This document shows positions 1 through 45,483 of a stretch of 45,483 bases of DNA, piece by piece (positions within the stretch are counted from its first letter, which is position 1; each line of letters starts with the position of its first letter). This DNA comes from Candidatus Rokuibacteriota bacterium (lineage in GTDB: Bacteria; Methylomirabilota; Methylomirabilia; Rokubacteriales; CSP1-6). The notes below the pieces were generated by a model. The model did not search any database. It saw only the letters and a program-made list of their open reading frames with translations, and was not told the origin of the DNA. Made by a program: the position numbers and the translations under genes. The DNA is taken from positions 1 through 45,483 of the forward strand of contig QHSL01000099.1 of assembly GCA_003220435.1 (NCBI GenBank). The letters are read 5' to 3'.

Positions 1-309
1 GGGCCGATGTACCTCGGCGTCCGCGCCGTCATCGTGAAGTCGTTCGCGCGCATCCACCGCTCGAACCTGATCAACTGGGGCGTCGTGCCCCTCGTCTTCG
101 ACGACCCGGCGTCGCTCGCCGCGATCGAGCGCGACGACCGCCTGCGCCTTCCCGGCCTGCGCGCGGCGCTCGCGGCCGGCGAGCGGGTGACGGTGGTGAA
201 CGAACGCACGGGAGCCCGCTTCACCGCGTCGTGCGTGCTGACGGCGCGCGAGCGCGACATCCTCCTCGCCGGCGGGCTCCTCGCGCACACACGCGGAGGC
301 CGATCATGA
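1..309 (+). CDS. Aconitase family protein, C-terminal swivel domain (5'-truncated by window edge)
   Basis: The reading frame is open from base 1 to a TGA at 307-309, so only about the last 102 residues are present. The stretch YLGVRAVIVKSFARIHRSNL is the hallmark of the aconitase swivel domain, including the substrate-contacting S-F-A-R-I-H segment. Aconitases interconvert citrate and isocitrate. AcnD-type members dehydrate 2-methylcitrate and are usually encoded beside prpF, which is the next gene here and overlaps this stop by 4 bp (ATGA at 306-309). The neighbour therefore suggests an AcnD-like methylcitrate role, but the catalytic [4Fe-4S] half lies outside the window, so ordinary aconitase cannot be excluded. 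Confidence 0.85.
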   Translation, partial: GPMYLGVRAVIVKSFARIHRSNLINWGVVPLVFDDPASLAAIERDDRLRLPGLRAALAAGERVTVVNERTGARFTASCVLTARERDILLAGGLLAHTRGGRS

Positions 310-1403
310 GCCAGCAGAAGATCCGCGCGGTCTACATGCGCGGCGGCACCAGCCGCTGCCTCGTCTTCCACCAGGGCGACCTTCCGCCGGCCGGCGCCGC
401 GCGCGACCGGGTGCTCTCGGTAGCGCTCGGCAGCCCCGATCCCTACGGTCGGCAACTCGACGGTCTCGGCGGCGGCATCTCGTCGCTATCGAAGGCGGTC
501 ATCATCGGCCCGCCGACCCTGCCGGGCGCCGACGTCGACTACACGTTCGCGCAGGTGGACATTCGATCGCCGGTCGTCGACTACAAGGGCAACTGCGGCA
601 ATTGTTCGTCAGCGGTCGGGCCCTTCGCGATCGACGAGCGGCTGGTCAAGGCGGCCGACGGCAAGGCGGTCGTGCGCATCCACAACACCAACACCAAGAA
701 GCTCATCGTGGCCCACGTCACGGTACGCGACGGCGACGCCGTCGTCGACGGCGACTTCGAGCTGGCCGGTGTTCCAGGCCGCGGGGCGCGGATCACGCTC
801 GACTTCCTCGAGCCGGGAGGCGCCGGCACCGGCCGGCTGCTGCCGACGGGCCACCCGCGCGAGGCGATCGACGGGGTCGAGGCCTCGCTGGTCGACGCCA
901 CCAACCCGATGGTCTTCGTCCGCGCCGAGGATCTCGGGCTCACCGGCACCGAGACGCCGCCGGAGATCGACGGCGACCGCGAGCTCTCCTCCCGGCTCGA
1001 GGCGATCCGCGTCGAGGCCGGCAAGCGCATGGGCATCCCCGGCAGTGCCGCGGTCCCCAAGATCGCGATGGTCGCGCCGCCCCTTCCATTCACCGCGCTC
1101 GACGGCGCGCACTACAAGGGTGACGCGGTCGACATCGTCGCGCGCGTGATCTCGATGGGCACCTGCCATCGCGCGTCCCCGCTGACCACCGCGATGTGCC
1201 TGGCCGTCGCCGCGCGCATCGACGGCACCGTGGTGCGCGAGTGCGCGGGCGACGCGGCAGGCGACCTGCGCCTGGGCCACCCCTCGGGCGTGCTGCCGAT
1301 CGACGCCGGCGTGAAGCTGCGCGACGGAGCGCCGTGGGCCGAGCGCGTCACCGTCTACCGGACGGCGCGCCGGCTCATGGAAGGCTTCGTTCGCATTCCG
1401 TGA
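306..1403 (+). CDS. prpF: PrpF-family protein (2-methylaconitate isomerase-like)
   Basis: This 365-residue protein is of the usual PrpF length. The start ATG at 306 overlaps the aconitase stop. It carries the RGGTSR motif near residue 12, the GLGGGISSLSK segment (Lys63) and KGNCGNCS (Cys97). The Lys63/Cys97 spacing of 34 matches the catalytic Lys73/Cys107 pair described for Shewanella PrpF. PrpF enables AcnD-dependent methylcitrate breakdown by isomerising the double bond of 2-methylaconitate. Family members also act on other 3-methylitaconate or aconitate-like acids, so the exact substrate is inferred from the aconitase neighbour. No methylcitrate synthase or lyase gene lies next to it; a citrate synthase homologue lies about 33 kb away. 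Confidence 0.85.
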   Translation: MSQQKIRAVYMRGGTSRCLVFHQGDLPPAGAARDRVLSVALGSPDPYGRQLDGLGGGISSLSKAVIIGPPTLPGADVDYTFAQVDIRSPVVDYKGNCGNCSSAVGPFAIDERLVKAADGKAVVRIHNTNTKKLIVAHVTVRDGDAVVDGDFELAGVPGRGARITLDFLEPGGAGTGRLLPTGHPREAIDGVEASLVDATNPMVFVRAEDLGLTGTETPPEIDGDRELSSRLEAIRVEAGKRMGIPGSAAVPKIAMVAPPLPFTALDGAHYKGDAVDIVARVISMGTCHRASPLTTAMCLAVAARIDGTVVRECAGDAAGDLRLGHPSGVLPIDAGVKLRDGAPWAERVTVYRTARRLMEGFVRIP

Positions 1404-1954
1404 GCCGGCTGTACCTGACGACCGCACGCGACGAGATCACGCGGCGCCGGGCGCTCGTGCCCAAGGGCCGCATCGTCGAGGCGTGGGTCGACCACCACGA
1501 CGCCAACGCCGTCTGGATCGGCGACGAAACGAAAACGCTGCTCGACGCGGCCGGCGACCCTTTCAAGGTCGACCTGTCCCTGCCGTCTGAGCGAGTGCCT
1601 GTCTACTACGGCCCGAAGGTGTGCGATCTCGAGTCGATGCCGCGCGAGGAGTCGCTCAAGGCGCGGGTGCTCTCGGCACACGGGATCGCCGTGGCCTGGA
1701 TCACGCTCGACCGCTTCGGGGAGCGCGCGTCCTACGAGCCGCAGTCGCCCACCGATCCGGTCTTCCACCTGCGGCGGGTCGGCGGCGGCGCTGGTCACAT
1801 CTGGCGGCTCTTCCAGACCCGGCGCGAAGCGATCGTCTACATGGCCGAGTCGTTCGGTCAGGACTCCGAGGGCGCCGAGTGGGCCCAGGCCCTCGACGTC
1901 ACCGACTTCCAAGACCTCGTGAAGCGCTTCGCCCGGACCGAGACCGCCCGGTGA
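1400..1954 (+). CDS. Conserved-looking hypothetical protein
   Basis: A 184-residue protein read from GTG 1400, which overlaps the prpF stop (GTGA). It overlaps the next gene in the same way. No family was recognised. It has no signal peptide or membrane segment and looks cytosolic, with scattered aromatic and acidic residues and a central glycine cluster (RVGGGAGHIW, about residues 133-142). The chained overlaps with prpF and the acyltransferase indicate co-translation in one operon. No function is proposed. Confidence 0.7.
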   Translation: MSRLYLTTARDEITRRRALVPKGRIVEAWVDHHDANAVWIGDETKTLLDAAGDPFKVDLSLPSERVPVYYGPKVCDLESMPREESLKARVLSAHGIAVAWITLDRFGERASYEPQSPTDPVFHLRRVGGGAGHIWRLFQTRREAIVYMAESFGQDSEGAEWAQALDVTDFQDLVKRFARTETAR

Positions 1955-3357
1955 GCGCCACACTCGCGACGGGCGCGCGCCCCGACACCCTGGACGGCTT
2001 CTATCGCGCGGTGCGCGCGATCGGGCGCTTCTGGCTCTGGTTCTTCTTCCGCTCGGTGGACGTGCGCCACCCCGAGCGCGTGCCGCTCGCCGGGCCCGTG
2101 CTCCTCTGCATCAACCACCCCAACAACTTCATCGACTCGCTGCTGGTGGGGGGCGCGCTCCAGCGCAAGGTCCACTACCTGGCCACCGCCGCGCTCTTCC
2201 GCAACGCGCTGATCGCGCGTTTCCTCCGGGCCTGCGGCGCGATCCCCGTCTACCGGCGGCAGGACGACCCGGACAAGATGGACCAGAACACCTCGACGTT
2301 CGAGGCGTGCTACAAGGCGTTCGCCGAGGGGCGGCTGATCGCGATCTACCCGGAGGGGACGACCCACGCCGAGGCGCGCGTGCAGCGGATCAAGACCGGC
2401 GCCGCGCGACTGGCGCTCGGCTGGGAGGCCCAGCACTCCGGAGAGCTCCGCCTGATCCCGGTCGGGCTCAACTTCGACGCGCGCAAGTCCTTTCGGGGCC
2501 GCGTGCTGGTCTCGTTCGGGTCCCCGGTGCCGGTCACGCTCTACCTCGACGCCTACCGGGCGGATCCCCAGAAAGCGGTCGCGGAGCTGACCAGCGCGAT
2601 CCAGTGGGGGATGGAGTCCGAGGTCGTTCACGTCGAGCGGATCGACGAGAGCCAGCTCGTCCGCGCCGTCCAGGACCTGTACCGCGCCGAGCTGGTCCGC
2701 GAGCTGAAGGAAGAGCGTGGCCTCGCCGAGCGCCAGATCGATCTGGTCCGCCTCTCGCGCGCGATCGTGGACTCGACCACCTACTTCAAGACGCACGACC
2801 CCGAGCGGGTCGAGCGGATCTGGCAGCGCATCCAGAGCTATCGCGCCCTGCTCGCCGAGTTCCACGTCAAGGACGAGGCGGTGCGCGCGCGGCTCGAGCG
2901 GCGACGCATGCGCCAGCGCATCCGGCGCGGCTGGGAGGCGATCGCCGGGTTCCCGTTCTTCGTCTACGGCGCGACGGTGAACTTCCTCCCGTACTGGGTC
3001 CCGCGCTGGCTGGCACGCCACATGTCGCGCAAGGAGACCGACTACGCGACGTGGCGGTTCATGGCCGGTATGGTCGCGTGCCCGCTCTTCTGGGGGCTCG
3101 AGACGTGGCTGGTCGCGCGGCTGGCCGGCGGCGCGGCGGCGCTGGTCTTCGCGCTTTCGCTCCCACTCTCCGGCGTCATCGCGTATCGCTACTGGGTCGG
3201 CGCCGGGCGCCTGCGAAGCCGCCTGCGCTTCGGCGCGCTCTCGCTCACCCGCGAGCAGGCGGCCCGCCGGCTGATCGCCGAGCGCCAGGAGCTGATCACC
3301 GAGCTCGAGCGCGCCAAGAACGACTACCTCAGCGCGACCAAGGGGAGCTCCTTTTGA
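1951..3357 (+). CDS. PlsC-type 1-acylglycerol-3-phosphate acyltransferase-like protein
   Basis: A 468-residue membrane-associated acyltransferase starting at GTG 1951 (GTGA overlap). The catalytic block is NHPNNFID (His56-x5-Asp62), the one-residue-longer variant of the H-x4-D motif seen in a PlsC subfamily. The acyl-acceptor motif YPEGT sits at residues 133-137. The family transfers acyl chains to lysophosphatidate or similar lysolipids. It is longer than standard PlsC (about 240 residues): the second half is a charged helical region followed by hydrophobic segments around residues 330-350 and 370-410 that probably anchor it in the membrane. Its place in an operon with aconitase and PrpF is not explained by lipid synthesis alone. 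Confidence 0.8.
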   Translation: MSATLATGARPDTLDGFYRAVRAIGRFWLWFFFRSVDVRHPERVPLAGPVLLCINHPNNFIDSLLVGGALQRKVHYLATAALFRNALIARFLRACGAIPVYRRQDDPDKMDQNTSTFEACYKAFAEGRLIAIYPEGTTHAEARVQRIKTGAARLALGWEAQHSGELRLIPVGLNFDARKSFRGRVLVSFGSPVPVTLYLDAYRADPQKAVAELTSAIQWGMESEVVHVERIDESQLVRAVQDLYRAELVRELKEERGLAERQIDLVRLSRAIVDSTTYFKTHDPERVERIWQRIQSYRALLAEFHVKDEAVRARLERRRMRQRIRRGWEAIAGFPFFVYGATVNFLPYWVPRWLARHMSRKETDYATWRFMAGMVACPLFWGLETWLVARLAGGAAALVFALSLPLSGVIAYRYWVGAGRLRSRLRFGALSLTREQAARRLIAERQELITELERAKNDYLSATKGSSF

Positions 3358-4379
3358 GCGTTCACCTGCTGGAGGAGATGTCCTCGCCGGCGCTCGACGC
3401 GCTCGACCGCGCGCGCACCGCCGTGATCCTGACCGTGAGCCCGCTCGAGGAGCACGGACCGCACCTGCCGGTCGGCGTCGACGCGATCGCCGCCCGCTAC
3501 TTCGCCGAGACGCTCGGCAAGCGGCTGGCCGGCGCGCGGCCGGACTGGAGCGTGCTGCTCGCGCCCACGCTGCACATTGGCTCGTTCACGTTCGAGGCTG
3601 CGGGCACCGTGAGCGTGCGGCAGCGCGTCGTGCGCGACACGCTCGTGGACTACGGCGGCTCGCTGGCGCGCGCCGGGTTCCGCTACATCTTGATCGCCAA
3701 CGGCCACGGCGGGCCCGGTCACCTCACCGCGCTCGAGGAGGCCGCGGCGATCGTCTCGCGCCGGCATCGCGTGACGATGGCGTCGTTCACCGGCCACCTC
3801 GCCTGGCAGTTCCTGCGCGGCCGGTATCTCGAGAAGATCGAGGCGGCGCTCGGGCGGCCGCTCAGCGACGACGAGCGCACGGCGTTCGCCGAGGACGCGC
3901 ACGGCGGCTGGTGGGAGACCTCGCTGATGCTGCTGCTCCGGCCGGACCTCGTCGATGACTCCTACCGGACGCTGCCGCCGGCGCGGTACTCGCTGGCCGA
4001 CCGCGTCGTGCCCAACTACCCGCTGCGGAACGGCGGCCGCGGCTACGTCGGCCATCCCGCGCTGGCCGATCCGGCGTTCGCGACCGCGGCGACCGATGTG
4101 CTGATGGCGGAGACGATGGAGCTGGTCGAGGGACTGCTGGACGGGAGCATCCGGCCCGACGAGCGCCGCTCGCCCTTCTTCCCCTTCTTCCGGACGGGCT
4201 TCTGGCCCGTGGCGCTCGGGGCGACCGCGGGTCTGGCGCTCGGGGCCGTCACGTACCTCACCCTCGCCGCTTTCGGGCGCGGCAGTACGCGCCGCGGGCC
4301 GTCGCGGGGCTGGGGCCCCGCCGGCCGAGGTGTGCCGACAATCGATCCGGACGGTCGCGGTGGCGATCACCGAGCTTGA
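3354..4379 (+). CDS. Creatininase-family amidohydrolase with C-terminal membrane segment
   Basis: 341 residues if read from TTG 3354, which overlaps the previous stop (TTGA). ATG 3378 is an alternative start. Metal ligands of the creatininase fold are visible: E33-H34 and D43 in LEEHGPHLPVGVD, NGHGG at 116-120, and H183/E188 in DAHGGWWETS. Family members hydrolyse creatinine, formamidopyrimidine-like amides or act in peptide-derived redox cofactor maturation (MftE), so the substrate is open. A hydrophobic stretch at about 282-307 follows the catalytic domain and is unusual for the family, suggesting a tail anchor. The last 30 codons run through a GC-rich hairpin repeat (4287-4329) and overlap the next gene. 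Confidence 0.8.
   Translation: MSVHLLEEMSSPALDALDRARTAVILTVSPLEEHGPHLPVGVDAIAARYFAETLGKRLAGARPDWSVLLAPTLHIGSFTFEAAGTVSVRQRVVRDTLVDYGGSLARAGFRYILIANGHGGPGHLTALEEAAAIVSRRHRVTMASFTGHLAWQFLRGRYLEKIEAALGRPLSDDERTAFAEDAHGGWWETSLMLLLRPDLVDDSYRTLPPARYSLADRVVPNYPLRNGGRGYVGHPALADPAFATAATDVLMAETMELVEGLLDGSIRPDERRSPFFPFFRTGFWPVALGATAGLALGAVTYLTLAAFGRGSTRRGPSRGWGPAGRGVPTIDPDGRGGDHRA
4287..4329. repeat. REP-like hairpin repeat, copy 1
   Basis: A 43-nt sequence found again at 12785-12827 with 40 of 43 identical bases. It folds as GGCCG, a two-base bulge (TC), GCGGGGC, a four-base loop (TGGG), then GCCCCGC and CGGCC: 12 pairs with a one-sided bulge, 4297-4326. Both copies cover the last codons of one gene and lie just before the next start, and they are read in different frames. 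The conserved unit is therefore the DNA or RNA structure rather than a peptide. Confidence 0.75.
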
Positions 4380-5106
4380 GGCGAAGGACGGCGTCGCCTG
4401 GCTCCGGCTCAACCGGCCGGAGGCCCTCAACGCGCTGAACCGCGAGCTGACGCAGGCGCTCGAGGAGGCGCTCGAGCGTGTCGCGGCCATGGACGACGTG
4501 CGCGTCCTCGTCGTCGCGGCCCGCGGGCGTGCCTTCTGCGCCGGCAACGACATCAAGGAGATGCAGACGATAACGGGCGACGAGGCCGAGGCGCTCGCCC
4601 GGCGCCACGCGGCGCTCGTGCACCGGTTCTCCACGCTGCCTCAAGTCACCGTCGCCGCCGTCGATGGCTTCGCACTCGGCGGCGGTCTGATGCTCGCGGT
4701 CGCTCAGGATCTGCGGGTCGCCTCCGACCGGGCGAGGTTCGGGCTCCCCGAGGTCACGCTCGGCTTCAACCCGGGCTACGGCATCGCGCGCCTGCTCGAC
4801 GTCGTGTCCGGCGGCCACGCGCGCGACCTGCTGCTCACCGGTCGGACGATTCACGCGACAGAGGCGCTGCGGATGGGACTCGTCAATCGCGTCGTCGCGC
4901 CGCCGACCCTCGAGGCGAGCGTCGCCACGTTCGCGGCGCAGATCGCACGCTCGCCGCGCGGCGGTCTGGCGGCGACGAAGGAGATCGTGGCGGCGATCCG
5001 AGTCGGGGCGCGCGGGCGGGAGGCCGAAGGCTACGGCGCGGCGCTCAGGACAAGCGCCGAGGCGAGAGAGCGGATCCGGGAGTTCGCCAGCCGGCGAAAG
5101 CGCTAG
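4360..5106 (+). CDS. Enoyl-CoA hydratase/isomerase family protein
   Basis: 248 residues from GTG 4360 (GTG 4330 would add ten residues). Crotonase-fold signatures are RLNRPEALNALN near the N-terminus, the oxyanion-hole segment FCAGND and GFALGGG. Classical hydratases use two glutamates. Here the second is present in LPEVTLGFNPGYG, but the first, normally in GGGCEL, is replaced by GGGLML. One-Glu members include enoyl-CoA isomerases and other crotonase reactions, so simple hydration is less likely. The gene overlaps the creatininase tail by 20 bp and appears to be the last of the plus-strand operon. Confidence 0.82.
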   Translation: MAITELEAKDGVAWLRLNRPEALNALNRELTQALEEALERVAAMDDVRVLVVAARGRAFCAGNDIKEMQTITGDEAEALARRHAALVHRFSTLPQVTVAAVDGFALGGGLMLAVAQDLRVASDRARFGLPEVTLGFNPGYGIARLLDVVSGGHARDLLLTGRTIHATEALRMGLVNRVVAPPTLEASVATFAAQIARSPRGGLAATKEIVAAIRVGARGREAEGYGAALRTSAEARERIREFASRRKR

Positions 5107-5112
5107 CGACGG

Positions 5113-7350
5113 CTACTGCCGGCGGCGCAGCATGTCCTGGTCGGCCTCGCGCAGCATATCTTCCGCCGTCTCGGGCGGCGCCTGTGCGTAGACGATCCCG
5201 ACGTTGCACCGGATCGGGACCGGGATCCCGCGCTTGATAGAGAGCGCGGCGATCCGCTCGAGGACGCGGTTGACCACCGTATCGGCGTCGCCGCCGCCGG
5301 CGTCCGGGAGGAACACGACGAACTCGTCGCCACCATGGCGGCCGATCAGGTCGGTCGTCCGCGTGGCCTCGATGAGGGCGTCGGCGACCGTCCGGAGCAC
5401 GTCGTCCCCCACGCCGTAGCCGAGGCGGTCGTTGATCGCCCGGAGCTGGACGACGTCGAGGACCAGCAGGAGCGCGCCCGTCTTCCGCCGGCGCGCGATC
5501 GCGGCCAGGCGACGGTATTGGTCGTGGAACGCGCGGCGGCCCGCCAGGCCCGTGACCGGATCCGGCGCGTAGCGCGACAACCGGCGGTCGGTCTCGTACA
5601 GGCGCCCGGCGAGCGTCCGGAGCAGGGACACCGCCAGCTCGGTCGAGTTCTGGAGCACCTTCAGGAACTCGGTCTGGTGGAGCATGAGGCAGTGCGTGCG
5701 CTCGACCGCGACGACCGTCGCGGACCGTGGCTGGTTCCGGAGCACCCCGAGCTCGCCGATGATCTGGCCCTCGCCCAGCTCGCCCACGATCAGCTCCAGC
5801 GACGAGTCGGGCGCGACCTCGAGGACGCGGACGCGTCCGGAGAGGATCACGAAGAGCCGATCGGGCAGCTCGTTCTCGCGGACCAGCACGTGACCGGGCG
5901 CGAAGCTCTGCTCGGCCGCGCTGTCGAGGAGCAGATCGCGCTGCTCGGTCGTGAGGTGGCGGAAGAGCGGGACGGTGGCCAGGAGGTTCGCGCACCGGGC
6001 TCGGCTGTCGGTCGCGCTGCGGACGGGCCCCTGCATGACCGTCGCCCGTTCCGTCGGATCGAAGACCATCAGCGTGCGGGCGAGCCAGGCGCGAACGCGG
6101 GCGCGGAGCATCGGCGGGCTGAACGGCTTGGCCAGATAGTCGGTCGACGACGCTTCACCCCGATACACCGCGTCGGACGGGATCGTGCTGTCGGCGAGGA
6201 CGACGATCGGCAGGTTCCGCCGGCCAAGACGCTCCCGCAGCGTCGTGAGCGCCGCATCGCCGTCGCCGTCGAGGAGCTCGCGGTCGATGATCGCGATGTC
6301 GGGCAGGAGGTCGTCGCCGCGCGCCAGCGCCGCGCGCATGTCGGACTGGCGCAGGAACTGGAGCCCGTCCTCGCCGAGGATCTCCTCGATCTCGTTCTCG
6401 TTCGAGCTAATCACCAGCACGCGGCCGCCGGCGATCTGCCGGTGGTTCAGCGCGGATGCCTCGGCCACGTCGGGCTCGACGCTGCTGCCGCCGAGCACCT
6501 GCAGCTCCAGTCCTTCCCGGGCGGCGAGAACGTCCAGCGCCTGGCCTCGACGGATGACCTGGGCGCGCGCCGCGGTTTCCATCTGCTCCAGGATCGTGTC
6601 GTCGTGCGCCGGGTCGTGATGGAACAGCACCAGGCGCTCCACGCCGGCGGCGAGGGCGACGTCGACGGCGTACTCGAGGCTGCTGTGACCCCAGCCGACC
6701 TTGTCGCGATACTCGTCGACGGTGTACTGCGCGTCGTGGATGACGAGGTTCGCGCCTTTCAGGAACGCGATGTGCCGCTCGTCGCCGGGGTGCTGGGAGA
6801 CCCGGCCGGGCGCGCTCCAGAACGGCTCGTGGTCGGTGGCATAGGCGATGGTCGCGCCGTCGCTGGTCATGCGGTAGGCGACGGTGGGCGCGGTGTGATT
6901 CAGGTACTGCGTCTCGACGAGCACGTCGCCGACGCGAAAGAAGCCCTCGTCGAGCTCGGTGAAGTGGATCCGCGAGCGCAAGTCGCGCAGCTTCACCGGG
7001 AAGTACGCGTACTCCATCTGGCCCGCCATCGCCTCCTCGAGACCGCGCTGGAAGCCCATCGGAGCGTAGATGTTCAACTCGGATCCCGGCAGGAACGCGG
7101 GCACGAAGAAGGGAAAGCCCTGGATGTGGTCCCAGTGCGTGTGGCCGATGAAGAGATGGAGGCGCATCGGCTGGGGGACCGTCTCCGCGAGGTGCATTCC
7201 GAGCTCGCGGGCGCCGGTGCCGCAGTCGAGGATGATCACGGTGCCGTCGGAGGCGCGCACCTCCACGCACGAGGTGTTCCCCCCGTAGCGCGCGGTGTGC
7301 GGCCCCGGCGCGGCGATCGATCCACGGGTACCCCAAAAGCGTACGTACAT
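5113..7350 (-). CDS. Multidomain signalling protein: MBL hydrolase, receiver, cNMP-binding, GGDEF
   Basis: 745 residues from ATG 7350. Domain order: metallo-beta-lactamase fold, about 1-285, with the zinc motif H70-T-H72-W-D74-H75 and the N-terminal FWGTRGS signature; receiver-like domain, about 309-425, with candidate phospho-acceptor Asp356 and Lys408; cNMP-binding beta-roll, about 462-580, with the G-E-L phosphate-binding cassette near 532; and a GGDEF domain, about 598-745, with intact GGDEF at 673-677 and the inhibitory-site RxxD at 664-667. It can plausibly make cyclic-di-GMP while sensing a cyclic nucleotide and phosphorylation. The MBL part could hydrolyse a phosphodiester or another small ligand. 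There is no membrane segment, so it is probably cytosolic. The gene is single and divergent from 7412. Confidence 0.9.
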   Translation of the reverse strand: MYVRFWGTRGSIAAPGPHTARYGGNTSCVEVRASDGTVIILDCGTGARELGMHLAETVPQPMRLHLFIGHTHWDHIQGFPFFVPAFLPGSELNIYAPMGFQRGLEEAMAGQMEYAYFPVKLRDLRSRIHFTELDEGFFRVGDVLVETQYLNHTAPTVAYRMTSDGATIAYATDHEPFWSAPGRVSQHPGDERHIAFLKGANLVIHDAQYTVDEYRDKVGWGHSSLEYAVDVALAAGVERLVLFHHDPAHDDTILEQMETAARAQVIRRGQALDVLAAREGLELQVLGGSSVEPDVAEASALNHRQIAGGRVLVISSNENEIEEILGEDGLQFLRQSDMRAALARGDDLLPDIAIIDRELLDGDGDAALTTLRERLGRRNLPIVVLADSTIPSDAVYRGEASSTDYLAKPFSPPMLRARVRAWLARTLMVFDPTERATVMQGPVRSATDSRARCANLLATVPLFRHLTTEQRDLLLDSAAEQSFAPGHVLVRENELPDRLFVILSGRVRVLEVAPDSSLELIVGELGEGQIIGELGVLRNQPRSATVVAVERTHCLMLHQTEFLKVLQNSTELAVSLLRTLAGRLYETDRRLSRYAPDPVTGLAGRRAFHDQYRRLAAIARRRKTGALLLVLDVVQLRAINDRLGYGVGDDVLRTVADALIEATRTTDLIGRHGGDEFVVFLPDAGGGDADTVVNRVLERIAALSIKRGIPVPIRCNVGIVYAQAPPETAEDMLREADQDMLRRRQ

Positions 7351-7362
7351 AGCTGTTTCTCT

Positions 7363-7401
7363 ATCATAGCGCGCACCCACCGCCGTCTTTCTGGATACAA
7401 T
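7363..7401. promoter_or_regulatory. Divergent promoter region with two -10-like hexamers
   Basis: The 61 bp between divergent starts contain TATGAT on the minus strand (7368-7363, 12 bp before the GGDEF-protein ATG) and TACAAT on the plus strand (7396-7401, 10 bp before the acyl-CoA dehydrogenase ATG). No convincing -35 box was found for either. Neither gene has a clear Shine-Dalgarno sequence and the implied leaders are only a few bases long. Confidence 0.5.
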
Positions 7402-7411
7402 TCCGGACACG

Positions 7412-8569
7412 ATGGGTAGCCAGGCTGTCTTTTCGGACGAGCACGAGCACCTGCGAAGCGCGATCCGGGCATTCGTCGAGAAGGAGGTGGCGCCTCGGGT
7501 CGCCGCCTGGGAGGCGGCGGGGCAGATCCCACGCACCTTCTGGCGCCGGCTCGGCGAACTCGGGTTCCTCGGGCTCGATTTTCCCGTGGAGTACGGCGGC
7601 TCGGGCGGAGACTTCCTGTCGAGCGTCGTGCTCGGCGAGGAGATGGCGCGGTGCCGGTCTGGCGGGGTCGCCTTCAGCGTGCTCGTCCACACCGACATGT
7701 CCTCGCCGTGGCTCGTCCGCTACGGCACCGAGGCGCAGAAGCGGACATACCTTCCGCGAGTGTTGAGCGGCGAGACGGTCTGCGCGCTCGCGATCACCGA
7801 GCCGGGCACCGGGTCCGACATGGCCGCGCTGGCCACACGCGCCGAGCGGCACGGCGATCACTACGTGCTCACCGGCCGGAAGATCTTCATCACCAACGGC
7901 GTCCACGGCGACCTCTACTTCGTCGCCGCCCGCACCGGCCCGTCCACGCCCGCCCGCCGCCACGACGGCCTCTCGATGTTCCTGGTCGAGCGCGGACTTC
8001 CCGGATTCGAGGTGAGCCGTACCCTCGACAAGATGGGCATGCGCGCCTCCGACACCGCCGAGCTCGCCTTCGACGGGTGCCCCGTCCCGGCCGAGAGCCT
8101 GCTGGGCGTCGAGGGCCGCGGCTTCCAGCAGCTCGCGGCCGGGCTCCAGCGTGAGCGGACGATGGCGGCGGTGTTGGCGCTCTCGGGCGCGACGCAGGCG
8201 CTCGAGGACACGATCGCGTATCTGCGCGAGCGCAGGGCGTTCGGCGAGCCGCTGGCGGCGCGCCAGGTGCTGCGCCATCGCGTCGCCGAGCTCGCGACCG
8301 ACCTCGAGGCGGCCCGGCAGCTCGTCTATCACGCCGCTCGGCTCCACGCCGCCGGCGAGGAGTGCGTGCGGGAGGTCTCGATGGCCAAGCTCCTGGCCAC
8401 CGAAGTCGCGAACCGGGTCGCCTACCACGCGGTGCAGCTCCACGGGGGCTACGGCTACATGCGCGAGTTCCCGGTCGAGGGCTTCTTCCGAGACGTGCGC
8501 CTGTGGACGATCGCCTCCGGCACGTCGGAGATCATGCGCGAGATCATTGCCAAGCGGTTGCCCCTCTGA
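7412..8569 (+). CDS. Acyl-CoA dehydrogenase
   Basis: 385 residues, standard length for the family. FAD-linked acyl-CoA dehydrogenases introduce a trans-2 double bond into acyl-CoA esters and pass electrons to ETF. Visible landmarks are ITEPGTGSDM (substrate/flavin loop), GRKIFITNG, and the C-terminal ASGTSEIMREIIAKR. The usual catalytic Glu before GTSEI is replaced by Ser. As in isovaleryl-CoA dehydrogenases, the likely base is the Glu in the helix reading LQRERTMAA, so a branched-chain substrate is plausible. It leads the operon of MetE-like protein 1 and a Liv importer, suggesting that it oxidises the CoA ester of what that system imports. Confidence 0.9.
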   Translation: MGSQAVFSDEHEHLRSAIRAFVEKEVAPRVAAWEAAGQIPRTFWRRLGELGFLGLDFPVEYGGSGGDFLSSVVLGEEMARCRSGGVAFSVLVHTDMSSPWLVRYGTEAQKRTYLPRVLSGETVCALAITEPGTGSDMAALATRAERHGDHYVLTGRKIFITNGVHGDLYFVAARTGPSTPARRHDGLSMFLVERGLPGFEVSRTLDKMGMRASDTAELAFDGCPVPAESLLGVEGRGFQQLAAGLQRERTMAAVLALSGATQALEDTIAYLRERRAFGEPLAARQVLRHRVAELATDLEAARQLVYHAARLHAAGEECVREVSMAKLLATEVANRVAYHAVQLHGGYGYMREFPVEGFFRDVRLWTIASGTSEIMREIIAKRLPL

Positions 8570-8582
8570 TAAAGAACTGCCG

Positions 8583-9620
8583 GTGACCGCCGCGCTGCCG
8601 CCGATCCCGACGCACGTGATGGGGAGCCACGGCTTTCCCGGATGGTTCTGGACCGCGCTGGACAAGATCAAGGCTGGGGAGTACGGCCAGACGGACGTGC
8701 GGGAGACCTTCGACGACGCAACTCAGCTCGCGATCCGCGACCAGGAGCGCGCGGGCGTGGACGTGATCTGCGACGGCGAGATGCGGCGCTTCTTCTTCGT
8801 GCAGACCTTTTACGCGAAGATGGAGGGCCTCGAGCCGATCGAGCCGCTCCGCAAGACCGGCCTCTACGCGTACGACTCGGCGCCGCGCTACCGCCCGCTC
8901 CAGCGCGTCAAGGTGCCGCATGGCCTCGGCGTCCTCGAGGAGTTCCGGTATCTGAAGACGCACACCGATCGGCCCGTGAAGGCCACGTGCCCCGGGCCGG
9001 TGACGCTGTCGATCCACGTCCAGCTCCGCCCCGGCGACGTCTACGCCAACGACCGGCTCGCCCTCTGCTGGGACTTCGTGCCCGCCATCAACACGGAGCT
9101 GCGCGCCCTCGTCGAGGCCGGCGCCGACTACATCCAGATCGACGAGCCGTCGGCCGCCATCGTGCCGGGACAGATCGGCGAGTACGTGAAGATGTTCAAC
9201 GCGTGCGTGCAGGGGGTGCGTGCGCGGATCGCTTACCACGTGTGCTTCGGCAACCTCATGTCGCGGCCGCGCGGCAAGCGGTCGTATCGCTGGATGTTCC
9301 CGGCGCTGCTCGACACGAAGTGCCAGCAGTTCGTGTTCGAGTACGCGAACCGCGAGATGGCCGAGATCGAGCACTGGAAGGAGATCGGCGTCGACCGCGA
9401 CATCGCCTGCGGCGTCGTCGACGTGAAGTCGTTCTACATGGAGATGCCGGAAGACGTCGCCGAGCGGCTGGCGCTCTGCGCGAAGTACATTCCCGTCGAG
9501 CGCCTCTCCGCGGTGCCGGACTGCGGCTTCTTCCCGGTGCCGCGCTGGGTCGCCGTCGAGAAGCTCAAGCGGCTGGTGGCGGGCACGAAGCTCGCGCGCC
9601 GGCGGCTGGGCCTCGTATGA
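8583..9620 (+). CDS. MetE C-terminal-domain-like zinc protein 1 (cobalamin-independent methionine synthase family)
   Basis: 345 residues from GTG 8583, corresponding to the catalytic (C-terminal) half of MetE only. The zinc ligands of the family are all present: H219 and C221 in YHVCFGN, E253 in FEYANRE and C314 in VPDCGF. The acidic DEP motif is at 187-189. Relatives transfer a methyl group to a thiol, or split and join thioethers as in the epoxyalkane:coenzyme M transferases. Without the N-terminal MetE domain, true methionine synthesis from folylpolyglutamate is doubtful. It sits between an acyl-CoA dehydrogenase and a Liv importer, so a catabolic demethylation or thiol-transfer step is inferred. 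A second homologue closes the operon at 14452. Confidence 0.85.
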   Translation: MTAALPPIPTHVMGSHGFPGWFWTALDKIKAGEYGQTDVRETFDDATQLAIRDQERAGVDVICDGEMRRFFFVQTFYAKMEGLEPIEPLRKTGLYAYDSAPRYRPLQRVKVPHGLGVLEEFRYLKTHTDRPVKATCPGPVTLSIHVQLRPGDVYANDRLALCWDFVPAINTELRALVEAGADYIQIDEPSAAIVPGQIGEYVKMFNACVQGVRARIAYHVCFGNLMSRPRGKRSYRWMFPALLDTKCQQFVFEYANREMAEIEHWKEIGVDRDIACGVVDVKSFYMEMPEDVAERLALCAKYIPVERLSAVPDCGFFPVPRWVAVEKLKRLVAGTKLARRRLGLV

Positions 9621-9621
9621 A

Positions 9622-9720
9622 AGCGCGTGATAGGAGGACTCTCACGATGCGGCACCCATCTCAGGCCACCCCCGAACCGCTCCGTGCTCACGGCACCCGC
9701 TACAATAACCCCCGCTACAA
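9622..9720 (+). repeat. Duplicated livK leader/N-terminus segment, copy 1
   Basis: About 95 nt covering the Shine-Dalgarno region (AGGAGG), the start ATG 9647 and the first 24 or so codons of livK. It recurs at 14321-14430 with only scattered differences, including the ribosome site and ATG. The 3' part is a 15-nt tandem unit (tac-aac-aac-ccc type, coding RYNxP). Copy 1 has two units and copy 2 has three. Confidence 0.8.
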
Positions 9721-10975
9721 CCGCCGACAGTTCCTCGGGCTCACCGGCGCCGCCGCCGCGTCGGCCGCGCTGCGCTTCGACGCCGCTCCGGCGCTTGCCC
9801 AGGCCGAGCCCGTGAAGCTCGGCGTCCTCGCCATCCGCGCCGGCATCGCGGCGCCGGTGGGCGCCGCCGGGCTCCGCGCCACCGAGTGGTGGGCGGAGCG
9901 CGTGAACAAGTCAGGCGGCATCCTCGGGCGCCCCGTTCAGCTCGTCGTCGAGGAGGAGTCGAACCCGAAGGACACCGTGGAGCGCTATCGCAAGCTCGTC
10001 CTCCAGGACAAAGTCGAGGCGGTGCTCGGCGGGATCTCCACCGGCGTGACGCTCGCCCTCGGCCCGGTGGCCGAGGACCTCGCGACGCCGTGGCTCTCGT
10101 GGGACGGCACGACCCAGAAGGGCGTCGAGGAGACGATGCCCAACCCCAAATGGGCGTTCAAGAGCGTCGACAACGAGGTCGAGGCGATCGTCGCCGGCAT
10201 CCTCACGCCGAAGTACTTCAAGGGCATCAAGACCGTCGCCGGTATCGGCAACGACTACTCCTATGGCCACGACTGCTGGGAGTCGTACCAGGCGGTGCTC
10301 AAGCGCTACGTCCCCGACGTGAAGTTCGTGCTCGAGCTGTTCCCCAAGCTCGGCGTCACCGACTTCACCTCGCATATCGCGGCCATCCAGCAGTCGAAGG
10401 CGGATATGTTGATGTGCTCGTTCTGGTCCGGCGACGCGACGATCATCATGAAGCAGGCCGCCGCCGTCGGCCTGTTCAAGACGATGAAGGGTGTCTTCAC
10501 GACCGCCGGCGGCGTCCACGACTCGCTGAAGAAGGAGTTCACGCCGGAGGGGTTGCTGCTCGGCTACAACACGATGTACTTCGACGATCCCAAGGGCAGC
10601 CCGCTCCTCAAGCAGTTCGTCCGCGAGTACAAGGCGAAGCACAACGAGTACCCCCCGTACGAGTGCGACCACGCCTTCTTCAACGCCGAGTCGTACAAGG
10701 CCGCGGTCGAGAAGGCCGCGCGCAGCGGCCGGCAGTGGCCCGAGAAGGCGGCCGTGGCCAAGGCGCTCGAGGGCATCGAGGTCGAGTCGCTCTCCGGCCG
10801 GCGGAGCTGGCGCGAGGACCACGTCCAGATGTGCAACTTCTACCAGGGGATCACGACGCACAAGAACAGCTACGACTTCGTGACCATCAGCCCGGTCGAG
10901 GTCGTATCCACCAAACAGGCGATGAAGCCCGCGGGGGCGAAGCTGTTCGACTGGATCAACGGCTGGAAGATCTAG
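9647..10975 (+). CDS. livK: Liv-type ABC transporter substrate-binding protein (Tat-exported)
   Basis: 442 residues. A twin-arginine signal RRQFLG starts at residue 26, followed by an Ala-rich hydrophobic core and a cleavage-like APALAQ near 47-52. The mature part begins with VKLGVLAIRAG and has the periplasmic-binding-protein type 1 fold (ESNPKDTVERYRKL; GIGNDYSYGHDCWE). It captures a small amino acid, amide or organic acid outside the membrane for LivHMGF. The 25-residue extension before the twin arginines is unusual. It is the segment duplicated at 14348, and contains the RYN repeats. A good ribosome site, GGAGGA, precedes ATG 9647. Confidence 0.88.
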   Translation: MRHPSQATPEPLRAHGTRYNNPRYNRRQFLGLTGAAAASAALRFDAAPALAQAEPVKLGVLAIRAGIAAPVGAAGLRATEWWAERVNKSGGILGRPVQLVVEEESNPKDTVERYRKLVLQDKVEAVLGGISTGVTLALGPVAEDLATPWLSWDGTTQKGVEETMPNPKWAFKSVDNEVEAIVAGILTPKYFKGIKTVAGIGNDYSYGHDCWESYQAVLKRYVPDVKFVLELFPKLGVTDFTSHIAAIQQSKADMLMCSFWSGDATIIMKQAAAVGLFKTMKGVFTTAGGVHDSLKKEFTPEGLLLGYNTMYFDDPKGSPLLKQFVREYKAKHNEYPPYECDHAFFNAESYKAAVEKAARSGRQWPEKAAVAKALEGIEVESLSGRRSWREDHVQMCNFYQGITTHKNSYDFVTISPVEVVSTKQAMKPAGAKLFDWINGWKI

Positions 10976-10983
10976 TCAGCGTC

Positions 10984-11847
10984 CTGCTGAGCGGCGTTTT
11001 CCACGCCTCGATCCTGTTCCTCGTCGCCGCCGGCTTGCAGGTCGTCTTCGGCGTGCAGAAGATCTTCAACCTCGCCTGCGGGTCGTTCTACGCGCTCGGC
11101 GCGTACGTCGGCGTCTCGGCCGTCGGGTGGTACGCCGCCGCCGGCGGGCCGCCCGCGCTGTTCATCGTCCCGCTGGCCTTGGCCGGGCTCGCGGTGGGCG
11201 CCGTGGGCGTGGTCATCGAACGCGGGCTGCTCAGCTTCGTCTACGAGCGCGACGAGACGTTCCAGCTCCTGCTGACGTTCGCGGTCGTCCTCATGATGGA
11301 GGACGCGATCCGCCTCACCTGGGGCACCGCGCCGCGCTCGACCGCCGGGCTCTATCTGGCCTACGGGCAGACGCAGCTGCTCGGCGCGACCGTGCCCGTC
11401 TACAACCTGGTCGTCATCGCGGCCAGCCTCGCGATCGCCCTCGCGATTGGCTGGCTGCTCACCCGCACCACCTTCGGGCGGATCGTGCGCGCCACCGCCG
11501 ACAACCGCGAGATGGCGGCGGCCCTCGGCGTCGACCTCCGGCGGGTCTACGCCAAGGTGTTCACGCTGGGCACCGCGCTCGGCACGCTCGGCGGCGCGCT
11601 GGTCATTCCAGCGACCGCGGCCATGAGCGAGATGGGCATCGAGCTGATCGTCGAGGCGTTCGCGGTGGTGGTGATCGGCGGGCTCGGCTCGATGCGGGGC
11701 GCCTTCGTCGGCGCCCTGGTGGTCGGCATCCTCCGCTCGTTCGCGATCTCGATCTATCCGGAGCTCGAGATGCTCCTGATCTACCTGATCGTGATCGCGG
11801 TGCTCGTGCTGCGGCCGCGCGGTCTCTTCGGCGGAGCCGGGGTGTGA
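10984..11847 (+). CDS. livH: Liv-type ABC transporter permease LivH
   Basis: About 287 residues of hydrophobic inner-membrane protein with the family segments FGVQKIFNLACGSFYALGAY near the N-terminus and VVIGGLGSMRGAFVGALVVG near the C-terminus. It pairs with LivM to form the translocation pore. The start is odd: between the livK stop (10973-10975) and the first conserved residues there is no in-frame ATG, GTG or TTG. I placed it at CTG 10984; CTG 10963 or even GTC 10975 are alternatives. Translation may depend on coupling to livK. The 3' end overlaps livM by GTGA. Confidence 0.85.
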   Translation: MLSGVFHASILFLVAAGLQVVFGVQKIFNLACGSFYALGAYVGVSAVGWYAAAGGPPALFIVPLALAGLAVGAVGVVIERGLLSFVYERDETFQLLLTFAVVLMMEDAIRLTWGTAPRSTAGLYLAYGQTQLLGATVPVYNLVVIAASLAIALAIGWLLTRTTFGRIVRATADNREMAAALGVDLRRVYAKVFTLGTALGTLGGALVIPATAAMSEMGIELIVEAFAVVVIGGLGSMRGAFVGALVVGILRSFAISIYPELEMLLIYLIVIAVLVLRPRGLFGGAGV

Positions 11848-12839
11848 CGGGGCCGCTGGTGGTGGCGGCAGCCGTGGTCGCCATCGCCCTGGCGCCGCTC
11901 GTCGCCTCAACCTATCACGTGCTGCTCATGCTGCCGTTCATGGCCTACGCCGTCGTCTTGCTCGGGCTGAATTTGTTGCTCGGCTACGCCGGGCTGGTCT
12001 CGTTCGGCCACGCGCTGTTCATCGGGATCGGCGCCTACACCGGCGCGTTCCTCACGAGCCACTTCAAGATCCGCTCGCTGGAGGTGATCCTGATCGCGGC
12101 GGCGGCCCTCGGCGCCCTCGTGGCGGCGCCGGTCGGCGCGCTCTGCGTACGCTACGTGAAGATCTACTTCGGCATGCTCACGCTCGCCTTCGGCATGGTC
12201 TTCTACACGTTCGTCCTCAAGTTCTACCGGCTGACCGGCGGCGACGAGGGGACGCCGTTCCTGCGGCCGTCGCTTCTCGGACGGAGCCTCGAGGCGATGC
12301 CGAAGACCGACTATCTGGTCGGCCCGTACTACTACTACTCGTTGGGCGTGGTGGTCGTCGCCACGCTCTGCATGTGGCGCATCGTCCACTCGCCGTTCGG
12401 CCTGTGCCTGAAGACGATCCGCGACAACCCGGCCAAGGCCGAGACGCTCGGCATCGGCGTCACTCGCTTCCGCTTCCACGCGTTCGTGATCTCCGCGGTC
12501 TACGCTGCCGTGGGCGGCGCGCTGCTGGGTCCGCCGATCGGGAACGTCGATCCGACCCTCGCCTACTGGACCCATTCGGGGAACATCGTCTTCATGACGT
12601 TGCTAGGCGGGTTCACCAGCTTCTTCGGGCCCGTCGTGGGCGCCTTCGTCTTCATCTACCTGCAGAACTGGGTGATGTCGGTCGTCCCGTACTGGCGGCT
12701 GATCTTCGGCGCCATCCTCGCCGCCATCGTCATCTTCGCGCCGGGCGGGCTCCTGGGGCTCGTCAGGCCCGGGCGCGCCGCGGTGCGCGCCGCAGGCCGT
12801 CGCGGGGCCGGGGCCCCGCCGGCCGAGTCGCGGCCATGA
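11844..12839 (+). CDS. livM: Liv-type ABC transporter permease LivM
   Basis: 331 residues from GTG 11844. Multiple membrane segments and the LivM signatures LNLLLGYAGLVSFGHALFIG and TLLGGFTSFFGPVVGAFVF are present. Second permease of the importer. The last 18 or so codons pass through the second copy of the 43-nt hairpin repeat (12785-12827), giving an Ala/Gly/Arg-rich tail (AAGRRGAGAPPAESRP) that is probably not part of the conserved fold. The stop overlaps livG by ATGA. Confidence 0.9.
   Translation: MTGPLVVAAAVVAIALAPLVASTYHVLLMLPFMAYAVVLLGLNLLLGYAGLVSFGHALFIGIGAYTGAFLTSHFKIRSLEVILIAAAALGALVAAPVGALCVRYVKIYFGMLTLAFGMVFYTFVLKFYRLTGGDEGTPFLRPSLLGRSLEAMPKTDYLVGPYYYYSLGVVVVATLCMWRIVHSPFGLCLKTIRDNPAKAETLGIGVTRFRFHAFVISAVYAAVGGALLGPPIGNVDPTLAYWTHSGNIVFMTLLGGFTSFFGPVVGAFVFIYLQNWVMSVVPYWRLIFGAILAAIVIFAPGGLLGLVRPGRAAVRAAGRRGAGAPPAESRP
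12785..12827. repeat. REP-like hairpin repeat, copy 2
   Basis: Second copy of the 43-nt repeat at 4287-4329, here inside the end of livM and 8 bp before the livG ATG. The hairpin at 12795-12824 keeps all 12 pairs and the TC bulge; the only loop change is TGGG to CGGG. It could act as a 3'-end stabiliser or attenuate livG expression. Confidence 0.75.
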
Positions 12840-13594
12840 TCCTGGTCGCCGAGGGGCTCCGGAAGCTCTACGGGGAATTCTGCGCCCTCGACGGCGTGAG
12901 CCTCGGCGTCGGCGCCGGCGAGTTCGTCTCGATCATCGGCCCCAACGGCGCCGGCAAGTCCACGCTGATCAACATCCTCACCGGGCTCACACCGCCGAGC
13001 GCCGGCACGGTGCGCTTCAAAGAGCGCGAGATCCACGGGCTCGGGCCCGTCGGGCTCGCGCGGCTCGGCATGGCGCGCTCGTTCCAGCTGGTCCACATCT
13101 TCCCGGACCTCACGGTGCTCGAGACCCTGCAGGCCGCGGTCGTCGCGCGGCTCGGGCGCGGCACCCGGCTGTTCGCGTCGCTCGCGGGTGACCGCGACGT
13201 GCAGCGGGAGGCGCTCGAGGTCGCCGAGCTGTTCCGCCTGAGCGACAAGCGTGGGGCCCTTGCCCGACACCTGCCGCAGGGCGACAAGAAGCTGCTCGAC
13301 GTCGCGTCGGCATTCGCCCTGCGGCCCGAGATCATCCTGCTCGACGAGCCGACGTCGGGCGTGAGCACCGCGGACAAGACGGCGGTCATGGAGACGCTGG
13401 TGGAGGCGTCGAAGCGAATCGGGCTCCAGGCCATCCTCCAGGTCGAGCACGACATGGACATCGTCTTCGCCTACTCCGATCGCATCATCGCGCTCCACCA
13501 GGGCAAGGTTCTGGCCGACGGCCCACCGTCGGCGATCCAGGCGGACCGGTACCTGATCGACACCGTGATCGGCCGGCGGGCGAGGACGCACTGA
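12836..13594 (+). CDS. livG: Liv-type ABC transporter ATPase LivG
   Basis: 252 residues. Walker A is GPNGAGKS (35-42), Walker B LLDEP ends with D169-E170 and the switch His is H204 in VEHDMD. The signature loop reads LPQGDKK (145-151) instead of the more usual LSYGxQR, a clear departure although the essential glycine is kept. It energises import with LivF. The start ATG 12836 overlaps the livM stop. Confidence 0.9.
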   Translation: MILVAEGLRKLYGEFCALDGVSLGVGAGEFVSIIGPNGAGKSTLINILTGLTPPSAGTVRFKEREIHGLGPVGLARLGMARSFQLVHIFPDLTVLETLQAAVVARLGRGTRLFASLAGDRDVQREALEVAELFRLSDKRGALARHLPQGDKKLLDVASAFALRPEIILLDEPTSGVSTADKTAVMETLVEASKRIGLQAILQVEHDMDIVFAYSDRIIALHQGKVLADGPPSAIQADRYLIDTVIGRRARTH

Positions 13595-13604
13595 GCGCCG
13601 GGCG

Positions 13605-14312
13605 ATGCTGACCGTTCACGAAATCGACGTCTTCATCCAGGCGAGCCACATCCTGAGGCGCGTCTCGCTCGAGGTCGGCGCGCGCGAGGTCGTCTGTCTC
13701 GTGGGCCGGAACGGCGCCGGAAAGTCGACGACCCTCAGGACCATCATGGGCTACCTCCGCCCGCGGTCCGGACGCGTGGAGCTTCGCGGACAACCCATCC
13801 AGGGACGCCGCACCCACGAAATCGCGGCGCTCGGCCTCGGCTGGGCTCCCGAGGACAGCGGGATCTTCACCGACCTGACGGTCGCCGAGAACATCGAGAT
13901 CGCGACGTGGACGCGACGGGGCGGCCGCCCGGCCGCCGAGCGGTTGGATCTGGCCTACGGCGTTTTCCCGGTGCTCCGCAGGTACATGACGCGCAAGGGC
14001 CCGGAGATGAGCGGTGGTGAACGCAAGATGCTCTCGATCGCGCGAGCCCTGGCGCTGGATCCGGAGATGCTGCTGCTCGACGAGCCGTTCGAGGGGCTCT
14101 CCCCAACGATCATTCCGTCGGTGAGCGACGGCATCGCTCAGATCACCCGACTTGGCCACGCCGTCCTGCTCGCCGAGTCCAACATCCACCACGTCCCCGA
14201 GTACACGACGCGGCTCTACGTTATCGAGCGCGGCGAGATCGTCTTCGCCGGCACACTCGACGACGCCTGGCGCGACGCAACCGTCTTGCGCATAATCGGT
14301 GGCACCCGATGA
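13605..14312 (+). CDS. livF: Liv-type ABC transporter ATPase LivF
   Basis: 235 residues, normal for LivF. Walker A is GRNGAGKS (34-41), the signature is MSGGE (135-139) and Walker B LLDEP has D159-E160. The switch region reads LAESN where LivF proteins usually have LVEQN. It forms the heterodimeric ATPase with the LivG encoded 10 bp upstream. It is the last transporter gene of this operon before the mini-ORF and MetE-like protein 2. Confidence 0.9.
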   Translation: MLTVHEIDVFIQASHILRRVSLEVGAREVVCLVGRNGAGKSTTLRTIMGYLRPRSGRVELRGQPIQGRRTHEIAALGLGWAPEDSGIFTDLTVAENIEIATWTRRGGRPAAERLDLAYGVFPVLRRYMTRKGPEMSGGERKMLSIARALALDPEMLLLDEPFEGLSPTIIPSVSDGIAQITRLGHAVLLAESNIHHVPEYTTRLYVIERGEIVFAGTLDDAWRDATVLRIIGGTR

Positions 14313-14320
14313 ATCACCAG

Positions 14321-14430
14321 AGCGCGCATGATTGGAGGATCCTCACGATGCGGCGCCTGTCTCAGGCCACCCCCGACCCGCTCCGTGCTCACGGCACCCG
14401 CTACAACAAACCCCGCTACAACAACCCCGG
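14321..14430 (+). repeat. Duplicated livK leader/N-terminus segment, copy 2
   Basis: Counterpart of 9622-9720: the same ribosome site (TTGGAGGA), the same ATG context (CTCACGATG) and the same stretch coding SQATPxPLRAHGTRYN. The 15-nt unit coding [RG]YN[KN]P is present three times. After it the sequence diverges, and the livK twin-arginine signal and mature domain are absent. Confidence 0.8.
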
Positions 14431-14455
14431 CTACAACAACCCCAGCCGCCGATGA
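14348..14455 (+). CDS. 35-residue mini-ORF derived from the livK N-terminus, coupled to the next gene
   Basis: ATG 14348 has a strong GGAGGA ribosome site. The encoded peptide starts MRRLSQATPDPLRAHGTRYN and ends in YNNP-type repeats and RR before TGA 14453-14455. It matches the first 24 or so residues of LivK (from 9647) but stops before any export signal. Its stop overlaps the ATG of the MetE-like gene (ATGA at 14452-14455), which has no ribosome site of its own except within this ORF. It is most simply a leader that delivers ribosomes to the MetE-like gene, made from a duplicated livK 5' end. Whether the peptide itself does anything is unknown. Confidence 0.55.
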   Translation: MRRLSQATPDPLRAHGTRYNKPRYNNPGYNNPSRR

Positions 14456-15477
14456 CACTTCCTCTCATTCCCAGCTCGGTCATCGGCTCGCACGGAAAGC
14501 CCGGCTGGTGGTTCGCCGCCGTCAAAGCGTCGGAGGCGGGCGAGTTCGGCCCCGGTGACCTCGAGGAGATGTTCGACGATGCGGCCGACACCGCCATCCG
14601 CGACATGGAGAGGGCGGGCATCGACATCGTCACCGACGGCGAGGTGCGTCGCCTCGACGGCTACGTCGACTCGTACTACGCGATCATCAAGGGCATCGAG
14701 CCGTTGCCGATCCGGCGCAAGGCGGGCCCCTGGGGCTACGACCAGCAGACGCGCTACGAGGCGGTCGGCCGCATCGAGACGCCGCCCGGCGGGCTGGGGA
14801 TCGTCAGGGAGTTCACGTACCTCAAGACGCACACGACGCGGCACACCAAGGCGACCTGCGCCGGGCCGCTCACGTTCGGCTCGCGGATCCATCCGGGCAA
14901 GCGCTACAAGGGCGTGGTCGACGTCGCCGAGCGGTTCGCCGAAGTCATCAACGAGGAGTTGCGCGGGCTCGTGGCGGCCGGCGCCGACTTCATCCAGCTG
15001 GACGAGCCGGCGCGCGGAAACGTCTCCGGCGAGGAAATGGCCCGGCTCTTCAACCTGGCCACCGACGGCGTCAAAGCGAGGCTCGCGTTTCACATCTGCT
15101 TCGGCAACCGCTTCGGCCGCTCGCGCTTCGACCGAACCTACGCGCCGTACTTCCCCGGCGTGCTCAAGGCGCGCGCCGAGCAGCTTGTTCTCGAGTTCAC
15201 CAGCCGCGAGCTCAGCGAGCTCGACCTGTGGAAGCGCTACGGCGAGGGCCGCGAGCTGGGCGCGGGCGTGGTGGACGTGAAGGGGTTCAGCCAGGACACG
15301 CCCGAGGACGTGGCCGGACGGATCCGCCGCGTGCTCCAGGTGTGTCCGGCCGAGCGGTTGACCGTGAATCCCGACTGCGGTTTCGGCTGGTCGCCGCGCT
15401 ACATGTGCAACCAGAAGCTCACGGCCCTCGCCGCCGGCGCGGCGCTCGTGCGGAAGGAGCTCACCGGCAGGCGCTAG
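14452..15477 (+). CDS. MetE C-terminal-domain-like zinc protein 2
   Basis: 341 residues from ATG 14452. It is a diverged paralogue of the protein at 8583, with the same architecture and all zinc ligands: H214 and C216 in FHICFGN, E248 in LEFTSRE and C309 in NPDCGFG. DEPA is at 184-187. Both copies share the N-terminal GSHGxPGW motif and the central YLKTHT segment. As with copy 1, methyl transfer or thioether chemistry is a family inference and the substrate is unknown. It closes the operon and its TAG overlaps the convergent MBL gene by 4 bp. Confidence 0.85.
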   Translation: MTLPLIPSSVIGSHGKPGWWFAAVKASEAGEFGPGDLEEMFDDAADTAIRDMERAGIDIVTDGEVRRLDGYVDSYYAIIKGIEPLPIRRKAGPWGYDQQTRYEAVGRIETPPGGLGIVREFTYLKTHTTRHTKATCAGPLTFGSRIHPGKRYKGVVDVAERFAEVINEELRGLVAAGADFIQLDEPARGNVSGEEMARLFNLATDGVKARLAFHICFGNRFGRSRFDRTYAPYFPGVLKARAEQLVLEFTSRELSELDLWKRYGEGRELGAGVVDVKGFSQDTPEDVAGRIRRVLQVCPAERLTVNPDCGFGWSPRYMCNQKLTALAAGAALVRKELTGRR

Positions 15478-16430
15478 ACGCAGGCGTGGTCGAGCCGCGC
15501 TCCGCGCAACCGCTCCATGCCGTGGAGCATGCGCGGCAGATCCATCGGCTGGTCGAGCTCGTCGCGAAATTCCTGGTAGCAGCGCACGACGTTCGGCAGG
15601 ATGCGCTCGGCGTCGCTCCACGACGCGTACACGCCGAGCTTGATATCGCCGGCCGCTGCGTCCGCCGGCATCCCGGCGTCGAACCGCGCCTTCGCCTCGC
15701 GCCGCACGAGCGTCAGATAGTCGCGCATGTGCTTCAGGTCCTTCCGCGTGCCGATAGGCCCGTGGCCGGGCACGATCACGTCAGCCTCGTAGCGCAACAG
15801 CCGGTCGGCCGCCTTGATCCAGTTGCCGACGTGGCCCTGGAACGCCAGCGGCGTCACGTAGTGGAACGCGATGTCACCAGCGAACAGGATGCGCTCCTTC
15901 GGCAGATACGCGACGGCGTCGCCAACGGTGTGCGCGGCGAAGCCGGGATGCCAGAGCTGGATCTCGCGGTCGCCGTCGTGCAGCACCATGCGGCTTTCGA
16001 ACGTCACCGTTGGCAGGACCACTTTGAGCTTCGGGAACTCCGCGGCGAATCGCGGCATGAAGCGCTGCAGCATCGGCACCGGTGGGAAGCCCGGCGCCAG
16101 CGCCTCGCGGCACTTCGCGCTGGCGACGATGGTCGCGTCGCGGAAGAACCGGTTGCCGCCGGTGTGATCGAGGTGGTGGTGCGTGTTGATGAGCTGGGCG
16201 ACCGGCTTGCGCGTGGTCTTCCTGATCGCCGCCACGAGCCGGCGGGTCATCGACGGCACCATGAGCGCGTCCACCGCCACCGCGGCCTCGGCGCCGACGA
16301 TCAGCCCCGAGTTCGCCACGCCGGTGTCGCCGCGCGGGTCGATCCCCGACGCCTGGACGTACGCGAAGATCCTGGGGCCGATCTCGATCATGCCGCTCTT
16401 CCAGCGCGTGGGAACTACGTGACGTGCCAT
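15474..16430 (-). CDS. MBL-fold metallohydrolase
   Basis: 318 residues from ATG 16430, preceded by a GGAGGA ribosome site. The zinc-binding motif is THHHLDH (H84, H86, D88, H89), with later ligands expected in AAHT, AGDIAFH and PGHGP. The fold covers beta-lactamases, glyoxalase II-like thioesterases and quinoprotein-associated hydrolases, and nothing visible fixes the substrate. There is no signal peptide. A TATGGT box on the minus strand (16462-16457) is a candidate -10 in the gap shared with the divergent livG2. Its position between two Liv clusters suggests, weakly, a thioester or lactone hydrolase in the same pathway. Confidence 0.82.
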   Translation of the reverse strand: MARHVVPTRWKSGMIEIGPRIFAYVQASGIDPRGDTGVANSGLIVGAEAAVAVDALMVPSMTRRLVAAIRKTTRKPVAQLINTHHHLDHTGGNRFFRDATIVASAKCREALAPGFPPVPMLQRFMPRFAAEFPKLKVVLPTVTFESRMVLHDGDREIQLWHPGFAAHTVGDAVAYLPKERILFAGDIAFHYVTPLAFQGHVGNWIKAADRLLRYEADVIVPGHGPIGTRKDLKHMRDYLTLVRREAKARFDAGMPADAAAGDIKLGVYASWSDAERILPNVVRCYQEFRDELDQPMDLPRMLHGMERLRGARLDHACV

Positions 16431-16516
16431 GCCGTCCTCCCGAGAGCGTGCGCCGCACCATAGCACACCGCGTGAATGCCTTGACACGCCCGACGCCGCC
16501 AATGCACTCTCGCGCC

Positions 16517-17262
<746 letters not shown>

Positions 17263-17266
<4 letters not shown>

Positions 17267-17973
17267 GCCTGCTGGCGGTCGAGGACATCCACACCTACTA
17301 TGGTGAAGCCCACATCCTGCAAGGCGTGTCGCTGACGGCCGGCGAAGGCGAGGTCGTGACGCTCATCGGTCGCAACGGCGCCGGCAAGACGACGACGTTG
17401 CGCTCGATCATGGGCATCGCGCGACCCCGCCGCGGCCACGTGCGCCTGCGCGGCGACGACATCACCGCGCTCGGCACGCACGCGATCGCGCACCGCGGGA
17501 TCGCGTGGGTTCCGGAGGAGCGCCGCGTGCTGTCGAACCTCACCGTGCTGGAGAACCTCCGCCTGGGCATGCTCGGCGGCTCCGGCACGAACGGCGCCAC
17601 GAAGCTGCTCGACGAGGTGTTCGGTTACTTCCCGCGGCTCCGCGAGCGCATCGACCAACGCGGCCGGTTCCTCTCGGGCGGCGAGCAGCAGATGCTCGCT
17701 ATCGCGCGCGGCCTCGTGAGCCGCCCGTCGGTCATGCTGGTCGACGAGCCGACCGAGGGGCTGGCGCCGCTGCTCGTTCAGAACCTCACCGAGATCCTCG
17801 CGACGATCAACCGGCGGGGCACCACGATTCTGCTGGTGGAGCAGACGCTCGAGGTGGCGTTGCGACTCTCACACCGCCTGTACGTTATGGACCAGGGGCA
17901 GATTCAGTTCGAGGGCACGCCTGACCAGCTTCGCCGCGACCCGACGATCCAGCAGCGCTTCCTTGAAATTTAG
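17263..17973 (+). CDS. livF: Liv-type ABC transporter ATPase LivF (system 2)
   Basis: 236 residues from GTG 17263. Walker A is GRNGAGKT (36-43), and the signature LSGGEQQM, Walker B VDEPTEGLAP and LVEQT are all typical of LivF. It is the partner of the LivG2 just upstream. The TAG stop (17971-17973) touches the first base of a strong hairpin (17973-17992), so transcription may end right at the gene end. Confidence 0.92.
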
Positions 17974-18190
17974 GGGGCCTCGAAGGGCCCCCCCAAATCC
18001 CCCCGACGCTCGGAAGCGCCCCGGCGTAGCCGTGGCGCTCCTCGAGATTGCGTATCGCCGGGGGCCTCGAAGGGCCCCCCAATCCCCCCGACGCTCCTCG
18101 AGATTCCGATACTGCAGAAACGAGAGCGCCCCGGACTGAGCCGGGGCGCTTTCGAGTGTGGGGCTCGGGGGCCTTCGAGGCCCCCCCGAT
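17973..18190. repeat. Composite hairpin repeat element between convergent genes, copy A
   Basis: This 218-bp gap between livF2 and a minus-strand gene is built from repeated modules. GGGGGCC-tcgaag-GGCCCCC hairpins occur at 17973-17992 and about 18058-18078, and inverted at 18167-18185. The filler CCCCCCGACGCTC appears twice. An imperfect hairpin AGCGCC-c-CGG/CCG-t-GGCGCT lies at 18015-18039 and a perfect one at 18125-18150. A related block in inverse orientation lies at 45237-45349, also between convergent genes. It looks like a bidirectional terminator made of REP-like units. Confidence 0.75.
18125..18150. terminator. Perfect 10-bp stem-loop terminator
   Basis: AGCGCCCCGG, loop ACTGAG, CCGGGGCGCT, followed by TTTC on the plus strand and preceded by GAAAC, which gives a short T-run on the minus strand. 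It is positioned to stop transcription from livF2 and from the gene at 18196. The T-tract is short, so its strength as an intrinsic terminator is inferred. Confidence 0.6.
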
Positions 18191-18195
18191 GTGCT

Positions 18196-18582
18196 TCAGT
18201 CGTCCCTGTCGTGGTTGCCGCGATGCCACTTCTTGGCGTGGCCCCAGCCACGCTCCTTCACCACGACGACCTGCGCGGGCGCGTAGGCCGGCGCGTAGTA
18301 CACCGGCGCGTAGTACACCGGGGGCGGCGGGACGTAAACGGGCTGCGGCTGGACGTACACCGGATAGTACTCGCGCACGATCACCCGCTCCTGGACCGGC
18401 GGCGCGACGATCACCGGCTGCGCCGCCGGGCGGTACCCGCCGAAGATCCCCGTGCCCGAGATGATCTGGTTGAAGACCGCGAAGGCGCCGAGCCCGAGGG
18501 CAGCGTCAGTGGACGACCCTGCAAACGCCGCGCCCGGAACGAGCAGCGCCAGGACCATGACAGCGGCGGCGAGCCTTCTCAT
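18196..18582 (-). CDS. Small secreted Pro/Tyr/Val-rich protein
   Basis: 128 residues with a clear signal peptide (MRRLAAAVMVLALLVPGAAFAG). The mature part has a glycine-rich stretch, then low-complexity repeats of the PVYVxPP and YYAPVYYAPAYAP type, and a basic, His-containing tail (WGHAKKWHRGNHDRDD). Such proteins are probably envelope-associated; no enzyme domain is visible. A GGGAGG ribosome site precedes ATG 18582. It is downstream of the acyl-CoA dehydrogenase-like gene on the same strand (73-bp gap). Confidence 0.7.
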   Translation of the reverse strand: MRRLAAAVMVLALLVPGAAFAGSSTDAALGLGAFAVFNQIISGTGIFGGYRPAAQPVIVAPPVQERVIVREYYPVYVQPQPVYVPPPPVYYAPVYYAPAYAPAQVVVVKERGWGHAKKWHRGNHDRDD

Positions 18583-18655
18583 TGTCAGTGCCTCCCTGGG
18601 GCGGGTTACTAACCACCCCTCCTGGCCGATTAGACGGCCGGCACCGGCAAGTATT

Positions 18656-19849
18656 TCACCCCGGGGGCACCCCCCGGCGATTCGCCCCGGCGACGTTGAA
18701 CATCGCTGCGTCGAGCCCGAGCGCGCTCTTGCCGATGGCCTCGAGCATCCGGTCCACGGTGGGAGGCATGAGGGTCGAGGTGCGGAGGTCCCGAAACGCG
18801 CGCTCGGCCGGGAAGTCCTTGTAGGAGCCGCGGCCGCCGACGATCTGGATAGCCTTCGACGTCACGTGCAAGCCGACCTCGGTGGCGAGGTACTTGGCGC
18901 GGTTGGCGAGGAGCCCTCGCTCGGCCACGTCGGCCCTGTCCCACCGCGCGGCCGAGTCGGCCAGGACCAGGCTGGCGGCGTCGAGGTGCGCGGCCAGCTC
19001 ACCGACGTGTCGCTGGACCGAGGGATCCAGCGCGACAGCGACGTTCTCCGGTCTCACGATCCGCTTCTTGACGTAGTCGACGGCGAAGGCGAGCGCCGCC
19101 TCGGCGATGCCGAGGTACACCGCGGCGTAGCCGAGCGCGAAGATCTCGATGACCCCGACCCACAGCGCCGCGCCGGGATCGCCCAGCAGGCCGTCGGCCG
19201 GCACACGTACGCCCGTGAACGTCACCGACGGGCTGAACGTCGCGCGCATACCGAGCGTGTCCCACTTGCCGTCGGTCGTGATCCCCGGCGCGTCGGCGTC
19301 CACCAGTGCCAGCTGTAAGGATTTGGCCATGTCGGTGCCGCCGTCGAGCGCGCACCACACCATGTAATGCGACGCGCCGAGCGCCATCGTGCAGAAGTGC
19401 TTCACGCCGTCCACGACGTAGCCGGCGCCCTCCCCGCGGATCGTCGTCTCCATCAAGATGGACCGCGAGAGGCTGACCGCGGGCTCGCTGCCCCAGCTGC
19501 CGAAGAGCTTGCCTTGTCGGACGACCCCGTCGAAACAGCGACGCTGCTGCTCGACGCTGCCGAGCGTCGCGATGAACCGCATGACCGTCGAGTGCATGTG
19601 GACGGTCATCGCGGTATTGGCGCAGCCGCGGGCGATCGTACGGATGACGGCGATGTAGGTGGCGGTGTCGAGCCCCAGGCCGCCGTGCGCGGTCGGGATC
19701 GCGCCGGCGAGCACCCCCTCGCGCCAGAGATCGCGCCAGCTCTCGACGGGGTTGGCGGCGGCAAGGTCGTACTCGGCAGCGCGCGGGGCGATCCTCTCGC
19801 GCGTCAACCGGTCGATCCGCTCGACGATTGGGGACTGGATGGGGCTCAC
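18656..19849 (-). CDS. Acyl-CoA dehydrogenase / DszC-like flavoprotein
   Basis: 397 residues from GTG 19849, which overlaps the livM2 stop. It has the acyl-CoA dehydrogenase fold. Landmarks are SWGSEP where dehydrogenases have TEPxAGSD, the KHFCTMALGASHY segment, and GGRGSYKDFPAERAFRDLRT near the C-terminus followed by LMPPTVDRM rather than a GTSEI motif. These features recall the flavin-dependent monooxygenase branch (DszC/SfnB-like), which oxidises sulfur compounds, so oxygenation rather than dehydrogenation is possible. Genetic linkage to Liv system 2 suggests that it acts on the imported substrate. A 7-bp hairpin (CCGGGGG/CCCCCGG, 18661-18677) lies within its last codons. Confidence 0.75.
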   Translation of the reverse strand: MSPIQSPIVERIDRLTRERIAPRAAEYDLAAANPVESWRDLWREGVLAGAIPTAHGGLGLDTATYIAVIRTIARGCANTAMTVHMHSTVMRFIATLGSVEQQRRCFDGVVRQGKLFGSWGSEPAVSLSRSILMETTIRGEGAGYVVDGVKHFCTMALGASHYMVWCALDGGTDMAKSLQLALVDADAPGITTDGKWDTLGMRATFSPSVTFTGVRVPADGLLGDPGAALWVGVIEIFALGYAAVYLGIAEAALAFAVDYVKKRIVRPENVAVALDPSVQRHVGELAAHLDAASLVLADSAARWDRADVAERGLLANRAKYLATEVGLHVTSKAIQIVGGRGSYKDFPAERAFRDLRTSTLMPPTVDRMLEAIGKSALGLDAAMFNVAGANRRGVPPG

Positions 19850-20811
19850 TGCCCGATCCCGCGCGACGTGAGCGTGCCCCAGATGCCCCGGGGGAGAAAC
19901 AGCACGAACGCCATGAAGATCACGCCGATCACCAGCGGCCAGGCCTCGAAGAAGATGCTGAGGCGGTCGGCGAGCACCAGGTAGGTCGCGGCGCCGACGA
20001 AGGGTCCGAAGAACGTCCCGGCGCCGCCGAGCAGGGTCATGATCACGACCTGGCCCGAGGTGGACCAGTAGAGCGAATCGACGGGTACCACGGTGAGGCG
20101 GAGCGCGTCGAGCGCGCCGGCGAGCCCCGCGAAGAGGGCCGAGAACACGAACGACAGGAGCTTCACGCGGTTGATGTCGTAGCCGCAGGCCACCGCGCGG
20201 TCGCTGTTCTCACGGATCGCCCGTAGCACCGCGCCGAAGGGCGAGTCGAGGATGCGCTTGAGGACGGCCACCGCGAGCACGACCAGCACGTAGGCGAAAT
20301 AGTAGAAGGCCAGCGGCTGCCGCAGCGAGACCGACGCGCCGAAGATCGAGAGCGGGAGCAGCGGAATCCCGCGCAGCCCGTCGTCGCCGCCCGTCAGGTC
20401 CGCGGCGTGGAAAGCGATGAAATAGAGCATCTGGGCGAAGGCGAGCGTGAGCATGGCGAAGTAGATTCCGCGCCGGCGCAGGCAGAAGAACCCCACCAGC
20501 GCGCCGCCCACGACCGCCGCCCCCAGACCGATGCCGAGGGCGATCCACAGCGACGTCACCTTGAGCTTGGCCAGGGCGAGGCCGGCGCCGTAGGCGCCGA
20601 GCCCGTAGTAGGCGGCGTGACCGAAGGAGAGGAGACCGGTGTACCCGTAGAGCAGGTTGAAGCCGAGCGCGAAGAGCCCGAAGATCAGCACCTGCGTCGC
20701 GAGCGCCTGATAGGGCGCGATGAACGGGAAGATCGCGAAGAAGAGGACGAACGACGCGATCGGATGGACCGTCACCCACGCCTTCACCCGGCCGAACGCG
20801 CTGCGGATCAT
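19846..20811 (-). CDS. livM: Liv-type ABC transporter permease LivM (system 2)
   Basis: 321 residues, strongly hydrophobic, with the LivM signatures LLYGYTGLLSFGHAAYYGLGAY and TLLGGAGTFFGPFVGAATYL. ATG 20811 overlaps the livH2 stop and its own stop overlaps the flavoprotein start, so the four minus-strand genes are translationally chained. It partners LivH2 in the membrane pore, with ATPases most likely supplied by 16517-17973. Confidence 0.9.
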   Translation of the reverse strand: MIRSAFGRVKAWVTVHPIASFVLFFAIFPFIAPYQALATQVLIFGLFALGFNLLYGYTGLLSFGHAAYYGLGAYGAGLALAKLKVTSLWIALGIGLGAAVVGGALVGFFCLRRRGIYFAMLTLAFAQMLYFIAFHAADLTGGDDGLRGIPLLPLSIFGASVSLRQPLAFYYFAYVLVVLAVAVLKRILDSPFGAVLRAIRENSDRAVACGYDINRVKLLSFVFSALFAGLAGALDALRLTVVPVDSLYWSTSGQVVIMTLLGGAGTFFGPFVGAATYLVLADRLSIFFEAWPLVIGVIFMAFVLFLPRGIWGTLTSRGIGQ

Positions 20812-21692
20812 TCCGCCAGCCCCGCTTCGCCGAAGAGCCCGCTCGGCCGAACGAGCAGCACCGCCGCCATCACGACGAAGACGACGATCTCGGCGAGCCT
20901 GGGGGCGAAGAACGTCGTGAGGCTGACGATCTCGCCCATGAGCAGGCCGGCCACGATCGCCCCGGGCAGGCTGCCCATGCCGCCGACCACCACCACCACG
21001 AAGCACTCGATGATGATCTCCACGCCCATCTCGGCGTAGACGCCGCGCATCGGACCCGCCAGGACTCCGGCCAGACCGGCCATGCCGATGCCGATCCCGA
21101 AGACGAGCAGCCAGATCCGGTTGAGGTCCACGCCGAGGGCCCGGACCATCAGCGCGTCGCGCGAGCCCGCCCGAATGATGAGCCCGACGTTGGTCTTCTC
21201 GAGGAACAGCCAGAGCGCCAGCAGCGCGGCGGCGGTCACCGCGATCACGAAGAGCCGGTACACGGGAAATCTCATGAAGCCGAGATCGACCGCGGCGGCC
21301 AGCTGCGTCGGCGGATCGACGGTGAGGCCGATCTTCCCCCACAGGAGCTTCACGCCCTCCACCATCGCCAGCGACAACCCAAACGTGAGCAGCAGCGGAT
21401 CGTCAGGACTGCGCCCATAGAGGCGACGGATGAGCAGGCGCTCGACCAGGAAGCCGAGCGTCCCCACCACGAGCGGCGCCAGGACCAGCGTCGCCCAGAA
21501 GCTCTTCGTCAACCCGAGCAGGGAGAAGGCGACGTAGGCCCCGAGCATATAGAAGGCGCCGTGGGCGAAGTTCACCACCGTCATCAGCCCGAAGATCAGG
21601 CTAAGCCCGATGGCCATCAACACCAGGATCCCACCCAGGACGATCCCCGTGAAGACCTGGGCGGTCAGCGCCGACAGCGAGACGTCGAGCAC
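20808..21692 (-). CDS. livH: Liv-type ABC transporter permease LivH (system 2)
   Basis: 294 residues from GTG 21692, just 4 bp after the livK2 stop. LivH signatures are LSLIFGLMTVVNFAHGAFYM and VVVGGMGSLPGAIVAGLLMG. The first membrane segment begins soon after the chosen start (TGIVLGGILVLMAIGLSL). Longer in-frame starts upstream would overlap livK2 and add non-hydrophobic residues, so they were not used. Confidence 0.9.
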   Translation of the reverse strand: MLDVSLSALTAQVFTGIVLGGILVLMAIGLSLIFGLMTVVNFAHGAFYMLGAYVAFSLLGLTKSFWATLVLAPLVVGTLGFLVERLLIRRLYGRSPDDPLLLTFGLSLAMVEGVKLLWGKIGLTVDPPTQLAAAVDLGFMRFPVYRLFVIAVTAAALLALWLFLEKTNVGLIIRAGSRDALMVRALGVDLNRIWLLVFGIGIGMAGLAGVLAGPMRGVYAEMGVEIIIECFVVVVVGGMGSLPGAIVAGLLMGEIVSLTTFFAPRLAEIVVFVVMAAVLLVRPSGLFGEAGLAE

Positions 21693-21696
21693 GCCG

Positions 21697-22914
21697 CTAA
21701 GCGTGCCCTTTCTCGGCGCAGGTCCGGTCCAGCTCCTCGTTGGCCGCCACCTTGCCGATGACGTCGAAGAACCCCCACTCACCCTTCACCTGCTGGGGCG
21801 ACCGGACCTTGATGATCCAGAGATCCTGGAAAGACTTGTTGTCGCACGCGCGCCACCACTGCTTGCCCTTGTAGTGGTCGTACTCGCGGTTCTTGCGCAG
21901 CGCGTTCGCAACGGCGTCGGAGTCGGTGGACTTCGCCAGCTCGACGCCACGCGCGACTTCGTGGATCCCGTTGTAGCCGTAACCGGAGTACGAGTCCGGC
22001 GGCTGGGTGAAGCGCTTCGTGAACGCCTCGACGTACCGTTTAGCCTGGGGCAGCGTCTCGGCCAGCTCGTGACAGAAGTGGGTGGCCCCGTAGATGTCCT
22101 GGAAGACCTCCGCGCCGCCCTCCTTCGTGTAATAGAGGAAGTGCAGCGGCTGCGCGATCCTCGCCTCCTTCTTCAGACCGAAGCTGATCGCCTGCTTCAG
22201 GAACGGCACGTTGTCGGCGCCCGGCGTCACCGCGTAGATCGCGTCGGGCTTGGCGGCCTGGATCTTCGGCAGGTGCGCCGAGAACTCGGGTTTGCCGAGC
22301 GGGTAGGGCGTGCTCCCGAGGACGGTGCCGCCCAGCTTGGCGATGGCGGCGTTGAACACGACGTTGTTCTGCTTGCCCCAGGCGTAGTCGGCGTAGACGA
22401 CCCACCACTTCTTGCCGATGTTCTGCATGCCGTAGGTGGCCATCGTCCGGCTGGTGATCGTCGGATTCAGCGCCTCGTGGAACGTCAACGGGCTGGTGTC
22501 GGGCTTGGCGCTGATCTCGTCGGACTGGCTCACCGAGATGTAGAGCTTCTTGGCCGCCTTCGTCTGCTCGTTGATGGCCATCTGCACGTGGGCCGCGAGA
22601 CCGCCCACGACGAAGTCGACCTTCTGGTTCTCGATGAGCTCCTTGGTGCGCTGGGCGCCGACGGCCGGCTTGAGCTCGTCGTCGCGGAACAGCACCTCGA
22701 GCTTCCGGCCCATGACGCCGCCCTTGGCGTTGATCTCTTCCATGGCGAGCTGGGCGCCCTTTTGCAGGTCGGCGGCGATGGCGGCGAACGTCCCCGTCAG
22801 TGGAAGCGGGAAACCGATCCGAATCGGCTCCTTGGTCTGTGCGCGCAGAACGGCGGGGAACGCCAGGAGCGTCACCCCGGCGGTCGTTGTCGTCAGGAAT
22901 TGGCGTCGATGCAT
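21697..22914 (-). CDS. livK: Liv-type ABC transporter substrate-binding protein (system 2, Tat-exported)
   Basis: 405 residues from ATG 22914, with GGAGG correctly spaced upstream. The N-terminus MHRRQFLTTTTAGVTLLAFP is a Tat signal with cleavage near residue 26 (LRAQ). The mature start PIRIGFPLPLTGTFAAIAAD and the repeated helical pattern are those of the LivK-like binding proteins. It is quite different from the protein at 9647 and lacks its RYN extension. It heads the operon livK-livH-livM-flavoprotein and follows a good sigma-70-type promoter. Confidence 0.9.
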   Translation of the reverse strand: MHRRQFLTTTTAGVTLLAFPAVLRAQTKEPIRIGFPLPLTGTFAAIAADLQKGAQLAMEEINAKGGVMGRKLEVLFRDDELKPAVGAQRTKELIENQKVDFVVGGLAAHVQMAINEQTKAAKKLYISVSQSDEISAKPDTSPLTFHEALNPTITSRTMATYGMQNIGKKWWVVYADYAWGKQNNVVFNAAIAKLGGTVLGSTPYPLGKPEFSAHLPKIQAAKPDAIYAVTPGADNVPFLKQAISFGLKKEARIAQPLHFLYYTKEGGAEVFQDIYGATHFCHELAETLPQAKRYVEAFTKRFTQPPDSYSGYGYNGIHEVARGVELAKSTDSDAVANALRKNREYDHYKGKQWWRACDNKSFQDLWIIKVRSPQQVKGEWGFFDVIGKVAANEELDRTCAEKGHA

Positions 22915-22967
22915 GGCCACCTCCGGCTGAAGCAGCATGTGTGTAAAAAGCTCGCTCGGGTGGCGCG

Positions 22968-22997
22968 ATCATAGGGGGGCTGGTCCGCACGTGTCAA
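22968..22997 (-). promoter_or_regulatory. Sigma-70-type promoter for the livK2 operon
   Basis: On the minus strand, TTGACA (22997-22992) and TATGAT (22973-22968) are separated by 18 bp, about 54 bp before the ATG at 22914. It is the best consensus promoter seen in the window. The rest of the 274-bp gap up to 23188 contains only a -10-like TAGATT just before the CoxL-like gene and nothing else I recognise. Confidence 0.65.
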
Positions 22998-23188
22998 CAA
23001 TCGCGATACGCGTGGGCACCGGCCGTCACGCGTCGAAGGTCCCCTGGACGTGGACGCGCCTACAGATAGAATACGGCGGCGCCGACGCCGAATCCGAACG
23101 CCAGGTACAGGAGCGCGTCGGGGCCCAGCCACGCCGGACGAGCCCGGGTGAGCCGGCGACACGCCGACAACCGTGGTAGATTCCCGCC

Positions 23189-25540
23189 GTGCCGGCGACG
23201 GCGGGCTACATCGGAGCGCGCGTCAAACGCGGCGACGATCCGCGCCTGCTCACCGGGCGAGGCCGCTACGTGGACGACCTGACGTTGCCCCGCATGGTTC
23301 ACGTGGCCTTCGTGCGCAGCGCCCACGCCCACGCGCGCCTCGTCCACGTCCAGCTCGATGCGGCGCGCCGCGCGCCCGGCGTGGCCGGCGTGCTCACGGG
23401 TGACGCCGCCGCGCGACTCTGCAAGCCGTACCGCGGCGTGCTCCTGCACTACAAAGGCATGAAGACGGCCGCCATGCTGCCACTCGCCGTCGAGCGCGTG
23501 CGCTATGTCGGCGAGCCGATCGCGGCCGTCGCCGCCGACAGCCGGGCCGCCGCCGACGACGCCGCGGCGCTCGTCGAGGTGGAGTACGGGCCGCTGCCGG
23601 CGGTGCTCACGCCCGCCGCGGCCGTTGCCAAAGGCACGCCGCTGATCCACCCCGAGCTCGGCGACAACCTGCTCTACGAGACGCGTCTGGCCGCCGGCGA
23701 CGCCGACACCGCCTTCGCCGCCGCGCACCGCACGTGGACACGGACGTTCACCACGGGCCGGCACACCGGCGTGCCGATCGAGCCGCGGGGGCTCGTCGCC
23801 GACTACGAGCCCGCCACCCGCGCGCTCACGGTCTGGATCTCCACGCAGGTCCCGCACATGATGCAGGCGGTGCTCGCGGATCTCTTCGGCCTGGCCGAGC
23901 AGCGCGTGCGGGTCATCGCGCCGGACGTGGGCGGAAGCTTCGGCATCAAGATCCATGTCTACCAGGACGACATGGCCGCCTGCGCGATGGCGCTGATGCT
24001 CGGCCGCCCCGTCAAGTTCGTCGCCACGCGGCGCGAGTCGTTTCTCTCCGACATCCACGCGCGCGAGCAGACGATTCGCGTCGAGGTCGCCGCCGACCGC
24101 GACGGCGTCATCACGGCGATGCGCGCGTCGATCACCGCGGCCGTGGGACCCTATTCCGCCTATCCGCGCTCGAGCGTCGTGGAAGGGGGTCAGGTGCTCC
24201 GTCTCCTGCCGGGGCCGTACCGCCTGCGGCACTACGACGCGACCCTACACGTCGTCGCGCAGAACAAGGTCATCACCTCGCAATACCGGGCGGTCGGCCA
24301 CCCGATCGCCACCGCAGTGACGGAGAGCATGGTCGACCTGATCGCGCGTGACCTCGACCTCGACCCTGCCGAGGTGCGCCGTCGCAACCTCGTGCGTCCC
24401 GAGGAACTCCCGTACACCTCGGCGACCGGCAACGTGTACGACAGCGGCAGCTATCAGGCGGCGCTGGCGCGGCTCCTGGAGGCCGCGTCGTACGATCGCT
24501 TGCGAGGCGAGCAGGCGGCGGCGCGCTTGGAGGGCCGGTGCCTCGGCATCGGCCTTTCTTGCTTCATCGAGCTCACCGGCCCGGGCGCGCAGTTCTACGG
24601 CGTCGGCGGCGCGCCGATCTCGGGCCAGGAGGGAACGACGGTACGACTGGAGCCGGGCGGCGCCGTCACCGCACTGGTCGGGGTCACCAGCCAGGGGCAG
24701 GGCACCCACACCGCGCTCTCCCAGATCATCGCTGACGAGCTCGACGTGTCGCTCGACCAGATCGTCGTGCTATCCGGCGACACCGCCATGGTGCCGTACG
24801 GCGGAGGGACCTGGGCCAGTCGCGGCATGCCCATCGGCGGCAGCGCTACGATGCTCGCGGCTCGCGCGCTCGGCGAGAAGATCCGAACAATCGCCGCCGC
24901 GCTGCTGGAGGCGCACGCCGGCGATATCGAGCTCCGCCAGGGCCGGGCCGAGGTCCGCGGCAGCCCAGGGCGGTGGGTGAGCTTCGGTGACCTGGCGCGG
25001 ACGGCCCACTTCCGCTCGAACGAGCTGCGGGGCGTGGAGCCGAGCCTCGAGGCGACCGTGCACTACACGAACCCGGCGGCGTGGACCTTCACCAACGGCG
25101 CGCATCTCGCGGTCGTCGATGTGGATGTGGAGACGGGCAAGGTACGCGTCCTGCGATACGTCGCCGTCGACGATTGCGGGCGAATCGTCAATCCCGAGCT
25201 CGTGGAAGGCCAGATCGCGGGCGGGATCGCCCAGGGGCTGGGCGGCGCCCTCACCGAGCACTGCGCCTACGACGAGGTAGGCCAACTCCTGACCACCACC
25301 CTGATGGACTACGCGGTGCCGACCTTCGCCGACGTGCCGTCGATCGAGATGCACCATCTGGAGACCCCGGCCCCGGGGATCGTCGGCGGCTTCAAGGGCG
25401 CGGGCGAGGCTGGCGCGACGGGCGCGCCTGCCGCGATCCTGAACGCGGTCAACGACGCGTTGGCCCCGCTGGGCGTGATGCTGACCGAGCAGCCGATCAC
25501 GCCGGAGCGCGTCGTGCGGGCCCTGCGCCAAAAGGCGTAG
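23189..25540 (+). CDS. Molybdenum hydroxylase large subunit (xanthine dehydrogenase/CoxL family)
   Basis: 783 residues from GTG 23189, typical length for the family. It has the N-terminal hammerhead domain ([20 protein letters not shown]), the molybdopterin-binding segments GGSFGIKIH and TSQGQGTHT, and the C-terminal [11 protein letters not shown], where E740 is the candidate catalytic Glu at molybdenum. The active-site loop reads SQYRAVGHP, not the AYRCSF of form I CO dehydrogenase, so CO oxidation is not indicated. Family enzymes hydroxylate aldehydes, purines or N-heterocycles and normally need [2Fe-2S] and FAD subunits, and none is encoded next to it. A TAGATT box 7 bp before the GTG suggests a leaderless message. 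Confidence 0.88.
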
Positions 25541-25551
25541 CAAGCGCTTGC
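25540..25551. promoter_or_regulatory. Perfect 12-bp palindrome upstream of the selenoprotein gene
   Basis: GCAAGCGCTTGC reads identically on both strands. It overlaps the last base of the preceding stop codon and lies 23 bp before ATG 25575, with a -10-like TAGGCT (25561-25566) in between. It could be an operator. This is position-based inference only. Confidence 0.3.
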
Positions 25552-25574
25552 CACCTGGGGTAGGCTGGCCTTCG

Positions 25575-26129
25575 ATGAAGCAATGGTTCGTGGGCGCGGG
25601 TGCCGCTCTCCTGATCGTGTCCACGGTCGCATACGCACCGAGGGCGGCCACCCCCCCGGACTTCGCGAGTATGCAGATCCAACCCTACTCGCCCCCCAAG
25701 CCTGCGCCCGCATTCTCGCTTCCGGACCTCGACGGCAAGATGGTGACGCTCGCCGATCTGCGCGGCAAGGTCGTCATGCTCTTCTTCTGGGCGACGTGGT
25801 GACCTACCTGTCGGGAGGAGTTGCCTCCCATCCAGAAGATCTACCAGGAGCTGAAGGGTAAGGGATTCGAGGTCGTTCTCATCAGCTTCAGGGAGGACCC
25901 CTCGACCGTCAGGCAAGCAGTTCGGGATCGCAAGTACTCAGCGCCGGTCCTCCTCGACGAAAGTGGCGACGTAACAGGCAAAATGTACGGCGTTTGGGGT
26001 CCCCCAACCGTCTACATCCTCGACCGTCAGGGGCGTCTGGTCGGCCGTGCCGCCGGGCCCCGGTCGTGGGACAGCCCTGCCGGCCGCCGGTTCATCCAGG
26101 CCCTGCTCGAGACCCCAGCCACCCCCTGA
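25575..26129 (+). CDS. TlpA/thioredoxin-like selenoprotein candidate with UPTC active site
   Basis: Read through the TGA at 25800-25802, the frame gives 184 residues with a membrane-anchor/signal segment (about 4-20), a Pro-rich linker, [20 protein letters not shown], then FFWATW-U76-P-T-C79-REELPP, and the cis-proline region [10 protein letters not shown]76 falls exactly on the first cysteine of the WC-x-x-C redox motif. The frame stays open for 108 codons after the TGA with family-like sequence throughout, and a SECIS-like hairpin begins 10 bases after it. I read this as selenocysteine insertion into an extracytoplasmic thiol oxidoreductase or peroxide-reducing protein. A nonsense mutation of TGC or TGT is the alternative; no sel genes are in the window. 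Confidence 0.8.
25803..25835 (+). promoter_or_regulatory. Candidate bacterial SECIS element
   Basis: Just after the in-frame UGA, GGGAGG (25813-25818) pairs with CCTCCC (25824-25829) around the loop AGTTG. A lower stem CTG/CAG (25808-25810 with 25833-25835) is separated by a small internal loop. The apical loop starts 16 nt after the UGA and has a G within its first two bases, which agrees with the published consensus for bacterial SECIS elements recognised by SelB. The structure was drawn by eye. Confidence 0.65.
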
Positions 26130-26298
26130 CGTTTCGGCCGAAGCCCCGGCCCTGACCTACGCCGCCGGGCAAATTTGCTTACGGCGGAACCCGGATGCTA
26201 GGCTCGAATGACACGGATTACCCAGGCACAGCCGAGGTCCCCGTCGACCGCTCGGCTATGAAGTGGTGGAGACGGACCGCGCCCCGGAGCAGACGAGG

Positions 26299-26670
26299 AT
26301 GGTCATGGACGCTACGTCCGCGGCTGAAGCGCGAGAGCGAGTCATGAAGTGGATCGAGGACACCCGTCACATCTTCAGCCTCCTGCCCGAGCTGCTTTCG
26401 GGCGACCTCCAGGCGGGTGAGCGCGTCAGCGCGGCGCAAAAGGAAGCGGAAAGGCTCCACAAGGACGTCGAGGAGCTGAAGAGGGAGAATCAGCACCTCC
26501 GACTCGAGAAGGACGAGATCGCGCAGGCGATGTCACAGATCGCCGCGAAGCTCGGAATCACGCCGCGCCGGAGTCCCTTCGATCGAGCCGCCCCCGGCGA
26601 ACTCACCAAGCTAGCTGAGCCCCTGAAGGCCCCCGAGCCCGCGAAGGTCGCCGAACCCCCGAAGGCCTGA
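26299..26670 (+). CDS. Small coiled-coil protein
   Basis: 123 residues from ATG 26299 (GTG 26263 and ATG 26305 are in-frame alternatives). The middle, about residues 43-80, is a strongly heptad-like charged helix (KEAERLHKDVEELKRENQHL). The C-terminus is a Pro/Ala/Lys/Glu repeat (LKAPEPAKVAEPPKA). There is no signal peptide or recognised domain. It probably oligomerises. It converges with the next gene with 3 bp between stops. A TAGGCT-like box lies about 100 bp upstream in the otherwise empty gap 26130-26298. Confidence 0.6.
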   Translation: MVMDATSAAEARERVMKWIEDTRHIFSLLPELLSGDLQAGERVSAAQKEAERLHKDVEELKRENQHLRLEKDEIAQAMSQIAAKLGITPRRSPFDRAAPGELTKLAEPLKAPEPAKVAEPPKA

Positions 26671-26673
26671 GCC

Positions 26674-28398
26674 CTACGCGGTCCGGCCCGAGCGGAAGGT
26701 GCTAGCCGACTGCTTGGTGGATTGCCTGAGGCTCAACGTCAGCTCGTACTTCTTCTCCGCGCCAGGATCGGGATTGAAGACCGCGACCCACAGCGTGGCA
26801 TAGTCTCGCCCGAGCCCCGGCACCGACGACCCATCCGTCCCGAGCCGCTGAAGATCTGCCTTGAGATCGGCCCTGCCGACCGGCGGCATCGTCATCAGCC
26901 ACGCGTTGTCGGACTCGGCCCGGTTGTCCTGAAGCTTCACGTCGATCGACCGCGGCTCCCGGAGGTCGGCGGCGATCGCGAAGAACCGGGTCGTAAGCGC
27001 CGGCACGACGATCGGGAATCTATGGTCCGCGAAGCGCTGACGCTCCTGCGTAAGGCGCTGCGAATTGTGCTCGGGATCGCCGATCCGGTTGCTCGGGTGC
27101 GTAAAGATCCGCGTCTCGGTGGTCGACTCGAGAATTCTTGCGTGTGTCCAGAGACCGGGCTCGGGCACAGCCGCGAGCAGGACCTCTCTGACGAAATCGG
27201 GGTACTGATCGCGCAGCTGCCCCTCCGACACCAGGATGTTGTAGAGGTGCGCGCCGACTGACGTCGACTGACCGCTGGGTTGAAACGTCTTGAGGCTGTT
27301 GAGCGCCTTGTTGACGAAGCCTTGCGACCGGTGCTCGATGTAGTCGAGCAGGATCGAGTAGCCATACGCGAGGAGCCCGTCCTCGTAGTCCGTGCTCTTC
27401 TGGATCGGGACGCTGAGAACGTAGTTGTACTTGCTGAGCTCCTCCTTCACGGCGTCGACGAAGGAGAGCGTGCCGCGCCAGCTCGTCCAGCGAGCCCAGG
27501 CCGAGACCCACCATTGCGCGGCCTCGTCTTGCGGGGCGTGCTCCCCAGCCTGCGCCGGAGGAGCGGGAGCAGCGTGGGCGCGCTCGCCCGGGCCAGGCGT
27601 CTTCGGCGGTGGGGCCTGGGGCACACCGGTGCCGACCATCACCGGCCCGGGCGCCGGCGGCGTCGCGGGCTGGGGCGGGGGGGCCGCGGGCCGGCCTGCA
27701 GGCTCCGTCGCCTTCGCGGCAGCCGGTGCCGGGCGCTCAGCCGCCGCGGGAGCCGGACGCCCCACGACGAGCTTGCCGCGTGTCGCAGCGACCGCGAGGG
27801 CCCGCCCGAACGCCTGGGTCACGGTGTCCTCGAGAGCGGCGAACTGCTCGTCGTCGAGCGCCTCGCGCCCCTCGATCATCGAGAGCAGCGCCGCGAACGA
27901 CGGCGTGCTCTCGAGGAAGGCCGGCGCGTTATCGCTGTCGAACGCCTTGGGGTCCTCCGCCGCCGCGCGGATCTCCTTGGCCTTCGCCTGGCACTGGACG
28001 AGCGCTGCGAAGTTTGGACCATCGACGTGGGTGATGGTCAGCACCCGATCGAGAACCGTCATCACACGCTTCCGCGCCTCGGACGCGGCGTTCCGCTTCT
28101 CCTCGGCAACGATGGCCTGAACGACGCTCTCGAGCACGGGCTCGAGCGCGTTGATGCTCTCGATCTCGGACATCGCCGGGCTGTTGAGCGCCAGCGAGCG
28201 TGCCGCGTCGAGCACGCGGTGGCGGACATCACCGAAATCTGCTCGAACCCTGGTGATTTCGTCGAGGAGAGACTCGGGCGGGAGCGTGCCGGAGATCTGG
28301 AGCTGCCGGGCCGTCTGGGCGAGAGATTCGGCCAGGCTGGAGAACCGTTCGTTCACCGCCGTCAGGCGTTTCCGCAGGTCGTCAGCGTTCAGCGGCAT
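26674..28398 (-). CDS. Large protein of unknown function with proline-rich linker
   Basis: 574 residues from ATG 28398. Three parts are visible: an N-terminal helical region, about 1-225 (leucine- and charge-rich, heptad-like); a Pro/Ala-rich linker, about 225-290; and a C-terminal globular region, about 300-574, containing QWWVSAWARWTSW, the YEDGLLAYGYSILLDYIEH helix and, near the end, beta-like segments (ATLWVAVFNPD; KYELTLSL). There is no signal peptide or membrane segment. I do not recognise a family. The helical-linker-globular layout suggests a scaffold or sensor rather than an enzyme. It is divergent from the CoA-transferase gene. Confidence 0.7.
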   Translation of the reverse strand: MPLNADDLRKRLTAVNERFSSLAESLAQTARQLQISGTLPPESLLDEITRVRADFGDVRHRVLDAARSLALNSPAMSEIESINALEPVLESVVQAIVAEEKRNAASEARKRVMTVLDRVLTITHVDGPNFAALVQCQAKAKEIRAAAEDPKAFDSDNAPAFLESTPSFAALLSMIEGREALDDEQFAALEDTVTQAFGRALAVAATRGKLVVGRPAPAAAERPAPAAAKATEPAGRPAAPPPQPATPPAPGPVMVGTGVPQAPPPKTPGPGERAHAAPAPPAQAGEHAPQDEAAQWWVSAWARWTSWRGTLSFVDAVKEELSKYNYVLSVPIQKSTDYEDGLLAYGYSILLDYIEHRSQGFVNKALNSLKTFQPSGQSTSVGAHLYNILVSEGQLRDQYPDFVREVLLAAVPEPGLWTHARILESTTETRIFTHPSNRIGDPEHNSQRLTQERQRFADHRFPIVVPALTTRFFAIAADLREPRSIDVKLQDNRAESDNAWLMTMPPVGRADLKADLQRLGTDGSSVPGLGRDYATLWVAVFNPDPGAEKKYELTLSLRQSTKQSASTFRSGRTA

Positions 28399-28519
28399 GA
28401 GATGAATCGATTCTAACGCGGGGTGGCTCGAACCTGTCAAAAGTCCGGTGATGAGCGTCGCCCCAGCCCTTGGGGGGAGGGCGTCCTACCGGCACGTCCC
28501 CCGGTGATAGACTCCTGGC

Positions 28520-29710
28520 GTGGCACAACCCCTCGAAGGCATCGTCGTTGCCGATCTGACGCAGAACGTTGCTGGCCCGTTCTGCACCCAGATCCTCGGC
28601 GACATGGGAGCCGAGGTGGTCAAGATCGAGCGGCCCGGGCGGGGCGACGACGCGAGGGCGTGGGCCCCTCCCTACTGGGGCCGGGAGAGCGCGACGTTCA
28701 TCGCGCTGAACCGCAATAAGAAGAGCCTCGCCCTCGACCTCAAGTCTCCAGGCGGCCTCGAGGTCATGCGCCGGTTGGTGAGCCGCGCCGACGTGTTCAT
28801 CCAGAGCCTGCGTCCGGGAGCCATCGACGAGCTCGGGCTCGACTTCGCCAGCGCGGCCCGACTCAATTCGAGGATCGTGTACTGCTCGGTCACCGCGTTC
28901 GGGACCCAGGGACCCCTTCGTAACCTCCCCGGCTACGATCCCCTCATGCAGGCGTACAGCGGGTTGATGTCGATCAACGGGCACCCCGGGCAGGAGCCGG
29001 CGCGCGTCGGAACGTCGATCGTCGACATGGGCACGGGCATGTGGGCCGCGCTCGGCATCGTGGCCGCCCTCCGCCAGCGCGACGCGACCGGACGCGCTAT
29101 CGAGGTCACGACAGCGCTCTTCGAGACGGCGCTGATGTGGGTGTCCTATCACGCCGCCGGGTATCTCGGGTCGGGCGAGGTACCGCAGCCGCAAGGCTCG
29201 GGCACCGCGATGATCGCGCCGTATCAGGCCTTCCCGACCGCCGACGGGTTCGCGATGATCGGCGCAGGTTCCGACGCGCTCTTCGCCCGCCTGGCGGCGG
29301 CGCTGGGTTCGCCGGGGCTCGCCGACGACGCCCGATTCAAGGACAACCCCTCGCGCGTGAGTCATCGGCCCGCCCTGGTCGAGGCGATCTCGGCGCTGAC
29401 ACGCCAGCGAAAGTCAGCCGAGCTCGTCGAGGCGCTGCGCGTCGCTGGCGTCCCGGCGTCGCCGATCCTGACCGTCGACCAGATGCTGGCCGAGCCGCAA
29501 ACGCGCGAGAGCGGAGTGCTCATGCGCGCGCAGCATCCGCGTCTTCCCGAGTACCGGTCCATCGGGCTGCCGCTCACGTGGGACGGCGTCCGGCCCGCGG
29601 TGCGGCGCGTGCCGCCGCTCCTGGGCGAGCACAGCGGCGACGTGCTCACCTGGCTCGGCTATACCCTCGACGACGTCCGCAGCCTCAAGGGGAACGGCGT
29701 CATCCAATGA
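28520..29710 (+). CDS. Class III CoA-transferase (CaiB/BaiF family)
   Basis: 396 residues from GTG 28520, standard length. The N-terminal VADLTQNVAGPFCTQILGDMGAE-type segment and KIERPGRGDD are diagnostic. The catalytic aspartate is D169 in SIVDMG, the same residue number as in formyl-CoA transferase. The enzyme moves CoA between carboxylic acids through an aspartyl-CoA anhydride. It heads a three-gene operon with an enoyl-CoA hydratase and an acyl-CoA dehydrogenase, so it probably activates an acid for beta-oxidation-like breakdown. A -10-like TAGACT ends 6 bp before the GTG and no ribosome site is seen. Confidence 0.92.
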   Translation: MAQPLEGIVVADLTQNVAGPFCTQILGDMGAEVVKIERPGRGDDARAWAPPYWGRESATFIALNRNKKSLALDLKSPGGLEVMRRLVSRADVFIQSLRPGAIDELGLDFASAARLNSRIVYCSVTAFGTQGPLRNLPGYDPLMQAYSGLMSINGHPGQEPARVGTSIVDMGTGMWAALGIVAALRQRDATGRAIEVTTALFETALMWVSYHAAGYLGSGEVPQPQGSGTAMIAPYQAFPTADGFAMIGAGSDALFARLAAALGSPGLADDARFKDNPSRVSHRPALVEAISALTRQRKSAELVEALRVAGVPASPILTVDQMLAEPQTRESGVLMRAQHPRLPEYRSIGLPLTWDGVRPAVRRVPPLLGEHSGDVLTWLGYTLDDVRSLKGNGVIQ

Positions 29711-30498
29711 GCGCCTACCGCCACCTCGTGATCACGCGATCGGACGACCGCCACGTCGTCACCGTCACCCTGAATCGCCCGGAGCAGATGAACGCGATGA
29801 ACACCGCGATGGGCGAGGATCTGCTCGCCTGTTTCGACGGCTTCCAGCGCGACCCCGACGTGCGCGCGGTGGTGTTCACCGGCGCGGGCGACCGCGCGTT
29901 CTGCGCCGGTGGCGATCTCAAGGAACGCAACGAGATGACCGACGAGACGTGGCGCGCCCAGCACGTGATCTTCGAGCAGGCCGCGTTCCGGGTGCTGCGC
30001 TGCCCCGTGCCGGTGATCGCGGCGGTGGAGGGATTCGCGCTGGCCGGCGGATGCGAGCTGGCGGTCCTGTCCGACTTCATCGTCGCCAGCGAGACCGCGG
30101 TCTTCGGCGTGCCGGAGACGACGCTCGGGATCTTCCCGGGCATCGGGGGCACCCAGCTCCTGCCGCGGATCGTCGGCGCACCACTCGCCAAGGAGCTGAT
30201 CTTCACCGGGCGGCGGATGCGGGCCGACGAGGCGAAGACGGCGGGCCTCGTCAACCGGCTGGTGCCCAAGGGCCAGGCGCGGGCGACGGCGACCGAGATC
30301 GCGACCACGATCGCCGCCAACGGCCCCGTCGCCGTGCGACAGGCGAAGAAGGCGATCGCGTATGGCGCCGAGACGGATCTCGACACGGCCATGATCCTGG
30401 CGATCGAGGCCTACAACGCGACCGTCGTGACCGAGGATCGTCTCGAGGGCGTGCGCGCCTTCAACGAGAAGCGGAAACCTCAGTTCAAGGGGAAGTGA
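29707..30498 (+). CDS. Enoyl-CoA hydratase
   Basis: 263 residues from ATG 29707 (ATGA overlap with the CoA-transferase). Both catalytic glutamates are present: E117 in GGCELAV and E137 in VPETTLG, 20 residues apart as in mitochondrial enoyl-CoA hydratase. The oxyanion-hole segments FCAGGD and EGFALAGG are also intact. It should hydrate 2-enoyl-CoA esters made by the dehydrogenase encoded 5 bp downstream. Unlike the protein at 4360, nothing essential is missing. Confidence 0.92.
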   Translation: MSAYRHLVITRSDDRHVVTVTLNRPEQMNAMNTAMGEDLLACFDGFQRDPDVRAVVFTGAGDRAFCAGGDLKERNEMTDETWRAQHVIFEQAAFRVLRCPVPVIAAVEGFALAGGCELAVLSDFIVASETAVFGVPETTLGIFPGIGGTQLLPRIVGAPLAKELIFTGRRMRADEAKTAGLVNRLVPKGQARATATEIATTIAANGPVAVRQAKKAIAYGAETDLDTAMILAIEAYNATVVTEDRLEGVRAFNEKRKPQFKGK

Positions 30499-30503
30499 CG
30501 ACG

Positions 30504-31670
30504 ATGGCCTCTATCGAGCTCGGCCTCACCGAAGAGCAGCGCGCGCTCCGCGCCGGCGTGCTGGAGATCTGCCGGCGCTATCCCGGGGAGTACTGGCGCG
30601 ATCTCGACTCACGCCGCGAGTACCCGGACAAGTTCGTCAGCGAGCTCACGCAGGCCGGCTATCTCGCCGCGTTGATCCCGCAAGAGTATGGGGGCGCCGG
30701 GCTCGGCATCTTCGAGGGCGGCCTGATCCTCGAGACCATCAACTACTCCGGCGGCAACGCCGGCGCGTGCCACGCCCAGATGTACATCATGGGCACCGTG
30801 CTCCGGCACGGCTCCGAGGCGCAGAAGCGGGAGTATCTGCCCAAGATCGCCAGCGGCGCGCTGCGCTTGCAAGCCTTCGGCGTGACCGAGCCGAACTCGG
30901 GCTCCGACACCACCAAGCTCCAGACGACGGCCATCCGCACGGGCGACCGCTACGTCGTCAACGGCCAGAAGATCTTCATCTCGCGGGTGCTCCAGTCCGA
31001 CCTGATGCTGCTGCTCGCCCGCACGGCGCCCGTCGAGCAGGTGAAGCGGAAGACCGACGGGCTCTCGGTGTTCCTGATCGACATCCGCGACCTCAAGGGG
31101 TTCGAGGTGCGCCCGCTGCGGATGATGATGAACCACTCGACCAACGCGCTCTTCTTCGACAACGTCGAGATCCCGGCCGAGAGCCTGATCGGCCAGGAGG
31201 GCAAAGGGTTCCACTACATCCTGGACGGCATGAACGCCGAGCGGATCCTGGTCGCCTCCGACTCGCTCGGCGACGCGCGCTGGTTCACCGAGAAGGCGGT
31301 CGCGTACTCCAACCAGCGGGTGATCTTCGGCCGGCCCATCGGCGCCAACCAGGGGGTGCAGTTCGCGATCGCCCGCGCCCACATCTCGACCGACGCGGCT
31401 CAGCTCATGCGCGACAAGGCGGCGGCGCTGTTCGACGCGGGCCAGCCGTGCGGCGGCGAGGCCAACATGGCCAAGTACCTCGGTGCCGAGGCGGCGTGGG
31501 AGGCCGGCAACGCGTGCATCGACTGCCACGGCGGCTACGGCTACGCCGAGGAGTACGACGTCGAGCGCAAGTTCCGCGAGTGCCGGCTCTACAAGACCGC
31601 GCCGGTCAACAACAACCTCGTGCTCGCGTACGTCGGCGAGCACGTGCTGGGGATGCCGCGGAGTTATTGA
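30504..31670 (+). CDS. Acyl-CoA dehydrogenase
   Basis: 388 residues. It has the flavin/substrate loop VTEPNSGSDT, NGQKIFISR and HGGYGYAEEYDVERKFRECR. The C-terminal motif is KTAPVNNNLV instead of the usual GTSEI. The Glu of NAERILVAS is at the position used as base in isovaleryl-CoA-type enzymes. Oxidation of a short or branched acyl-CoA is inferred from the CoA-transferase and hydratase in the same operon. It is the last gene before the convergent dps; the 66-bp gap shows no convincing terminator. Confidence 0.9.
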   Translation: MASIELGLTEEQRALRAGVLEICRRYPGEYWRDLDSRREYPDKFVSELTQAGYLAALIPQEYGGAGLGIFEGGLILETINYSGGNAGACHAQMYIMGTVLRHGSEAQKREYLPKIASGALRLQAFGVTEPNSGSDTTKLQTTAIRTGDRYVVNGQKIFISRVLQSDLMLLLARTAPVEQVKRKTDGLSVFLIDIRDLKGFEVRPLRMMMNHSTNALFFDNVEIPAESLIGQEGKGFHYILDGMNAERILVASDSLGDARWFTEKAVAYSNQRVIFGRPIGANQGVQFAIARAHISTDAAQLMRDKAAALFDAGQPCGGEANMAKYLGAEAAWEAGNACIDCHGGYGYAEEYDVERKFRECRLYKTAPVNNNLVLAYVGEHVLGMPRSY

Positions 31671-31736
31671 ACCGATCGAGGAGCGTGCCGCTTCGCCGAG
31701 GATGATAAGAAATGGGCGCGCGGCGCCGGACGTCGG

Positions 31737-32228
31737 CTATCGCGAGCGGGGCGGCCTGCCCTCTGCGAAGGCGCGAAGCGTCCAGGCCATCTTCTCGTGC
31801 TTTTCCATCAGCCCGGTGAGGAAGTCGCTCGTGCCCGCATCGTGGGCATCCGCGGTGGTGTCGACGTCGTCGCGAAGCTGTCTGATCACCGTCTCGTGAT
31901 CGACCAGGAGATTCGCGAGCATCTCCTCGGCGGCCGGGTACTGGCCCGGGTGCTCCTTGAGGCGCGCGGAGTCGCGGAACTCGGTCAGGGTCGCCATCGC
32001 GGCGCCGCCCAGGGTCCGTGCGCGCTCGGCCACGTCGTCGATGACTTCGTTGAGCTCGCCGTACTGCCCCTCGAAGAACTTGTGCAGGTCGTTGAACTGC
32101 GGCCCGACGACATTCCAGTGGTAGTTACGGGTCTTCGTGGACAGCATGTACTCGTCGGCCAGCAGGGTGTTCAGGATCGTGACGATTTTCTTGTGCTCGT
32201 TGTCAGAGATGCCGATGTTGGGACTCAT
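31737..32228 (-). CDS. dps: Dps-family DNA-binding ferritin-like protein
   Basis: 163 residues from ATG 32228 with a strong GGGAGGA ribosome site. The ferroxidase residues H37 (NYHWNV), H49 (LHK), D64 and E68 (DDVAERA) keep the exact 12-15-4 spacing of E. coli Dps (H51, H63, D78, E82). Dps dodecamers store iron and use peroxide as oxidant, protecting DNA. There is no long basic N-terminal tail, so DNA binding may be weak. It is monocistronic and divergent from the HMG-CoA lyase gene across a 97-bp gap. Confidence 0.93.
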   Translation of the reverse strand: MSPNIGISDNEHKKIVTILNTLLADEYMLSTKTRNYHWNVVGPQFNDLHKFFEGQYGELNEVIDDVAERARTLGGAAMATLTEFRDSARLKEHPGQYPAAEEMLANLLVDHETVIRQLRDDVDTTADAHDAGTSDFLTGLMEKHEKMAWTLRAFAEGRPPRSR

Positions 32229-32325
32229 CGTATCCTCCCTGTCTTGGGATGTCGGAGGGCGGCCGACGGGTTCACTGGTCCGCCGTGCTAGAGTTCCCGA
32301 GAGGTTCTGACTCCCGGAGGATGTC

Positions 32326-33279
32326 ATGAAGCTACCGACGCGCGTCACGATGTGCGAGGTGGGAACTCGGGACGGGTTCCAGATCGAGCCCGACTTCATC
32401 CCCACGGAGCTGAAGGTCGAAGTCGTGGACCTTTTGACCGACGCCGGGGTGCCCCGCATCGAGGTCACCTCGTTCGTCCACCCCAAAGTCGTCCCGCAGC
32501 TGCGCGACGCCGAGACGGTGATGGCGAACATCCGCCGCCGGCCGGGCGTGCGCTACGCCGCGCTCGTCCCCAACGACAAGGGCGCGGTGCGCGCGGTCGA
32601 CGCCGGCGTCGACGCGATCCACACCGTGGTCTCCGCCAGCGAGAGCCACAACCTCGCCAACGTCAACATGACGATCGCGGAGTCCATGGAGAAGCTGCGG
32701 GCGGTCATGCAGGTGGCCGAGCGCGCGAAGGTGGCGGTGAGCTGCGGCATCTCCACGTCGTTCGGCTGCCCGTTCGAGGGCGACGTTCCCCTCGACCAGC
32801 TCGAGAGCGTCGTCAGACGTCTCGTCGACATGGGCGCGCGCGCGATCGGGCTCGCCGACACGACCGGCATGGCGAACCCCCGGCAGGTCGCGCGCGTCTG
32901 CGAGCACCTGATGCCACGGTTCGCGTCCATCGAGTGGACGCTCCACACGCACGACACCCGCGCGATGGCGATCCCGAACATCCTGGCCGCGATGGAGTGC
33001 GGCGTCACGAACCTCGATGGCTCCATCGGCGGTCTGGGCGGCTGTCCCTTCGCGCCCGGCGCCTCGGGCAATGTCTGCAGCGAGGACCTCGTGCACTGCC
33101 TGCACGCCATGGGCATCGAGACCGGAATCGATCTCGACCGGCTCGTGGCGACGTCGCGGCGGGTCCAGGAGATCGTCGGCCGGACGCTCCCCGGTCAGAT
33201 CGTCAAGGCGGGGAAGTCCACCCGGCGCTATCCCATGCCCGACACCGTCGCCGCGCGACTCCCGGCTGCCCGCGCGTGA
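32326..33279 (+). CDS. Hydroxymethylglutaryl-CoA lyase family protein
   Basis: 317 residues from ATG 32326 with a GGAGG ribosome site. It shows the HMGL-like TIM-barrel motifs: GTRDGFQ (catalytic Arg-Asp), the metal-ligand segment LHTHD and the glycine-rich cysteine loop GGLGGCPFAPGASGN near the C-terminus. It splits HMG-CoA to acetyl-CoA and acetoacetate, the last step of leucine degradation. Close relatives act on similar acyl-CoAs, so the substrate is a family inference. It overlaps the methyltransferase gene by GTGA. Confidence 0.9.
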   Translation: MKLPTRVTMCEVGTRDGFQIEPDFIPTELKVEVVDLLTDAGVPRIEVTSFVHPKVVPQLRDAETVMANIRRRPGVRYAALVPNDKGAVRAVDAGVDAIHTVVSASESHNLANVNMTIAESMEKLRAVMQVAERAKVAVSCGISTSFGCPFEGDVPLDQLESVVRRLVDMGARAIGLADTTGMANPRQVARVCEHLMPRFASIEWTLHTHDTRAMAIPNILAAMECGVTNLDGSIGGLGGCPFAPGASGNVCSEDLVHCLHAMGIETGIDLDRLVATSRRVQEIVGRTLPGQIVKAGKSTRRYPMPDTVAARLPAARA

Positions 33280-33833
33280 CCAAGCAGGCGCGCCGGATGC
33301 TGGCGCTGATGGACCGCGCCACGGCGTACTGGCACATCCCGATCGTCGGGCGGGTCAAGGGCCGCATCATCCGCCGGCTCCTCGACCGCCACCGGCCCAC
33401 GCGCGCCATCGAGCTCGGCTCGCTGCTCGGCTACTCGGCGATCCTGATCTCCGGCTCGATGCCACCGCGCGGACGGCTCACCTGCGTCGAGGCGAATCCT
33501 TTCCTGGCCTGGATGGTGCGCGCGAACGTCGCCCAGGCGGGCCTGGCTCGTCGAGTAAAGGTCGTGGCTGGCGACGCATTGCGGGCGATCCCGCTCCTGC
33601 CCGGGCGCTTCGACTTCGCCTTCATCGACGCCGAGAAGGAGGACTATCTCGACTACCTGCGCCAGCTCGAGCCGAAGCTCGTCCCCGGCGCGGTCGTCGT
33701 CGCCGACAACACGGGCATCGCTCGCCGCGAGGTCGCGCCCTACCTCGAGTACGTGCGGACCGGCGGCCGCTACGACAGCCGCGGCTACGACGTCGACGAC
33801 GACGCGATGGAGGTCTCCATCCTGCGTCGCTGA
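33276..33833 (+). CDS. SAM-dependent O-methyltransferase (catechol-O-methyltransferase-like)
   Basis: 185 residues from GTG 33276. The SAM-binding loop reads AIELGSLLGYSAI, followed by the acidic CVEAN, AGDA and the metal-binding FIDAEKEDY motif of class I cation-dependent O-methyltransferases. It is shorter than typical members (about 220), missing part of the N-terminal helix cap. The acceptor is unknown. It is translationally coupled to the HMG-CoA lyase gene, though no shared pathway is obvious. Its stop is 7 bp from the convergent citrate synthase stop. Confidence 0.85.
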   Translation: MTKQARRMLALMDRATAYWHIPIVGRVKGRIIRRLLDRHRPTRAIELGSLLGYSAILISGSMPPRGRLTCVEANPFLAWMVRANVAQAGLARRVKVVAGDALRAIPLLPGRFDFAFIDAEKEDYLDYLRQLEPKLVPGAVVVADNTGIARREVAPYLEYVRTGGRYDSRGYDVDDDAMEVSILRR

Positions 33834-33840
33834 TGTAGCG

Positions 33841-34989
33841 TCAGCGGGCCGCGACCGCGCGGGGCGCCGGGCCGATGTATTCGGCGCGCGGCCTGATCAG
33901 CCGGTTGTCGGCGAACTGCTCCAGCGCGTGGGCGCACCATCCCGCCACGCGCCCGACGGCGAAGATCGACGTGCAGAAATCGGGTGGGATCCCGAGCGCG
34001 TCGTAGACGACCGCCGAGAAGAAGTCCACGTTCACCGGCAGCGTCGTCCGGGCCCGCATCGCGTCGTAGACGCGCTCGGCGATCTCGAAGAGCTTCTGCC
34101 GGCCGGTCGCTTCCGCCATCGACTTCGCCATCCCCCGCAGCACCCGCGCGCGCGCGTCGTCCACGCGATACACGCGATGGCCGAACCCGGGCACGCGCAT
34201 CTGTGGATTTCCGCGCTCGTGCTTCGAGAGCCCGGCGCGTGCCCCGAGCCGCGACTCGACGAAGCGCTCGGCCCGCGACGGCTCCCCGATCTCCAGCAGC
34301 ATGGCCAGGACGTCCTCGTTGGCGCCACCGTGACGCGGCCCCTTCAGCGTCGAGATCGCCGACACGATCGCGGCGTGGAGGTCGGCGAGCGTCGCCACCG
34401 CGACCCGCGCGGCGAACGTCGACGCGTTGAGCTCGTGGTCGGCGTGGAGGGTGAGCACCACGTCGAGCACCCGCGCCACCTCGGGCGAGGGCGCGTGCCC
34501 GTCGACGAGGTTGAGGAAGTACGCGGCGTGCGAGAGCGACGTGGGCGCGCTGACCGGCGTCTTGCCGTTGCGGATCCGTTGCCAGGCCGCGACCGTCTCC
34601 GGCAACAGGATCATGAGACGGACCGCCTTCCGGAGGTTGGCCTCGGGATCGCTCGCGCGCGTGTCGGGATCGAAGGTCGCGGCCAGGGACACCGCTGTCC
34701 TCAGCGCGTCGAGGGGATGGGTGTCGCGGGGCAGGCTCTGGAGCAGGTCCCGCACGGGCCCGGGCAGGCCGCGCGCCGCTCCGAGGCGGGCCTTGAATCG
34801 CTCGGACTCGCCGGCCCCCGGCAGCTCACCGAGCCAGAGCAGCGCCGTGACGTCCTCGAACGGGACGTGCGCGGTGAGGTCGCCGATCTCGTAGCCTCGG
34901 TAGTAGAGCCGGCCGGCCTCGCCGTCCACCTGGCAGATCGCCGACCGCCCCGCAATCACGTCCTCGAGCCCCGCCTTCCACGCTTCCAT
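33841..34989 (-). CDS. Citrate synthase family protein
   Basis: 382 residues from ATG 34989, with a GGAGG ribosome site 6 bp upstream. The catalytic set is visible: LHADHELNAST (His), GPRHGGANE (His), VPGFGHRVYRVDDAR (substrate loop) and NVDFFSA (Asp). The N-terminus AGRSAICQVDGEAGRLYYRG is typical of bacterial short citrate synthases, some of which use propionyl-CoA (2-methylcitrate synthases), so either activity is possible given prpF in the window. It is divergent from a small HTH gene whose sequence resembles the HTH domain fused to some citrate synthases. Confidence 0.9.
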   Translation of the reverse strand: MEAWKAGLEDVIAGRSAICQVDGEAGRLYYRGYEIGDLTAHVPFEDVTALLWLGELPGAGESERFKARLGAARGLPGPVRDLLQSLPRDTHPLDALRTAVSLAATFDPDTRASDPEANLRKAVRLMILLPETVAAWQRIRNGKTPVSAPTSLSHAAYFLNLVDGHAPSPEVARVLDVVLTLHADHELNASTFAARVAVATLADLHAAIVSAISTLKGPRHGGANEDVLAMLLEIGEPSRAERFVESRLGARAGLSKHERGNPQMRVPGFGHRVYRVDDARARVLRGMAKSMAEATGRQKLFEIAERVYDAMRARTTLPVNVDFFSAVVYDALGIPPDFCTSIFAVGRVAGWCAHALEQFADNRLIRPRAEYIGPAPRAVAAR

Positions 34990-35004
34990 GTCGCCCTCCT
35001 GCTC

Positions 35005-35045
35005 GATTATTGATTTATATTGATTATACTATATTTGTATTGACT
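35005..35045. promoter_or_regulatory. AT-rich divergent control region with 10-bp-phased repeats
   Basis: A 41-bp island of very low GC in an otherwise GC-rich window. Consecutive 10-bp steps read ATTATTGATT, TATATTGATT, ATACTATATT and TGTATTGACT, three of them containing TATTGA. A minus-strand TATAAT (35028-35023) fits as -10 for citrate synthase, about 34 bp before its start. For the HTH gene, TAGCGT at 35084-35089 is a weaker candidate. Phasing by about one helical turn suggests an operator bound along one DNA face. Confidence 0.6.
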
Positions 35046-35115
35046 CAGCCGCGGACGATCTGGACGGGGCCGGCCGGGCCTGCTAGCGTCGGGCGGGAGA
35101 GAGGCGAAGAGATCC

Positions 35116-35385
35116 ATGGTCAGCGTGAACGGCGAGGAGTACCTGACGGTCAAGGAGGCGGCGCGTGTGCTCGGGGTCAAGCCGGCGACGCTCTACGCCT
35201 ACGTGAGCCGCGGTGTGCTCCGGAGCTACCGCCAGGGGATCAAGCGTCAGCGTCTCTATCGCCGCGCCGAGGTCGAGGGCCTCCTCCGGCTCGCGCCTGC
35301 CGCGACCCGCGGGACGAACGTGATCCCGCTCCGCGCCTCGTCGCGCCGCCCCATCCCGCTTGCCGAGTCCTGGATCCGCGACTGA
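35116..35385 (+). CDS. Small helix-turn-helix DNA-binding protein (HTH_17/excisionase-MerR-like)
   Basis: 89 residues from ATG 35116. The DNA-binding domain is EYLTVKEAARVLGVKPATLY, then AYVSRGVLRSYRQG and a wing (QRLYRRAEVEGLLR). This pattern matches the N-terminal HTH found fused in front of certain bacterial citrate synthases. Here it is a separate gene, transcribed away from citrate synthase across the AT-rich region. It likely regulates that promoter, which is inference. It is followed 1 bp later by the luciferase-like gene. Confidence 0.82.
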   Translation: MVSVNGEEYLTVKEAARVLGVKPATLYAYVSRGVLRSYRQGIKRQRLYRRAEVEGLLRLAPAATRGTNVIPLRASSRRPIPLAESWIRD

Positions 35386-35386
35386 C

Positions 35387-36346
35387 GTGGCGGCCCTGCG
35401 GCGCGCGGCATTCCTGAACCCCGGACGCGACTTGGCGACCGCCGTCGACCTCGCGCGGCGGGCCGAGGCCGCCGGTTACGACAGTGTCTGGGTGACGCAC
35501 GGCTCGGGGCGTGACTCGTTCCTCGTCCTCGCCGCGTACGGCGCGGCCACGACGCGGCTCGGCCTCGGCAACGGCGTTGTCCCGATTTATCCCCGCCACC
35601 CGGTCGTGATGGCTCAGGCCGCGCTGACGCTCTCCGAGCTGACCGGTGGCCGCTTCCGGCTCGGCCTCGGCGTGAGTCACCGGTCGAGCATGGAAGTCGC
35701 GCTGGGCGTGCCGCTGCGTGAGCCGCTCGCCGTGATGCGCGAATACGTCGCGGTCCTCCGCGGCGCCCTCGGGAGTGGCGCCAAGTTCGAGGGCAAGCAC
35801 TACCGTGTGGATTGGAGCATGGCCGTGCCCGAGCAGCCGGCGGCGCCGCCGATTTACCTGGCGGCGCTGTCGACGAAGATGCTCGAGCTGGCCGGAGAGA
35901 TCGCCGACGGCGCCGTCCTCTGGCTGTGCCCGCCGGCCTACGTGCGCGAGGTCGCGGTGCCGGCGCTCACGCGCGGCCGCGCCCGCGCCGGCAAGACGCT
36001 CGACGGCTTCGAGATCGTCGCGTCGGTGCCACTGGCCGTGACGGACGACGTGCCGGTCGCTCTCACCGCGTTCCGCGCGGAGCTCGCCCGCTACTTCACG
36101 CTGCCGTTCTACCGCGCGATGCTCGAGGCCAGCGGCCTCAAGGACGACCTCGCCGCCTTCGACCGGAGCCGCGAGGTGTCAGAGCGGCTCACCGGCACCC
36201 TCGGTGGAGTCGGCCGCGCCGAGACGGCGCGTGCCTACGTGCGCGCGTATCGCGACGCTGGTACGACGCTGCCGGCGATTCGTCCGATCACGTTCCCGGA
36301 CGCTCTGTGGTATCGCCGCACCGTAGAGGAGGCGTCCGCCTGGTGA
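35387..36346 (+). CDS. Luciferase-like (LLM class) flavin/F420-dependent oxidoreductase
   Basis: 319 residues from GTG 35387. It has the TIM-barrel pattern of the LLM class: AAEAAGYDSVWVTHGSGRDS, ATTRLGLGNGVVPIYPRHP, and GGRFRLGLGVSHRSSME. Members use FMNH2 or F420 as cofactor, and many from this sort of organism resemble methylene-tetrahydromethanopterin reductase. Cofactor and substrate cannot be settled by eye. It sits between the HTH gene (1-bp gap) and the lipoprotein gene (GTGA overlap), so the three are one transcription unit. Confidence 0.87.
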   Translation: MAALRRAAFLNPGRDLATAVDLARRAEAAGYDSVWVTHGSGRDSFLVLAAYGAATTRLGLGNGVVPIYPRHPVVMAQAALTLSELTGGRFRLGLGVSHRSSMEVALGVPLREPLAVMREYVAVLRGALGSGAKFEGKHYRVDWSMAVPEQPAAPPIYLAALSTKMLELAGEIADGAVLWLCPPAYVREVAVPALTRGRARAGKTLDGFEIVASVPLAVTDDVPVALTAFRAELARYFTLPFYRAMLEASGLKDDLAAFDRSREVSERLTGTLGGVGRAETARAYVRAYRDAGTTLPAIRPITFPDALWYRRTVEEASAW

Positions 36347-37050
36347 GGCGCACGGCGCCGCTGCTGGCGCTGCTGCTGGTGGCCTGCAGCATCCATCCGG
36401 AAACCGTGCGCACGCTTCCGCCAGATCGTGGCGCCGCGGTGGTCTACGTCGCGCTCGGCGACAGCACCGTCGAGGGCGTCGGCGCTTCGAGCCCCGCGCT
36501 CAACTACGTGAGCCTTCTCCACGAACAGCTGCGCGCCGTCTATCCGGGCGCGCGCGTCGCCAACCTCGGCGTGGGCGGCGCGACGTCAGCGGACGTGCTC
36601 CTGCGACAGCTCGACCGAGCGATCGAGCAGCGGCCCAACCTGGTCACGCTCTCCATCGGGCCTAACGACATCACGACGCGGGTGCCGGTCGACGTCTATG
36701 AGCGGAATCTGGAAACGATCCTCGGTCGCCTGCGACACGAGACCACGGCCGTCGTCGTCGTGAACTCGATCCCCGACCTGGCGGTGACGCCGCGATTCCG
36801 TCGGAGCCGCTCGCGTGAGACCGTCGGCCGGCTGACGGTGGTCTTCAACGAGGCGCTGGAGCGCCAGGCCCTCGCCCACGACGCCGAGCTGGTGGACCTC
36901 TACACGACCAGCCGGCACGAGGTTCCGCTCCGGCCCGAGCTCATCGGACGGGACGGCTATCACCCGTCCGACGTCGGATATGCACGCTGGGCAGAGCTGG
37001 TGTGGTCCGGAATCCAGTCGCGCATCGCCGCGCGTAAGGTCAGTCGGTAA
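36343..37050 (+). CDS. SGNH/GDSL-family esterase lipoprotein
   Basis: 235 residues from GTG 36343. A lipoprotein signal ends in the lipobox LVAC15. The SGNH blocks are complete: GDS with catalytic Ser41, the block II Gly in LGVGGATS, GPND (block III Asn), and DGYHPSD carrying the catalytic Asp and His. These are lipid-anchored extracytoplasmic esterases or thioesterases, sometimes acting on the cell wall or on acylated sugars. The substrate is not identifiable. It is coupled to the luciferase-like gene by GTGA. Confidence 0.88.
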   Translation: MRRTAPLLALLLVACSIHPETVRTLPPDRGAAVVYVALGDSTVEGVGASSPALNYVSLLHEQLRAVYPGARVANLGVGGATSADVLLRQLDRAIEQRPNLVTLSIGPNDITTRVPVDVYERNLETILGRLRHETTAVVVVNSIPDLAVTPRFRRSRSRETVGRLTVVFNEALERQALAHDAELVDLYTTSRHEVPLRPELIGRDGYHPSDVGYARWAELVWSGIQSRIAARKVSR

Positions 37051-37088
37051 ATAGGCGCGCGGCGCGCGGAGTCTAACGAATCGAGAGC

Positions 37089-37493
37089 ATGAGAAAGGAC
37101 ATGGGCATTTTCGCGATTCTCCTGCTGACCGTGCTGGTGACACTGAACCCCGCGGCCGCCCACGCGACCGGGGTCAAATTCAGCGTGAACAGCTCCTCGC
37201 AGTCCGACCGTTCGGACCATCGTTCCGACTCCGATCGCCGTGGCGACCATCTCCACCGCCGGCCGCCGGCCGTGGTCATCGTTCCCGTGCCGGTCTACGT
37301 GTCGTCCCCGCGCTGCGCGGTTCCCGGCTACTGGACGTACTCCTGGGTTCCCCAGAACTACGTCACCAGCGTGTGGGTGCCCGGCTACTACAATTACGAC
37401 GCCGTGTGGGTCGAGGGACACTACGAGCCTCGCGCCTACACGTGGGGTTACTACCAGCCGTACTGGGTCCCGGAGGGCTGGACATTCTGCTGA
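37089..37493 (+). CDS. Small secreted Tyr/Trp/Pro-rich protein
   Basis: 134 residues from ATG 37089. An N-terminal signal segment (IFAILLLTVLVTLNPAAAHA) is followed by a Ser/Asp/Arg-rich stretch and a C-terminal series of aromatic repeats: PGYWTYSWVP, VPGYYNYDAVWV, GHYEPRAYTW, YQPYWVPEGW. This resembles YXWGXW-type repeat proteins of the cell envelope. It ends in a single Cys. It shares the PVYV-type composition of the secreted protein at 18196 but is not a close copy. Confidence 0.65.
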   Translation: MRKDMGIFAILLLTVLVTLNPAAAHATGVKFSVNSSSQSDRSDHRSDSDRRGDHLHRRPPAVVIVPVPVYVSSPRCAVPGYWTYSWVPQNYVTSVWVPGYYNYDAVWVEGHYEPRAYTWGYYQPYWVPEGWTFC

Positions 37494-37549
37494 GTCCGCG
37501 CCCGCCCCTCCCGCGAGCGCCGCGAGCGTCGTGATACAACTGTAGGCCC

Positions 37550-38467
37550 ATGCGGGCCTACGCCGTCTCCCGCCTCGCGCAGACCGCGCTCGTCGTCTTC
37601 CTCTCGCTCACGGCGGTGTTCGCGATGGTCCGCCTATCCGGCGACCCCGTGCTTCTGTTCATGCCCATGGACATCCAGGCGAAGGACGTGAACGAGTTCC
37701 GGCAGCGGCTCGGCTTCAACGACCCGCTGCCCGTGCAGTACGCGCGCTTCGTCGGCGGCGCGCTCCGCGGCGACTTCGGCGAATCGCTCCGCTACCGGCG
37801 CGACGCGATGGGCCTCGTGCTCGAGCGGCTCCCCGCGACGCTGCTGCTCGCCGGCACTTCGCTGCTCCTCACGCTCACCGTGGCGGTCCCGCTCGGCGTG
37901 CTCTCGGCGGTGCGCCGCGACGGCTTCCTCGACCACGTCGGAACGATCTCGGCGGTCCTGGGACAGGCGACGCCGGGCTTCTGGCTCGGGCTGATGCTGA
38001 TCTATCTCTTCTCGGTGCAGCTCCGGTGGCTGCCGACGGGCGGGATCGGCACCGTCGCGCACCTCGTCATGCCGTCGATCGTCTTGGCGGCGTTCTACTC
38101 CGCCCGCATCACGCGCCTCACGCGCTCCGCGGTGCTCGAGGTGTTGGGCGAGGAGTACATCCTGACCGCGCGCGCCAAGGGGCTCGGCGAGGGGCGCGTG
38201 ATCGGCAAGCACACGCTCCGCAACTCGGCGATCCCGATCGTGACGCTCGCCGGGCTCGAACTGGGGCAGATCCTGGGTGGCGCCGTGATCACCGAGACGA
38301 TCTTCGCCTGGCCCGGTCTCGGCCGGCTCACCGTCCAGGCGCTCCTCAACCGCGACTTCCCAGTCGTGCTGGCCGCGGTGTTCTTCGTCTCGGTGACGTA
38401 CACGCTGCTCAACCTCGCGGTCGACCTTCTCTACGGCTGGCTCGACCCCCGCGTGCGGTTGCGATGA
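37550..38467 (+). CDS. Peptide/nickel-type ABC transporter permease (DppB-like)
   Basis: 305 residues from ATG 37550. An N-terminal membrane helix, the periplasmic region (FGESLRYRRD), and the EAA-type cytoplasmic loop EEYILTARAKGLGEGRVIGKH are diagnostic of the oligopeptide permease B family. It forms the pore with the DppC-like protein at 38832. A TACAAC box ends 9 bp before the ATG and no ribosome site is obvious. The gap to the partner permease is 364 bp and filled with repeats, which is unusual for this operon type. Confidence 0.92.
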   Translation: MRAYAVSRLAQTALVVFLSLTAVFAMVRLSGDPVLLFMPMDIQAKDVNEFRQRLGFNDPLPVQYARFVGGALRGDFGESLRYRRDAMGLVLERLPATLLLAGTSLLLTLTVAVPLGVLSAVRRDGFLDHVGTISAVLGQATPGFWLGLMLIYLFSVQLRWLPTGGIGTVAHLVMPSIVLAAFYSARITRLTRSAVLEVLGEEYILTARAKGLGEGRVIGKHTLRNSAIPIVTLAGLELGQILGGAVITETIFAWPGLGRLTVQALLNRDFPVVLAAVFFVSVTYTLLNLAVDLLYGWLDPRVRLR

Positions 38468-38521
38468 GGCGAATGTTTGGGCGCAGTCGTTGGCTCCGAC
38501 ACGGTGAAGACGGGCGGCGGG

Positions 38522-38809
38522 TTGACCGGGACTCGCGCGGCGCGAGTGACCGGACGCCGCGCGGGAGTCCGGCGGGGCACGGGCGGGCGATAGGTAGACC
38601 GGAACTCGCGTCGCGCACGCCACACGACGCCGCGCGGGAGTCCGGCGGGGCACGGCGGCGATGGGTAGACCGAAACTCACGCCGCGCACGCCGCACGACG
38701 CCGCGCGGGAGTCCGGCGGGGCACGGCGGGCGATGGGTAGACCGGAACTCGCGTCGCGCACGCCACACGACGCCGCGCGGGAGTCCGGCGGGGCACGGGC
38801 GGGCGAAGC
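38522..38809. repeat. 72-bp tandem repeat array, four units
   Basis: Four head-to-tail units start at 38522, 38595, 38666 and 38738 (lengths 73, 71, 72, about 72). All share CCGCGCGGGAGTCCGG followed by CGGGGCAC. Units 2-4 also share a GGTAGACCG(G/A)AACTC(G/A)CG-like start. The unit length is not a constant multiple of three, so it is not a coding repeat. It occupies most of the 364-bp gap 38468-38831 between the two permease genes; the first 54 bases of the gap show nothing I recognise. Confidence 0.9.
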
Positions 38810-38825
38810 CCGGGCGCCCGTGCCC
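38791..38825 (+). terminator. 11-bp hairpin immediately before the DppC-like gene
   Basis: GGGCACGGGCG (38791-38801) pairs perfectly with CGCCCGTGCCC (38815-38825). The 13-base loop contains a small GGC-gaa-GCC hairpin. It ends 6 bp before ATG 38832, covering the place where a ribosome site should be. It could attenuate or terminate transcription, or control translation of the permease. There is no clear T-run (TGTTAA follows), so classic termination is uncertain. Confidence 0.5.
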
Positions 38826-38831
38826 TGTTAA

Positions 38832-39632
38832 ATGAAGAAGTGGCTAGGCGTTGCGCTGACGCTGACGGCGATCGTCACGGCGCTGGCAGCGCCGTGGCTG
38901 GCGCCGCACGACCCGCTCCGCACCGACTTCCCGCAGAGCCTCCGGCCGCCCGGCACCGCCGGCCATCTTCTCGGCACCGATCAGCTCGGCCGTGATTTGC
39001 TCGCGCGTGTTCTGCATGGGGCGCGCCTGGCGCTGTTCATCGGCGTGTGCACGGTGGTCCTCACGGCGATCTTCGGCGGGCTGCTCGGCCTCGTCGCGGG
39101 ATTCGTCGAGCGCTGGCCGTCGGCGGTGCTGATGCGCATCGCCGACGTCCAGCTCTCCTTTCCTTTCATCCTGCTGGCGATGACGATCAACACCATCGTC
39201 GGTCTCGGGCTGCGCAACACGATCCTGAGCCTTTCGGCGGCCGGGTGGGTCGTGTATGCTCGCGTGGTGCGCGGCGAGGTTCTCTCGGTCAAGCAGCGCG
39301 ATTACGTCCTGGCGGCGGCGGCGCTCGGCGTGAGCCGTGGGCGGCTGCTGTTCCGCCACGTGCTGCCCAACGTCGCGCCGTCCATCATCGTGCTGGCGAG
39401 CCTCCAGTTCTCGTCGTTCATCGTCGCGGAGGCGGCGATCAGCTTCCTCGGTTTCGGGATCCAGCCGCCAACCCCGGCGTGGGGCAGCATGCTCTCGGAG
39501 AGCCGCGACTTCCTCTACGTCGCGTGGTGGCTGGCGGCGTTCCCTGGCGCAGCGCTGGCGCTCACCGCGCTCGGCGTCAACCTTTTGGGCGACTGGCTCC
39601 GCGACACCCTGGACCCGAAGCTCCGGGTCTGA
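38832..39632 (+). CDS. Peptide/nickel-type ABC transporter permease (DppC-like)
   Basis: 266 residues from ATG 38832. It has the family N-terminus with APHDPLRTDF and HLLGTDQLGRDLLARVLHGA, and the cytoplasmic loop RDYVLAAAALGVSRGRLLFR. It lacks the longer N-terminal tail of many DppC proteins. It is partner of the permease at 37550. No Shine-Dalgarno sequence is visible because the upstream bases are part of the 11-bp hairpin. No DppD or DppF ATPase gene follows; the next gene is yfbR. Confidence 0.92.
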   Translation: MKKWLGVALTLTAIVTALAAPWLAPHDPLRTDFPQSLRPPGTAGHLLGTDQLGRDLLARVLHGARLALFIGVCTVVLTAIFGGLLGLVAGFVERWPSAVLMRIADVQLSFPFILLAMTINTIVGLGLRNTILSLSAAGWVVYARVVRGEVLSVKQRDYVLAAAALGVSRGRLLFRHVLPNVAPSIIVLASLQFSSFIVAEAAISFLGFGIQPPTPAWGSMLSESRDFLYVAWWLAAFPGAALALTALGVNLLGDWLRDTLDPKLRV

Positions 39633-39651
39633 GCGTCGGCGAGGGACGTCC

Positions 39652-40236
39652 ATGACCACCAGTCACTTCTTCGCGTACCTGTCGCGCATGAAGTTCATCC
39701 GCCGCTGGGGACTCATGCACAGCACGTATCCAGAAAACATCCAGGAGCACAGCCTCCGGGTGGCCCAGATCGCCCACGCGCTCGCGATCATCCGCAATCG
39801 GCTCTACGGCGGCGACGTGAGCCCGGAGCGCACCGCGGCGCTGGCGCTCTATCACGACACGAGCGAAGTGCTGACCGGCGACCTGCCGGCGCCGGTGAAG
39901 GAGTTCAATCCCGAGATCCACCGCGCCTATCACGCGATCGAGGCCGCGTCGAAGGAGAAGCTCTTGGCGATGATCCCCGATCCGCTGAAGTCCGACTACG
40001 CGCCGTTCTTCCGGCCGGACCCGCGTGACCGCGCGCATCGAGACCTCGTGAAGGCCGCCGACAAGCTCTGCGCCTATCTCAAGTGTCTCGAGGAGACCGG
40101 CGCCGGCAACCCCGAATTCGCGCAGGCCGAGAAGGCCCTGCGGGCGAGCGTCGAGGGCCTCGACCTGCCGGAGGTCCGCTACTTCATCGAGACGTTCGTC
40201 CCGAGCTTCCGCTTGACGCTCGACGAGCTCAACTGA
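39652..40236 (+). CDS. yfbR: 5'-deoxynucleotidase YfbR (HD-domain phosphohydrolase)
   Basis: 194 residues, collinear with E. coli YfbR (199). The substrate-discriminating R18 and W19, the metal ligands H33, H68, D69 and D137, and E72 are all at the same numbers. The segments SHFFAYLSRMKFI and KLCAYLKCLEE are near-identical in style. YfbR removes phosphate from 5'-deoxyribonucleoside monophosphates in the cytosol, tuning dNTP pools. Its position between the DppC-like permease (19-bp gap) and the peptide-binding protein (17-bp gap) is unexpected, since it has no role in transport. Confidence 0.95.
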   Translation: MTTSHFFAYLSRMKFIRRWGLMHSTYPENIQEHSLRVAQIAHALAIIRNRLYGGDVSPERTAALALYHDTSEVLTGDLPAPVKEFNPEIHRAYHAIEAASKEKLLAMIPDPLKSDYAPFFRPDPRDRAHRDLVKAADKLCAYLKCLEETGAGNPEFAQAEKALRASVEGLDLPEVRYFIETFVPSFRLTLDELN

Positions 40237-40253
40237 CCCACGGAGGAGGTCGT

Positions 40254-41783
40254 ATGCGCCGCCTGAACGCGTTGCTGGCTCTCTCGATCGGCCTGGCCCT
40301 GCTCGGCGCCGCCGCCGCCCAGGCGCAGAGCCGCGGCAAGGAGATCGTGGTGGGCCTCGGCGCCGAGCCCCGCACGATGCTCGCGGCGACGATCGTGGAC
40401 TGGACCACCAACAACATGCTCGAGCACATCTACGATCGACTGCTCGACCGGGACGCCAAGACCTTCAAGCCCAAGCCGATGCTGGCCGAGAGCTGGCGGA
40501 TCGTCAACGACACGACCTGGGAGTTCAAGCTCCGCCGGGGCGTCAAGTTCCACAATGGCGAGCCGTTCACCGCCGCCTCGGTCAAGGCCACCATCGACTA
40601 CGCGCTCGATCCGGCGACCAAGAGCCACTTCGCCAGCGCCGCCTACTGGGGGCTCGTCAAGGAAGTGCAGGTCGTCGACGACTACACCGTGCGGTTCGTC
40701 ACCAAGCAGCCGTGGCCGAACCTGATCGACAGCGCGTCGCTCACGAACTCCCTCATGCTGCCGGCCAAGGCGCTCAAGGACCTCGGGCTGGAGAAACTCG
40801 CGCTCCATCCGATCGGCACCGGGCCCTTCAAGTTCGTCGAGTGGAAGCGCGACGAGCGCCTCGTCCTCGAGCGCAACGCGGACTACTGGCAGGGGCCGGC
40901 CGACGCGACCCGCGTGACGTTCCGCTTCATCCCCGAGTTCAGCGCCCGCCTGGCCGCGCTGCTCTCGGGCGAGATCGACGTGATGAAGGACGTGCCGCCG
41001 CACGTCGTCGACGCGGTCGAGCGGAGCGGACGCGCGAAGCTGCGGGCGACGGTGTCCTCGCGCATCAACTATCTGGCGCTGGTGAACCTCAAGCCGGGCC
41101 CGCTGCAGGACGTGCGGGTGCGGCGGGCGATGAACCACGCGGTCGACGTGGACGAGCTGATCAAGCAGGTGCTGAAGGGGCGCGCCACCCGCATGTGCGG
41201 TCCCCTGTCGCCCGCCAACGTCGACTACGCGCCGACCGAGTGTTACAAGCACGACGTCGCGCGGGCCCAGGCGCTCTTCAAGGAAGCCGGCGTCGACCCG
41301 GCGAAGCTCCAGCTCACGCTCGACACCCCGTCCGGGCGGTACCCGCTCGACAAGGACGTGTCGCTCGCGATCGCCGCCCAGCTCCAGCGCCTGGGCATCA
41401 AGGTCAACGTCGTCGTCAACGAGTGGGGCACGCATCTCGACAAGATCAAGAACCGGAACACCGGCGAGATGTTCTTCCTCGGGTGGGGCCCGGCCCTGCA
41501 CGGCCAGGGCACGATGCAGCCGCTCTTCCTGGCGGACCAGACCTACTCGTCCTACGGCAACAACAAGATCCTCGACGAGAAGATCGCGCGCGCGCAGACC
41601 CTGCTCGACCCCAAGGCCCGCGCCGACGCCTACGGCGAGCTGCAGCGGCTCGTCCGTGATGAGGCCCCGTGGGTCTTCCTGTGGCAGCAGCACGACCTCT
41701 ACGGGGTGGCGAGCCACGTCGAGTGGACGCCGCGCGCCGACGAGAAGGTGTGGATGTACGAGGCCAAGGTGACGCCGCGATGA
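40254..41783 (+). CDS. Peptide ABC transporter substrate-binding protein (DppA/OppA family)
   Basis: 509 residues from ATG 40254 with a GGAGGAGG ribosome site. The Sec signal peptide is MRRLNALLALSIGLALLGAA, ending near AQAQ (about 24). The SBP_bac_5 signatures are LAESWRIVNDTTWEFKLRRG, VKFHNGEPFTAASVK, and HPIGTGPFKFVEWKRDERL. It binds peptides or related solutes outside the membrane for the permeases upstream. It overlaps the amidohydrolase gene by ATGA, which suggests that the imported ligand is the hydrolase substrate, for example a small peptide. Confidence 0.92.
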   Translation: MRRLNALLALSIGLALLGAAAAQAQSRGKEIVVGLGAEPRTMLAATIVDWTTNNMLEHIYDRLLDRDAKTFKPKPMLAESWRIVNDTTWEFKLRRGVKFHNGEPFTAASVKATIDYALDPATKSHFASAAYWGLVKEVQVVDDYTVRFVTKQPWPNLIDSASLTNSLMLPAKALKDLGLEKLALHPIGTGPFKFVEWKRDERLVLERNADYWQGPADATRVTFRFIPEFSARLAALLSGEIDVMKDVPPHVVDAVERSGRAKLRATVSSRINYLALVNLKPGPLQDVRVRRAMNHAVDVDELIKQVLKGRATRMCGPLSPANVDYAPTECYKHDVARAQALFKEAGVDPAKLQLTLDTPSGRYPLDKDVSLAIAAQLQRLGIKVNVVVNEWGTHLDKIKNRNTGEMFFLGWGPALHGQGTMQPLFLADQTYSSYGNNKILDEKIARAQTLLDPKARADAYGELQRLVRDEAPWVFLWQQHDLYGVASHVEWTPRADEKVWMYEAKVTPR

Positions 41784-43015
41784 GCCTGACGGTCTTCACC
41801 AACGCCGTCGTCATCGACTGCACGGGCGCCGATCCTCTCGAGGGCGCCGCGGTCGTCGTGGAGGACGACCGCATCAAGGAAGTGGCGCCGCGCGGAAAGG
41901 TTGGCCCGCTGCCGGGGCCGGTGACGACGCTCGACTGCCGGGGCGCCACGCTGATGCCCGGGCTCACCGACGCCCACGTCCACATCTGCGCGGTCGAGGG
42001 CAACATCACCGATCAGCACCGCTACCTGCCGCCCAGCCTGCTGGCCGCCAAGGCGCTCCGGCGCGCCGAAGAGTGCCTGCGGCAGGGCTTCACGACCGTC
42101 CGCGACGCCGGCGGCGCCGACTACGGCTTCCGCGAGGCCATCAACGAGGGCGTCTACCCCGGGCCGCGGATGCTCGTCTCCGGCAACTACATCTCGCAGA
42201 CCGGCGGCCACGGCGACAAGCGGCGCCGCGCCGAGTGGAACCCGCCGATCGATTGCTGCATCGGCATGGTCGGCTCGATCGCGGACGGCGAGGCGGAGGT
42301 GCGCAAGGCGGTCCGCGAGCAGCTCCGGCGCGACGTGGACCAGATCAAGATCATGGCCTCCGGCGGCGCCATGTCGCCGTCCGACGAGCTCGACACCACG
42401 CAGTACACGATCGGCGAGATGCGGGCGGCCGTCGAGGAAGCGCGGGCGGTCGGCAAGTACGTCCTGTCCCACGCCTACTCGGACCTGGCGGTGCGGAACG
42501 CGATCGAGGCGGGCGTGCGCTCGATCGAGCACGGCAACCTGATCCGCGAAGCGGCCGCCAAGGCCATCAAGGACGCGGGCGCCTTCCTGGTGCCCACGAT
42601 GATCACGTACGAGACGATCTATCGCGAGGGCAAGCGCTACGGGATCGGCGATCATCAGATCCAGAAAATCAACCTGGCCCGCGAGCAGTCCGTGCAGGGG
42701 CTGACCTACGCGTACCGGGCCGGCTGTCAGATCGGCTCCGGCTCCGACCTCCTCGGCGACATGATGGTCCAGCGTGCCGTCGAGTTCGAGCTGAAGGCGC
42801 AGGTGATGAAGCCGATGGAGGTCCTGCTCTCGGCCACCACGGTCAACGCCGCGCTGTTCCGGATGTCGGACAAGATCGGGACCCTCGAGCCCGGCAAGTA
42901 CGCCGACCTGATCGTCGTCGACGGGAATCCGCTCCGGAACCTGCGTGTGTTCCAAAACCAGGACAACTTGAAGGTCATCATGAAGGGCGGAGCCCTCGTG
43001 AAGCGCACCCTGTGA
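41780..43015 (+). CDS. Metal-dependent amidohydrolase (prolidase/imidazolonepropionase-like)
   Basis: 411 residues. The amidohydrolase-superfamily metal site is complete: H66 and H68 in DAHVH, K190 in QIKIMASGG (candidate carboxylated lysine), H231, H251 in IEHGN and D323 in GSGSD. The C-terminal GTLEPGKYADLIVVDGNPL is standard for the family. Relatives cleave Xaa-Pro or Xaa-Arg dipeptides or related amides. Its coupling (ATGA) to a peptide-binding protein supports a cytosolic dipeptidase role for the imported compound, but specificity is not readable. Confidence 0.9.
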   Translation: MSLTVFTNAVVIDCTGADPLEGAAVVVEDDRIKEVAPRGKVGPLPGPVTTLDCRGATLMPGLTDAHVHICAVEGNITDQHRYLPPSLLAAKALRRAEECLRQGFTTVRDAGGADYGFREAINEGVYPGPRMLVSGNYISQTGGHGDKRRRAEWNPPIDCCIGMVGSIADGEAEVRKAVREQLRRDVDQIKIMASGGAMSPSDELDTTQYTIGEMRAAVEEARAVGKYVLSHAYSDLAVRNAIEAGVRSIEHGNLIREAAAKAIKDAGAFLVPTMITYETIYREGKRYGIGDHQIQKINLAREQSVQGLTYAYRAGCQIGSGSDLLGDMMVQRAVEFELKAQVMKPMEVLLSATTVNAALFRMSDKIGTLEPGKYADLIVVDGNPLRNLRVFQNQDNLKVIMKGGALVKRTL

Positions 43016-43028
43016 ACGAGGCCATCGT

Positions 43029-43790
43029 ATGACCACCCACAAGGATTCGATCCTCGATCAGTTCACCCGCCAGGCCGTGCCCTTCAGCACGGCGCCGTCC
43101 ATCAAGGACGAAGCCGCGCTGCGGCTCATCGTGGAGTTCAGCGGCGCCGGCCCCGCCGACACCGTGCTCGACGTCGCCTGCGGCGGCGGCCTCGTCGTCT
43201 GCGCCTTCGCCAAGACGGTGCGCCACGCCACCGGCATCGACCTCACGCCGGCGATGCTCGAGCAGGCCCGGAAGAACCAGACCGCCCAGGGGCTCACGAA
43301 CGTGACGTGGAAGCACGGCGACGTGCTGCCGCTGCCGTTCCCCGACGCGTCGTTCACCATCGTCACCTCGCGGTTTTCCTTTCATCATTTCCTCGACCCG
43401 CTGGCGGTGCTGCGCGAGATGAAGCGCGTGGCCGCGCCCGGCGGCAAAGTGATGGTCGTCGACAGCGCGCCGGCGCCGGACCGCGCCGACGCGTTCAACC
43501 GGATGGAGAAGCTGCGCGATCCCTCGCACGCGCGGGCGATGCCGGTCGACGAGCACAAGAGCCTCTACGCCCGCGCCAGGCTACCCGAGCCGCGGCTGAC
43601 GTGGTACCGGCTCGAGGGCGAGCTCGAAGCCCTGATCGCGCGGTCGTTCCCGAACCCGGGCGACGACGACAAGATGCGCGCCCTCTTCCGGGCCTCGCTG
43701 GCCGACGACGCCCTCGGCATCCAGACCCGGCTCGTGGACGGCCAGATCCGCTATGGCTACCCCGTCGCGGTGCTCGTCGCCGACCGCTGA
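43029..43790 (+). CDS. Class I SAM-dependent methyltransferase (UbiE-like)
   Basis: 253 residues from ATG 43029. The SAM-binding motif is VLDVACGGGLV, followed by TGIDLTPAMLEQAR, KHGDVLPLPFPDASFTIVTS and LREMKRVAAPGGKVMVVD, the usual order for UbiE/MenG-type methyltransferases. The acceptor is unknown. It follows the amidohydrolase by 13 bp and is probably cotranscribed with it. Nothing in the sequence ties it to quinone synthesis. Confidence 0.88.
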   Translation: MTTHKDSILDQFTRQAVPFSTAPSIKDEAALRLIVEFSGAGPADTVLDVACGGGLVVCAFAKTVRHATGIDLTPAMLEQARKNQTAQGLTNVTWKHGDVLPLPFPDASFTIVTSRFSFHHFLDPLAVLREMKRVAAPGGKVMVVDSAPAPDRADAFNRMEKLRDPSHARAMPVDEHKSLYARARLPEPRLTWYRLEGELEALIARSFPNPGDDDKMRALFRASLADDALGIQTRLVDGQIRYGYPVAVLVADR

Positions 43791-43795
43791 CGGCG

Positions 43796-43882
43796 ATGCG
43801 CATCGTCGACCTGAGCTTTTCGATCCGGCCGCACTTCCGCTGGAAGGTGGCGCCCGAGCGGAATAGCTTCCGGGCGTCGTGA
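43796..43882 (+). pseudogene. N-terminal remnant of a cyclase-family (kynurenine formamidase-like) gene
   Basis: ATG 43796 opens a 28-residue frame starting MRIVDLSFSIRPHFRWKVAP and stopping at TGA 43880-43882, 1 bp before the dus ATG. The IVDLSxxIRPHFRWKV start is what I associate with the N-terminus of cyclase-family zinc hydrolases of about 220-300 residues. The catalytic HxGTHxDxPxH block is missing entirely. I read it as a deletion remnant. A functional leader peptide is less likely. Confidence 0.5.
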
Positions 43883-43883
43883 G

Positions 43884-44792
43884 ATGCTGGATCCCGTGAT
43901 CGATCTGTGTCTGGCCCCGATGGCCGCCGTCACCAACGCGCCGTTCCGGCTCGTCTGCCGCGAATGCGGCGCCGGCCCGCTCACCAACGAGGAGATCGAC
44001 GCCAGGGCGCTCCTCCAGAACAGCGCGCGCACCGAGGAACTGACGCGGTTCCTGCCCGAGGAGCATCCGATCGCGATGCAGCTGCTGGGCGCCGACCCCG
44101 ACGTGCTGGCCGAGGCCGCGCGTCGATTGGAGGCGGCCGGCGCCGATGCGATCGACCTCAACATGGGCTGTCCGGTCGCCAAGATCGTCTCCAAGGGCCA
44201 GGGCGCCGCGCTGATGCGCGACCCGCTCGGCGCCGCCGTGGTCTTCCGCACGATGCGCAAGACGATCGGCGTCCGCTTCACGATCAAGATCCGCGGCGGC
44301 TGGGACGAGCGCTCCGTGAACGCCGTGGAGATCGCCCGCATCGCCGAGGGCGAGGGCGTCGACGCGATCACGGTCCACCCGCGGACGCGGTCGCAGCAGT
44401 ACACCGGCGTGGCGCCGTGGGAGATCATCGCGCGGGTCGTCGACGCCGTGGCGCTGCCGGTAGTGGGAAACGGCGACGTCCGCAGCCGCGCCGACGCGGC
44501 GGCGATGGTCGCGGCCACCGGCTGCGCCGCCGTCATGATCGGCCGCGGCGCGCTCGGCGCCCCGTGGATCTTCGCGGCCGGCGAGACGTCGCGCGACGAC
44601 CAGGCCCGGATCATCCGCCGGCATTGCGAGCTGATCGAGACCCACCTGCCGGCGCCCACCGCGCTCTTGCAGCTCAAGAAGCACCTGGCCTGGTACGCCC
44701 GCGGGTTCCCCGGCGCCGCGGCGCTCCGCGAGTCACTCTTCGCGCTGCCGACGCCCGCCGCGGTTCAGGACACGTTCTGGGAGTCGTGGTGA
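43884..44792 (+). CDS. dus: tRNA-dihydrouridine synthase
   Basis: 302 residues from ATG 43884. The FMN-barrel and catalytic features are LAPMAAVTNAPFR, IDLNMGCPVAKIVSKGQGAA with the conserved catalytic-site cysteine C96, TIKIRGGWD, ITVHPRTRSQQYTG and GNGDV. The enzyme reduces specific uridines in tRNA with NADPH. Which Dus subclass it belongs to is not decidable by eye. It overlaps the MaoC gene by GTGA. Confidence 0.93.
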   Translation: MLDPVIDLCLAPMAAVTNAPFRLVCRECGAGPLTNEEIDARALLQNSARTEELTRFLPEEHPIAMQLLGADPDVLAEAARRLEAAGADAIDLNMGCPVAKIVSKGQGAALMRDPLGAAVVFRTMRKTIGVRFTIKIRGGWDERSVNAVEIARIAEGEGVDAITVHPRTRSQQYTGVAPWEIIARVVDAVALPVVGNGDVRSRADAAAMVAATGCAAVMIGRGALGAPWIFAAGETSRDDQARIIRRHCELIETHLPAPTALLQLKKHLAWYARGFPGAAALRESLFALPTPAAVQDTFWESW

Positions 44793-45235
44793 CCCAGCGC
44801 TACTTCGACGACTTCACGGTCGGCGATCGGTTCAAGAGCCCGTCGCGGACCCTCACCGACGCGCACTTCCTGTTCTTCGCGGGCATGACCGGCGACAACC
44901 ATCCGCTCCACTATGATGACGAGTACGGGAAGAAGACGCGCTACGGTCGCCGTGTCGCTCACGGACTACTCCTGACATCCCTGACCGCGGTGGGAGCTTC
45001 TACCCTTGCGCCCGTCATCGAGGAGTCCATCGTCGCGTTCGTCGAGCAGAGCACGCGCTTCCGCGCGCCGGTGTTCATCGGCGACACGATCCAGCCCGAG
45101 CACGAAGTGATCGCGCTCGAGCGCAAGCGGTCGGCGGGCTTGCTGACGCTACGGGTGTCGCTCAGGAACCAGCAGGGCGAGATCGTGCTGGACGGCGAGC
45201 ACCGTTACTTGATCGCCTATCGGCCGACCGCCTGA
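44789..45235 (+). CDS. MaoC-like (R)-specific hydratase
   Basis: 148 residues from GTG 44789, a single hot-dog-fold domain. The hydratase motif GMTGDNHPLHYDDEYGKKTR contains the catalytic Asp/His pair, followed by VAHGLLLTSL. Such proteins hydrate 2-enoyl-CoA to (R)-3-hydroxyacyl-CoA or act on mesaconyl-CoA-like substrates. It is coupled to dus, which is probably only positional. It is the last plus-strand gene before the hairpin-rich convergent gap. Confidence 0.88.
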   Translation: MTQRYFDDFTVGDRFKSPSRTLTDAHFLFFAGMTGDNHPLHYDDEYGKKTRYGRRVAHGLLLTSLTAVGASTLAPVIEESIVAFVEQSTRFRAPVFIGDTIQPEHEVIALERKRSAGLLTLRVSLRNQQGEIVLDGEHRYLIAYRPTA

Positions 45236-45236
45236 C

Positions 45237-45349
45237 TCGGGGGGCCGTCCAGGCCCCGGACACGCGAACCGAATTCGAGGAGCGCCACGGCTCCGCCGGG
45301 GCGCGACGAACGCTGGGGGGCTTGTGGGGCCCGTCGAAGCCCCCCATGT
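45237..45349. repeat. Composite hairpin repeat element between convergent genes, copy B
   Basis: This gap repeats, in inverse orientation, the modules of 17973-18190. GGGGCC-gtcca-GGCCCC is at about 45241-45256. The imperfect AGCGCC-a-CGG/CCG-g-GGCGC hairpin at 45281-45304 is nearly the reverse complement of 18015-18039, including the CGAGGAGCGCCACGGCT core. A 9-bp stem GGGGGGCTT/AAGCCCCCC follows at about 45315-45345. It probably terminates transcription from both sides. Confidence 0.7.
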
Positions 45350-45351
45350 GA

Positions 45352-45483
45352 TCAGAGCAGCGCCGTCAATTGGCCGAGCTCCGGATACTCCAGCCGTGCC
45401 TCGGCGACGTCCAGCTTGAGCAGCCGGAGCGCCTCGGGCACGTGCTTGAGGAAGTATCGCTTCCCCTTGACCACCGAGAGAAA
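45352..45483 (-). CDS. C-terminus of an unidentified gene (cut by window edge)
   Basis: The minus-strand frame is open from the window edge to a TGA at 45354-45352, giving the last 43 residues, starting FLSVVKGKRYFLKHVPEALR and ending in LGQLTALL. It is helical, with Leu, Glu and Lys dominating. It is too little to assign a family. It converges on the MaoC gene across hairpin element B, which supports it being a real gene end. Confidence 0.5.
   Translation of the reverse strand, partial: FLSVVKGKRYFLKHVPEALRLLKLDVAEARLEYPELGQLTALL

Follow-up and report, generated by a model that had tools for sequence, protein, structure and literature searches.

A dispersed repeat of Rokubacteria at operon stop/start junctions, with copies in livK and ahead of a metE-like gene

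Operons are thought to retain overlaps between the stop codon of one gene and the start codon of the next because these couple translation. Termination-reinitiation at ATGA overlaps has been described for a number of pairs (PMC6728339, PMC10666635), and the coupling was almost nil at a spacing of about 20 nt in the H. volcanii and E. coli pairs tested (PMC10666635). The locus reported here has relatives with the typical 4-nt overlap at their empty junctions, and a mini-ORF recreates such an overlap before metE; unlike in the known ATGA coupled pairs, however, the overlap is here created by an inserted repeat, and the coupling is predicted from sequence. The nearest known kind of repeat in behaviour are the Rickettsia palindromic elements (RPE; Ogata et al. 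2000, 2002), short dispersed repeats that occur in frame in unrelated protein genes as well as outside genes (PMC10969869). Our element likewise invades proteins in frame, namely UvrA (absent or present in congeners), an ABC transporter, NuoE, MutS and LivK, but it has no palindrome and no conserved fold, it measures about 66 nt instead of about 150, it favours stop/start junctions and tandem arrays, and it belongs to a distant phylum. Because the palindrome test fails, it is not filed as an RPE. It also shows that the in-frame invasion of proteins by repeats extends beyond Rickettsia. The TAACTGA repeats of the Beggiatoaceae are, like the element, tandem, oriented to and situated just upstream of start codons, and associated with genes of mixed function including some within ribosomal-protein operons, whereas their units are 7 nt instead of 66 nt long and a duplication of stop/start overlaps has not been reported for them (PMC4679880). 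ERIC, BOX, RUP and REP sequences and MITEs share with the element that they are small, dispersed, modular or tandem and without coding capacity or an autonomous gene (PMC10969869, PMC3049150); in contrast to MITEs and REP sequences, no terminal inverted repeats were seen in the element and no RAYT/Y1 gene in this genome. In the part of the literature covered by our search, no account of the repeat in Rokubacteria was found.

The window analysed is a stretch of 45,483 nt from a soil bacterium of Candidatus Rokuibacteriota (assembly GCA_003220435.1, contig QHSL01000099.1), and the features described in this paragraph lie on its + strand. Comparison of the window with itself aligned 9623-9721 with 14324-14422 in a gapless match of 99 nt with 90% identity; a 24-nt pattern taken out of the shared segment matched the window at exactly these two places where 0.01 matches were expected. 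This confirms the initial annotation in that about 95 nt of the livK 5' end recur 4.7 kb downstream. The first site is a livK-like gene (9647-10975; gene call) encoding a Peripla_BP_6 substrate-binding protein (Pfam PF13458, 2e-55) with a Tat-type signal peptide (RRQFLGLTG, with RRQFL at residues 26-30); sequence and gene call place its start region at 9633-9649, with the Shine-Dalgarno sequence GGAGG at 9633-9637 and the ATG at 9647. Element copy 1 (9659-9721; model match 9650-9707, and alignment) comprises the core TCTCAGG...CGCTACAAT and a second 15-nt 3' unit, and is read in frame in livK (SQATPEPLRAHGTRYNNPRYN) ahead of the twin-arginine motif. At the second site, the gene of a livF-like ATPase (13605-14312; Pfam PF00005) ends with the TGA 14310-14312 within CCGATGA 14306-14312, the 5' copy of a duplicated overlap, and the MetE-like (Meth_synt_2) gene (14452-15477; Pfam PF01717, 4.3e-19, gene call) starts with the ATGA of the 3' copy, CCGATGA 14449-14455. 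Comparison with the empty sites of the congeners G048, G050 and G053 defines an insert of 139 nt between the two ATGA copies (14313-14451). It contains element copy 2 (14360-14437; model match 14351-14408, repeat families D1 and D4), consisting of the core and tandem 15-nt 3' units with three RYNxP-type repeats. A 35-codon mini-ORF (14348-14455), recognised from the sequence and from a homologue in G051, runs through the element from the ATG at 14348 behind GGAGG 14334-14338. It encodes the 35-residue peptide MRRLSQATPDPLRAHGTRYNKPRYNNPGYNNPSRR, and its TGA (14453-14455) overlaps the metE ATG at 14452 in a 4-nt ATGA, an overlap type also seen in G051. Hence, the annotated mini-ORF with a stop overlapping the MetE-like start is present as described, and so is the 15-nt tandem unit with two copies in livK (RYNNP, RYN) and three in the mini-ORF (RYNKP, RYNNP, GYNNP).

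The core of both copies recurs throughout the genome. When the own genome (95.5% complete; 5.44 Mb in 147 contigs) was searched at the DNA level with the 132-nt metE copy, 45 matches at E<=10 came up, of which about 37 had E<0.1, and 80 element units were found with a sequence-only model built from 89 copies. The unit of about 66 nt, CGGAGCC-N6/7-GC...CTCAGGCCACCCTCGGTCCAAGCCGGCCTCACGGCACCCGCTACAA, is often tandem at that period; its modular 5' side, RACCGGGCGTG(T)CGGAGCC, is repeated in its own right, and the 15-nt 3' unit is tandem in several copies. Within the alignment of copies CAGGCCACCC is near-invariant, the apparent core conservation being inflated by the recruitment of loci L047-L095 with the core pattern. 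A structured RNA was rejected, with zero pairs predicted by RNAalifold on the 89 copies and no matching Rfam family. Terminal inverted repeats were likewise not found in the consensus, the ends of which (CGGAGCC... and ...GCTACAA) are not complementary, nor as pairs in the alignment. Tandem arrays of 4 to 8 units spaced by about 63-66 nt occur at G000:C123:29696-30137, C30:15787-16115 and C103:35058-35363 (L031, L016). Upstream of the core at L024, L035, L051, L060, L084 and L090 there is another unit, shorter and likewise tandem, which is found around GACCGGGCGTGTCGGAGCC or GGTTGTCCGCGGACCGGAGCC and multiplies independently.

An exact 30-nt pattern scan of 84,980 species returned 49 stretches, all of them in MAGs of Candidatus Rokubacteria / Rokuibacteriota. 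Within the phylum, 42 of 95 genomes carry the element, essentially those of one family: it is present in all nine genomes of the genus and in many genera of the family, with single weak matches at most elsewhere; counts in this survey have a ceiling near 53. The initial annotation had raised the occurrence of the segment ahead of other genes in related genomes; the core does stand there at unrelated genes, among the named matches in Rokubacteria only. Regarding a mobiliser, the Y1 transposase (RAYT, PF01797) had no match in this 95.5% complete genome while control genomes were positive, and neither IS110 nor reverse transcriptase genes were found in it; REP/RAYT, IS110 and reverse-transcriptase systems were rejected as mobilisers because these genes are absent from this genome. 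We consider it highly probable that the two window copies are members of a dispersed, apparently non-autonomous repeat of Rokubacteria, together with the account of gene junctions developed below.

The element is dispersed, variably present at orthologous sites and oriented with the downstream gene. With genes called by a simple codon-usage gene finder trained on these loci, 46 of 55 intergenic clusters lay on the strand of the downstream gene, and the start codon abutted the element exactly in 37 of the 51 cases with a nearby start. The upstream gene ended in ATGA in 22 of 35 cases, compared with 51 of 373 background ends (P=5e-10), and the downstream gene began with ATGA in 35 of 51, compared with 105 of 368 in the background (P=4e-8); these counts include orthologous copies, which are not independent in the statistics. 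Shine-Dalgarno sequences before abutting starts (17/37) were not clearly commoner than in the background (135/363), and a Shine-Dalgarno-led mini-ORF was rejected as a general trait of the family, since only in a minority of abutting cases does such an ORF stop at the overlap. The downstream genes, named from their sequences without family search, are functionally mixed (fabD, mutL, nuoA/E/H, rplW, aroF, era, purD, ctaB, nusB, cofE and others), for which reason a regulon was rejected. Copies at L035 and L038 adjoin tRNA genes, the L038 copy filling the gap between two tRNAs antisense to both. An AcuC-like deacetylase and an epimerase-like protein take their start and initial codons (MAPVT) from variant copies with CATGGCACCCGTTACA (L022, L059, L083).

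The element can also be read as protein. No stop codon interrupts its three forward frames in 78, 79 and 85 of the 89 copies, respectively, compared with about 60 in shuffles, and all three frames are found in use: frame 1 is the reading in livK and the mini-ORF, frame 2 occurs within UvrA, where three species have it at the same position, between the two domains of an ABC transporter and as an N-terminal extension of NuoE, and frame 3 forms a C-terminal extension of a MutS-like protein, the stop of which is the TGA within the ATGA where mutL starts. The nuoE junction belongs to coding sequence in this genome, but to noncoding sequence in L049/G051. For genome annotation this means that odd N- and C-termini (RPPSVQAGLTAPAT, SGHPRSKPASRHPLQ, SQATPEPLRAHGTRYN) become recognisable as element sequence. 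The uvrA gene of G055 (L156) holds an element remnant, GAACCGGAGCCGCGAGTGCCTCCAGCAGGCCACCCTCGGCTACC, as if part had been deleted.

Sixteen sites were compared across nine congeners, located with one chimeric query in MAGs that are incomplete. Presence of the element varied from 7/8 at mutL, rplW and aroF over 6/8 at ctaB and fabD and 6/9 at uvrA to 4/9 at nuoH and purD, 3/7 at acuC and 1/5 at lutC. Where a junction is empty, the stop of the upstream gene and the start usually form a 4-nt overlap (RTGA), as in nuoA (4 genomes), lutC (4), purD (4/5), era (2), rplW, cofE and nuoH (3). Filled junctions typically carry two ATGA, one on either side, where an empty junction carries a single copy, and this pattern is expected equally from a duplication of the overlap on insertion and from selection for keeping both codons; the aroF, nusB and acuC junctions show no ATGA duplication. 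The ATGA enrichment could reflect such selection rather than targeting, and an old insertion followed by loss could explain part of the presence/absence pattern, since many sites are common to most congeners. A more far-reaching reading would be a mobile DNA with a new targeting rule, which enters operons at their 4-nt stop/start overlaps, duplicates the ATGA, leaves both genes intact, works by a non-palindromic mechanism, and would thereby rewire coupling and add protein ends in tens of operons per genome; we regard this reading as rather doubtful.

At livK, the element is absent from G048, G049, G050, G052 and G053, where the N-terminus reads MTRHDTSRRQFL, MTHDHSSRRQFL or MRTSRRQFL, and present in G051, G054 and this genome, in each of which it stands in frame ahead of the twin arginines. 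The livF stop and metE start form one overlapping CGATGA in G048, G050 and G053. The nearest relative, G051, has a related insert with a homologous mini-ORF of 30 codons that again ends in a stop/start overlap with metE, whereas the metE site of G054 has the plain form, with the 3' end of the element at the ATG and without a mini-ORF. The suggestion of the initial annotation that a recent duplication supplied a ribosome-loading site can be separated into two parts. The element was not required to supply such a site, because Shine-Dalgarno-like starts already exist at livK and metE in most empty congeners, including several empty livK sites. The duplication is in part supported: about 35 nt with the Shine-Dalgarno sequence and ATG, upstream of the core, are common to both window copies and lie outside the family consensus. 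The livK and metE cores of the window are identical at 49 of 52 positions, while compared with the same locus in G051 the identity is 50/52 for metE and 47/52 for livK. This flank and the core identities suggest that local copying or conversion between livK and metE, in either direction, likely took place before the split of the G000 and G051 lineages.

The shared flank speaks for an incidental segmental copy from livK to metE, in the absence of any repeat family, and for these 35 nt it may hold. As a full explanation it is refuted and hardly credible, because the core recurs all over the genome, at dozens of unrelated genes, and stands at unrelated genes in related genomes too, and because G054 has cores at both sites with a livK flank that resembles the empty livK sites; the repeat is not a single copy of the livK 5' end. 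The initial annotation had alternatively proposed a regulatory leader peptide, in which an amino acid would be sensed through the mini-ORF, or through one peptide shared by livK and metE, and both genes would be controlled by attenuation or arrest. The Shine-Dalgarno start of the mini-ORF, its overlap with metE and its intactness in two species agree with this idea, but the only Met of MRRLSQATPDPLRAHGTRYNKPRYNNPGYNNPSRR is the start residue, its branched-chain residues are few, it has no run of either kind, and the peptide is distinguished between the species by in-frame indels. Moreover, in livK the segment forms the N-terminus of the protein itself and no separate peptide, copies elsewhere use different frames or none, open frames are intrinsic to the element family, and an ORF that is led by a Shine-Dalgarno sequence and stops at the overlap is no general trait of it, so that we regard a leader peptide as very improbable.

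The element could also be a regulatory signal, in RNA or DNA, that acts on translation or transcription of the following genes and is retained for this role in the manner of a promoter or protein-binding leader. The strong orientation bias, the exact abutment of start codons, the near-invariant core sequence and the presence of copies at the same genes in several species speak for such a site, yet there is no conserved structure, the target genes are functionally mixed and include the operon-internal rplW, the presence varies within one genus, copies stand inside coding sequences too, and part of the core conservation results from the ascertainment mentioned above. TACAAT as promoter was rejected, because some copies, for example at rplW, are operon-internal and the mutL start lies inside TACAATG, which thus is not the mutL -10 box. 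A regulatory site appears improbable.

In the favoured account of a dispersed repeat at gene junctions, we infer that copies persist where both neighbouring genes survive and little harm is done. This would follow from the near absence of stops in the unit and from its 3' end (CAATGA) or the duplicated ATGA, either of which provides both a stop and a start. The in-frame core of livK, placed between the start region and the Tat motif, would only lengthen the n-region of the signal peptide. At livF/metE, the 139-nt insert parts the formerly overlapping codons and should have abolished termination-reinitiation and uncoupled metE from livF, because coupling is almost nil already at about 20 nt in the tested pairs (PMC10666635). 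The Shine-Dalgarno-led 35-codon ORF ends in the new ATGA overlap, by which metE may have become coupled to the mini-ORF instead of livF. We give this coupling about an even chance; the metE copy of G054 without a mini-ORF speaks against it. Across species of one genus, the repeat separates many stop/start overlaps, including those of the nuo, rpl and mutSL operons, and it supplies new starts, stops and protein segments, which makes it a natural experiment in coupling broken and restored. Furthermore, the liv-type ABC operon of the window is flanked by two MetE-like (Meth_synt_2) genes, at 8583-9620 and 14452-15477, with about 46% identity, and the pair is found at the same spacing in several congeners.
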